In this document: positions 1-46,367 of the stretch, one piece after another
How positions within the stretch are numbered: the first letter of the stretch is position 1
Layout: the number at the start of each line of letters is the position of its first letter
Source: Clostridia bacterium
GTDB lineage: Bacteria > Bacillota > Clostridia > Christensenellales > Borkfalkiaceae
Direction of reading: 5' to 3'
Length of the DNA stretch: 46,367 bases
Assembly (NCBI GenBank): GCA_017886895.1
Contig: JAGHJD010000050.1
Coordinates: 1-46,367, forward strand
The notes under the pieces: model-generated
Told to the model about the DNA's origin: nothing
Database searches by the model: none
Seen by the model: the letters and a program-made list of their open reading frames with translations, nothing else
Translations under genes and position numbers: made by a program

Positions 1-2
1 AG

Positions 3-203
3 TGCAATGTCTCCGTTGCGACGACGGGGATCGCAGGGCCGTCTTCCGACGGTTCGCGCAAACCCGTCGGGTTGTGTTATATCGCAGTCGGTACGCCCGA
101 ATCGGTGTACGTATATAAATATCTGTTCGGCGGAGACAGGGAGGAGATCACCGAGCGTGCGATCAATCAAGCGCTCTTTCTCCTGTATAAAAATATTCGG
201 TAA
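3..203 (+). CDS. cinA: CinA C-terminal (PncC-like) domain, partial, 5' end outside window
   Basis: Frame 3 reads CNVSVATTGIAGPSSDGSRKPVGLCYIAVGTPESVYVYKYLFGGDREEITERAINQALFLLYKNIR*, with the CinA signature TGIAGP..GS..KPVGL.YIAV. Immediately upstream of recA, a classical cinA-recA order. Missing from the ORF track because the start is off-window. Confidence 0.93.
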   Translation, partial: CNVSVATTGIAGPSSDGSRKPVGLCYIAVGTPESVYVYKYLFGGDREEITERAINQALFLLYKNIR

Positions 204-254
204 ACAACGTTAAGCGCCGCGCGGGCGCGGCAAAATAAACGGAAGGAGATTTGT

Positions 255-1274
255 ATGGATAACGAAAAGATGAAGGCGCTCGATCAGGTGCTTGCCCAGA
301 TCGAAAAACATTACGGAAAGGGCGCGATCATGAAACTCGGCGATGCCGCAGGGAATGTGGACATCGAAGTCATCCCCACGGGCTGCCTGTCGCTCGATCT
401 GGCGCTCGGGATCGGCGGGCTGCCGCGCGGCAGGATCGTGGAGATCTTCGGGCCCGAATCCTCGGGCAAGACGACGGTCGCGCTGCATGCGATCGCGCAG
501 ATCCAGAAGAACGGCGGGATCGCCGCCTTTGTGGACGCGGAGCACGCGCTGGACCCCGTCTATGCAAAAAAACTCGGCGTCGATCTTGACAATCTGTACG
601 TCTCCCAGCCCGATACGGGCGAGCAGGCGCTCGATATCGTGGATGCGCTCGTGCGCAGCGGCGCGGTCGACCTCATTGTCGTGGACTCCGTGGCGGCGCT
701 CACGCCCAAAGCGGAGATCGAGGGCGATATGGGCGAGGCGCACGTGGGGCTACAGGCGCGCCTGATGTCGCAGGCGCTGCGCAAACTGACGGGCATCATC
801 AACAAATCGCATGCCTGCGTCATCTTCATTAACCAGCTCCGCGAAAAGGTCGGCGTAATGTTCGGGAACCCCGAGACGACGCCGGGCGGCAAGGCGCTCA
901 AATTTTATGCCTCCGTCCGCATCGACGTGCGCAAAGCGGATGCCCTCAAGGACAGCGACGGAATCATGGGTAACAAGACACGCGCCAAGATCGTCAAGAA
1001 CAAGCTCGCGCCTCCGTTCAAGACGGCGGAGTTCGATATCCTGTACGGCGAGGGGATCTCGCAGGAGGGCTGTCTCATCGACCTTGGCTGCAACTATGAC
1101 GTCATCGAGAAGAGCGGCTCGTGGTTCTCCTATAACGGAGAAAAGGTCGCGCAGGGCAGAGAACGCATGCGCGACTGGCTCAAACGCAACCCCGAACAGG
1201 AGCAGGAGATCGAGGAGAAGATACGCGCCGCCTATAAGAGCGCGAAGGAAGAGAAGTCCGACGCGAATGACTGA
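255..1274 (+). CDS. recA: Recombinase RecA
   Basis: Walker [39 protein letters not shown] ggaaggag upstream. Confidence 0.99.
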
Positions 1275-1291
1275 TCGGGCGGGATAAGGGA

Positions 1292-3202
1292 ATGAAATAC
1301 GGTTTTGTGAAAGTCGCCGCCGCCACGCCGAAGATCCGCGTGGCGGACGTGCGTTACAACACGGAGGCGATCGTCCGCATGATCGGGCAGGCGAAGGAGG
1401 CGGGCGCGGAGCTGCTCGTCTTTCCGGAACTGTGCGTCTGCGGCTACACCTGCGGCGATCTGTTCGGGCAGGACGTTCTGCTCGGCGGCGCGCTCGAAGG
1501 GCTGAAGCGGATCGCGCAGGCAACGGAAGGGGTAGGGATGCTCGTCTTTGTCGGCGTGCCGCTGCGGTTCGGCGGTGTGCTGTACAACTGCGCCGCTGCC
1601 CTGTGCGGCGGGGAAGTGCTCGGCTTTGTCCCGAAACGGCACTTGCCCAACTATGCGGAATTCTACGAAAAGCGCAACTTCCAGCCCTATTGCGGCGAAA
1701 ACGCGCGCGTGGACTTTTTCGGCAGGAGTGTGCCCTTCGGCAGAAAACTCGTGTTCCGTTCGGAGAGTATGACGGATTTTACGGTCGCGGCAGAGTTGTG
1801 CGAAGATCTGTGGGTGCCCGCGCCGCCGTCGGTTTCGCATGCGCTTGCGGGTGCGAATATCATCGTAAATCTCTCCGCGAGCGACGAGGCAGCGGGCAAG
1901 GCGGAGTACAGAGAGCTGCTTGTCCGCGCACAGTCCGCAAAGACCGTTTCTGGCTATGTGTACGCCGACGCGGGCGACGGCGAGTCGACGACGGATATGG
2001 TCTTCGCGGGGCACAACATCGTCTGCGAAAACGGCGTCGTGCTCGCGGAGAGCGAACTGTTTGCGAACGGGCTGACTGTGACCGAGATCGACGTGCAGCG
2101 GCTCGCCTTCGAGCGGCGCAGGATCAACACATTCTATGACTCCTCGGACGCTGCGGGGTACGAGTACGTTCCGTTCCGCGCGGGCGGAGAGGGAGAGACG
2201 CTCACGCGTACTGTCGAAAGGCATCCCTTCGTCCCTGCGGACGGCGGCGAGCTGGACCGCCGTGCGGAGCGCATCCTCACGATGCAGGCGGCAGGTCTGA
2301 AAAAGCGAATCGAACACACGAACGCTGCGTGCGCCGTCATCGGCGTTTCGGGCGGGCTGGACAGCGCACTCGCTCTGCTTGTTGCCGTCCGCGCGTTCAA
2401 AGCGCTGGGGCGCAGTCCGAAGGACGTTATAGCCGTCACGATGCCCTGTTTCGGGACGACGGACAAGACGCGCGAAAATTCGCTGCGGCTGATGAAAGAG
2501 CTGGGGGTCACTTCCCGCACCGTCGATATTTCTGCGTCCGTGCGCGCGCATTTTGCGGACATCGGGCACGACGAGTCGGTACACAACGCCGCATACGAAA
2601 ACGCGCAGGCGCGCATGCGCACGCTCGTGCTCATGGACATCGCCAACGACAACGGCGGGTTCGTCGTGGGGACGGGTGACCTCTCCGAACTTGCGCTCGG
2701 TTGGGCGACATACAACGGCGACCACATGTCCATGTACGGCGTGAATGCCTCCGTTCCTAAGACGCTCGTGAAATATCTCATCCGTTTTGAGGCGGGCAGA
2801 TTGGGCGGCGATGCGGAAAAGACGCTCTGTGACATTCTCGATACGGAGATCAGTCCCGAGCTCCTGCCGCCCGAAGAGGGGAAGATAGCGCAGAAGACGG
2901 AGGAGCTTGTCGGACCCTATGAACTGCATGATTTCTATCTGTATCATGCGGTCCGCTGGGGCGAAGAGCCTGAGAAGGTATTTTATCTGGCAAAGCGGGC
3001 GTTCGGCGGGCAGTACTCCGAAGAGACGCTCAAAAAGTGGCTGAAAAACTTCTATTCCAGGTTTTTCTCGCAGCAATTCAAGCGCTCATGCCTGCCCGAC
3101 GGCGTAAAGGTCGGTTCGGTGACGCTTTCGCCGCGCGGAGACTGGAGAATGCCGTCGGATGCGTCGCTTGCGCTCTGGGCAGAGCAGCTTGAAAAAATGT
3201 AA
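1292..3202 (+). CDS. nadE: Glutamine-dependent NAD+ synthetase (nitrilase + NadE domains)
   Basis: N-terminal nitrilase-type region (ELCVCGYTCGDLF, AAELCEDLWVP) and NadE ATP-binding motif GVSGGLDSALAL. Confidence 0.95.
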   Translation: MKYGFVKVAAATPKIRVADVRYNTEAIVRMIGQAKEAGAELLVFPELCVCGYTCGDLFGQDVLLGGALEGLKRIAQATEGVGMLVFVGVPLRFGGVLYNCAAALCGGEVLGFVPKRHLPNYAEFYEKRNFQPYCGENARVDFFGRSVPFGRKLVFRSESMTDFTVAAELCEDLWVPAPPSVSHALAGANIIVNLSASDEAAGKAEYRELLVRAQSAKTVSGYVYADAGDGESTTDMVFAGHNIVCENGVVLAESELFANGLTVTEIDVQRLAFERRRINTFYDSSDAAGYEYVPFRAGGEGETLTRTVERHPFVPADGGELDRRAERILTMQAAGLKKRIEHTNAACAVIGVSGGLDSALALLVAVRAFKALGRSPKDVIAVTMPCFGTTDKTRENSLRLMKELGVTSRTVDISASVRAHFADIGHDESVHNAAYENAQARMRTLVLMDIANDNGGFVVGTGDLSELALGWATYNGDHMSMYGVNASVPKTLVKYLIRFEAGRLGGDAEKTLCDILDTEISPELLPPEEGKIAQKTEELVGPYELHDFYLYHAVRWGEEPEKVFYLAKRAFGGQYSEETLKKWLKNFYSRFFSQQFKRSCLPDGVKVGSVTLSPRGDWRMPSDASLALWAEQLEKM

Positions 3203-3212
3203 CAGAACTTTT

Positions 3213-3253
3213 AAACTGCGGGCAGGCGATTTGTTCCACGCCCGCAGTTTTTT
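3213..3253 (+). terminator. Intrinsic terminator after nadE
   Basis: aaactgcgggc / gcccgcagttt stem followed by T-tract. Confidence 0.8.
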
Positions 3254-3285
3254 GTCTGCCGTTCACTTTATTTTTATGGATAACG

Positions 3286-3314
3286 TTGACTTTTGTGTGT
3301 GAATCGTGTATAAT
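3286..3314 (+). promoter_or_regulatory. Sigma-70 type promoter for rny
   Basis: TTGACT-N17-TATAAT. Confidence 0.8.
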
Positions 3315-3406
3315 TAAAAAAGGTATGCGTATATGATTTTGCACACGGAAGGAAGTGCGCGGTCATATCGCAGCCGAAGTATTCAATTTCATTGGGGAGG
3401 CTTTCT

Positions 3407-5011
3407 ATGAACGGAAACATTGGCTCCCTGTTTCTTGTAAGTACGCCCGTATTTATCGGTGTGCTTATCGGCGCTATTGTAGTTGTTGGCGTTGCGGCGT
3501 TTTTTGTCGGGTATCTCTTGTATAAGAAGAGGACGGAGAAGAAAGTCGGCGAAGTCAATCAAAGAATTCAGATAATGCTTGACGAAGCGGAAAACGAGTG
3601 TAAAGCATTAAAAAAGGAAGCTATATTAGAGGCAAAGGAACAGGATCTGAAACTCAGGAACGAATTTGAGCGCGAATCGCGCGAAAAGAAGGCGGAACTT
3701 GCACGCAGCGAGCAGCGCATCTTGCAGCGCGAGGACAATCTCGACAAGAAGGAAGATTCGCTTCAGAAGCGTTCCGATCAGCTTGAACAGCAGCAGAAGA
3801 ATCTTGCCCGCAGAGAAGGCGAGATCCAGAAGATGCAGGAAAAGGTCAACCATCAGCACGACCTGATGGTGCAGGAGCTTGAAAAAGTCGCGCAGCTCAC
3901 CAAGGAAGAGGCTAAGAAGATCCTCGTCGAAAATATCCTTGAAGACGCGCGCCATGACGCCGCCGTGCAGGTGCGCAGCATTGAGCAGACGGCGAAAGAA
4001 GAGGCGGACACCGAGGCGAAAAAGATCATCAGCCTCGCTATCCAGCGCTGCGCGGGCGATCAGGCATCCGAGCTCACCGTCTCCGTCGTGCCGCTGCCAA
4101 ACGACGACATGAAGGCACGCATCATCGGGCGCGAGGGCAGGAACATCCGCGCTCTCGAGAACGCAACGGGTGTGGAACTCATCATCGACGATACGCCCGA
4201 GGTCGTCATCGTTTCGGGGTTCGACCCCGTGCGCAGGGAGATTGCACGCATTTCGCTGGAAAAGCTCATCGGAGACGGGCGCATCCATCCCGCGCGCATC
4301 GAAGAGACGGTCGAAAAGGTCCGCAAAGAGCTGGACATTCAGATAAAGGAAAACGGCGAGGCAGCCGCGTTCGAGGTCGGCGTGTTCGGGCTGCATCCCG
4401 AGATCGTCAAGTTGATCGGGCGTCTCCGCTACAGGACGAGCTACGGGCAGAACGTCTATAAGCACTCCATCGAAGTCGCGCAGCTTGCGGGGCTGATGGC
4501 GTCCGAACTCGGCTTGGATGTGAACCTTGCCAAGCGTGCGGGGCTTCTGCATGATATAGGCAAAGCGGTCGACCACGAGCAGGAGGGGACGCACATCCAG
4601 ATCGGTGCGGATATCGCCAAGAAGTACAAGGAGAGCGCGAACGTCATCAACGCCATTGCGGCGCACCACGGCGATATAGAGCCGAAGACGGTCGAGGCAG
4701 TGCTTGTACAGGCGGCAGACGCCATTTCCGGCGCACGTCCCGGCGCGCGCAGAGAGACGAGCACCAACTACGTCAAGCGCCTCGAACAGCTCGAAGGGAT
4801 CGCCTCCTCTTTCAAGGGCGTCGATAAGAGCTATGCCATTCAGGCGGGCAGGGAGGTGCGCGTCATCGTCAAACCCGAACAGATCGACGATTCCCAAGCT
4901 ATGTTCCTTGCCAAGGATATTGCAAAGAAGATCGAGCAGGAGCTCGAATATCCCGGGCAGATCAAAGTCAATGTGATCCGCGAATTCCGCAGCGTGGAAT
5001 ACGCGAAATAA
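3407..5011 (+). CDS. rny: Ribonuclease Y
   Basis: N-terminal TM helix, long coiled coil, KH domain ([13 protein letters not shown]) and HD domain ([12 protein letters not shown]..). Start placed at the ATG after SD ggggagg. Confidence 0.98.
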
Positions 5012-5015
5012 GTTA

Positions 5016-5056
5016 ACAAAAAAGCGCGGGCGTCTGCAAACAGCAGACGCCCGCGC
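5016..5056 (-). terminator. Strong hairpin, T-tract on minus strand (also downstream of rny)
   Basis: gcgcgggcgtctgc-aaaca-gcagacgcccgcgc, 14-bp perfect stem; A-tract on its left = U-tract for minus-strand transcripts. Confidence 0.75.
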
Positions 5057-5106
5057 CGTTCTGTTCAGCCGTGAACTTTCAATGTATCGGGTTCGGCGTT
5101 GCGGGT

Positions 5107-5277
5107 TCAATTGTTGTTACAGCAATTCCCGCATTGCGTATTGCAGCATCCGTCGGTGAGGGAGAGATTTCTGCTGAAGATCATCCCGAAGAAACAGAGC
5201 AGTTCCGCGGTCGAAAAGCAGCCCGAGCGTTTCAGCAGATACAGCAGCGCCAGCCAGAGGATGAGATCGCTTTGCAA
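5107..5277 (-). CDS. Small hydrophobic Cys-rich protein (~56 aa), unknown function
   Basis: TTG start preceded by an excellent SD (AGGAGG-tacc-atct-TTG). MQSDLILWLALLYLLKRSGCFSTAELLCFFGMIFSRNLSLTDGCCNTQCGNCCNNN; own minus-strand terminator downstream. Confidence 0.6.
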   Translation of the reverse strand: MQSDLILWLALLYLLKRSGCFSTAELLCFFGMIFSRNLSLTDGCCNTQCGNCCNNN

Positions 5278-5349
5278 AGATGGTACCTCCTGTTCGATAA
5301 ATTTCGGCAAAACAACAGCGCATGCGGCAAACGCCGCAATATGCGCAGA

Positions 5350-5378
5350 TTGACATATCAGCGTATGCGCGTTACAAT
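5350..5378 (+). promoter_or_regulatory. Promoter for arsR-like gene
   Basis: TTGACA-N17-TACAAT. Confidence 0.8.
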
Positions 5379-5412
5379 GAAAGCAGGAATTTTTTCATCG
5401 GAGGGAACAGAA

Positions 5413-5754
5413 ATGAGCGCCGAAACGCTGCTTTTGGATAAGAGGACGCAGTCCCTTGTTGAAAATTATGTACCTGACGGAGAAGTCCTCGACGGGCTGG
5501 TCTGCTTTTTTTCGGTATTCGCGGACAGCACGCGCGTGCGCATCCTCTCCGCTCTTGCGATCTCCGAGCTCTGCGTGACAGATATTTCGCGGGTGCTCGA
5601 CATCAATCAGACGACCGTTTCGCACCAATTGCGCTACCTGAAAAATCTCGGGATCGTGACCTGCAGCAGGCTGGGAAAAGTGATCTTTTACAGCCTGAAA
5701 AATGAGATCGTGAACGACGTGCTTTTGAAAGGAGTTGAGTTTCTCGGATATTGA
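5413..5754 (+). CDS. ArsR-family winged-helix transcriptional regulator
   Basis: FADSTRVRILSALAISELCVTDISRVLDINQTTVSHQLRYLKNLGIV; start moved from the ORF-track position to the ATG at 5413. Confidence 0.93.
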   Translation: MSAETLLLDKRTQSLVENYVPDGEVLDGLVCFFSVFADSTRVRILSALAISELCVTDISRVLDINQTTVSHQLRYLKNLGIVTCSRLGKVIFYSLKNEIVNDVLLKGVEFLGY

Positions 5755-5791
5755 AGGAGAAGGGGCAGCCGAAAGAAGTTGCTCTTTTTTA

Positions 5792-5820
5792 TTGCAAATT
5801 CGGCCGCCGTATTGTATAAT
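5792..5820 (+). promoter_or_regulatory. Promoter for uvrC operon
   Basis: TTGCAA-N17-TATAAT. Confidence 0.75.
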
Positions 5821-5852
5821 AGGAACATACGGATTCGGTTACGATACAGTAT

Positions 5853-7658
5853 ATGAACGAGATCAGGGAAAAGTTAAAACTTCTGCCGGATGCGCCCGGC
5901 GTATATGTCATGCTGGATAAGGACGGCAACGTCATCTACGTCGGCAAGGCGCGCATCCTCAAAAACCGCGTGCGGCAGTACTTTCATTCCTCCGTCAAGA
6001 CGGAGAAAGTCGCCGCCATGGTCTCGTGCATTGCAGATTTTTATTATATCATCACCAAATCTGAGATCGACGCGCTCGCGCTCGAAAACAACCTCATCAA
6101 AAAATACAAGCCGAAATACAATATCCTGCTTAAAGACGACAAGACGTACCCGTATGTCCGCGTGACCGTCTCAGAGCGCTACCCCGCGTTTTCCATTGCA
6201 AGGAAATTGCAGAAGGGCAGTAAATATTTCGGTCCGTATATGGGCGGCGTCCGCGTCAAGGACGTTCTGGAGCTCGTCAACATGGCGTTCGGCGTGCGCA
6301 TCTGCGGAACGGCGATCGGAGACAAGCCGAAAAAGCCCTGCCTCAATTACCACATTCACCGCTGTGCCGCGCCCTGCGCGCACCTCATAACCGAAGAGGA
6401 GTACGGCAGGCGCGTACAGGCGGCAATGCGCTTTCTGAGCGGTGAGGAAGGGGACGTCGAAGAGCGTCTGCGCGAAAAGATGAACAAATATGCGGAGAGC
6501 GAGGAGTTTGAGCTGGCGCTCGACTGCCGCAACAAGCTGGAGATGCTCTCCAAGATCGCGCTCCGCAGGATCACGGCGCTCAAGCGCGACCTCGATACGG
6601 ACGTCGTGGCGTACACGAGCAACAAGCTCTATGCCGCCGTGGGCATTCTCATCATCCGCGGGGGGATCATGCAGGGGGCGCGCACCTATGCGGTGGAGAA
6701 TGCCTCTGACGACGGCGAGGCGGTCGCCTCTTTTTTAGCGCAGTATTATGCGAAGCAGCAGATCCCCGATGAGGTCGTCGTGCAGGAGTTCTGCGAGACG
6801 GAACTCATCGAAGGGTTTTTCCGAAAACAGTACGGCAGGGCGGTCTCCGTGCTTGCGCCCAAACAGGGCGTGCGCAGACAGCTCTTGGAGATGGCAGAGA
6901 AGAACGCTGCCGAATATCTCGATAAGGTCATCGACAAGATCCGCCACCGCGAGGATATGACCGTCAATGCCTGCAAACGCCTGCAGGAGGTCTTGGGGCT
7001 GGCGCGCTATCCGCGCCGCATGGAGTGTTACGACATTTCCAACATCAGCGGCGTGGATAAGGTCGGTTCGATGGTCGTCTTTATCGACGGCGAACCCGAC
7101 CGCAGCAGCTACCGCCGTTTCCGCATCCGTACGGTGGAGGGCGCGGACGATTTTGCGAGCTTGCAGGAAGTGCTCGCGCGCAGGCTGGCAAAACTCGGCA
7201 CAGAGGAAGAGGAGCGCTTTGCAAAACCCGATCTTGTCGTGATCGACGGCGGCAAGGGGCAGCTCTCTGCGGTGAAAGAGGTCTTTCAGGGGGCGGGGGT
7301 CTCGGATATCGAACTCATTTCGCTTGCCAAGCGGGAGGAGGAGATCTTCACGCTGCACGCAAAAGAGAGCGTGCGTTTGGATAAACGCGATTACTGCCTG
7401 CGCATGCTGCAGCGCTTGCGTGACGAGGCGCACCGCTTTGCGATCACCTATTTCCGCAACATCCACAGCAAACGCACGCTGACCTCCGTCCTGACGGAGA
7501 TCCCCGGCGTGGGCAAGATCAAGCGCAAGGCGCTTTTGGAGCGGTTCGGCACGATCGACAGGCTGATGCGTGCGGAAAAGAGCGAGATCGCCGCCGTGAA
7601 CGGGATCGGCGAAAATCTTGCAGAAGTGATCAAAAAATATTTTGAGGATGAACTTTGA
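5853..7658 (+). CDS. uvrC: Excinuclease ABC subunit C
   Basis: PDAPGVYVMLDKDGNVIYVGKA GIY-YIG domain, UvrC RNase H fold (ECYDISNISG..) and HhH tail. Confidence 0.98.
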   Translation: MNEIREKLKLLPDAPGVYVMLDKDGNVIYVGKARILKNRVRQYFHSSVKTEKVAAMVSCIADFYYIITKSEIDALALENNLIKKYKPKYNILLKDDKTYPYVRVTVSERYPAFSIARKLQKGSKYFGPYMGGVRVKDVLELVNMAFGVRICGTAIGDKPKKPCLNYHIHRCAAPCAHLITEEEYGRRVQAAMRFLSGEEGDVEERLREKMNKYAESEEFELALDCRNKLEMLSKIALRRITALKRDLDTDVVAYTSNKLYAAVGILIIRGGIMQGARTYAVENASDDGEAVASFLAQYYAKQQIPDEVVVQEFCETELIEGFFRKQYGRAVSVLAPKQGVRRQLLEMAEKNAAEYLDKVIDKIRHREDMTVNACKRLQEVLGLARYPRRMECYDISNISGVDKVGSMVVFIDGEPDRSSYRRFRIRTVEGADDFASLQEVLARRLAKLGTEEEERFAKPDLVVIDGGKGQLSAVKEVFQGAGVSDIELISLAKREEEIFTLHAKESVRLDKRDYCLRMLQRLRDEAHRFAITYFRNIHSKRTLTSVLTEIPGVGKIKRKALLERFGTIDRLMRAEKSEIAAVNGIGENLAEVIKKYFEDEL

Positions 7659-8479
7659 TGCTGCGCTATAAACTTATAGCATCCGATTTTGACGGAACAT
7701 TGCGCCGTTCGGACGGCACCGTCTCGGAGGAGACGAAGCGGGTTGTCAACGAATTTATTTCACGCGGCGGCATATTTGCCATCTGCACGGGGCGCATGAC
7801 GCTGTCCATTCTGCCGCATGCGCGCGCACTCGGGCTGAAGGGACTGCTTGTTGCCTACCAAGGTGGCGTCATCCGCGATATAGAGAGCGGGGCGTTTTTG
7901 CGCGATCTGCGTATCCCGAACGCGGATGCGGTCATGCTCTGCGAATTTTTGGAAAAAGACGGCTATCACGTTCACGCTTACGACGGGGACAGGTTTTTTG
8001 TCAATGCGGACGACGGATTCCGCTCTATGTATGAACAGATCTGCCGCGTGCACGGTATCCTTACGCCGCAGAACATTTCGGAAACGGTGAAACGGGAAGG
8101 GTTCGGCGCAAACAAGATCGTCGTGATGTGCGAGCCGTCAAAGCACGACGGTTTGCTTTCCCGCTGTCTTGCGGCGTTCGGGGACCGTTTTTACATTACG
8201 TCCAGCATGGACCAGATGGTCGAGATCGCCCCGAAGGGGGCGGACAAAGGCGGCGCCTTGGAATTTCTTGCACGGCATTATACTGTTCCTGTTGCGGAGA
8301 CGATCGGTGTCGGCGATAATTTCAACGATCTGCCGCTCATTCAAAGGGCGGGGCTTGGCGTTGCGATCGGGAACGCCGTAGAAGAACTGAAAGCAGCCGC
8401 GGGATTTACGACGAAGAGCTGCGATGAGGACGGCGTTGCGTACGTCATCCGTAAATTTGCATTGGGGGAAGAGGAATGA
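7658..8479 (+). CDS. Cof-type HAD-superfamily hydrolase
   Basis: ASDFDGTLRRSDGTVS; GVGDNFNDLPLIQRAGLGVAIGNAVEELK. Confidence 0.93.
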   Translation: MLRYKLIASDFDGTLRRSDGTVSEETKRVVNEFISRGGIFAICTGRMTLSILPHARALGLKGLLVAYQGGVIRDIESGAFLRDLRIPNADAVMLCEFLEKDGYHVHAYDGDRFFVNADDGFRSMYEQICRVHGILTPQNISETVKREGFGANKIVVMCEPSKHDGLLSRCLAAFGDRFYITSSMDQMVEIAPKGADKGGALEFLARHYTVPVAETIGVGDNFNDLPLIQRAGLGVAIGNAVEELKAAAGFTTKSCDEDGVAYVIRKFALGEEE

Positions 8480-9390
8480 ACGAGCCGGAAACGATCTTAT
8501 TGGAAAATTTTTGCGGCGATCTCGGGCTGGAGATCGTATTCGCGGGGCGCGGCAGGCTGACGCTGACCTCGTATAGCGTCACGCGGCCGGGGCTGCAGTT
8601 TGCGGGCTTTTTTAAATATTTCGACTCTTCCCGCATCCTTGTTCTCGGCAATTCAGAGTATGAATTTCTGCGCGACCTGCCGCAGGAGGTGCGCCGCGAG
8701 CGGATCAAGACGCTGCTTTCGTACAGCGATATTCCCTGCATCATTCTCGCGCGCGACCTGCCCGTGCTGCAGGAGCTTGTGGAAGAGGCGCGTTTGACGG
8801 GGTGTCCGATCCTGCGTACGGATAAGATGACAACGGTCATTCTGAACGACCTGTTCTTCTATCTCAACAAGCATCTGGCGCCCATACTTACCATGCACGG
8901 CGTGCTCGTCGACGTCTCGGGCGTCGGCATCCTGCTCACGGGTCACAGCGGTGTCGGAAAGAGCGAAACCGCCATGGAGCTGATCAAGCGCGGGCACCGC
9001 CTCGTTGCGGATGACAGCGTGATCATCAAGCGCGTCTCAGACGAGCTTCTCGGTTCTTCGCCCGAAACGATCCGCTACTTTATGGAGCTGCGCGGCATCG
9101 GGATCATCAATATCAAGAACATGTACGGTTCGGGATCCATACTCGATGAAAAGAAGATCGATCTCGTCATGGAGCTGGAAAATTGGGAAGAGGGGAAAGT
9201 ATATGACCGTCTCGGAGAAGGGACGCTCTATGAAACGATCCTCGGTGTGAAGGTCATGAAACATGTAATCCCCGTAAAGCCCGGGCGCAACCTCTCCATC
9301 ATCATTGAAGTCGCCGCGCGCAACTTCAGACTGAAGAGCATGGGATATGACGCCGCACAGGAACTCATCATGCGAACGATCGGAAGGTGA
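8476..9390 (+). CDS. hprK: HPr kinase/phosphorylase
   Basis: P-loop GHSGVGKSETAMELIKRGHRLVADDSVIIK; MELRGIGIINIKNMYG. Confidence 0.97.
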   Translation: MNEPETILLENFCGDLGLEIVFAGRGRLTLTSYSVTRPGLQFAGFFKYFDSSRILVLGNSEYEFLRDLPQEVRRERIKTLLSYSDIPCIILARDLPVLQELVEEARLTGCPILRTDKMTTVILNDLFFYLNKHLAPILTMHGVLVDVSGVGILLTGHSGVGKSETAMELIKRGHRLVADDSVIIKRVSDELLGSSPETIRYFMELRGIGIINIKNMYGSGSILDEKKIDLVMELENWEEGKVYDRLGEGTLYETILGVKVMKHVIPVKPGRNLSIIIEVAARNFRLKSMGYDAAQELIMRTIGR

Positions 9391-9410
9391 ATAAGGAAGG
9401 CAGAGCAAGG

Positions 9411-9438
9411 CGCCCGCAGGATATGCGGGCGTTTTTTC
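9411..9438 (+). terminator. Terminator after hprK
   Basis: cgcccgca-ggata-tgcgggcg-tttttt. Confidence 0.85.
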
Positions 9439-9483
9439 TCGCGAACTACTATGCGCGCAGTTTGGATAATATAATAATTGCGT

Positions 9484-10494
9484 ATGAAAAAATTTCTGCG
9501 CCGTGCGCGCGTACCCGTTCTGTGCGTCCTGTTGGCGGCAGTCGTCCTTTTGTGTGCGGTGGCGGCATATCCCGCCCTGTGCGGGCGTGAGACGGCTGAA
9601 AACGCCTCATACAGCGGGATCCTGCGTGTGTGGCAGATAGACAGCTTTGAGGGCGGAACGGGGTCGAGAGCGGCGTTTCTGACGGCGTGCGCGCGTTCGT
9701 TCGAGTCTGAAAATCAAGGCGTAAAGCTGCTTGTTACCTATCATACGGCAGAGAGCGCCGCGAACGCGGCTGCGGGAGGGGAGTACCCCGATATACTGTC
9801 TTTCGGGGCGGGAACGGATTTTGCCGCGGATGCCGCTCTGCCGCAGGCATGGGAAAAATTTGCCGCGGGGCTGCTCGGCGGCGAAGCGTGCGCCGTGCCG
9901 TGGTGCCGCGGTCAATACTTTCTCTTCACCGTCGAAGGGGATTTTTCTGACGTTTCCGGCGGGAATACAGTCATCTCGCAGGGAAAAGGCGCAAATCCAG
10001 CTGCGGCGGCGTATGCCGAAGGACTGACGGGCGAATATACGGTCCTCGATTCACTCGCCGCTTATACGGCTTTTCTGCGGGGGGAGTATGTGTATATGCT
10101 CGGCAGTCAGCGCGACGTCTATCGGTTTGCGGCGCGGGATGTTGCCGTGCGGGCACAGCCGATGACGGGATTTTGCGATCTGTGGCAGTATGCAGCCGTC
10201 TGCACGCGGGAAGAGGACAGGGCGGATGCGGCGCTCGGATTTGTGCGGTATTTGCTGTCGGAAGAAGTGCAGAGCAGCCTTTGGCGCATAGGGATGCTGC
10301 CCGTCTCAGGCTCGGCGTATGAGCAGGGGGCGGAAAGTATGTATGCGGCGCAGCAGGAGACCCCGCAGAAGACGGTCAGCGCGTTTCTGACTTCGCAGAC
10401 GGTCAAACTGCTGCGGGAAAGCGCCGCTTCAGCGTTAAACGGAGACGAAAGCGGCGCAAAAAATTTGGAAAAATATCTGCTGGAAGCATTGTAA
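9484..10494 (+). CDS. Extracellular solute-binding protein-like, N-terminally anchored, orphan (no permease nearby)
   Basis: N-terminal signal/TM segment (ARVPVLCVLLAAVVLLCAVAAYP) followed by SBP-type features (GILRVWQIDSFEGGTGSRAAFLTACARSFE; EYPDILSFG; ALGFVRYLLSEEVQ). Confidence 0.72.
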   Translation: MKKFLRRARVPVLCVLLAAVVLLCAVAAYPALCGRETAENASYSGILRVWQIDSFEGGTGSRAAFLTACARSFESENQGVKLLVTYHTAESAANAAAGGEYPDILSFGAGTDFAADAALPQAWEKFAAGLLGGEACAVPWCRGQYFLFTVEGDFSDVSGGNTVISQGKGANPAAAAYAEGLTGEYTVLDSLAAYTAFLRGEYVYMLGSQRDVYRFAARDVAVRAQPMTGFCDLWQYAAVCTREEDRADAALGFVRYLLSEEVQSSLWRIGMLPVSGSAYEQGAESMYAAQQETPQKTVSAFLTSQTVKLLRESAASALNGDESGAKNLEKYLLEAL

Positions 10495-10517
10495 AAAGAG
10501 TCGGTTTGCTGTATAAT
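10489..10517 (+). promoter_or_regulatory. Promoter for murB, overlapping the SBP stop codon
   Basis: TTGTAA-N17-TATAAT. Confidence 0.7.
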
Positions 10518-10532
10518 AGGGAGGAGCGGAAA

Positions 10533-11429
10533 ATGTCCCGAAATACTGACTGCATTGCTGAATGGTTTGCCGATCTGCCGCAGAAACGCCCGTTTTCTTT
10601 TCGGGCGGCAACGACGATCGGCGCGGGCGGGACGGCGCCTGCGGCGCTCTATCCGCGCAGCGAAGCGGAGTTTGCGGAGACGGTGGCGCGCCTGGAGGCG
10701 CAAGGGATCCCTTTTTGCGTGCTCGGCTGCGGCTCCAACGTGCTCGCTTCCGATAAAGGGTTCGGCGGAGCCGTCATTAAGACAGACAGAATGGAGACGC
10801 TGCGCCTGTTGCCGCAGGGGATAGAGGCGGCGTGCGGCGTCAGGATTGCGAGATTGCTCTCTTTTGCCGCGGCGAATCATTGCGGCGGTTTGGAATTTCT
10901 CGCGGGCATTCCCGCAAGTACGGGCGGTGCCGTTTTCATGAATGCGGGGGCGTGCGGGAAATTCGCCGCCGAACGTGTTTTGTCGGTCAGGGCGCTGTAT
11001 CGCGGTTCGGTCATGGAAATGACGGCTGAGGAATGCGCGTTCTCCTATAAGCATTCTCTGTTTATGGATGAGCCGATATATGTTTTATCAGCGGTATTCC
11101 AAACGGTCTGCGGCGATAAGCAGAGTATTCTGCGTGAGATAAAACGCGTTTTAGTGCGAAGATCCCGCCTGCCGCGCGGTAAAAGCATGGGGTGCGTGTT
11201 TAAGAACCCGAGCGGCTGTTCGGCGGGGGAGCTGATCGAGCAGGCGGGGCTGAAAGGCGCTTTTATCGGAGATGCTGTCGTGGCGAGGGAGCATGCAAAT
11301 TTTATCCTCAACCGCGGCGGCGCGACCGCGTCCGAGATCCGTTCACTCATCGAGCATGTTCGGGCGCGCGTCTTTGAAAATAGCGCCGTCACGCTGGAAG
11401 AGGAGATCCGCTACATAGGAGAATTCTGA
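10533..11429 (+). CDS. murB: UDP-N-acetylenolpyruvoylglucosamine reductase
   Basis: TTIGAGGTA; VLGCGSNVLASDKGFGG; GLEFLAGIPASTGGAVFMNAGACG; GCVFKNPSG; SD gggaggag. Confidence 0.96.
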   Translation: MSRNTDCIAEWFADLPQKRPFSFRAATTIGAGGTAPAALYPRSEAEFAETVARLEAQGIPFCVLGCGSNVLASDKGFGGAVIKTDRMETLRLLPQGIEAACGVRIARLLSFAAANHCGGLEFLAGIPASTGGAVFMNAGACGKFAAERVLSVRALYRGSVMEMTAEECAFSYKHSLFMDEPIYVLSAVFQTVCGDKQSILREIKRVLVRRSRLPRGKSMGCVFKNPSGCSAGELIEQAGLKGAFIGDAVVAREHANFILNRGGATASEIRSLIEHVRARVFENSAVTLEEEIRYIGEF

Positions 11430-12208
11430 TGCAGCTTACGGGCGATTATCATACGCATACCGTGTACAGCCACGGGAGCGGTACCGTGCTTGAGAACGCT
11501 CTGCAGGCGAAGGCGCGCGGTCTGCGCGAGATCGCGATCACCGATCACGGGTTCGGGCAGATGGCGTTCGGTCTGCGGCACCGCCGCATGCCGCAGCTTA
11601 TCAGGGACTGCAGAGAAGCGACGGAGCTTACGGGCGTAAAAGTCTATGTCGGCATTGAGGCGAATCTGCTCGGTGAAAGCGGATTTACGGATCTGAAAGA
11701 AAAGGATTATAAGGATTTTGACGTCTTTTTGATGGGGATCCACCGCTTTGTTCGGTTCAAACCCTTTGTGCCGGGCATGTGGAACATGTTTTTCCGCAAC
11801 TGGCTGCACACGGTGCGGAAAAAAGGGGCCGGTGCGGGGTTGGTCCGCTACAATACGCAGGCGCTCATCCATTGTATCGAAAAATATCCGATCGATGCCG
11901 TGACGCATCTGAACTATTTAAGTTTCTGCAACGTGGCGGAGGTCGCAAAAGCCGCGCGGGACAACGGCACCTATATCGAGCTGAATTCCAAAAAGACGCA
12001 TTTATCCGATGAAGAACTTGCCGCCGTGCGCGATACGGGCGTGCGGTTCATCATCGATTCAGATGCGCATTCGCCGGACCGGGTCGGGGATACCAAGCTC
12101 GTCGACGAACTTCTTTCGCGGGTCGATGTGCCGCGTGAGAGGATCGACAATATAGACGGGCGAACGCCGCGGTTCAGATTCAGGGAATACAAAGAGAGAA
12201 ATTTATAA
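11429..12208 (+). CDS. PHP-domain phosphoesterase
   Basis: GDYHTHTVYSHGSGTVLENALQAKARGLREIAITDHG; DSDAHSPDRVGD. Confidence 0.93.
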   Translation: MQLTGDYHTHTVYSHGSGTVLENALQAKARGLREIAITDHGFGQMAFGLRHRRMPQLIRDCREATELTGVKVYVGIEANLLGESGFTDLKEKDYKDFDVFLMGIHRFVRFKPFVPGMWNMFFRNWLHTVRKKGAGAGLVRYNTQALIHCIEKYPIDAVTHLNYLSFCNVAEVAKAARDNGTYIELNSKKTHLSDEELAAVRDTGVRFIIDSDAHSPDRVGDTKLVDELLSRVDVPRERIDNIDGRTPRFRFREYKERNL

Positions 12209-12209
12209 A

Positions 12210-13175
12210 GTGCCGAACGGGAATTTTACGGGAGAGATCAAGCGCGAACTCATCCGCCGCGGGTTTGAAAACGCCTGCTGCAAGACGGCGGCGCTCTCCG
12301 CCTTTTTGCGCGTAACGGGCAGCATTGTCCGCAGCGGGCAGGGCGTCGGGTTTGAATTTGCGACGGAAAGCGAGCGCGTTGCGGAATATTTCCTAGGGCT
12401 CGCAGAGGAACAGTTCGGCGCCGAACTCAAGATCGTGCAGGCAGGCACCGACCGCCGCAGCGGGCGCGGGCGTTTGGTGTTCCGCTGCCTGTCGGAGCGC
12501 TCGCTTTTTATTCTGTTTGAGCTCGGCATTGCCGAGCGGGACGGGGATTCGCTTGCGCTGCGCTTCAATATCGGCGAGTATCTGCTTGAAAATACCTGCT
12601 GTAAGCGTGCGTTCATAGCGGGGGCTTTCTGCGGGAGCGGGAGCTGTGTCTTGCCCAAAGAGAGCGGCGCGGGCGGCTATCATCTTGAGATCGTTTTTTC
12701 GTATCCCTCTCTTGCGGAAGAGTTTTGTGCGCTGCTCGAAACGTTTGACGTTCTTGCGCGCTGCACGCAGCGGAAGAACGAATATATCGTCTACCTGAAG
12801 AGCAGGGAGAGCATTTCGGATTTTCTTGCGCTCATTGGGGCGGAGCGTTCACTGACTCTTTTAGACGAAGTGTCGCGGCAGAAAGATACGCGCAACCGCA
12901 TCAACCGCATAGCGAACTGCATGCAGAAAAATTATGACAAGAGCGTGCTCGCTTCCGTGGCGCAGGTCCGCGCCATCGAATATATCGGTTTGCACGGCGG
13001 GCTGGAACAGTTGGATGCGGGGCAGCGTGCGGTCGCCGAGGCGCGCCTCGCCGATAAAGAGGCCTCTCTGTCGGAGCTTGCAAATCGTCTCGGCATCTCG
13101 AAAAGCTGCATCAATCACAGGTTCAGGAAATTATTGAAAACAGCCGAAGATATGGCGGAGGAGAAAGATGAATAA
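12210..13175 (+). CDS. whiA: WhiA-type sporulation/cell-division regulator
   Basis: N-terminal F..EIKRELIRR...CCKTAALSAFLRVTGSI, RAFIAGAFCGSGSC, and C-terminal HTH ELANRLGISKSCINHRFRKL. GTG start. Confidence 0.95.
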   Translation: MPNGNFTGEIKRELIRRGFENACCKTAALSAFLRVTGSIVRSGQGVGFEFATESERVAEYFLGLAEEQFGAELKIVQAGTDRRSGRGRLVFRCLSERSLFILFELGIAERDGDSLALRFNIGEYLLENTCCKRAFIAGAFCGSGSCVLPKESGAGGYHLEIVFSYPSLAEEFCALLETFDVLARCTQRKNEYIVYLKSRESISDFLALIGAERSLTLLDEVSRQKDTRNRINRIANCMQKNYDKSVLASVAQVRAIEYIGLHGGLEQLDAGQRAVAEARLADKEASLSELANRLGISKSCINHRFRKLLKTAEDMAEEKDE

Positions 13176-13419
13176 AGCGGGATTTACATATCGCAAGGAC
13201 AGTTATAATGCCTACGACGCACAGCGCATCGTGTTCGAGGCGAGCAAATATAAGAGCGAGATCACCTTTGCTGACGGCAACAAGCGTGCAAACGCCAAGA
13301 GCATCATCGGGCTTCTCTCCATGAAGTTCCTCAAGGGCGACGAGTATCTCATCTACGCCGAGGGGCAGGACAGCAAGAGGGCGGCGGAAGGGCTTGCCGC
13401 ATTTGTCGAGAAGCTTTAA
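13168..13419 (+). CDS. HPr/Crh-like protein lacking the catalytic His15
   Basis: MNKAGFTYRKDSYNAYDAQRIVFEASKYKSEITFADGNKRANAKSIIGLLSMKFLKGDEYLIYAEGQDSKRAAEGLAAFVEKL. Ser46 region NAKSIIGLLSM kept; GLHARPA position reads SYNAYDA. Confidence 0.93.
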   Translation: MNKAGFTYRKDSYNAYDAQRIVFEASKYKSEITFADGNKRANAKSIIGLLSMKFLKGDEYLIYAEGQDSKRAAEGLAAFVEKL

Positions 13420-13519
13420 AAGAGACATTGCGGTGTCTGCGCCGAGAAACGGCGCGTCGATATTTTTTTGCAGGAGCGTCCGGACAGGCCGCTCCGCTGT
13501 TTGACGTTTGGGAAAAACT

Positions 13520-16500
13520 ATGGCTGATTTTATTCATTTGCATGTTCATACCGAATACAGCTTGCTCGACGGCGCCTGCAAAGTGGACGAGCTTGTTGCC
13601 CACTGCGTTTCGCACAACATTCCCGCTATCGCGATCACCGACCACGGCAATATGTATGCCACACTCTATTTTGCGGAGCTGTGCCGCAAAAACAATATTC
13701 AGGCGATCATCGGGTGCGAACTGTACATGACGCAGGACATGTATGTGAAAGACGGGAAGGGAGATTTCGATCATCTCATTCTGCTTGCGAAAAATAAGAA
13801 AGGGTATAAGAATCTCGTCAAGCTCGATTCTATGGCTTTTGTGGACGGGTTTTACTATAAGCCGCGCGCCGATTATAAGACGCTGCGCGAACACAGCGAG
13901 GGGCTCGTGTGCCTTTCCGCATGCCTTGCGGGGCGTATTCCGAAACTTCTTCTGCGCGGCGATTACGAGGGCGCGAAAAAGACTGCTCTTGAACTGAAAG
14001 AGATCTTCGGCGAGGACTTCTATATCGAGATCCAGGATCACGGCATAGAGGAGCAGAAGCGCGTTTTGCCGCTCCTTCTGCAGCTTGCAAAGGAACTTGA
14101 TATTCAGCTCGTCGCCACGAACGACGTGCATTATATCAACAAAGAGGATTGGGAGATGCAGGATATTCTCCTGTGTATCCAGACGAAAAAGACGGTCGAA
14201 GACCCTAACCGCATGCGCTTCGACACGCATGAGTTCTATCTGAAATCTCCCGAGGAGATGGCAGAGCTGTTCAGATATGTTCCCGAGGCGATCTCCAATA
14301 CGCTCGTCATCGCGCGGAAATGCGCGGAAGAGCCTTGTTTCGACCTGAAGGACAACGGCGACCCCATTAAAGATAAATCGCTGATCCCCGGATATACTCC
14401 AGAAGACGGTTCCGACCCGAAGGACTATCTGACAAAACTCACGTGGGAGGGGCTGCGCGTACGCTACGGCGAGATCACCGAGGAAGTAAAAAAGCGCGCA
14501 GATTATGAGCTGGGCATCATCCTCGGCATGGGCTTTGCGGAATATTATCTGATCGTCATGGATTTTATCCGTTGGGCTAAAAATCAGGGGATCCCCGTGG
14601 GGCCCGGGCGCGGGAGCGGGGCTGCGAGCATCGTTGCCTATGCCGTCGGGATCACGGACGTCGATCCCCTCAAATATGACCTGTTCTTTGAGCGGTTCCT
14701 CAACCCTGACCGCGTGACCATGCCGGACTTCGATATCGACTTTTGTAACGAGAGGCGCCCCGAGGTCATCGAATACGTGCGGGAAAAATATCACCCCGAA
14801 AACGTCGCGCAGATCGTGACGTTCGGTACTCTTGCCTCGAAAGCCGCCATCAAGGACGTCGGCAGGGTGCTTCGCGTGCCCTTTTCCGAGACGGACAGGG
14901 TCACGAAATTGATGGACGGCAAGTCGACCATCCGCGAACTGCTCGGCTGGAACATCGAGGGGCTGCGGAAAAAGATCGCCGACCCGAAACTCGACGAGGA
15001 GAAGCGGAACGACCTCCTCAAGACGCTCGAGGAGCAGGAGCACAAGCGCAACCAGGACTTTATCCAGATCTACGAGACGGACGAGCGTCTGCACCGCGTC
15101 ATCGATATGGCGCTCAAGCTCGAAGGGATGCCGCGCAACACGTCCATGCACGCGGCGGGCGTCGTCATCTGCCGCAAGCCGATCGCGGACAACGTGCCGC
15201 TTTCCCGCAACGGCGAGGATGTGACCACGCAGTTCGACATGAAGGAAGTGGAGTCCATCGGGATGCTCAAAATGGACTTCCTCGCACTGATGACGCTCAC
15301 CGATATCAAGAAGGCGTGCGACTATATTTTGGAGGACACGGGCAGGGTCATCGATTGGGCGGAAATAGGGCTCGAGAGCAAAGAGGCATACGAGCTCATA
15401 TCCGAAGGCGATACGGACGCCGTGTTCCAGCTCGAGCAAGGCGGCATGAAGCGGTTCATGAAAGAGTTAAAACCCGGCTGCCTTGAGGATATTATCGCAG
15501 GCGTTGCCTTGTACCGTCCGGGGCCGATGGCGTATATCCCGACCTATATCCAGAACAAGCTCAATCCGCAGCAGGTCAAATACGACACGCCGCTGTTGGA
15601 GCACATCCTGAAAGTTACCTACGGCGTCATTGTCTATCAGGAGCAGGTCATGCAGATCTTCCAGGATCTTGCGGGATTTTCGCTCGGACAGGCTGACCTT
15701 GTCCGCCGCGCGATGGGCAAAAAGAACAAAGCCGAACTCATGGCGCAGCGCGATAAATTCATCTACGGCAACCGCAGCGAGGGCGGGAATATCGACGGCG
15801 CGATCGCGCGCGGCGTGCCGAAAAAGGTGGCTGAAAAGATCTTTGCGGATATGGAGAGCTTTGCGAGCTACGCGTTCAACAAGGCGCACGCGACCTGCTA
15901 TGCCGTGCTGGCATACCGTACAGCCTACCTGAAACGTTTTTATCCGCGTGAATTTCTTGCCGCGATCCTGAACAACCGCATTGATAAGATCGAAGAAATT
16001 TCAAAATATATCCTGTATTTGAAGGAAAAGAATATCCCCGTCCTTCAGCCGGATGTAAACGAGAGCAAGGAGTTTTTCTCGGTGCAGGGAGACGGCGTTC
16101 GTTTCGGGCTCGGGGCGCTGCGCGGCGTGGGCGTCGGCGCTACGCAGCTCATCATCGAAGAGCGGAAAAAGGGCGGGAAATTCCGTTCCTTCGGCGATTT
16201 CGTCTACAGGTGCGCGCCTTTCCTCAATAAGCGCATGCTCGAAGGGCTGATCTGCGCGGGCGCATTTGACTGTTTCGGTGCAAACAGAGCGCAGATGCTG
16301 CTGGTCTATGAGAGCGTGCTCGAACGTGCGAACAAAATAGCGAAACAGCAGGCAAGCAGGCAGATGAGCCTGTTCGGTGACATCATCGAAGAGGACAATA
16401 CGGTCGTGGAGTTCCCGAACGTCCCCGAGATGGAGTCCGGGGAGCGGCTCGCGCGCGAAAAGGATGTGCTCGGCGTGTATGTGAGCGGTCATCCTTTTGA

Positions 16501-17128
16501 AAAATATCTCTCTGCTTTTACCGACTGCAGTTTTTCCTGCCTCAAAATGCAGAACTATGAGGAGGACGAAGAGGGGAATCGCACTTATCCCGAGCTTACG
16601 GACGGCGACCGCGTGACGATGGGCGGGCTGATCGGAAGTTACAAGAAGAACATGACCCGCACAGGGGCGTCTATGGCGTTCATCACGCTTGAAGACCTGT
16701 ACGGCAGTATCGAGTGCGTTGCATTCCCTTCTACCTACGAGCGCATCCGGGATATGCTTGCGGCGGATAAAGTGGTGCGTATCGAGGGGAAAATGCAGTT
16801 GCGGCAGGGAAGGTTGCCTGTGATCATCCTCGATAAAATGAGTGAGTACGACCCTGCGGCGGGTGGTGCCCCGGAGCATGGTTCATCCGCGGCGGCGCAG
16901 CCTGCGCGGCGGGCAAAGGCGCATGCGCTTTGGCTGAACGCTTCTGCGCTGACGGAAGAGGATTTTGACGAGTTGACCTCGCTGTTTGCGCATTACATGA
17001 ACGGGGATACCGTCGTCAAGATCAAGCGCGGGGATAAATTCTATAAAATGAGCAATATCAACGACTGTCACGGACTGCGCGACGAGCTGGGGCTGTTTTT
17101 GGAGGAGTCCGACATCGTCCGTGTCTGA
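13520..17128 (+). CDS. dnaE: DNA polymerase III alpha subunit
   Basis: PHP HLHVHTEYSLLDGA; VGPGRGSGAASIVAYAVGITDVDPL; PDFDIDFCNERR; GVALYRPGPM. Confidence 0.98.
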   Translation: MADFIHLHVHTEYSLLDGACKVDELVAHCVSHNIPAIAITDHGNMYATLYFAELCRKNNIQAIIGCELYMTQDMYVKDGKGDFDHLILLAKNKKGYKNLVKLDSMAFVDGFYYKPRADYKTLREHSEGLVCLSACLAGRIPKLLLRGDYEGAKKTALELKEIFGEDFYIEIQDHGIEEQKRVLPLLLQLAKELDIQLVATNDVHYINKEDWEMQDILLCIQTKKTVEDPNRMRFDTHEFYLKSPEEMAELFRYVPEAISNTLVIARKCAEEPCFDLKDNGDPIKDKSLIPGYTPEDGSDPKDYLTKLTWEGLRVRYGEITEEVKKRADYELGIILGMGFAEYYLIVMDFIRWAKNQGIPVGPGRGSGAASIVAYAVGITDVDPLKYDLFFERFLNPDRVTMPDFDIDFCNERRPEVIEYVREKYHPENVAQIVTFGTLASKAAIKDVGRVLRVPFSETDRVTKLMDGKSTIRELLGWNIEGLRKKIADPKLDEEKRNDLLKTLEEQEHKRNQDFIQIYETDERLHRVIDMALKLEGMPRNTSMHAAGVVICRKPIADNVPLSRNGEDVTTQFDMKEVESIGMLKMDFLALMTLTDIKKACDYILEDTGRVIDWAEIGLESKEAYELISEGDTDAVFQLEQGGMKRFMKELKPGCLEDIIAGVALYRPGPMAYIPTYIQNKLNPQQVKYDTPLLEHILKVTYGVIVYQEQVMQIFQDLAGFSLGQADLVRRAMGKKNKAELMAQRDKFIYGNRSEGGNIDGAIARGVPKKVAEKIFADMESFASYAFNKAHATCYAVLAYRTAYLKRFYPREFLAAILNNRIDKIEEISKYILYLKEKNIPVLQPDVNESKEFFSVQGDGVRFGLGALRGVGVGATQLIIEERKKGGKFRSFGDFVYRCAPFLNKRMLEGLICAGAFDCFGANRAQMLLVYESVLERANKIAKQQASRQMSLFGDIIEEDNTVVEFPNVPEMESGERLAREKDVLGVYVSGHPFEKYLSAFTDCSFSCLKMQNYEEDEEGNRTYPELTDGDRVTMGGLIGSYKKNMTRTGASMAFITLEDLYGSIECVAFPSTYERIRDMLAADKVVRIEGKMQLRQGRLPVIILDKMSEYDPAAGGAPEHGSSAAAQPARRAKAHALWLNASALTEEDFDELTSLFAHYMNGDTVVKIKRGDKFYKMSNINDCHGLRDELGLFLEESDIVRV

Positions 17129-17332
17129 TTTTGACGGAGCTGTGCGTCTGTTTTGTTCGTTTTTAAGCAAATTATCGTTTAGATTTTCAAAAAATGTTTA
17201 TACCGATAAGGTTCGCTCGGTGCGGGGTCGGTATCTTGAAAAACGCTTTCATTTTTTCATAGTATCTGCTATAATTGTACTGCTTAAGGGATTTTTCACA
17301 ATACGTGATATTCGTAGATCGGAGGTTGCGGT

Positions 17333-18295
17333 ATGAAAAGGATCGGTGTGCTGACCAGCGGCGGCGATGCGCCGGGGATGAACGCCTGCATCAGAGCTGT
17401 CGTCAGGACGGCGAAATATTTCGGGATGGAGATCTTCGGGATCCGCCAGGGATATGCTGGCCTGATCAATGACGATATGGTCCCCATGGAGATGCGCAGT
17501 GTTTCCGATATAGTGCAGCGCGGCGGCACCATGCTGCGCACTGCACGTTGCGTGGAGATGTATACCGTTGAAGGGCAGAAGCAGGCCGTCAAAACGCTGA
17601 ATGAGCACGGGATCGAAGGCCTCGTCGTCATCGGCGGCGACGGTTCGTTCCGCGGGGCGAAGTGCCTGAGCGAGGAGTACGGGATCCCTACGATCGGCAT
17701 CCCCGGTACGATCGACAACGACCTCGAATATACCGATTATACGTTGGGGTTTGACACTGCAGTCAATACCTGTCTCGACATCATCAACAAGCTGCGCGAT
17801 ACGATGACTTCGCATGAGCGTATCAGCGTTGTTGAAGTTATGGGGCGGCGCTGCGGCGACATCGCGCTTTATTCGGGGATCGCAAGCGGCGCGGAGATCA
17901 TCATCGTGCCCGAGATCGCGTATGACATGGAGGACGTTGTCCTGCGCATCAACCGCAGCCGCGCGAACGGCAAGCACTCCAATATCATAGTTCTGGCGGA
18001 GGGCGTCTCCACGGCGGAAGAGTTCTCCAAAAAGCTGCAGGAGATGACGACCTATTCCGTGCGCGGAACGACGATTGGGCATGTGCAGCGCGGCGGTTCG
18101 CCCTCCATGGCGGACAGGATGCTTGCGGCGCAGTTCGGCAACAAGGCGGTGCGCCTTCTGCGTGACGGGATCGGCAACCGCGTTGTCGGCATTCACAAAA
18201 ATGAGATCATCGACCTCGACATTATCGAGGCGGTCAGCATGAAGAAGAAGTTCAATTACGAACTTTATGAGACGCTGCAGATGATCTCCATGTAA
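17333..18295 (+). CDS. pfkA: 6-phosphofructokinase
   Basis: KRIGVLTSGGDAPGMNACIRAVVR; VIGGDGSFRGA; GIPGTIDND. Confidence 0.98.
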   Translation: MKRIGVLTSGGDAPGMNACIRAVVRTAKYFGMEIFGIRQGYAGLINDDMVPMEMRSVSDIVQRGGTMLRTARCVEMYTVEGQKQAVKTLNEHGIEGLVVIGGDGSFRGAKCLSEEYGIPTIGIPGTIDNDLEYTDYTLGFDTAVNTCLDIINKLRDTMTSHERISVVEVMGRRCGDIALYSGIASGAEIIIVPEIAYDMEDVVLRINRSRANGKHSNIIVLAEGVSTAEEFSKKLQEMTTYSVRGTTIGHVQRGGSPSMADRMLAAQFGNKAVRLLRDGIGNRVVGIHKNEIIDLDIIEAVSMKKKFNYELYETLQMISM

Positions 18296-18310
18296 GATCA
18301 GACAGTTTGT

Positions 18311-18336
18311 AAGGCGGTCGCGCATGCGGCCGCCTT
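18311..18336 (+). terminator. Hairpin after pfkA
   Basis: aaggcgg...ccgcctt followed by short T-rich stretch. Confidence 0.55.
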
Positions 18337-18461
18337 ATTAGTTTGCCCGGGGCAGGGGAGCGGAAAATTCCGGATAAGTGATCTCTGGCCGGAACGGAGC
18401 GCGACCGGCGGGTTGCGTGGAAGATTTCTGCTTTTAAACAGAAAAAATTTCAAAAGATGTC

Positions 18462-18490
18462 TTGAAATTCTTTAAAAAGTATACTATAAT
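18462..18490 (+). promoter_or_regulatory. Promoter for sugar-phosphate kinase
   Basis: TTGAAA-N17-TATAAT. Confidence 0.75.
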
Positions 18491-18547
18491 AAAATATAGA
18501 AGATTTTGTTGCAGAAAACATATTTTTTTGTAAGGAGCACAAAACCA

Positions 18548-19477
18548 ATGATCCTCACCGTATGCCTCAATCCCTGCACCGACGTCACGATCGAGCTTGA
18601 TGCGCTGAATGTCGGCAAGATCAATCATGTAAAGAATAAGACGCTCAGCTTTACGGGCGCGGCGCTCAACGTCGCGATCGGCGTGGCGCGCCTGAAGGGA
18701 CAGAGTTATGCAACGGGATTCATGTACAATGAGAACGGATCGCTCTTTGAACATGCGCTCGACAGGGAGGGGGTCCCCAGTGTATTTGTCTGGAACAAGG
18801 GGCGCGTCCGCGAAAATTATAAATTTATCGATAACAAGTCCATGCTCACCGAGGTGAACGACGTAGGCGAGAGCATCAGCGAAACAAAGCAGGCGCAGCT
18901 TGTCGAGATGGTCGCGAACCTTTCCAAAACGAGCGACGTCATGGTCGTCTCCGGCAGTCTGCCGCAGGGGGTGGACAGCAGCTATTATAACCGCCTGTTC
19001 AGCGTAGCTGCGCCCAATACGCTCAAGATCGCGGATACGGAGGGGGCAAAGCTGCTTGCCGCTTTGCAGACGGGGCTTGACCTTGTCAAGCCGAACAAAG
19101 CCGAACTGCAAAACACGCTGCAGAGGGAAATGAAATCGCGGGAAGATCTGCTCCGCGGCTGTTATACATTGTTGGACAAGGGTGCAAAGCGCGTGTTGCT
19201 CTCGCTGGGAAAGCGCGGCGCGATCATCACGGACGGCACAAAGAATTATTATTGCAAGAGCATCAACGTTGCGATCAATTCGACGGTCGGCGCGGGCGAC
19301 GGTATGGTCGCTGCGGCCGCGTTGGCGCTCCAGCAGGGGGCGTCGACGGAAGAGATCCTGCGCGCGGGCGTTGCGGCGGGGACTGCCACGGTCACGACGT
19401 TCGGCACGATCTCGTTCACAAAAGAAAAGTACGATGAGATCTATTCCAATATAACGGTTGAGGAACTGAAACTTTGA
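18548..19477 (+). CDS. 1-phosphofructokinase / tagatose-6-phosphate kinase family (PfkB)
   Basis: MILTVCLNPCTDVTIELDAL; NSTVGAGDGMVAAAALAL; SD aaggagc before ATG 18548. Confidence 0.92.
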   Translation: MILTVCLNPCTDVTIELDALNVGKINHVKNKTLSFTGAALNVAIGVARLKGQSYATGFMYNENGSLFEHALDREGVPSVFVWNKGRVRENYKFIDNKSMLTEVNDVGESISETKQAQLVEMVANLSKTSDVMVVSGSLPQGVDSSYYNRLFSVAAPNTLKIADTEGAKLLAALQTGLDLVKPNKAELQNTLQREMKSREDLLRGCYTLLDKGAKRVLLSLGKRGAIITDGTKNYYCKSINVAINSTVGAGDGMVAAAALALQQGASTEEILRAGVAAGTATVTTFGTISFTKEKYDEIYSNITVEELKL

Positions 19478-20145
19478 TCAGCATACAGCAAGTAAAAGAG
19501 GATGCCGAGGTCAAGGCGATCATGTATATTGCCGAGAGCCAGATCGAAGCGCTCGGCTTTACGGAGCATTCCGTGCGCCACTCGAGCATTGTCAGCAAGT
19601 GGGCGGGGGAGATCCTCGAGTCGCTGGAGAGCGATCCATGGCGTATCGAAATGGCGCGGATCGCGGGGTACCTGCATGATATAGGGAACAGCATCAACCG
19701 CTACGATCATGCGCAGAGCGGCGCGATGCTCGCTTATAAGATCCTCACGCGCATGGGGATGGATTTCCGCGATGCCGCCGACATCATGATGGCGATCGGC
19801 AACCATGACGAGAGCAAGGGGCTGCCCGTGAGCGACATCACTTCGGCGCTCATTATTGCGGATAAGGCAGACGTGCATAAGAGCAGGGTGCGGACGAACA
19901 GCACGCGCATGCGCACGGAGACGCTGAACATCCATGACCGCGTCAATCTTGCAGCGGAAAAATCGTATGTCTATGTCGACAAGCAGACCAATGAGATCGT
20001 TCTGAATATCACCATCGATACGCATATCTGTTCGGTCATGGACTATTTTGAAATTTATTTTGCGCGTATGCAGTTGTGCAGGCGTGCGGCGGATTTCCTC
20101 GGAAGTAAATTCGTGCTCATCATAAACGGTTCGCGTCTGGTTTGA
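19474..20145 (+). CDS. HD-domain phosphohydrolase
   Basis: RHSSIVSKWAGEIL...ARIAGYLHDIGNSINRYDHA; translationally overlapping the kinase (TTG start). Confidence 0.88.
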   Translation: MISIQQVKEDAEVKAIMYIAESQIEALGFTEHSVRHSSIVSKWAGEILESLESDPWRIEMARIAGYLHDIGNSINRYDHAQSGAMLAYKILTRMGMDFRDAADIMMAIGNHDESKGLPVSDITSALIIADKADVHKSRVRTNSTRMRTETLNIHDRVNLAAEKSYVYVDKQTNEIVLNITIDTHICSVMDYFEIYFARMQLCRRAADFLGSKFVLIINGSRLV

Positions 20146-20158
20146 TCAGAATACCGAA

Positions 20159-20201
20159 CGCTGCGGCTCTTCGTAAAAGCGAAGAGCCGCAGCGTTTTGT
20201 T
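20159..20201 (+). terminator. Terminator between convergent HD and NlpC genes
   Basis: cgctgcggctcttcg-taaaag-cgaagagccgcagcg-ttttgtt, 15-bp perfect stem. Confidence 0.9.
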
Positions 20202-20210
20202 AAAAGCAGT

Positions 20211-21128
20211 TCAGTAGACGCGCCGTGCTTCGATATAGTAGCCCCAGCGCGTGCTGCTGATCTGCTCGATGACGGCATAGTCCGATGCGGTGTGCAGGAT
20301 ATAGTTGTCTCCGAGGTAAAGCGCCACGTGCCCGATGCGTTCCACGCCCGTCTTGTTATAGCGGGAAGAATTGGTGAAGAAGAGCAGGTCGCCGCGCGCG
20401 ATTTTGCTTTTTGCGACAAAGCTGCCTTGCGACACCTGTGTGCGCGTCGTCATTTTCAGGTTTACGTCTGCGCCGTGGTAAAAGATATATTGCATGAGGG
20501 AGGAACAATCGTATTTTGTTGCGTCAAAATTGCTGAGAAGGTTCCCGTTTCCGTCATGCAGGCGGATCGCTCCGTAGACGTATACAAATCCGAGCAGGTT
20601 CAGCCCTTCGGAAATGACCGCTTCGATCGCTTCATCGTCGTTACCGTGTTCCAATTCATACAGTTCGGTATATGAGCTGCTTGCGCTGATATAGGCGGTT
20701 TTGTTTTTGTATATGGTCTTATACCAGTTTCCCGCTTTGCCGTCGTAGTGCAGCATATCGCCCTTGTTGATATGCCCGAGCGCCGCATATCCGGTCCCCG
20801 CGCCGGAGCGGATAGAAAGCCCGTCGGCAAGTGAACGGATATAGATGGATTTAGGTGTTTGTTCGGGCTGTTCCTCAGGCGGAAGTGCAGAGCCGCCGTC
20901 TTGACCGGTCCCGTCTGCGGAATCATCCGGAGCGGAAGGGGGCGCGCTGTTTTCTGAGTCGCCCTCGTCCTCCATCGTATCATCTTCAGCGGATTCGTCT
21001 TTGTCTGCGGTGATCGTATTCTCTCGGATGAGAAAGATCGGAGCGAAAATAAGCGCCGCCATTCCGAATACCATTGCGCCTGCCAGAAGCAGGGAAAGCA
21101 GTTGTAAAGATATTTTTTTCATATTCAT
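20211..21128 (-). CDS. Secreted SH3b + NlpC/P60 cell-wall hydrolase
   Basis: Signal anchor, acidic linker, SH3b (LSIRSGAGTGYAALGHINKGD), NlpC/P60 (YDCSSLMQYIFYHGADV; ARGDLLFF; GHVALYLGDNYILHTA). Confidence 0.93.
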   Translation of the reverse strand: MNMKKISLQLLSLLLAGAMVFGMAALIFAPIFLIRENTITADKDESAEDDTMEDEGDSENSAPPSAPDDSADGTGQDGGSALPPEEQPEQTPKSIYIRSLADGLSIRSGAGTGYAALGHINKGDMLHYDGKAGNWYKTIYKNKTAYISASSSYTELYELEHGNDDEAIEAVISEGLNLLGFVYVYGAIRLHDGNGNLLSNFDATKYDCSSLMQYIFYHGADVNLKMTTRTQVSQGSFVAKSKIARGDLLFFTNSSRYNKTGVERIGHVALYLGDNYILHTASDYAVIEQISSTRWGYYIEARRVY

Positions 21129-21375
21129 AACCTCCGCGGGTTATAATACTAAAAAATATTCGAATTTGCAACGCTAAAATTTTACCAAAACAGCATATTT
21201 GATACATTTATCATGTATTATGTGTGACATACTACGCTGTTTTTACAGGATTTTCAAAAATTGCCGACTATTTATATAATGCGGCTTCATTTGTTTCCGC
21301 GAATTTAGTATAATTGACTTTTTTATTAAATGCGTATATAATCTTGCTATTGTAAAACGCGGAGTTCAAGATAGA

Positions 21376-22407
21376 ATGTTTTGGTATTGGTGGGTCCTGA
21401 TCGGGATCGCGGCAGTAGTAATTTCTGTGGTGGTTATCTTATTTTGCATTTCGTTAGCGATCCATCGTAAGATCTTTCACCGCCGTTATAACGGGAATAA
21501 ATATGTCCGTTATTTTAAGGCGGAAGATTTTGACGGTTTGCATGCAGAAGCGGTTTCTTTCTTATCGGACAGAGGGCAGAGACTGCACGGTTTTATTTAC
21601 CACGCGGAGGGGGCCCTGCCGATCGGTCTTATACTTTTTTCCCATGGATTCGGAGCGGGGCATCAGGCTTATACAACAGAGATCGCGGCTCTTGCGCGTG
21701 CGGGCTTTTTAGTATTGGCATTCGACGGGACCGGCTGCGTTGCAAGTGAGGGAAGGATGCTTGGCGGATTCGATCAGGGCGCGATCGACTTGCGAAGCGC
21801 GTTGCGTTTTGCGGCGGAAGATGAGCGGCTCAAAGGATATAAACGCGTTCTTGTAGGGCATTCCTGGGGTGCTTTTTCCGTCATGAACGCGCTGGATTCC
21901 GATGTGCCGATCGAAGGCGCAGCGGCGATGTGCGGATTTGTGTCCTGCGCGGGGGTCATCGCGCAGAACACTTTGGGTAAATGCGCGTTTGCAGAATGGG
22001 GCGGCCGTAATTTTTTCAGGCTGTTCAATCGTATCCGATTCGGAAAATTTGCGAACTATGATTCGATACGTTCGCTGCGGAAAACCGAAAAGCCGCTGCT
22101 GTTGTTGTATGGAGAGCAGGACAAGACTGTTCACTTTGATAAAAACGGTGCTCGCGTCCGCGACGCCGTCCGCGACAAAGAGAATATACGGTATCTGAGC
22201 TATCCTCAGAAGGGTCACAATGTGTATTTGACAGTGCAAGCTGAAACATATATGCACGAGACGTTTGGCACGATTTCCGAACAGTTGAAAAAAGACCGCA
22301 CGCAGGCGTCGGCGCTCTACGGGGCGGTGGACTACCGCCGTATGACGGAGGAAGATCCTGCAGTCATGAATATTTTGACTGATTTTTGCCGTTCACTGGT
22401 GGAGTAA
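21376..22407 (+). CDS. Alpha/beta hydrolase with N-terminal TM segment
   Basis: LFSHGFGAGHQAYTTEIAALARAGFLVLAFDGTGC; nucleophile elbow VGHSWGAFS; KGHNVYL. Confidence 0.92.
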   Translation: MFWYWWVLIGIAAVVISVVVILFCISLAIHRKIFHRRYNGNKYVRYFKAEDFDGLHAEAVSFLSDRGQRLHGFIYHAEGALPIGLILFSHGFGAGHQAYTTEIAALARAGFLVLAFDGTGCVASEGRMLGGFDQGAIDLRSALRFAAEDERLKGYKRVLVGHSWGAFSVMNALDSDVPIEGAAAMCGFVSCAGVIAQNTLGKCAFAEWGGRNFFRLFNRIRFGKFANYDSIRSLRKTEKPLLLLYGEQDKTVHFDKNGARVRDAVRDKENIRYLSYPQKGHNVYLTVQAETYMHETFGTISEQLKKDRTQASALYGAVDYRRMTEEDPAVMNILTDFCRSLVE

Positions 22408-22497
22408 GGCGGGAGCTTTTCTATCGGCGCGGGTCGGGCGCTCTGCAGACCAAATTGGCGCGGTCATAAAAAACCTTGAATTGTTTTATAGAAACAG

Positions 22498-22526
22498 TTG
22501 ACTTTTCAGTGTATTTTTTATAAAAT
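22498..22526 (+). promoter_or_regulatory. Promoter upstream of tRNA-Thr
   Basis: TTGACT-N17-TAAAAT. Confidence 0.65.
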
Positions 22527-22645
22527 AAAAAAGCTGCCGAGTGCTGTGTACGCTGTTTGCAGCTTGTTTGTTGTAAAAGCAGCAATCGTTTTCAGCGTAT
22601 CGCACTGAAAACTTTATGACCGAGCATATTCCGAATACTTCATGC

Positions 22646-22721
22646 GCTGATATGGCTCAGTAGGTAGAGCACGTCCTTGGTAAGGACGAGGTCGCGGGTT
22701 CAAATCCCGCTATCAGCTCCA
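22646..22721 (+). tRNA. tRNA-Thr (anticodon GGT)
   Basis: gctgatatggctcagtaggtagagcacgtccttggtaaggacgaggtcgcgggttcaaatcccgctatcagctcca; full cloverleaf, loop TTGGTAA, encoded CCA. Confidence 0.97.
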
Positions 22722-22813
22722 CAGGAAAACCACAAGATATTGTGGTTTTTCCTTTATTTTTGACACCTTTATATTCTTGTTTTTTTACATTTGCCGTGTT
22801 TTTTCTTGGTAAT

Positions 22814-22919
22814 GGAATGTTGCGCCGGATAAGCGGGCTCGCGGTCGGGCCGCTGCAACGCCGTCAACAAAAAAACACACCCGCAAGGGGTATGTTTTTT
22901 TGTTGGTGCCGCCGGTCGG
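22814..22919. repeat. Copy 1 of ~106-bp direct repeat (terminator + tRNA-Leu 3' end remnant)
   Basis: ggaatgttgcgccggataagcgggctcgcggtcgggccgctgcaacgccgtcaacaaaaaaacacacccgcaaggggtatgtttttttgttggtgccgccggtcgg; near-identical to 22985-23089. Confidence 0.93.
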
Positions 22920-22984
22920 GGCTTGCGGCAGGCGCAAATCTCGTCGCCGCGGCTCCTCGCCGAACCCCGCCCGCGCGGAGTTGC

Positions 22985-23089
22985 GGAATGTTGTGCCGGA
23001 TAAGCGGGCTCACGGTCGGGCCGCTGCAACGCTGTCAACAAAAAACACACCCGCAAGGGGTATGTTTTTTTGTTGGTGCCGCTGGTCGG
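22985..23089. repeat. Copy 2 of direct repeat, overlapping 3' end of intact tRNA-Leu
   Basis: ggaatgttgtgccggataagcgggctcacggtcgggccgctgcaacgctgtcaacaaaaaacacacccgcaaggggtatgtttttttgttggtgccgctggtcgg. Confidence 0.93.
23041..23070 (-). terminator. Terminator downstream of tRNA-Leu
   Basis: aaaaacacacccgcaaggggtatgtttttt inverted repeat with T-tract in both directions. Confidence 0.75.
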
Positions 23090-23160
23090 ACTCGAACCGA
23101 CACGGTATCGCTACCACCGGATTTTGAGTCCGGCGCGTCTGCCAATTTCACCACAGCGGC
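23074..23160 (-). tRNA. tRNA-Leu (anticodon CAA)
   Basis: Reverse complement gccgctgtggtgaaattggcagacgcgccggactcaaaatccggtggtagcgataccgtgtcggttcgagtccgaccagcggcacca; long variable arm, loop CTCAAAA, encoded CCA. Confidence 0.97.
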
Positions 23161-23185
23161 AAAGAGTGATAGGAAATCTTGCTAA

Positions 23186-23214
23186 ATTATAATATAAAAT
23201 TTTTTGTTTGGCAA
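23186..23214 (-). promoter_or_regulatory. Promoter of tRNA-Leu
   Basis: Minus strand TTGCCA-N17-TATAAT. Confidence 0.75.
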
Positions 23215-23221
23215 GCAAAAA

Positions 23222-23256
23222 GGCGGTGAATTTTCGCGGGTGGAAAATTCATTGCC
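23222..23256 (+). promoter_or_regulatory. Structured leader hairpin upstream of DUF1893 gene
   Basis: ggcggtgaattttc-gcgggtg-gaaaattcattgcc: 14 consecutive pairs including two G-U. Confidence 0.7.
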
Positions 23257-23297
23257 CCGCAGAATGCGTAAAGTATCGCAGAGAAAGGAAACCGGCC

Positions 23298-23765
23298 ATG
23301 GAACAGAAGGCAGAGGAAGTTTATTTTTCGGATCTGCAGCGCGCGCGTGCGCTTTTAAGAGAGAGCGGCGCGAGCGTGGTTTTGTGTAAAGGCGAAAATT
23401 ACGTCACGAAATCGCAGCGGGGGATCCGCCCGCTTTTGGAATGGGAGGAGAGCGGAGAGGATTATGGGGGCTGGTCTGCGGCGGATAAAATCGTCGGGCG
23501 CGCGGCGGCGTTTCTGTTTATTCTCCTCGGCGTGCGTGCCGTTTACGGCGAAGTGATGAGCGAAGGCGCTTTCAGAATATTGTCGGAGCGCGGCATTGCG
23601 GCTGAATACGGCACGCTGGCGCAGACGATCAGAAATCGCGAAGGCACGGGAATGTGCCCGATGGAGCAGGCAGTGCTTGCAGTGACCGAGCCGACCGATG
23701 CGCCGCAGGCGCTGCGTCGTGCGCTGCAACATTTACGGCAGAAACAGGAGGCGGGCGGACAATGA
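23298..23765 (+). CDS. DUF1893-family protein
   Basis: SGASVVLCKGENYVTKSQRGIRPLLEW...SAADKIVGRAAAFLFILLGVRAVYGEVMSEGAFRILSERGIAAEYGTLAQTIRNREGTGMCPMEQAVL. Start moved to ATG 23298. Confidence 0.88.
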   Translation: MEQKAEEVYFSDLQRARALLRESGASVVLCKGENYVTKSQRGIRPLLEWEESGEDYGGWSAADKIVGRAAAFLFILLGVRAVYGEVMSEGAFRILSERGIAAEYGTLAQTIRNREGTGMCPMEQAVLAVTEPTDAPQALRRALQHLRQKQEAGGQ

Positions 23766-24877
23766 AAAAACTCGGATTCGGACTTATGCGCCTTCCGCTG
23801 AAAAATGCGGACGACCCGAAGAGCATTGATTATGAACAGGTCTGCGTCATGGCGGACGCTTTCCTGGCGGCGGGTTTTACATATTTTGATACGGCGTACA
23901 TGTATCACGACGGGCTGAGTGAGACCGCCGTTAAAAAAGTACTTGTCGATCGGCACCCGCGCACAAGTTTTACGGTCACAAGCAAGCTGCCGACGATGCA
24001 TCTGCATGCGGCGGACGATCAGAAACGCATTTTTGAAGAACAGCTTGCGCGCACGGGTGCGGAGTATTTTGACGTCTATCTGCTGCACAATCTCGGAACG
24101 GAAAATTATGCAAAGGCGAAGCGCTTTAAAAGTTTTGAGTATATCGCCTCTTTGAAGGAGCAGGGCGTCATCAAAGAGATTGGTTTTTCCTTTCACGACC
24201 GCGCCGCCGTTCTGGACGAGATTTTGACGGAGCATCCGGAAGTCGACTATGTACAGCTACAGATCAACTATCTGGATTGGGAGGATGCGGGGATCCAGTC
24301 CCGCCTTTGCCATGAAACGGCAGTGCGGCACGGGAAAAAGGTCATCGTTATGGAGCCTGTCAAGGGCGGGAGCCTTGTCCGCCTGCCGCGAAGCATTTTG
24401 GACACATTTTCCGCGCTGCATGCGGATTGGTCGCCCGCATCCTGGGCGATTCGTTTTGCGGCGGGGCTGGATAACGTAGCCGTAGTGCTCAGCGGAATGT
24501 CCGATCTTGCGCAGGTCATGGACAATACAGGGTATATGAAAGAGTTCCGCCCGCTCGGCACACCTGAGATCGGGGTGCTGCGCGAGGCGGCGCGCGTTCT
24601 CTCGGAGGGAACGTCCATTCCCTGCACGGCGTGCCGCTATTGTACGGAAGTCTGTCCGAAACAGATCGCCATCCCGGAATATTTCTCTCTGTACAACAAC
24701 GAACAGCTCGCGAACAAAGGCGGGTATAGCCTTCAGAAGCAATATTATACGACATATGCACAGCATTTCGGGAAGGCGAGCGACTGCATCGGTTGCAAAC
24801 AATGCGAGAGCGCTTGTCCGCAGCATCTGCCCGTCCGCAGATACCTGAAAGAGATCGCGGCGCGCTATGAGACCTGA
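23762..24877 (+). CDS. Aldo/keto reductase with C-terminal 4Fe-4S ferredoxin-type motifs
   Basis: MKKLGFGLMRLPL...FDTAYMYHDG; C-terminal CTACRYCTEVCP and CIGCKQCESACPQHL. ATGA overlap with preceding gene. Confidence 0.94.
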   Translation: MKKLGFGLMRLPLKNADDPKSIDYEQVCVMADAFLAAGFTYFDTAYMYHDGLSETAVKKVLVDRHPRTSFTVTSKLPTMHLHAADDQKRIFEEQLARTGAEYFDVYLLHNLGTENYAKAKRFKSFEYIASLKEQGVIKEIGFSFHDRAAVLDEILTEHPEVDYVQLQINYLDWEDAGIQSRLCHETAVRHGKKVIVMEPVKGGSLVRLPRSILDTFSALHADWSPASWAIRFAAGLDNVAVVLSGMSDLAQVMDNTGYMKEFRPLGTPEIGVLREAARVLSEGTSIPCTACRYCTEVCPKQIAIPEYFSLYNNEQLANKGGYSLQKQYYTTYAQHFGKASDCIGCKQCESACPQHLPVRRYLKEIAARYET

Positions 24878-24898
24878 GCAGCGGAAGCGCAGCGAAAA

Positions 24899-24920
24899 GC
24901 CGTGCGGGGTCCCGCACGGC
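24899..24920 (-). terminator. Terminator of lexA (minus)
   Basis: gccgtgcggg-gt-cccgcacggc stem with TTTT on the minus strand. Confidence 0.6.
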
Positions 24921-24963
24921 GTAAAAGCTGAAGTTTGTTGTCGATAAAAGCTGAAGTCTGTTT

Positions 24964-25554
24964 TTAAAAACTGCGCACAAGCCCCACGACTCTGCCGAGG
25001 ATGCTCACTTCGTCCACGACGATGTCGTCCATCGCGTCGTTTTCGGGGTGAAGGACGAAGTGTCCGTCCCGTTTATAGAAGCGCTTGACGGTCGCGCTGT
25101 CGTCTATCAGCGCAACGACGATTTCGCCGTTTTCCGCGGTCGCCTGCTTTCGCACGACGATCTTGTCGCCGTCGAAGATCCCCGCGTTGATCATGCTCGT
25201 GCCGACGACGTTGAGCATGAACAGGTCGTTCCCGCGGAAACTGCCCGAAGGGAACGAGTAATAATCCTCATAGTTCTCATAGGCGAAGATCGGCTGCCCC
25301 GCAGTGACGGTACCGATGAGCGGGATGTTCACGGAAGCGTTTCTTTTAATGTTGACCGCCCTGTTTTTGTTCGGAGACTTGGAGAGAAGCCCTTCCTCGT
25401 TGAGCTTTTCCATGTAATAATAGGCGGATGCGGTGGATTTTATATCGAGTTTCGAGCAGATCTCGCGCACCGTGGGGGCGTATCCGTATTCGGCGTTGTA
25501 TTCGTTGATGAAGTCCAGCACCGCCTGCATCTTGCTCCTGCTTTTTTCGGACAT
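24964..25554 (-). CDS. lexA: LexA repressor
   Basis: GYAPTVREICSKLDIKSTASAYYYMEKLNEEGLL; cleavage/active-site region GTVTAGQPIFA..., VVGTSMINAGIFDGDKIVVRKQ. Confidence 0.97.
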   Translation of the reverse strand: MSEKSRSKMQAVLDFINEYNAEYGYAPTVREICSKLDIKSTASAYYYMEKLNEEGLLSKSPNKNRAVNIKRNASVNIPLIGTVTAGQPIFAYENYEDYYSFPSGSFRGNDLFMLNVVGTSMINAGIFDGDKIVVRKQATAENGEIVVALIDDSATVKRFYKRDGHFVLHPENDAMDDIVVDEVSILGRVVGLVRSF

Positions 25555-25579
25555 GGAAGGCTACCTCCTTTTTAGAAAC

Positions 25580-25608
25580 AGTATAACATGTTTCGTGTAA
25601 AAATGCAA
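25580..25608 (-). promoter_or_regulatory. lexA promoter
   Basis: Minus strand TTGCAT-N17-TATACT. Confidence 0.75.
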
Positions 25609-25619
25609 ACAAATGTTTG
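25606..25619. promoter_or_regulatory. LexA/SOS box (Firmicute type)
   Basis: CAAACAAATGTTTG matches 13/14 of CGAACRNRYGTTYG-like consensus and overlaps the lexA -35. Confidence 0.8.
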
Positions 25620-25661
25620 AATAAATCGGAAAAATTTAAAATTATTTTGGAGAAAAGGGAG

Positions 25662-25847
25662 ATGGAGACGCAAAAGTGTGTTTTGTATGACAGAGACTGC
25701 ATTGGCTGCCTCGAATGCGAAATGTGCGACCTCGACCCGTCGAAGGTCTGCGACAACTGCGGCAAGTGTCTGGAGATCCATGACAGCGCCGTTATCCGTA
25801 TTGACGGCATTTACGGTGCGGACGGGCAAAAAAGGAAGGGAAACTGA
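25662..25847 (+). CDS. Small 8-cysteine protein (61 aa), putative metal or Fe-S binding
   Basis: METQKCVLYDRDCIGCLECEMCDLDPSKVCDNCGKCLEIHDSAVIRIDGIYGADGQKRKGN; SD gggag just upstream; divergent from lexA. Confidence 0.8.
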   Translation: METQKCVLYDRDCIGCLECEMCDLDPSKVCDNCGKCLEIHDSAVIRIDGIYGADGQKRKGN

Positions 25848-25857
25848 GCGGATTTTC

Positions 25858-25886
25858 TTTACAATCCCGTGCGGACATGCTATACT
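25858..25886 (+). promoter_or_regulatory. Promoter for ydbC-like gene
   Basis: TTTACA-N17-TATACT. Confidence 0.7.
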
Positions 25887-25933
25887 GTATATAATATAAT
25901 AATTTTTCCGCTGCGGCGGAACGGAGGCCCTGC

Positions 25934-26155
25934 ATGGCAGAACTCAAATATGAGATCGTGGAAAAAATAGGTGAACTCGGCGAGACGGGGAACGGGTGGA
26001 AGAAGGAACTGAATCTCGTCAGTTGGAACGAGCGCGAGCCCGTCTATGACATCCGTACCTGGAACGAATCGCATGACAGGATGGGCAAGGGCATCACGCT
26101 TTCACAGGATGAGATCAAGACGCTCAAAGAGCTGCTTGAAAAGGCGGACATCTGA
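25934..26155 (+). CDS. YdbC/PC4-like ssDNA-binding protein
   Basis: MAELKYEIVEKIGELGETGNGWKKELNLVSWNEREPVYDIRTWNESHDRMGKGITLSQDEIKTLKELL. Confidence 0.9.
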   Translation: MAELKYEIVEKIGELGETGNGWKKELNLVSWNEREPVYDIRTWNESHDRMGKGITLSQDEIKTLKELLEKADI

Positions 26156-26157
26156 AG

Positions 26158-26191
26158 AAGAGGGGGCGACTTTATGTTGCTCCTTTTTTAA
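26158..26191 (+). terminator. Terminator after ydbC-like gene
   Basis: agggggcgac-tttat-gttgctcctt (several G-U pairs) followed by T-tract. Confidence 0.7.
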
Positions 26192-26242
26192 GTGCGCGCA
26201 TATGTTGCGGCGCGAAACGGAAAAATAAAACAGGAGAGTACA

Positions 26243-27679
26243 ATGGCGGATACAAGCATTTACGAAAACCCGCTGCTCAGCAGATATGCGAGCCGCGAAA
26301 TGGCGGAAAATTTTTCTGACGATAAGAAGTTCCGCCTGTGGCGCAGGCTGTGGATCGCGCTGGCGGAGTCGGAGAAGGAGCTCGGGCTTCCTATCACCGA
26401 TGCGCAGATCGCGGAGATGAAGGCGCATGCGGACGACATCAACTATGACGATGCGCGCAAATTTGAAAGCGAAGTGCGGCACGACGTTATGGCGCATGTC
26501 AAGGCGTTCGGGAAACTTGCACCGTCGGCTATGCCGATCATCCATCTCGGCGCGACTTCCTGTTACGTGACGGACAATGCCGAGATCATGATCATCAACG
26601 ATGCGCTCGCCCTTGTCGAAAAAAAGCTCGTCAACGTGATGGACAAGCTGCAAAGGTTTGCGCGGAAATACAAGGCGCTGCCCACGCTCGGGTTTACGCA
26701 TTTGCAGCCTGCGCAGCTTACGACGGTCGGCAAGCGCGCGACGCTTTGGCTCTCCGATTTGGCGATGGACTACCGCAGCCTCTCCGATCTGAAGGGCACG
26801 GTGAAACTGCGCGGGGTCAAGGGTACGACGGGGACGCAGGCGAGTTTTCTCGACCTCTTCGACGGCGACGGCGCTAAGGTCAAAGCGCTTGAAAAGCTGG
26901 TGGTCTCCAAGCTCGGCTACGACAAAGTGTACGGTGTGACGGGGCAGACCTATCCTCGTAAATTCGACTACAATGTCCTGTGCGTGCTTTCGCAGATCGC
27001 GCAGAGCTGCTATCGGTTCTCCAACGACGTCCGTTTGCTGCAGCATATGAAAGAGGTGGAAGAGCCTTTTGAAAAGCATCAGATCGGTTCGTCCGCCATG
27101 GCATATAAGCGCAACCCGATGCGCAGCGAGCGCATGGGCTCGCTCGCGCGGTATGTGCTGAGCCTTCCCATAAACTGTGCGGTCACGGCGTCTACGCAGT
27201 GGTTTGAACGCACCCTCGACGACAGCGCGAACAAACGCATCGTCATCGCGCAGGCGTTCCTTTCGGTGGATGCGATCCTGAACCTGTACCTCAATATTGC
27301 CGAAAATCTCGTCGTGTACGAGAAAGTCATTGCCAAGCATATCGCGGCGGAACTTCCCTTTATGGCGACGGAAAACATCATGATGGAGTGCGTCAAGGCG
27401 GGCGGCAACAGACAGGAACTGCACGAGCGCATCCGCGTGCTCTCCATGGAGGCGGCGAAGAACGTCAAAGCGGAGGGAAAGGAGAACAACCTCATCGACC
27501 TCATCCGCGCAGACGAGATGTTTGCACCCGTCCGCGACCGCCTCGGCGAGATCCTGGATGCAAAGAAATTCATCGGCAGGAGCCCCGAGCAGGTCGAGGA
27601 ATTTCTGTCGGAAGAGATCGACCCGATCCTTGCGGCGCATGCTGCGGAATTGGGAGAGAGCGGCGAGGTCCGCGTGTAG
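26243..27679 (+). CDS. purB: Adenylosuccinate lyase
   Basis: HLGATSCYVTDNAE; TLGFTHLQPAQLTTVGKR; IGSSAMAYKRNPMRSE. Confidence 0.97.
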   Translation: MADTSIYENPLLSRYASREMAENFSDDKKFRLWRRLWIALAESEKELGLPITDAQIAEMKAHADDINYDDARKFESEVRHDVMAHVKAFGKLAPSAMPIIHLGATSCYVTDNAEIMIINDALALVEKKLVNVMDKLQRFARKYKALPTLGFTHLQPAQLTTVGKRATLWLSDLAMDYRSLSDLKGTVKLRGVKGTTGTQASFLDLFDGDGAKVKALEKLVVSKLGYDKVYGVTGQTYPRKFDYNVLCVLSQIAQSCYRFSNDVRLLQHMKEVEEPFEKHQIGSSAMAYKRNPMRSERMGSLARYVLSLPINCAVTASTQWFERTLDDSANKRIVIAQAFLSVDAILNLYLNIAENLVVYEKVIAKHIAAELPFMATENIMMECVKAGGNRQELHERIRVLSMEAAKNVKAEGKENNLIDLIRADEMFAPVRDRLGEILDAKKFIGRSPEQVEEFLSEEIDPILAAHAAELGESGEVRV

Positions 27680-27751
27680 GAGCAAGAGAGCGGGGAACAA
27701 AAGCAGAGGGGATTTACCCTTATTCCGCGCCGCGGCGGCGGGCTGTTTTGT

Positions 27752-27781
27752 TTGACAGTGCGCCGCCGCTTGTTTTATAAT
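27752..27781 (+). promoter_or_regulatory. Consensus promoter for sufCB
   Basis: TTGACA-N18-TATAAT. Confidence 0.8.
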
Positions 27782-27833
27782 CGTGAAAATCCTGAAGGGA
27801 GAATGCGGCGCGTCGGGCGCCGTAAAAATCGGT

Positions 27834-28556
27834 ATGGTAGAATTGAAAGATATTTCTTATTCCGTCAAGGACGAGACGAGCGGAAAAATGCAGGACATTT
27901 TGAAAGACATCAATATCCGCTTCGACGATGCGTCCATTACGGTCATCACGGGACCGAACGGCAGCGGAAAATCCACGCTGATCAAACTGCTGATGGGTCT
28001 GGAGAAGCCCACGGCGGGACGGATCCTGTTCAACGGGGAGGATGTCACGCCCCTCTCCGTCACAGAGCGGGCAAAGCGCGGGTTTACGATCGCCTTCCAG
28101 CAGCCCGTCCGTTTTAAGGGCATTTCCGTCAAAAAGCTGCTGACGCTCGCCAGCGGTGAGCAGCAGGACATCGGGCAGATGTGCGGCTATCTCTCAGCGG
28201 TCGGGCTGTGCGCGCGTGATTATATCGACAGGCAGGTGGACGGTACGCTGTCGGGCGGCGAACTCAAGCGGATCGAGCTTGCCATGGCGCTTGCCAAGGG
28301 CGGCGAGGTGTTTTTGCTGGACGAGCCCGAGGCGGGAATCGACCTGTGGAGCTTTGAAGATCTTGTCCGTATTTTCAACCGCTTGCGGGATAAGACGGTC
28401 ATCATTGTCAGTCACCAGCACAGGATCCTCGAAACTGCGGACAGGATCGTGCTCTTTGAGAACGACAAGGTCGTCACCGCGGGCAAAAAAGAGGAAATGT
28501 TCGAAAAACTTGCGCAGCGCCCCGCGCTGTGCTCGATGCAGGTCAAGGAGGTTTGA
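27834..28556 (+). CDS. sufC: Fe-S assembly ABC ATPase, SufC-like
   Basis: ITGPNGSGKSTLIKLLMG; GTLSGGELKRIELAMALAKGGEVFLLDEPEAGIDLW. Start set after the promoter TSS; exact start uncertain. Confidence 0.88.
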   Translation: MVELKDISYSVKDETSGKMQDILKDINIRFDDASITVITGPNGSGKSTLIKLLMGLEKPTAGRILFNGEDVTPLSVTERAKRGFTIAFQQPVRFKGISVKKLLTLASGEQQDIGQMCGYLSAVGLCARDYIDRQVDGTLSGGELKRIELAMALAKGGEVFLLDEPEAGIDLWSFEDLVRIFNRLRDKTVIIVSHQHRILETADRIVLFENDKVVTAGKKEEMFEKLAQRPALCSMQVKEV

Positions 28557-28560
28557 ATAT

Positions 28561-29484
28561 ATGGATACGACGGCAACAGACAGGGAACTTCTTGAGACCA
28601 TTGCCGACCTGCACGGGGTGCCGGAGGGGAGTTTCAACATCCGCAAAAACGGAAAGCTCCTTGCCCGCAGCAGCGACACGGATATCGAGATCGTCTCCAA
28701 AACGGATAAAGACGGGATCGACATCATCGTGCGCCCCGGTGTAAAAAATAAGTCGGTGCATATTCCCGTCCTTCTGACGGTCGGGGATTTTCAGGATACG
28801 GTGTACAACGATTTCTATATCGGCGACGGTGCGGACGTGACGATCATCGCGGGCTGCGGCATACACAACGACACCTGCGATTCGGCAGAGCACGACGGGA
28901 TACACACCTTTTATGTCGGGAAGAATGCGAAAGTCCGCTATGTTGAGCGGCACTATGCAAACGGCAGCGGCACGGGCAAGAAAGTTTTTGACCCGATCAC
29001 GAAGATCTATCAGAAAGAGCGTTCTTGTTTTATCCTCGAATCCACGCAGCTCGGCGGCGTCACCTATACCGACCGCAAGACTTATGCGAGCATCGGGAAG
29101 GACGCGACGCTGCTCGTCAAGGAAAAGATTTTGACGGACGGAGAGGAGCGCGCGGTCACCGATTTCAAGGTCAACCTGCGCGGCAAAGGCAGCCGCGCGG
29201 ATATTGTCAGCCGTTCGGTCGCTCGGGGTAATTCCTTCCAGCATTTCCGCTCCGATCTGATCGGCAGGAATGAATGTTTCGGGCATGTAGAGTGCGACGG
29301 CATCGTGCTTGAAAGCGCACGCATCATGTCTACGCCCAAAATCGATGCCGTCAGTACAGAGGCGAGCCTCGTGCACGAGGCTGCCGTCGGCAAGATCGCG
29401 GGCGAACAGCTCATCAAGCTGATGAGCCTCGGGCTGACCGAACAGGAGGCGGAAAACGCCGTTATCCAGGGATTTTTAGGGTAA
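28561..29484 (+). CDS. Fe-S assembly scaffold, SufB/SufD-like (short)
   Basis: 307 aa; beta-helix core plus SufBD C-terminal DIVSRSVARGNSFQHFRSDLIGRNECFGHVECDGIVLES...EASLVHEAAVGKIAGEQLIKLMSLGLTEQEAENAVIQGFL. Confidence 0.92.
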   Translation: MDTTATDRELLETIADLHGVPEGSFNIRKNGKLLARSSDTDIEIVSKTDKDGIDIIVRPGVKNKSVHIPVLLTVGDFQDTVYNDFYIGDGADVTIIAGCGIHNDTCDSAEHDGIHTFYVGKNAKVRYVERHYANGSGTGKKVFDPITKIYQKERSCFILESTQLGGVTYTDRKTYASIGKDATLLVKEKILTDGEERAVTDFKVNLRGKGSRADIVSRSVARGNSFQHFRSDLIGRNECFGHVECDGIVLESARIMSTPKIDAVSTEASLVHEAAVGKIAGEQLIKLMSLGLTEQEAENAVIQGFLG

Positions 29485-29502
29485 AACCAACTTAGCGTAA
29501 AG

Positions 29503-29529
29503 AGCCGCGCCTGTGTGCGCGGCTTTTTC
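29503..29529 (+). terminator. Terminator after sufB-like gene
   Basis: agccgcgc-ctgtgt-gcgcggct-ttttt. Confidence 0.85.
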
Positions 29530-29601
29530 ATGTTTGCGGAACAGAGCGTCAGTGTTGTGGCATAAAATGGCAGTGAGCGATCTCACGGAGGATAAAGCCG
29601 C

Positions 29602-30390
29602 ATGGAATGGCTGATGTATCTGCCCGTATGGCTGCAGGCGCTCTTTGCGACTGCCTTCACCTATGCCATGACCGCGTTCGGCGCGTCATTCGTTTTTTTA
29701 TCCAAGAAGATCAGACCGTCCGTTCTGACTCTCATGCAGGGCAGTGCGGCGGGGATCATGATAGCGGCGAGTTTTTTCTCGCTCTTGCAGCCCGCCGCAG
29801 AACGGCTGGAGGGGGCGGGCGCTGCGTCTGCGCTCGTCCTCGGCGCCGGATTCGCGGCGGGCGGCATTTTTATTGTCTGTGCCGATCTGCTGCTGCGCCG
29901 TCTGCGCAGGTTTTCGGACGGAAAACATCGGAGCGGCGCCCTTACGTTTTTTGCAATGACGCTGCACAATATCCCCGAAGGATTTTCCGTGGGCGTCGCA
30001 TTCGGTTCTCTTGCCGCGGGTGATGCCGCAGGGTGGGTCGCCGCGGCTCTCCTTGCGCTCGGGATCGGGATACAGAATTTCCCGGAAGGGCTTTGCGTCG
30101 CCATGCCCATGCGCTTGCAGGGATATACGGCGGGCAGAGCTTTCCTCTACGGGCAGTTTTCGGGGCTTGTCGAAATAGCGGCGGGCGTGCTGGGGGCGCT
30201 AGCGGTCGGCGCGATCTCAGCACTTCTCCCGTGGGCGCTCTCCTTTTCGGCGGGCGCGATGATAGCAGTCTCCTGTGCGGAGCTGATACCGGGGTGTTAT
30301 GCGGAGGGGAAGACGCTCGCAACGGGCGGGATCGTGTTCGGGTTTGTACTCATGATGGTGCTGGATATTTGCGCAAAATTTTTCGTATAA
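29602..30390 (+). CDS. ZIP-family metal transporter
   Basis: 8-TM; MTLHNIPEGFSVGVAFGS and GIGIQNFPEGLCVAMP signature helices. Confidence 0.94.
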   Translation: MEWLMYLPVWLQALFATAFTYAMTAFGASFVFLSKKIRPSVLTLMQGSAAGIMIAASFFSLLQPAAERLEGAGAASALVLGAGFAAGGIFIVCADLLLRRLRRFSDGKHRSGALTFFAMTLHNIPEGFSVGVAFGSLAAGDAAGWVAAALLALGIGIQNFPEGLCVAMPMRLQGYTAGRAFLYGQFSGLVEIAAGVLGALAVGAISALLPWALSFSAGAMIAVSCAELIPGCYAEGKTLATGGIVFGFVLMMVLDICAKFFV

Positions 30391-30429
30391 AAAGGTATAG
30401 CGTCCGCGCGATCCGTCAATACTTTCGGC

Positions 30430-31293
30430 ATGGAAACGGTAAATAAACGGGATCCCGCGGGCGGCAGAGCCGTTCCGGCGGAAAGGGAACGATCGGAAAA
30501 CACAAAAAAGACGGTCATAATCGTCGGCGCTTCGTCGGGGATCGGATATGAGACGGCGCTGCGCCTTGTCGGCCGCGGCTTTTCCGTCATCAATATATCA
30601 CGCACGCCCTGTTCTATGCAGCAGGTCAAAAATTATGCTGCGGACGTCACTGTGGGGGATACGCTGGAAAAGGCGATGGCGGATGCGGTGCAGGCAGCGG
30701 GCGGATTGTATGCACTCATTTACAGTGCCGGCTGTTCGATGGCGGCGCCCATTGAATATGCGGAGGAAAAGGATTACCGCTATCTGTTCGACGTCAACTA
30801 TTTCGGGGCGCTGCGCGCACTCCGCTGTGCCGTGCCGCACCTGAAAAAGAGGGGAGGGCGGGTCATTTTCGTAAGTTCGATGGGCGGAACGTTCCCCATT
30901 GCCTTTGACAGTTTTTACAGTAGTTCAAAAGCTGCCGTAGATATGCTCGCCAAGGCGGCTGCGATTGAGTTGGAGCCGTATCATATCTTTGTCAGCTCCG
31001 TGCAGCCCGGCGGCACGTCGACGGGGTTTACTTTTAAGCGGAAGATCTATCCCGATGAGGAAAACCGCGAATATGCGGCAAAACTCAAGCGCGCGACGGC
31101 GGCTCTCGCCAATATGGAACAGGGAGGGCTGAGCGCGGGCGAAGTTGCAAAGCAGGTCGCCGACGTGCTCTGCGACAAACACCCGCCGCTCTCGGTCCGC
31201 TGCGGCGGCATGAGCAAATTTTACGCCGCGGTAAAGCGCGTTCTTCCCGAGAGCGCTACGCAGTATATCAACAAAAAAGCATATAAGCAGTGA
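30430..31293 (+). CDS. Short-chain dehydrogenase/reductase
   Basis: TVIIVGASSGIGYETALRL; YSAGCSMAAPIE; SSMGG...FYSSSKAAVDML. Confidence 0.92.
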   Translation: METVNKRDPAGGRAVPAERERSENTKKTVIIVGASSGIGYETALRLVGRGFSVINISRTPCSMQQVKNYAADVTVGDTLEKAMADAVQAAGGLYALIYSAGCSMAAPIEYAEEKDYRYLFDVNYFGALRALRCAVPHLKKRGGRVIFVSSMGGTFPIAFDSFYSSSKAAVDMLAKAAAIELEPYHIFVSSVQPGGTSTGFTFKRKIYPDEENREYAAKLKRATAALANMEQGGLSAGEVAKQVADVLCDKHPPLSVRCGGMSKFYAAVKRVLPESATQYINKKAYKQ

Positions 31294-31310
31294 TCGCCCG
31301 AAAAGGGGAA

Positions 31311-31342
31311 CGCCCTGCGCCGAACGGCGCAGGGCGTTTTTT
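31311..31342 (+). terminator. Terminator after SDR
   Basis: cgccctgcgcc-gaac-ggcgcagggcg-tttttt. Confidence 0.9.
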
Positions 31343-31359
31343 ATCAAAAAAACTGTGCA

Positions 31360-31617
31360 TCCTCCGTTGAAAAGACATGCCGAAACGTTAAAACCGCAGG
31401 TAACTCCCGCAAAGCTACCTCATGGCACACGTACGATTCCGCTTAGTGCTGCTATATCCCTATCCTGACACGGTTCACGGCGGCACGTTGCATGAGACCT
31501 TGCGATCGACATCCCTTACGGAGCGCGGCTTTCCACACGCCGATCCGAAGGAGGCATTCGGTTCTGCTATAGCGGATTGCAGATACAGGGCACCGCTGAC
31601 TCCCCACCTAGCACAGC
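31360..31617 (-). ncRNA. ffs: Signal recognition particle RNA (large bacterial type)
   Basis: Minus strand: gctgtgctaggtggggagtcagcggtgccctgtatctgcaatccgctatagcag..., and helix 8 core GTCAGG-ATA-GGGA-TAT-AGCAGCAC-TAAGCGGAA..., aligning with the Bacillus scRNA/SRP pattern. Ends approximate. Confidence 0.92.
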
Positions 31618-31623
31618 ATAGCT

Positions 31624-31652
31624 ATTGTAGCGTAATCGCGGAATTTTTGCAA
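31624..31652 (-). promoter_or_regulatory. SRP RNA promoter
   Basis: Minus strand TTGCAA-N17-TACAAT, 7 bp before the inferred RNA 5' end. Confidence 0.8.
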
Positions 31653-31709
31653 CCGATTTTTCCCGTTTTTTCTGAACGAAAATAAAATAATTTTTCTGTT
31701 CGCAAACCG

Positions 31710-31737
31710 TTGACAATGCGATTTTTATCAATATAAT
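31710..31737 (+). promoter_or_regulatory. Promoter of ABC exporter operon
   Basis: TTGACA-N16-TATAAT. Confidence 0.75.
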
Positions 31738-31769
31738 ATCTATCGAATCGTTGTCATAGGTGTCTGGAC

Positions 31770-33617
31770 ATGACGGAAAACACTGCAGAAAAAGAGACGA
31801 AGGGCGTATTTGCATACGGAATGCGCAGGTATTGGAAGAAAAGAATGCCGTGCGCCGTTTTCTGCCAGGTGATCGGCTTTATAGCGATCGTGCTCGAACT
31901 GCTGCTGCCTCTTCTGAGCGCGTTGTTTGTCGATTTTATCCTGACTGCCGACGGGGTCGACGGCGGGATTTTTTCCTTTCTCGTCGACGGAAGGTTCGGG
32001 CAGCCGCAGACATGGCGGCTGTTTGTCTCCATAACCTGCATCTTTATCGCCTTTATCGTTTTGCGTGAGATCTTGCTGTACGCGCGGAACATTCTGTTCC
32101 AATATAACGGACTGCTTCTGGAAAACGAGCTGCGCGACGCGACGTATAAAAAACTTGTTGAGCTGGACAGCAGAACAGTTTCCGATTACAACGCAGGGGA
32201 GCTTCTGACGACGCTCTCCTCGGACATCATCAATTTCAAGGAGCTCTATTCGCGCGTACTGCTTTCGCTGGGCGACGGGTTTTTCGTGCTGGCTGTCTCC
32301 TGCGTCATCCTTGCCATGAACAGCGCGTGGATGCTGATCCTGCCTGCGGTCATCGCCCCGTCTCTTCTCTTTGCGCTTTATCGCTACATGCACGCCGCGC
32401 AGTCGGTGTCACGCCGCATCCGTGCGTGCAATGCGGACATGAATCTGACCGTACAGGAAAATATCAATGCCGTGCGGCTGATCCGTTCCTTTTCCAACGA
32501 GAGCTTTGAAGAGACGAAATTCGACCGTGTGAACGCCGCACTGCGCGACGCTTATTTCAGGCAGGTGGACGTCTCGTCCCGCTACGGGCTTATCTTCAAC
32601 ACGATCCGGCAGGTCGCATATATAGCCACGATTGTCGTGGGGACGCTGTTGGTGCTCGCCGGAGAGTTCCAGATCGGTATCATGACCGCCGCCGTTACAT
32701 ATGTCCTCAAGATCATGGATTACCTTACAGTGATCGGGAACAACATGTATCTGTTTCAGTTTTATTTGGTTTCGGGCGGGCGCATCCGTTCTTTCCTTGA
32801 ACGAAAGACGCGTATCCCGGAGGCAGAGAGCCCCGCACGGGGGATCTCTTCGCCCGACCTTCTCCTGAAAGACGTCTCTGTCACGGAGGACGGAAAGGCG
32901 CTGCTCAGGCACATAAATTTATCGGTGCCTTACGGAAAGAAAGTCGGCATCATGGGTGGCACGGGTTCCGGCAAGAGCGTGCTTCTGAAGAGCCTTGTGC
33001 GCATATACGACGCAACTTCGGGCAGCATCGAGATCGGCGGGAAAGATATACGCTCGTATTCGCTGGAAGAGCTGCGCTCGGAGTTTTCCTATGTGTTCCA
33101 GGACGTGTTCCTCTTCTCCAATACGATCAACGCGAACATCTCTTTTGCCGCGCCCAAAGTGCGGTCCGAGGCGGTTCGGAAAGCAGCCGGTGCCGCGCAG
33201 GCGAGCGGGTTCATAGAAACCCTCCCGGACGGCTATGATACGATCGTCGGGGAGCGCGGCTACGGGCTTTCGGGCGGACAGAAACAGCGCATCTCCATTG
33301 CGCGGGCGCTTCTGAAAGACGCGCCTATCCTTATTTTCGACGACGCGACAAGCGCGCTCGACGTTTCAACGGAGCGCAGGCTGATGCAGAATATCCGCGA
33401 AAATTATCCAGAGCGCACCGTGCTGATCGCGGCGCACCGCGTCTCCGCGGTGGAGGGCTGCGACGAGATCCTGTATTTGCAGGACGGGGAGATCATCGAG
33501 CGCGGCACGTATGCGCAGCTCATGGAGCAAAACGGCAGGTTTGCGGAGATCTGCCGCATGCAGGAGCTCGCCGCCGAAACGGGCGAGGACGGCGTGAACG
33601 GGAGGAAGGCGGTATGA
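31770..33617 (+). CDS. ABC exporter half-transporter, degenerate-site partner
   Basis: TMD + NBD; GGTGSGKS, LSGGQKQRISIARALL, Walker B ILIFDDATSALD (Asp instead of catalytic Glu). Confidence 0.94.
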   Translation: MTENTAEKETKGVFAYGMRRYWKKRMPCAVFCQVIGFIAIVLELLLPLLSALFVDFILTADGVDGGIFSFLVDGRFGQPQTWRLFVSITCIFIAFIVLREILLYARNILFQYNGLLLENELRDATYKKLVELDSRTVSDYNAGELLTTLSSDIINFKELYSRVLLSLGDGFFVLAVSCVILAMNSAWMLILPAVIAPSLLFALYRYMHAAQSVSRRIRACNADMNLTVQENINAVRLIRSFSNESFEETKFDRVNAALRDAYFRQVDVSSRYGLIFNTIRQVAYIATIVVGTLLVLAGEFQIGIMTAAVTYVLKIMDYLTVIGNNMYLFQFYLVSGGRIRSFLERKTRIPEAESPARGISSPDLLLKDVSVTEDGKALLRHINLSVPYGKKVGIMGGTGSGKSVLLKSLVRIYDATSGSIEIGGKDIRSYSLEELRSEFSYVFQDVFLFSNTINANISFAAPKVRSEAVRKAAGAAQASGFIETLPDGYDTIVGERGYGLSGGQKQRISIARALLKDAPILIFDDATSALDVSTERRLMQNIRENYPERTVLIAAHRVSAVEGCDEILYLQDGEIIERGTYAQLMEQNGRFAEICRMQELAAETGEDGVNGRKAV

Positions 33618-35401
33618 GCGCCAGAAATACATATTATCAGGATGAGACCGTTGAAAAGCAGAAGATAGATTTTAAAAATCTGAAACGTCTGCTCCGCTAC
33701 GCCGCACCATATAAAAGGCTGTTCGTCCTCGTGCTGCTGCTGATGTTGATCGCGGTGGCTTCTTCCCTGGTCACGCCCCTGTTGCTTCGGTATCTCGTCA
33801 ATACGGTCATTCCAGAATTTCATGACGATTACAAGGACTTTGCGGTCGCGATCGGCTGTTTTGTGCTTGCCGGCGCCGCCGAGATCGGTATAACTTTTTA
33901 TCAGCAGCGCAGCATGGGGCGCATGGGGCACGGAATCATCGCGGATATTCGCCATGATATTTTTTATAAATTACAGGTGCTCCCGTTCGATTATTTCGAC
34001 AGCCGCCCCGCGGGCAAGATCGTTGTCCGCGTGACCGATTACATAGCCGAACTTGCGGATTTTTTTACGAACTACCTGATGACTTTCATCCTCAATCTTG
34101 TAAAGATCGTTGTCGTGACCGTCATCATGCTCGTGCTCAGTCCGCTCCTGACGCTCGCCGTCTATGCGGCGGTCGTACCGCTTGCGGTCTGTATCTTCTT
34201 TATCCGCCGTTCCATCCGCAAACTGTTCCGCACGCACAGGGCGAAAGTTTCCAACCGCTCGGCGTTTCTCGTCGAGTCCATCATGGGCGAGAAGATCATT
34301 CAGAATTATAACCGCAGTTCTTACAACGAACAGATCTATCACGATCTGCAGCAGGACAGTGCCAAGTACTGGATGCGCATCGTGCGGCGCAACGAGCTGA
34401 ATACCCCCGTCGTCGAATTGTTCTGGAATGTCGGGACCGTTCTTTTGTATGCGCTTGCTTTCTCGTTGCAGAGGAGCGGCGCGGCGGGAATAACGGGGAC
34501 GGCGGTTGCATTTCTGAGCTATATGACCCTCTTTTCCGCACCGCTGACGCAGCTTTCCGTCATCGTGCAGAACCTTGCACAGGTCTCGGCAAACCTTGAG
34601 CGTGTGTTCGAGACGATCGACACGCCTCCGCAGATAGCGGACAGCGAGGACAGCGTGGAGCTGGGCGATGTGCGGGGGCAGGTCGATTTTGAAGACGTGA
34701 CCTTCGGCTATGAGGAGGGGATCAACATCCTCGAGCATTTCGATCTGCACGTCAGCCCCGGGGAGACGGTCGCCCTTGTCGGACCGACGGGCGCGGGGAA
34801 GACGACGGTCATCAACCTGATGACGCGCTTTTATGACGTGAAGGAGGGCGCCGTAAAGATCGACGGGCAGGACGTCCGCAGGATCAAGCTGCATTCGCTG
34901 CGGTTAAAGGTCGGCGTGCTCATGCAGGATCCCTTCCTGTTCAAGGGGACGGTGCTTGAAAATATCCGTTATGGAAAGCCGGACGCTACGGACGAAGAGT
35001 GCATCGCGGCGGCGAAAGCGATCTACGCCGACGAATGTATCGCGCGGCTGCAGAACGGATACCTTACGGAACTTGCAGAACAGGGCGAGGGGCTTTCGGC
35101 GGGCGAAAAACAGCTCATCAGCTTTGCGCGCATCGTCTTGAAAAACCCGTCCGTCATCATTCTGGACGAGGCGACGAGCTCCGTCTCTTCGGACATGGAA
35201 AAGCGCATTCAGAGCGCGCTCGACGTTCTTCTGAAGGACAGGACTTCGTTTATCGTCGCGCACAGGCTGTCGACGATCCGCAATGCGGACAGGATCTTAT
35301 ATATAGCAAATAAAGGAATTGCCGAAGAAGGTACGCACGAACAGTTGATAAAACGGCGCGGTTTGTATTATAATCTATATAAAGAACTCGGCGACAGATA
35401 G
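33614..35401 (+). CDS. ABC exporter half-transporter, consensus-site partner
   Basis: TMD + NBD; GPTGAGKTT, LSAGEKQLISFARIV, Walker B VIILDEATSSVSSD. 4-nt overlap with previous gene. Confidence 0.94.
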   Translation: MSARNTYYQDETVEKQKIDFKNLKRLLRYAAPYKRLFVLVLLLMLIAVASSLVTPLLLRYLVNTVIPEFHDDYKDFAVAIGCFVLAGAAEIGITFYQQRSMGRMGHGIIADIRHDIFYKLQVLPFDYFDSRPAGKIVVRVTDYIAELADFFTNYLMTFILNLVKIVVVTVIMLVLSPLLTLAVYAAVVPLAVCIFFIRRSIRKLFRTHRAKVSNRSAFLVESIMGEKIIQNYNRSSYNEQIYHDLQQDSAKYWMRIVRRNELNTPVVELFWNVGTVLLYALAFSLQRSGAAGITGTAVAFLSYMTLFSAPLTQLSVIVQNLAQVSANLERVFETIDTPPQIADSEDSVELGDVRGQVDFEDVTFGYEEGINILEHFDLHVSPGETVALVGPTGAGKTTVINLMTRFYDVKEGAVKIDGQDVRRIKLHSLRLKVGVLMQDPFLFKGTVLENIRYGKPDATDEECIAAAKAIYADECIARLQNGYLTELAEQGEGLSAGEKQLISFARIVLKNPSVIILDEATSSVSSDMEKRIQSALDVLLKDRTSFIVAHRLSTIRNADRILYIANKGIAEEGTHEQLIKRRGLYYNLYKELGDR

Positions 35402-35414
35402 AGGAGGTACTAAT

Positions 35415-35654
35415 ATGCCGCATATTTCGGTGAAGATGCTGGAAGGCAGGAGCGAGGAGCAGAAGAAAAAACTTGCCGACGCGCTCGTAAAGACGCTGAC
35501 GGAGGAACTTCACTGTTCCCCGCACTATGTGACCTGCACGGTGGAAGACTATACCGCCGAAGAATGGCAGGGCGTTTTTAAAAAAGAGATCTCGGATAAG
35601 CCGCAGGAAAGGGTTTATAAAAAAGCGGAGTACGATCCGAAAGATCTGCTGTAA
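35415..35654 (+). CDS. 4-oxalocrotonate tautomerase-like protein
   Basis: MPHISVKMLEGRSEEQKKKLADALVKTLTEELHCSPHYVTCTVED; Pro after the initiator Met. Confidence 0.85.
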   Translation: MPHISVKMLEGRSEEQKKKLADALVKTLTEELHCSPHYVTCTVEDYTAEEWQGVFKKEISDKPQERVYKKAEYDPKDLL

Positions 35655-35668
35655 AGGAGGAGAGAGGT

Positions 35669-36478
35669 ATGTCGGAAGGTTGTTCGCATGATTGCGGGAA
35701 TTGCGGGGAGGACTGTGCCTCGCGGGATATGCACGTCAAGCCGCACGAACTGAGCAAGATCAAAAAGGTCATCGGCGTCGTCAGCGGAAAGGGCGGCGTC
35801 GGCAAGTCTCTCACGACGGCGATGCTTGCCGTGACGGCACAGCGCAACGGGTTCAGAACGGCAGTGCTCGATGCGGATATCACGGGGCCGTCCGTGCCGA
35901 AGATGTTCGGCGTGCACGAGAAAGCGACGGGGACGGAGCTTGGGATCCTGCCCGTGGAGAGTAAGACGGGCATCCGCATGATGTCTATGAACCTGCTGCT
36001 CGAGGACGAGACGGAGCCTGTCATCTGGCGCGGTCCCGTCATTGCGGGTGCGGTCTTACAGTTCTGGACGGATGTCATCTGGGATGAGGTGGATTACATG
36101 TTCGTCGACATGCCCCCGGGAACGGGCGACGTGCCGCTGAGCATCTATCAGTCCGTTCCTCTGGACGGCATCATCGTCGTCACCACGCCGCAGGAGCTCG
36201 TTTCCATGATCGTGAAGAAGGCGGTCGTCATGGCGGAAAAGCTGAATATCCCCGTGCTCGGCGTCGTCGAAAACATGAGTTATGTGCTCTGCCCTGATTG
36301 CGGGAAGAAGATAGAGATCTTCGGCAAGAGCAGGGCAGAGGAGTTTGCCGCCTCTCTCGGCGTAAAGGCTGTTGCGCGCGTGCCATTCGACGCAGCACTC
36401 GCAAAATGCGCGGACGAAGGGCTGATCGAGCTGTATGAAGGCGATTACGCAGACGGGCTGTTCAAGGCGATAGAATAG
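35669..36478 (+). CDS. Mrp/NBP35-family P-loop ATPase (Fe-S carrier type)
   Basis: IGVVSGKGGVGKSLTTAMLA; DADITGPSVPKMFG; ENMSYVLCPDCGKK; Cys-rich N-terminus CSHDCGNCGEDC. Confidence 0.95.
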   Translation: MSEGCSHDCGNCGEDCASRDMHVKPHELSKIKKVIGVVSGKGGVGKSLTTAMLAVTAQRNGFRTAVLDADITGPSVPKMFGVHEKATGTELGILPVESKTGIRMMSMNLLLEDETEPVIWRGPVIAGAVLQFWTDVIWDEVDYMFVDMPPGTGDVPLSIYQSVPLDGIIVVTTPQELVSMIVKKAVVMAEKLNIPVLGVVENMSYVLCPDCGKKIEIFGKSRAEEFAASLGVKAVARVPFDAALAKCADEGLIELYEGDYADGLFKAIE

Positions 36479-36494
36479 TGTACCGTTTTTCGGG

Positions 36495-36523
36495 CGCGCC
36501 CCTGTTTCGGGGGGCGCGTTTTT
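36495..36523 (+). terminator. Terminator after mrp
   Basis: cgcgcccc...ggggcgcg-ttttt. Confidence 0.85.
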
Positions 36524-36641
36524 CCTGTACAAAGGCTGCGGATACCGCGCGGCATTGCGGCGGGGGCTGCCGCTGAAAGATATGCGGTGCGGCAGGCAGG
36601 AACTTTTGGCTTGTTTTTGCGAAGACTGCGGCTTTGAGCGG

Positions 36642-36670
36642 TTGCATTCAAAAGGGGAAAGTGCTATAAT
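36642..36670 (+). promoter_or_regulatory. Promoter of permease gene
   Basis: TTGCAT-N17-TATAAT. Confidence 0.75.
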
Positions 36671-36681
36671 CGCATACGGTT

Positions 36682-37812
36682 ATGGTCAGGGAAGTTGCCG
36701 GGTCGGCTTTGCGCTTTTTCAAAAAGGAGGCAGTGCTCTGTATAGCGCTGCTCCTCGCCGTTGTTTCGGCGTTTTTTGTTCCGCCGAGCGCAGAATACAT
36801 AGGATATATCGATTGGGATACGCTGGCGCTGCTCTTCGGATTGATGGCGGTCATGCAGGGATACCGGCGCGCGGGGCTGTTTTCCCTTTTGGCGAATAAG
36901 CTGCTGCGATTGGCGAATACCTCTAAAAAGCTGATGGCGCTGCTCGTTTTTCTGCCCTTCTTTTTGAGCATGCTGATCACAAACGATGTCTCGCTCCTGA
37001 CCTTTGTCCCTTTCGGGATCATCGTCATGCGTTCGGCGGGGCTGGAAAGGCAGATCGTTCCGCTGGTAGTTTTGCAAACGGTCGCGGCTAATCTCGGAAG
37101 CATGCTGACTCCGCTCGGCAATCCGCAGAACCTGTACCTTTACAACGCCTCGGGGCTGCCGCTCGGGCAGTTTGTGCTCATCATGCTGCCGTACACGGTG
37201 CTCGCGTTTGCGGGGCTTGCCGTTTCGGTTGCCTGTTTTCGTTCGGTCCCCGTTCATTTTCAGGCGCAGAGCGCAAAGATGGAGGGCGCCTATTCGCTCG
37301 CCTGGCCGACAGTTTTTTTCGCGGTCTGTCTCTGCGGGCTGTTCAATGTGCTTCCCCCGATCCTCATTGCTGTGTTGGTGTTTCTTTTTTTACTGATCAC
37401 AGACAGGAAGATGCTTGCGCAGGTAGACTATTCGCTGCTTCTGACGTTTGCCGCCCTGTTTGTTTTTATCGGTAACATAGGGAATATTTCGTGGTTCCGC
37501 TCGTTCTTGTCATCCGTTTTGTCCGGCAATGAAAAGATAGTGGCTGTTCTTGCCAGCCAGGTCATCAGCAACGTGCCTGCGGCGCTGTTGCTTTCCGGCT
37601 TTTCTTCCGCATGGGAGGCGCTGATCGTCGGGTGCAATCTCGGCGGTCTGGGGACGCTGATCGCTTCTATGGCAAGCCTGATCTCTTTCAAAGCGGTCTC
37701 TAAAGAGATCGCGGGGCGACGGGCGAAATATCTCCTCGTATTTACGATAGCGAATGTTGCGTTTCTGGCGGGATTGCTTGGTCTGAGCTATCTGTTGGAA
37801 CTGTTTTTCTGA
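36682..37812 (+). CDS. ArsB/NhaD/SLC13-like anion permease
   Basis: Polytopic; DWDTLALLFGLMAVMQGYRRAGLF, TNDVSLLTFVPFGI, ANLGSMLTPLGNPQNLYLY. Confidence 0.88.
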   Translation: MVREVAGSALRFFKKEAVLCIALLLAVVSAFFVPPSAEYIGYIDWDTLALLFGLMAVMQGYRRAGLFSLLANKLLRLANTSKKLMALLVFLPFFLSMLITNDVSLLTFVPFGIIVMRSAGLERQIVPLVVLQTVAANLGSMLTPLGNPQNLYLYNASGLPLGQFVLIMLPYTVLAFAGLAVSVACFRSVPVHFQAQSAKMEGAYSLAWPTVFFAVCLCGLFNVLPPILIAVLVFLFLLITDRKMLAQVDYSLLLTFAALFVFIGNIGNISWFRSFLSSVLSGNEKIVAVLASQVISNVPAALLLSGFSSAWEALIVGCNLGGLGTLIASMASLISFKAVSKEIAGRRAKYLLVFTIANVAFLAGLLGLSYLLELFF

Positions 37813-37995
37813 ATACAGAGCGGAGCCGAAGGGCTCCGCTCCTGCTTTGTAAACTTGCGGACGGTTTTGCGGGCGGGCATAATTCGGCTGTCTGTAAAAC
37901 TTGCCTGACGGTTCAAGCTCCGTTTTGTGTGCGGCGGTTCGTTTCCGCTGTTGGCAGGAACGTTAAAAAGACAGACGGAAATTTTTGGCAAACTG

Positions 37996-38024
37996 TGGAC
38001 ATTTTGTCCGTGATATTATATACT
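37996..38024 (+). promoter_or_regulatory. Promoter of GH42-GH3 operon
   Basis: TGGACA-N17-TATACT; -35 forms half of palindrome GGACA-ttt-TGTCC. Confidence 0.7.
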
Positions 38025-38064
38025 GAACCCAGTGGTTGCGCAGTAAAAAAAGAGAGGAAATCGT

Positions 38065-40005
38065 ATGAAACAGATATTGGTCGGTGCCGCGTATTATCCT
38101 GAAATGTGGGATGAGAACGAGGTGGAAAAGGATATTGCCCGCATGAAGGAGGCAGGCGTAAATTGTGTGCGCGTCGGTGAATTTGCATGGAGCAAAATGG
38201 AACCTGAAGAGGGGAAGTTTGACTTTTCGTGGCTGAAAAATGCGGTGGACAAGTGTTATGCCGCGGGGATCGTCACGGTCATGTGTACGCCGACCTGTAC
38301 GCCTCCCCGCTGGCTGCTCGATACATATGAAGAGACGCGCAGCGTTGACGCGCGCAATGTGCGCGCGGAGGTCTCGTCCCGCTGCCATCCGTGCAAGACG
38401 AGCGCAAAGATGCGCGAGAAAAACGCGATCATCGTTGAAAAACTTGCGCGGGAGTTCGGCAGTCATCCCGGCGTCATAGGATGGCAGATCGACAACGAGC
38501 TCTTTCCGTACGGCGACGGGTGCTATTGTCCGCTGTGCGTTGAGGCGTTCCGCAGGTATCTGCGCGAAAAGTACGGTACGATCGAAAATCTGAATGCGGC
38601 GTGGGGCATGGTGCGCTGGTCGCTGGACTACAAGAGTTTTTCCGATGTTCTTCCGCCGCGGGAAGGGCAGTGGAGACACCCCTCCCTTTGTACGGAGTGG
38701 TTCCGTTTCCAGTGCGCGCAGATCGTCTCGTACGTGAATGAGCAGGCGGAGATCATCCGCAGATATTCCGCGGCGCCGATCGGCACGGATATGATGCGCA
38801 CCAATCAGCTCAGTTATTACGACGTAAACGAAAAGCTCGACGTCGTGCAGTACAATCATTATGAACCCGCAGATCTGCTCTTCGGAACGGCGTTTGCATA
38901 TGACTTCCTGCGCTGCGTGAAGGATAAGCCGTTCTGGGTGACGGAGACGCAGGTCGGCTGGAACGGCAGCAATTTTGCCGACTGCGGGTATCGCCCGCAG
39001 GGCGCCTGTTATGCCAATACCTGGCTGCCCGTCGCCAGGGGGGCGGAAATGAATTCGTATTGGCTGTTCCGCTCTCATCCGAACGGGCACGAGATTGCGC
39101 ACGGCGCGCTCTTCAATACGGCGGGCAGGGCGTACCGCGTGACCGAAGAGGTCGCCCGTGCCGCAAAAGAGTTTGCGCGCTGCGCGGATTTTTTGGAGAA
39201 CAGCGGCGTCCGTTCCGAGATCGCCCTGCATTATTCTTCTACGGCGATGAAGAATTTCGCATACGCGCCCATGCTCGAAGGATTTGATTACCGCGAAACG
39301 CTGATGCGCAAATTTCATGACGCGTTCCGCCATTACAATGTGGACGTGATCGATACGCCGCATGCGCTTGACGGATATAAGGTCGTGCTCTCTCCCTTCC
39401 TGTCGACGGTGGACGAGAACGGGCTGAAAGAGCGGATCATGGCATGGGTCTGCGACGGAGGCACGTGGATCGTCGGGCCCATGTCCGACATCATGACGGA
39501 CTATACGAGCAAATATACGCACGCTCCCTATTCTTTTCTGGAAGAGTTTGCGGGCGCATGGACGAAATATCAGCTCCCCGTCGGGAACAGCGTGTTCCGC
39601 GCCCGCGGCAGAGACGGCTCCGAATTTCCGCTTGTATACTGCTATGACGCATACGAACTGCGCGGCGCGCGCAGCCTTGCGGAATACGACGGGGAGGAGT
39701 TCGGCGGGCTGTCCGTCATCACCGAGCGCGAAGTCGGGAAGGGAAAAGTCATCCTTCTCGGGAGCGTGCCGCCGCACGACGTGCTTTTGAAACTTGTCGG
39801 CAGAGACCCGATCGCCGAAGCGGGCGGGAATGTCATTCTCACCGCGCGCGAAGGAAAGCGGCGAGGGATCATCGCCGTCGAAGTCGAGAACAGGGAGGGC
39901 GAACTGCTCCTTGCAAAGAAGTACCGCAATTTGATCAGCGGGGAGATCGCGGAAGGAAAAGTGAACATTCCGCCGTACGGCGTGCTCGTGTTGGAGGAGA
40001 TATAA
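38065..40005 (+). CDS. Beta-galactosidase, GH42 family
   Basis: GAAYYPEMWDENEVEKDIARMKEAGVNCVRVGEFAWSKMEPEEGKFDF; GWQIDNEL; WVTETQVGWNG. Confidence 0.96.
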   Translation: MKQILVGAAYYPEMWDENEVEKDIARMKEAGVNCVRVGEFAWSKMEPEEGKFDFSWLKNAVDKCYAAGIVTVMCTPTCTPPRWLLDTYEETRSVDARNVRAEVSSRCHPCKTSAKMREKNAIIVEKLAREFGSHPGVIGWQIDNELFPYGDGCYCPLCVEAFRRYLREKYGTIENLNAAWGMVRWSLDYKSFSDVLPPREGQWRHPSLCTEWFRFQCAQIVSYVNEQAEIIRRYSAAPIGTDMMRTNQLSYYDVNEKLDVVQYNHYEPADLLFGTAFAYDFLRCVKDKPFWVTETQVGWNGSNFADCGYRPQGACYANTWLPVARGAEMNSYWLFRSHPNGHEIAHGALFNTAGRAYRVTEEVARAAKEFARCADFLENSGVRSEIALHYSSTAMKNFAYAPMLEGFDYRETLMRKFHDAFRHYNVDVIDTPHALDGYKVVLSPFLSTVDENGLKERIMAWVCDGGTWIVGPMSDIMTDYTSKYTHAPYSFLEEFAGAWTKYQLPVGNSVFRARGRDGSEFPLVYCYDAYELRGARSLAEYDGEEFGGLSVITEREVGKGKVILLGSVPPHDVLLKLVGRDPIAEAGGNVILTAREGKRRGIIAVEVENREGELLLAKKYRNLISGEIAEGKVNIPPYGVLVLEEI

Positions 40006-40009
40006 GGGA

Positions 40010-42019
40010 ATGGAGAGAAAAGATCGTGTAAAAAAATTGCTTGCGGGGTTGCAAACAGAGCAGAAACTTCGCCTGCTCTGCGGGAATGGTGCATGGCGTA
40101 CGGACGACCTTGATGGGCTGCTGCCGCAGGCAGTCATGTCCGACGGTCCTGTGGGGCTGCGCACGATGCGCAAAGGCGCGGACGGCAGGGAGGAGACGAT
40201 CCCCGCGGTCGCCTATCCCTCCGTACAGGTGCTTGCCAATACATGGAATACCTCCCTTGCGCGGGAGATGGGCGCAATGCTTGCGGACGATTGCAGGGAG
40301 CGGGGCGTCAATCTTCTGCTCGCTCCCGGTGTGAATATCAAGCGGCATCCGCTGAACGGGCGCAATTTCGAATATTTTTCGGAAGATCCGCTGCTTGCGG
40401 GTGAAATGGCAAAAGCGTATGTCGAAGGATTGCAGGAGAACGACGTCGGCGCCTGCGTCAAGCATTTTTGCTGCAACAATCTGGAATATGACCGTCTGCA
40501 CCAGTCGAGCGAAGTCGACGAGCGCACGCTGCGCGAGCTGTATTACCGTCCCTTTGCGATCGCCTGCGAGGCAAAGCCCGTTTCGGTTATGTGCAGCTAC
40601 AACCGCATCAACGGGACGTATGCTTCCGAGTACGAAAAAGGATTTGAAATGCTGCGCGGGGACTGCGGGTTTGACGGCGCGGTCATCTCCGATTGGGGCG
40701 CCGTGCGCGATCGCTGTGCGGCGGCTGCCGCGGGGCTTGACCTCGAGATGCCGTTCGACGAAAAAAATTACAAGAAATTGCTCGCCGATTATGAGGCGGG
40801 GAAACTGACGGATGAACAGCTCGACGCCTGCGCGGGGCGGGTCATCGACCTTGCGCTCCGCCTCGAAGAGATGGGGAAGGGCAAAAAAGTGCGTTCTGCC
40901 GTGAGCGAGAGAGGGGATGCGGCAAAATGTATTGCTGCTGAAGGCATGGTGCTTCTGAAAAACGACGGCGCTCTGCCTCTGCAAGCGGGCGCAAAGGTGT
41001 CCGTCAGCGGATGCTATGCGAAACCGGATGATGCGCGCCTGCTTGCGGGTGGCGGTTCTTCGCAGGTTGAGTGGGCAAAAAATGCGTTTGACCTGCCTGC
41101 CGCCCTCTCTGCCTGCGGATTTGAGACCGTCTATGAAGAGGGGTTCGGCATCGATACGATCTGGTCGTTCCGCCAGGATGTGCGGGCAGCGGCGGAGAAC
41201 GCCGCTGGGAGCGACGTGCAGATCGTGTGCGTCGGAACGGGCAACGGCTTGGAATTTGAAGAGGGCGACCGCCGCAGCATGCGCCTTCCCGCAGTGCAGG
41301 AAAAGGCGATCCTCGAGGCGGCGAAACGGAACAAAAACACGGTCGTCGTTATTTTTGCGGGGGCTGCGATCGACATGAGCGCCTGGATCGATGACGTGAA
41401 TGCCGTCCTCTTTGCGGGGTTCCCGGGGATGGGCGGGGACGAGGTTCTGGCGGAACTGCTCGCAGGGAAGAGAAACCCGAGCGGCAAACTCAGCGAGACG
41501 TTCCCGCTCGCCCTTACGGACGTGCCCGCGGCGAATGCGTCGTGCGGCGCTGGTGCGACGCTCTACCGCGAGGGGTTGGATGTCGGGTACCGCTATTTTG
41601 CAACCTACGGCGTGCCCGTTCTGTTCCCCTTCGGGCACGGACTGAGTTATTCCGATTTCAGGTATGCCGATCTCCGTCTGAAAGAGGAAAACGGCGCGCT
41701 CGCCGTGACGTTTACGATAGAGAATACCTCCGCGCGGGATGGCGGAGAGACCGCGCAGCTTTATGTGCGCCCCTGCGCGCCGCGCGTATACCGCCCCGAC
41801 AGGGAACTGAAGGCGTTTTCAAAACAGAAGATCGGGGCGGGTGGGTCCGTTTCGGTGTGCTGCCGCCTGGAGCGTTCCGCCTTTGCCTATTGGTCCGCCT
41901 CCCGTGATTGTTGGACCGTCGATGACGGTGTATATGAAATTCTCGTCGGCGCGTCGTCCGTGGATATTCGCCTCTGCGGCAAGGTCAGGGTCGAAAACGG
42001 TTTGATCCGCGTTTTGTAA
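40010..42019 (+). CDS. Beta-glucosidase-type GH3 with C-terminal fibronectin III-like domain
   Basis: SDGPVGLR; NIKRHPLNGRNFEYFSEDPLLAG; VKHFCCNN; GAVISDWGAV; ETAQLYVRPCAPRVYRPDRELKAFSK. Confidence 0.96.
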   Translation: MERKDRVKKLLAGLQTEQKLRLLCGNGAWRTDDLDGLLPQAVMSDGPVGLRTMRKGADGREETIPAVAYPSVQVLANTWNTSLAREMGAMLADDCRERGVNLLLAPGVNIKRHPLNGRNFEYFSEDPLLAGEMAKAYVEGLQENDVGACVKHFCCNNLEYDRLHQSSEVDERTLRELYYRPFAIACEAKPVSVMCSYNRINGTYASEYEKGFEMLRGDCGFDGAVISDWGAVRDRCAAAAAGLDLEMPFDEKNYKKLLADYEAGKLTDEQLDACAGRVIDLALRLEEMGKGKKVRSAVSERGDAAKCIAAEGMVLLKNDGALPLQAGAKVSVSGCYAKPDDARLLAGGGSSQVEWAKNAFDLPAALSACGFETVYEEGFGIDTIWSFRQDVRAAAENAAGSDVQIVCVGTGNGLEFEEGDRRSMRLPAVQEKAILEAAKRNKNTVVVIFAGAAIDMSAWIDDVNAVLFAGFPGMGGDEVLAELLAGKRNPSGKLSETFPLALTDVPAANASCGAGATLYREGLDVGYRYFATYGVPVLFPFGHGLSYSDFRYADLRLKEENGALAVTFTIENTSARDGGETAQLYVRPCAPRVYRPDRELKAFSKQKIGAGGSVSVCCRLERSAFAYWSASRDCWTVDDGVYEILVGASSVDIRLCGKVRVENGLIRVL

Positions 42020-42028
42020 GCAAAAAAA

Positions 42029-42064
42029 CAGGCGCCCGCGCTCCTTTCGGGGCGCGGGCGCCTG
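42029..42064. terminator. Terminator between convergent GH3 and reductase genes
   Basis: caggcgcccgcgctcc-tttc-ggggcgcgggcgcctg; A-tract on left serves the minus strand. Confidence 0.8.
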
Positions 42065-42080
42065 TTGCCATTGAGAAAGT

Positions 42081-42704
42081 TCAGCGGATAAAATTTGTGC
42101 GCAGCGGCTGTTCGCGCGCGGGCGCGGCAACGCCTGCGGTCTTGCCCGCCTCGATGCATTGCAGCAGCCAGCCCATGTTTTCGCCGAGCGTGCGCATGGT
42201 CTGCAGCCCTTCCTCGTCCTGCAATACCTCCCCGGGCGTATTTCCATGCACCTGGTTCCAGTACTGCGACCCGACGATGTGCATGTTGCAGATCGTGAAA
42301 TATTTGTTCAGCCTGTCAAAAGTCGCGCTGGCGCCGCCCCTGCGGCAGGAGACGACCGCCGCGCCGAGTTTGTTTTCAAACCTGCCGCGGCTGCTGTAAA
42401 AGAGACGGTCGAGGAACGCCGTAAGCTGCCCCGCCGGCCCCGCATAATATACGGGCGAGCCGATGACGACGGCGTCGTATTCATCCAGCTTCTCCAGCGT
42501 TTCGTTGACTTTGTCGCCGTTAAAGACGCATTTACCCGTGTTTGCGCAGCTGCGGCAGGCGATGCAGCCCGCTATCGGCTTTGTGCCGATATGCAGAATA
42601 TCCGAGGAGATCCCGCGCTTTTCCAGAGCGCCCGCGACCTCTTTCAGCGCGGTGTATGTGCAGCCGTGTTCGTGCGGGCTGCCGTTGATCATCAATACTT
42701 TCAT
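42081..42704 (-). CDS. Flavodoxin-like NAD(P)H-dependent FMN reductase
   Basis: MKVLMINGSPHEHGCTYTALKEVAGALEKRGI; IGSPVYYAGPAGQLTAFLDRLFYS; CIACRSCANTGKCVFNGD. Confidence 0.94.
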   Translation of the reverse strand: MKVLMINGSPHEHGCTYTALKEVAGALEKRGISSDILHIGTKPIAGCIACRSCANTGKCVFNGDKVNETLEKLDEYDAVVIGSPVYYAGPAGQLTAFLDRLFYSSRGRFENKLGAAVVSCRRGGASATFDRLNKYFTICNMHIVGSQYWNQVHGNTPGEVLQDEEGLQTMRTLGENMGWLLQCIEAGKTAGVAAPAREQPLRTNFIR

Positions 42705-42736
42705 GTCAAAATAACCTCCCGATCATTATCGCAAAA

Positions 42737-42766
42737 ATTATAGTACGCGCGGGAACCGTTTGTCAA
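42737..42766 (-). promoter_or_regulatory. Promoter of reductase gene
   Basis: Minus strand TTGACA-N18-TATAAT. Confidence 0.75.
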
Positions 42767-42790
42767 GCATGTCGGCGCGGCGCAAATGCA

Positions 42791-42819
42791 TTGACTTTCT
42801 CTCAGTAAGTTGTTACAAT
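42791..42819 (+). promoter_or_regulatory. Promoter of HD gene
   Basis: TTGACT-N17-TACAAT; overlaps the ORF-track start codon, so translation must start later. Confidence 0.75.
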
Positions 42820-42865
42820 GAACAAAATCGCTCAGCCGCTGACGGCGGCTGAAAAGGAGACGGGC

Positions 42866-43468
42866 ATGCCCGAAAAGATGCGCGACCCGCAGGGCGCGTT
42901 TTTGGAAGTGTACGACAAATATATCACGCGGCAGGGCAGCGCGGAGCTGCGCGCCTACCTTCTGCGCTCGGATTTTTTCCGCGCGCCCGCAAGCACGCGG
43001 TATCACTGCGCCTATGAGGGCGGGCTGTGCGAACACAGCGTCAACGTGTACAGGCGGCTTCTGCGGAACGTGCAGGCAGAGTACGGGGAGGAATGGGAGA
43101 GCGTCGTTCCGCACGAGACGGTCGCCATATGCGGGCTGCTGCACGACCTGTGCAAGATCGATTTTTACAGGAGCGACTTCCGCAACGTGAAGGAAAACGG
43201 GGAATGGGTGCGCAAGCCCTGTTTTGTCCGCGAAGAGCTGCTCCCGTTCGGGCACGGGGAGAAATCTGTGTATATCATCAACAGCTTTTTGCGCCTGACG
43301 CGCGAGGAAGCGGTCGCGATCAACTGGCACATGGGCGGATTTGACGCGCGCGCGAAAGGCGGGGATAACTCCGTCAGCGAGGCATATGCAAAATTTCCGC
43401 TGGCTGTCCTTCTGCATGTCTCCGACCTCACGGCGAGCTACATCGACGAAAAGAGATCGGAGCATTGA
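42866..43468 (+). CDS. HD-domain hydrolase
   Basis: HCAYEGGLCEHSVNVYRRLL; AICGLLHDLCKID; NWHMGGFD. Start at ATG 42866 behind SD aaaggag, downstream of the promoter. Confidence 0.88.
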   Translation: MPEKMRDPQGAFLEVYDKYITRQGSAELRAYLLRSDFFRAPASTRYHCAYEGGLCEHSVNVYRRLLRNVQAEYGEEWESVVPHETVAICGLLHDLCKIDFYRSDFRNVKENGEWVRKPCFVREELLPFGHGEKSVYIINSFLRLTREEAVAINWHMGGFDARAKGGDNSVSEAYAKFPLAVLLHVSDLTASYIDEKRSEH

Positions 43469-43615
43469 CCGCACAATTTGCCGCCGTTTCTGCCTGCTCC
43501 GCCATAGAATGTGCTTTTTGCATGGCATAGGATATGAAATAAGTATTCGACATGGCATGCGAAAGAGTGCTATACTTTCTGCGAAATAAGTTGTTTTTAA
43601 GGAGGTGCGGCAAAC

Positions 43616-44044
43616 ATGAACAAGGAAGAGTTTGATACGCTGAATGTATTCGGCAGGGGTGAAGAGAACAGCGCTTTTGCGCAGTTTTTTACCGGGAGAT
43701 CCTATCTCAATCCGCTGACGTCGGCAGGCGCGGGGAAGTTGTTTTTTGCAAACGTGACCTTCGAGCCTGCCTGCCGCAACAACTGGCATATCCACCACGC
43801 AAGCGTCGGCGGCGGGCAGATCCTTCTGTGCGTCGCGGGCGAGGGCTGGTATCAGGAATGGGGCGAGCCCGCGCGCAGCCTGAAAGCGGGCGACGTGGTG
43901 GAGATTCCCGCGGGCGTCAAGCACTGGCACGGCGCAAAGGCGGATTCCTGGTTTTCGCACATTGCCGCAGAAGTTCCCGGCAAGGATACGCGCAACGAAT
44001 GGCTGGAGCCCGTGTCCGACGAGGAGTACGGCAGGCTCGGCTGA
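43616..44044 (+). CDS. Cupin-domain protein (carboxymuconolactone-decarboxylase-associated type)
   Basis: VTFEPACRNNWHIHHASVGGGQILLCVAGEGWYQEWGEPARSLKAGDVVEIPAGVKHWHGAKADSWFSHIAAE; SD aaggagg. Confidence 0.93.
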   Translation: MNKEEFDTLNVFGRGEENSAFAQFFTGRSYLNPLTSAGAGKLFFANVTFEPACRNNWHIHHASVGGGQILLCVAGEGWYQEWGEPARSLKAGDVVEIPAGVKHWHGAKADSWFSHIAAEVPGKDTRNEWLEPVSDEEYGRLG

Positions 44045-44118
44045 GCCCGCGAAGCAGGAGGGGAAGGGCATGAGCGTTTCCTCTTTTCTTTGCTCTGCAT
44101 GGGGCGTGCGGCGCAAAT

Positions 44119-44337
44119 GTGGCGATGCTTGTCGACTGCGGCATGGGCGCTGCAATGTGCATAGACGGCGCCGTATCGCTGTACCGTAACCCGAATATCG
44201 TTTTCCGACCCTTCTCCCCTGAACTTACGGTGGCGAGCGCGCTCGCGTGGAAGAAATCGCAGCCCGCCTCGCGCGCGGTCAAAAAATTTATAGAGCATCT
44301 GAAACAGAGCGCTGACCCCGCAAGCGGCGAGCTTTAA
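44119..44337 (+). pseudogene. LysR-family regulator, C-terminal remnant
   Basis: MAMLVDCGMGAAMCIDGAVSLYRNPNIVFRPFSPELTVASALAWKKSQPASRAVKKFIEHLKQ resembles the end of a LysR effector domain; no HTH upstream. Confidence 0.65.
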
Positions 44338-44373
44338 AGGGGCTGCAAAAGAATGAAACAAGAGGTAAGATCT

Positions 44374-45336
44374 ATGCAATATACAAAACTCGGCAACAGC
44401 GGCATCGAAATTTCGAGGCTCTGCCTCGGCTGTATGAGTTTCGGCGATCCCGCAAGCCGGATGCACGCATGGACGCTCGATCCCGCAAAGAGCAAGGAGA
44501 TCATAAAACATGCGCTCGACCTCGGCATCAACTTCTTTGATACGGCGAACTGCTATTCTGCGGGGACGAGCGAAGAGTATCTCGGCAGGGCGATCAGAAA
44601 CAACGTTGCCCGCGATAAGGTCGTGCTGGCGTCAAAAGTGTACTTCAACGAGGGGAACCTTTCCAAAACTGCGATCGAGCGCGAGATAGACGGGACGCTC
44701 AGACGGCTCGGGACGGACTATCTCGACCTGTATATCATTCACCGCTTTGACTACGGGACGCCCGTCGAAGAGACGATGGCGGCGCTGCACGGACTTGTGA
44801 AGGCTGGGAAGGTGCGCGCGCTCGGCGCATCGGCAATGTACGGGTATCAGTTCTATACGATGCAGCTTGCCGCGCGGGACAACGGCTGGACGCCTTTCGT
44901 CTCCATGCAGGATCATTACAACCCGCTTTACCGCGAGGACGAGCGCGAACTGATCCCCGTTTGCAGGCAGATGAATGTGGCGCTCACACCGTACAGCCCG
45001 CTCGCCGCGGGCAGGGTCGCGCGGGCGGATTGGAGCGCGGATACCCTGCGCAGCAGGACGGACAAGGTCGCGCAGGGTAAATATGATTCGACCGAAGAGG
45101 CTGACAAGGCGATCGCCGCGCGCGTGAACGAGCTTGCGGGAAAGTACGGCGCGACGATGACGCAGATCACGCTTGCATGGCACTTTGCCAAGGGCGTCTC
45201 CGCGCCGATCATCGGCGCTACGAAGACGAAGTACCTCGACGATGCCGTCGGCGCGTTCGATGTGCCCCTGACGGCGGAGGACGTCGCCTATATCGACGAG
45301 CCGTATCAGCCGCATAAGATCGTCGGCGCGCTTTAA
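44374..45336 (+). CDS. Aldo/keto reductase
   Basis: MQYTKLGNSGIEISRLCLGCMSFGDP; LDLGINFFDTANCYSAGTSEEYLGRAI; Start chosen at MQYT. Confidence 0.94.
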   Translation: MQYTKLGNSGIEISRLCLGCMSFGDPASRMHAWTLDPAKSKEIIKHALDLGINFFDTANCYSAGTSEEYLGRAIRNNVARDKVVLASKVYFNEGNLSKTAIEREIDGTLRRLGTDYLDLYIIHRFDYGTPVEETMAALHGLVKAGKVRALGASAMYGYQFYTMQLAARDNGWTPFVSMQDHYNPLYREDERELIPVCRQMNVALTPYSPLAAGRVARADWSADTLRSRTDKVAQGKYDSTEEADKAIAARVNELAGKYGATMTQITLAWHFAKGVSAPIIGATKTKYLDDAVGAFDVPLTAEDVAYIDEPYQPHKIVGAL

Positions 45337-45351
45337 GCAGAGGAGAACGGC

Positions 45352-45924
45352 GTGGATATCGAAGAGTACAAGGCGTTTACGGCAAAGCGCGGCTATCTCG
45401 CTGCGGGGACGGAAGAGGCGAAGATGATGCGCCCCGCCGCCGTAGAGGCACAGCGCATCACCGCGCAGATAAACGGCGCGTTCCATACGCCCGAGGAGCT
45501 GCGCGTGCTCTTTTCGGAGCTTACGGGGCAGCCCGTGGATGAAAGTTTTGCGCTCTTCCCGCCCGTCTACTCGGACTTCGGGAAAAATATCAGGGTGGGG
45601 AAAAACGTCTTTATCAATTCGGGCTGCTGTTTTCAAGATCAGGGCGGCGTGGAGATCGGCGACGGCTGCCTCATCGGGCATCAGGTCGTCTTTGCGACGC
45701 TGAACCACGATCTTGTGCCGTCAAAGCGCGGGAATATGTTTCCTGCGCCCATTCGGCTGGGGAAAAACGTCTGGGTCGGTTCGCATGCGACGATTCTTGC
45801 AGGGGTCACGGTCGGCGACAACGCCGTCATTGCGGCGGGCGCCGTCGTGGCGAAAGATGTTCCCGCAAATACGGTCGTGGGCGGCGTCCCCGCAAAGGTC
45901 ATCAAAACCATTACCGAGGAATAA
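45352..45924 (+). CDS. Sugar O-acetyltransferase (maltose/galactoside acetyltransferase family, hexapeptide)
   Basis: FPPVYSDFGKNIRVGKNVFINSGCCFQDQGGVEIGDGCLIG...NVWVGSHATILAGVTVGDNAVIAAGAVVAKDVPANTVVGGVPAKVIK. Confidence 0.95.
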   Translation: MDIEEYKAFTAKRGYLAAGTEEAKMMRPAAVEAQRITAQINGAFHTPEELRVLFSELTGQPVDESFALFPPVYSDFGKNIRVGKNVFINSGCCFQDQGGVEIGDGCLIGHQVVFATLNHDLVPSKRGNMFPAPIRLGKNVWVGSHATILAGVTVGDNAVIAAGAVVAKDVPANTVVGGVPAKVIKTITEE

Positions 45925-46025
45925 GATTTTTATTTCGCGGGAGCGGCGGAACAGTTCATTTGTGAAAAACGACTGTAAATTTTTTCACCGAAAGGGAATG
46001 CCGCGTTAAGATGAATGAAAACAGA

Positions 46026-46085
46026 AAAAGAGGCAGTTGCAGGGAAATAGTTTTGCCTATTGCTTGCAATCGCGCCTCTTTTTTT
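46026..46085 (+). terminator. Terminator after acetyltransferase
   Basis: aaaagaggc...gcctctttttttt, with inner gttgca/tgcaat pairing. Confidence 0.75.
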
Positions 46086-46092
46086 ATATAAT
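46064..46092 (+). promoter_or_regulatory. Promoter embedded in terminator 3' arm
   Basis: TTGCAA-N17-TATAAT; predicted TSS about 46099. Confidence 0.7.
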
Positions 46093-46121
46093 AAAAGATG
46101 CTAAGCAGTATATGCGCATGT

Positions 46122-46200
46122 TGCGCGAATGCGCCGATCGCGTCAGACGCAACCTGCGCGGCGTTAAGCTGCGCGTTGCGCGGAGAATCGCGAATAAAAG
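46122..46200 (+). repeat. 79-nt structured repeat, copy 1
   Basis: tgcgcgaatgcgccgatcgcgtcagacgcaacctgcgcggcgttaagctgcgcgttgcgcggagaatcgcgaataaaag; 4 mismatches to copy 2. Confidence 0.95.
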
Positions 46201-46288
46201 AACAGCCTGCACATAGCAGACTGTTCGGTGGCAGGGGAGGCGCTGATTCGTAAGGAGCGGCGCAAAGCCGCGACGGAATAGCGATCGC

Positions 46289-46367
46289 TGCGCGAATGCG
46301 CCGATCGCGTCAGACGCAACCTGCGCGGCGAAAAGCCGCGCGTTGCGCGGAGAATCGCGAAAAAAAG
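46289..46367 (+). repeat. 79-nt structured repeat, copy 2, running to window edge
   Basis: tgcgcgaatgcgccgatcgcgtcagacgcaacctgcgcggcgaaaagccgcgcgttgcgcggagaatcgcgaaaaaaag. Confidence 0.95.

Follow-up and report, generated by a model that had tools for sequence, protein, structure and literature searches.

The window (the whole stretch of 46,367 nucleotides that was analysed) carries, directly 3' of whiA, a small gene that encodes an HPr-like protein and is here called A. The features at this locus are as follows.

8476..9390 (+): hprK, HPr(Ser) kinase/phosphorylase with an intact P-loop, GHSGVGKS (TIGR00679, 347 bits, cut-off 240)
12210..13175 (+): whiA, sharing its last 8 nt with the 5' end of A (TIGR00647, 188 bits, cut-off 44.1)
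13168..13419 (+): gene A, encoding 83 aa with an HPr fold and no phosphotransfer histidine (PTS-HPr profile, Crh as best PDB sequences, AlphaFold2 model)
13204..13224 (+): YNAYDAQ, residues 13 to 19 of A, replacing the HPr active-site loop (A-Y-D-A-Q in 34/34 relatives)
13300..13302 (+): codon AGC, Ser45 of A, equivalent to HPr Ser46, the HprK target site (Ser in 34/34 A proteins)
13438..13456 (+): terminator-like stem with a T run on its 3' side, between A and dnaE (pattern match, weak)
17333..18295 (+): pfkA-type 6-phosphofructokinase (Pfam PF00365, 369 bits)

A sequence-only reading of this DNA had noted an hprK gene with an intact P-loop about 4 kb upstream and the linkage of A to whiA, and both were confirmed: hprK (347 bits with TIGR00679) ends at position 9390, 3.8 kb upstream of A, and A, overlapping whiA by 8 nt, holds the same position in 34/34 Borkfalkia loci. 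On the 3' side of A lie dnaE and pfkA, and a pfkB-type kinase gene is found, like pfkA, downstream in the window. The pfkA product makes fructose-1,6-bisphosphate, the classical effector of HprK. The terminator-like stem folded no better than shuffled sequences, and a promoter scan gave no promoter-like site on the + strand. Positions 10506 to 13175 hold, in direct succession, murB, a gene with a PHP domain, and whiA; rapZ and yvcK, often found 5' of whiA in Firmicutes, are absent between them. A solute-binding-protein-like ORF (SBP_bac_11, 30 bits) occupies positions 9478-10494, between hprK and murB.

An HPr-like protein without the active-site histidine

The ORF at 13168-13419 (+), 83 aa long as previously described, matched the Pfam PTS-HPr profile with 57.1 bits (E 2e-15, cut-off 23). 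None of the NCBIfam HPr or Crh-type models matched A over its curated cut-off; the best-scoring one was NF010354/PRK13782 (51.2 bits versus a cut-off of 123), which has the printed description "HPr family phosphocarrier protein" and which we take to be the Crh model. In a gapless alignment of A with HPr, His15 corresponds to Asn14, Arg17 to Tyr16, Pro18 to Asp17, and Ser46 to Ser45, which sits in NAKSIIGLLSM. The substitutions proposed in the sequence-only reading (His15 to Asn, Arg17 to Tyr, and Pro18 to Asp, with the Ser46 region intact) thus held, and the active-site loop, which reads YNAYDA, contains no histidine. When PDB sequences were ranked by similarity to A, Crh of Bacillus subtilis came first, ahead of all HPrs (best matches 1zvv, 1mo1, and 2ak7, all Crh). 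An AlphaFold2 model of A, built from 34 relatives, had HPr topology (mean pLDDT, 96.7), with helix 1 beginning directly past the altered loop and helix 2 directly past Ser45. Its PDB neighbours in Foldseek were HPr and Crh, with a TM-score of about 0.9, so that the structure check, too, came out in favour of an HPr fold.

Conservation of A and related whiA-linked proteins

Named close relatives place the window in the genus Candidatus Borkfalkia (Christensenellales). Each of the 18 genus members searched has A after whiA, and in 34/34 named Borkfalkia loci A lay directly 3' of whiA, its start falling between -11 and +20 nt relative to the whiA stop. The residue at HPr position 15 was Asn in 31 and Asp in 3 of these 34 proteins and His in none. 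In place of the active-site loop the 34 loci carry [ST][YF][ND]AYDAQ (position 13 being Thr or Ser in 32 and Asp or Ala in the other 2), whereas NAKS[IF] has been retained. Invariant in 34/34 are, in HPr numbering, Ala16-Tyr17-Asp18-Ala19-Gln20, Phe24, Lys45, Ser46, and Gly49. Ser45 of A and its flank NAKS are without exception, and so is a rebuilt helix-1 face formed by Tyr17, Asp18, Gln20, and Phe24 (Tyr16, Asp17, Gln19, and Phe23 in the numbering of A). Pairwise dN/dS was about 0.02 to 0.16 where dS, which is near saturation, could be estimated. Since synonymous change far exceeds non-synonymous change and the motifs are invariant, A is, judged by these patterns, a maintained protein and neither a chance ORF nor a decaying ptsH.

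Across Clostridia, an HPr-like gene adjoined whiA in 22 of the 110 whiA loci surveyed. His15 was kept in 6 of these 22 proteins and lost in 16, its place being taken by Q, E, K, T, R, Y, N, or D, and Ser46 and Arg or Lys at position 17 were present in 22/22. Two of the 16 (L281 and L282, reading GLKAKA) belong to a sister family within the order of A, and EI was absent from the genomes of 11/16. The premise that the gene after whiA is often an ordinary ptsH was therefore not borne out in the Clostridia sampled, where 16/22 are without His15; a histidine-less, serine-keeping protein beside whiA is, by its sequence features, common in this class. What is distinctive of A, as far as these alignments tell, is the loss of Arg17 together with the invariant Tyr-Asp-x-Gln-x-x-x-Phe face. 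An earlier survey reported HPr without EI in few species only (PMC2405797), and our literature searches found no paper on histidine-less HPr proteins in Borkfalkia. A rumen Clostridiales MAG encodes a further HPr-like protein (L109:3204-3386), whose loop region contains SHTDDHEFGLAT and which also carries RANAKSIMG; it forms a very long branch and was not seen beside whiA.

PTS, HprK, and CcpA in the genome, genus, and family

The source genome, of which the window is one contig, is a MAG of 1.63 Mb (81% complete), and the family survey covered 151 genomes, 18 of them in the genus. Only two PTS-HPr matches were found in the source genome, A and a 74-aa protein on another contig (B), so that a search for a second HPr with GLHARP returned only a protein that is itself histidine-less. 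No EI was detected in this 81% complete genome, where the search yielded a single weak fragment (18.8 bits versus a cut-off of 341.7), which we rejected as EI since it reads as pyruvate phosphate dikinase cut by the contig end. EI scored over the cut-off in 4/18 genomes of the genus, leaving 14/18 without it, and in 6/151 of the family; hprK was present in 18/18 and 76/151, respectively. One Borkfalkia genome (G085:C16; L035, L207) has an EI over the cut-off, near a contig start, with no canonical HPr found.

A CcpA (TIGR01481) over the cut-off was found in 0/151 family genomes, an absence that rests on a strict equivalog cut-off. The check for CcpA thus gave a divided answer, as weaker LacI-family relatives are present (the CcpA model scores them at up to 195 bits in the family; four such proteins in the source genome, 81% complete). 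In three genomes of the genus (G028, G056, and G093; 91-95% complete) there was no match to the CcpA model at E<=1e-20, yet A was kept. Five canonical HPrs with GIHARP were found in the family (L004-L008), each within about 110 nt of ptsI; Ser46 is lost in all, position 46 being Arg in four and Gly in one. With Ser46 missing from the canonical HPrs and kept in A and B, this suggests that the functions of His15 and Ser46 are split between proteins.

A second histidine-less protein beside DUF4364

L002:1462-1683 (contig C86 of the source genome): B, 74-aa His-less HPr-like protein

B has no histidine at the active site, keeps the serine in DAKSILG, and has a shorter N-terminus than A. It stood beside a DUF4364 gene in 74/74 family loci examined, the farthest by about 0.5 kb. 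Across the 151 family genomes, an HPr-like protein and hprK were both present in 73, hprK only in 3, an HPr-like gene only in 1, and neither in 74; as genomes of one family are related, Fisher p-values for this co-occurrence overstate the evidence. The pattern does not reflect one ancestral split, since hprK is both present and absent within single genera. The three genomes with hprK only are also without the whole DUF4364 locus, which assembly gaps can explain. DUF4364 itself is present in 145/151 genomes, so it is B, and not DUF4364, that follows hprK. In the class survey (146 genomes), 82/82 genomes with B have hprK, and in 6/11 loci from beyond the family B and DUF4364 are neighbours. The structure model of DUF4364 has an N-terminal winged helix (pLDDT, 87.4), with weak PadR/MarR-like structural neighbours (best E, 6e-3), and the literature searched made no mention of DUF4364. 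It is possible that B and DUF4364 form a CcpA-independent output of HprK.

Origin of A

In a tree of 79 HPr-family proteins (80 residues), A formed a single clade, whose branch has a length of 2.07 changes per site, with a sister that the tree did not settle. AU tests of three placements of A gave p values of 0.73, 0.74, and 0.13, rejecting none and accepting alike A with the sister-family histidine-less whiA-linked protein and A with canonical HPr. The sequence-only claim of an independent conversion is not upheld given the long branch and the accepted rival placements, and we therefore claim no origin for A. B lies on a very long separate branch, which split off with 100/100 support, and a duplication of B as the source of A is not suggested by the tree. 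L251 (GLNAKT), nested among GLHARP forms, looks like another, recent loss of the histidine.

Discussion

We consider it likely that A, an HPr-like protein, serves in signalling only, with a Crh-like mode of action and a partner other than CcpA. Of the readings weighed, this one, whose signalling-only role was already advanced in the sequence-only reading, is best supported: A has no histidine, keeps the serine, is whiA linked, and occurs with hprK where no EI was found, and across the genus the histidine is absent and the serine present in 34/34 loci, with hprK in 18/18 genomes. In the mechanism that we infer, for phosphorylation and sensing as for the existence and nature of the partner, HprK would phosphorylate Ser45 of A when glycolytic intermediates and ATP are high and would remove the phosphate when they fall. 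A itself would be unable to accept phosphate from PEP, as it has no active-site histidine and an EI was not detected. Affinity for a partner would differ between the two states, and the partner would recognise A by two surfaces, the Ser45 helix and the rebuilt face of helix 1 (Tyr16, Asp17, Gln19, and Phe23). Because Arg17 is gone and no CcpA scores over the cut-off, the partner is probably a protein other than CcpA.

The nearest competing explanation makes A an ordinary Crh co-repressor, which, phosphorylated on the serine, would bind, at cre sites, to a CcpA-like member of the LacI family. In sequence A matches Crh best, and candidate regulators exist, in that LacI-family proteins score up to 195 bits in the family and four are encoded in the source genome. 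Arg17, however, is a CcpA contact in known HPr and Crh complexes and is Tyr in 34/34 A proteins; moreover, 0/151 genomes pass the CcpA cut-off, and three (G028, G056, and G093) keep A with no match at E<=1e-20. We regard this explanation as unlikely even with the precedent that CcpA homologues were proposed as partners of the Clostridium cellulolyticum Crh-like protein (PMC3656788). A direct action of A on a metabolic enzyme, comparable to that of Crh on methylglyoxal synthase, would have a precedent in B. subtilis (PMC13130090, citing Landmann 2011), and the glycolysis genes pfkA and a pfkB-type kinase gene lie downstream in the window, but no direct link was found, and such a role seems very improbable.

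The helix-1 face of HPr docks partners, HprK among them. Since A presents a new face (Tyr, Asp, Gln, and Phe) where HPr docks HprK, HprK might no longer bind A, and A may have left HprK control; this is the weakest step of the proposal, and the invariant serine argues against it. In the extreme case, A would no longer be an HprK substrate at all and would act as a static protein-binding adaptor with an HPr fold, for example for WhiA. The rebuilt and invariant helix-1 face, the tight whiA linkage in 34/34 loci (often overlapping), several long A loci without hprK, and the distance of about 130 kb between A and hprK in G056 speak for such an adaptor, whereas the invariance of Ser45 and NAKS in 34/34 A proteins, while the phosphotransfer HPrs of the family lost Ser46, and the presence of hprK in 18/18 genus members with A speak against it; we give it a small chance, slightly below that of a Crh co-repressor. 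Nor is A the sole candidate target of HprK, since the source genome also encodes the histidine-less, serine-keeping B, and B, whose occurrence in the family follows that of hprK more closely than the occurrence of A does, could be the real HprK substrate.

In most accounts, HprK serves the sugar PTS as an accessory and acts through CcpA. As 63/115 Clostridia genomes with hprK are without EI, HprK must have another purpose in many gut bacteria. Returning to A as a signalling protein, we put forward, as a tentative and rather doubtful generalization, that in gut Clostridia without a PTS HprK might be a stand-alone energy switch, having as its only substrates A and B (the latter beside the predicted winged-helix protein DUF4364), reaching new CcpA-independent partners through the rebuilt helix-1 face, with transport HPrs devoid of Ser46. 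A and B are the obvious candidate HprK substrates and suggest that His15 and Ser46, the two classical sites of HPr, are divided among separate proteins; what HprK controls without PTS and CcpA becomes directly testable.

Comparison with known systems

The crh gene lies beside whiA in B. subtilis. Like Crh of B. subtilis and Geobacillus, A has an HPr fold, has lost His15, keeps the Ser46 region, and is whiA linked with hprK present. Crh, however, keeps Arg17-Pro18, where A has Tyr-Asp (Ala-Tyr-Asp at positions 16 to 18 in 34/34), and it operates alongside a complete PTS, with HPr, EI, and CcpA present, whereas in the 81% complete host genome of A no EI was found and no CcpA scored over the cut-off. 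The earlier designation as a Crh analogue is therefore apt for the missing histidine, the kept serine, and the whiA linkage and less so for Arg17, which is also lost, and for CcpA, none of which scores over the cut-off. The best reading of the sequence is that A would work like Crh; we do not file it as Crh, because it lacks Arg17-Pro18 and stays below the curated model cut-off.

In Bacillaceae, Crh is phosphorylated by HprK (PMC13130090, citing Galinier 1997); that paper, with references therein, describes Crh as an HprK substrate, a CcpA co-effector, and an MgsA inhibitor, the inhibition of methylglyoxal synthase in B. subtilis being exerted by unphosphorylated Crh (citing Landmann 2011). 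Outside Bacillaceae, a Crh match is on record for T. saccharolyticum (PMC3526391), and C. cellulolyticum has a Crh-like protein, Ccel_0806, for which CcpA homologues were proposed as partners, with an HPr orthologue and EII reported lacking (PMC3656788).

With the 16 histidine-less proteins of other Clostridia, A shares whiA linkage, loss of His15, and retention of Ser46; they have Arg or Lys at position 17 and Ala at 20, which in A are Tyr and Gln, and A differs further in its Phe at position 24. B resembles A in having no active-site histidine, in keeping the serine (DAKSILG), and in coming from a genome in which no EI was found, and differs from it in its shorter N-terminus and in adjoining DUF4364 instead of whiA. 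By its features A is not a ptsH phosphocarrier, having no GxHARP His15 and no EI that could be found in its source genome (81% complete). The canonical HPrs of the family belong to the same fold family as A and, with GIHARP kept beside ptsI and Ser46 lost, are its mirror image.
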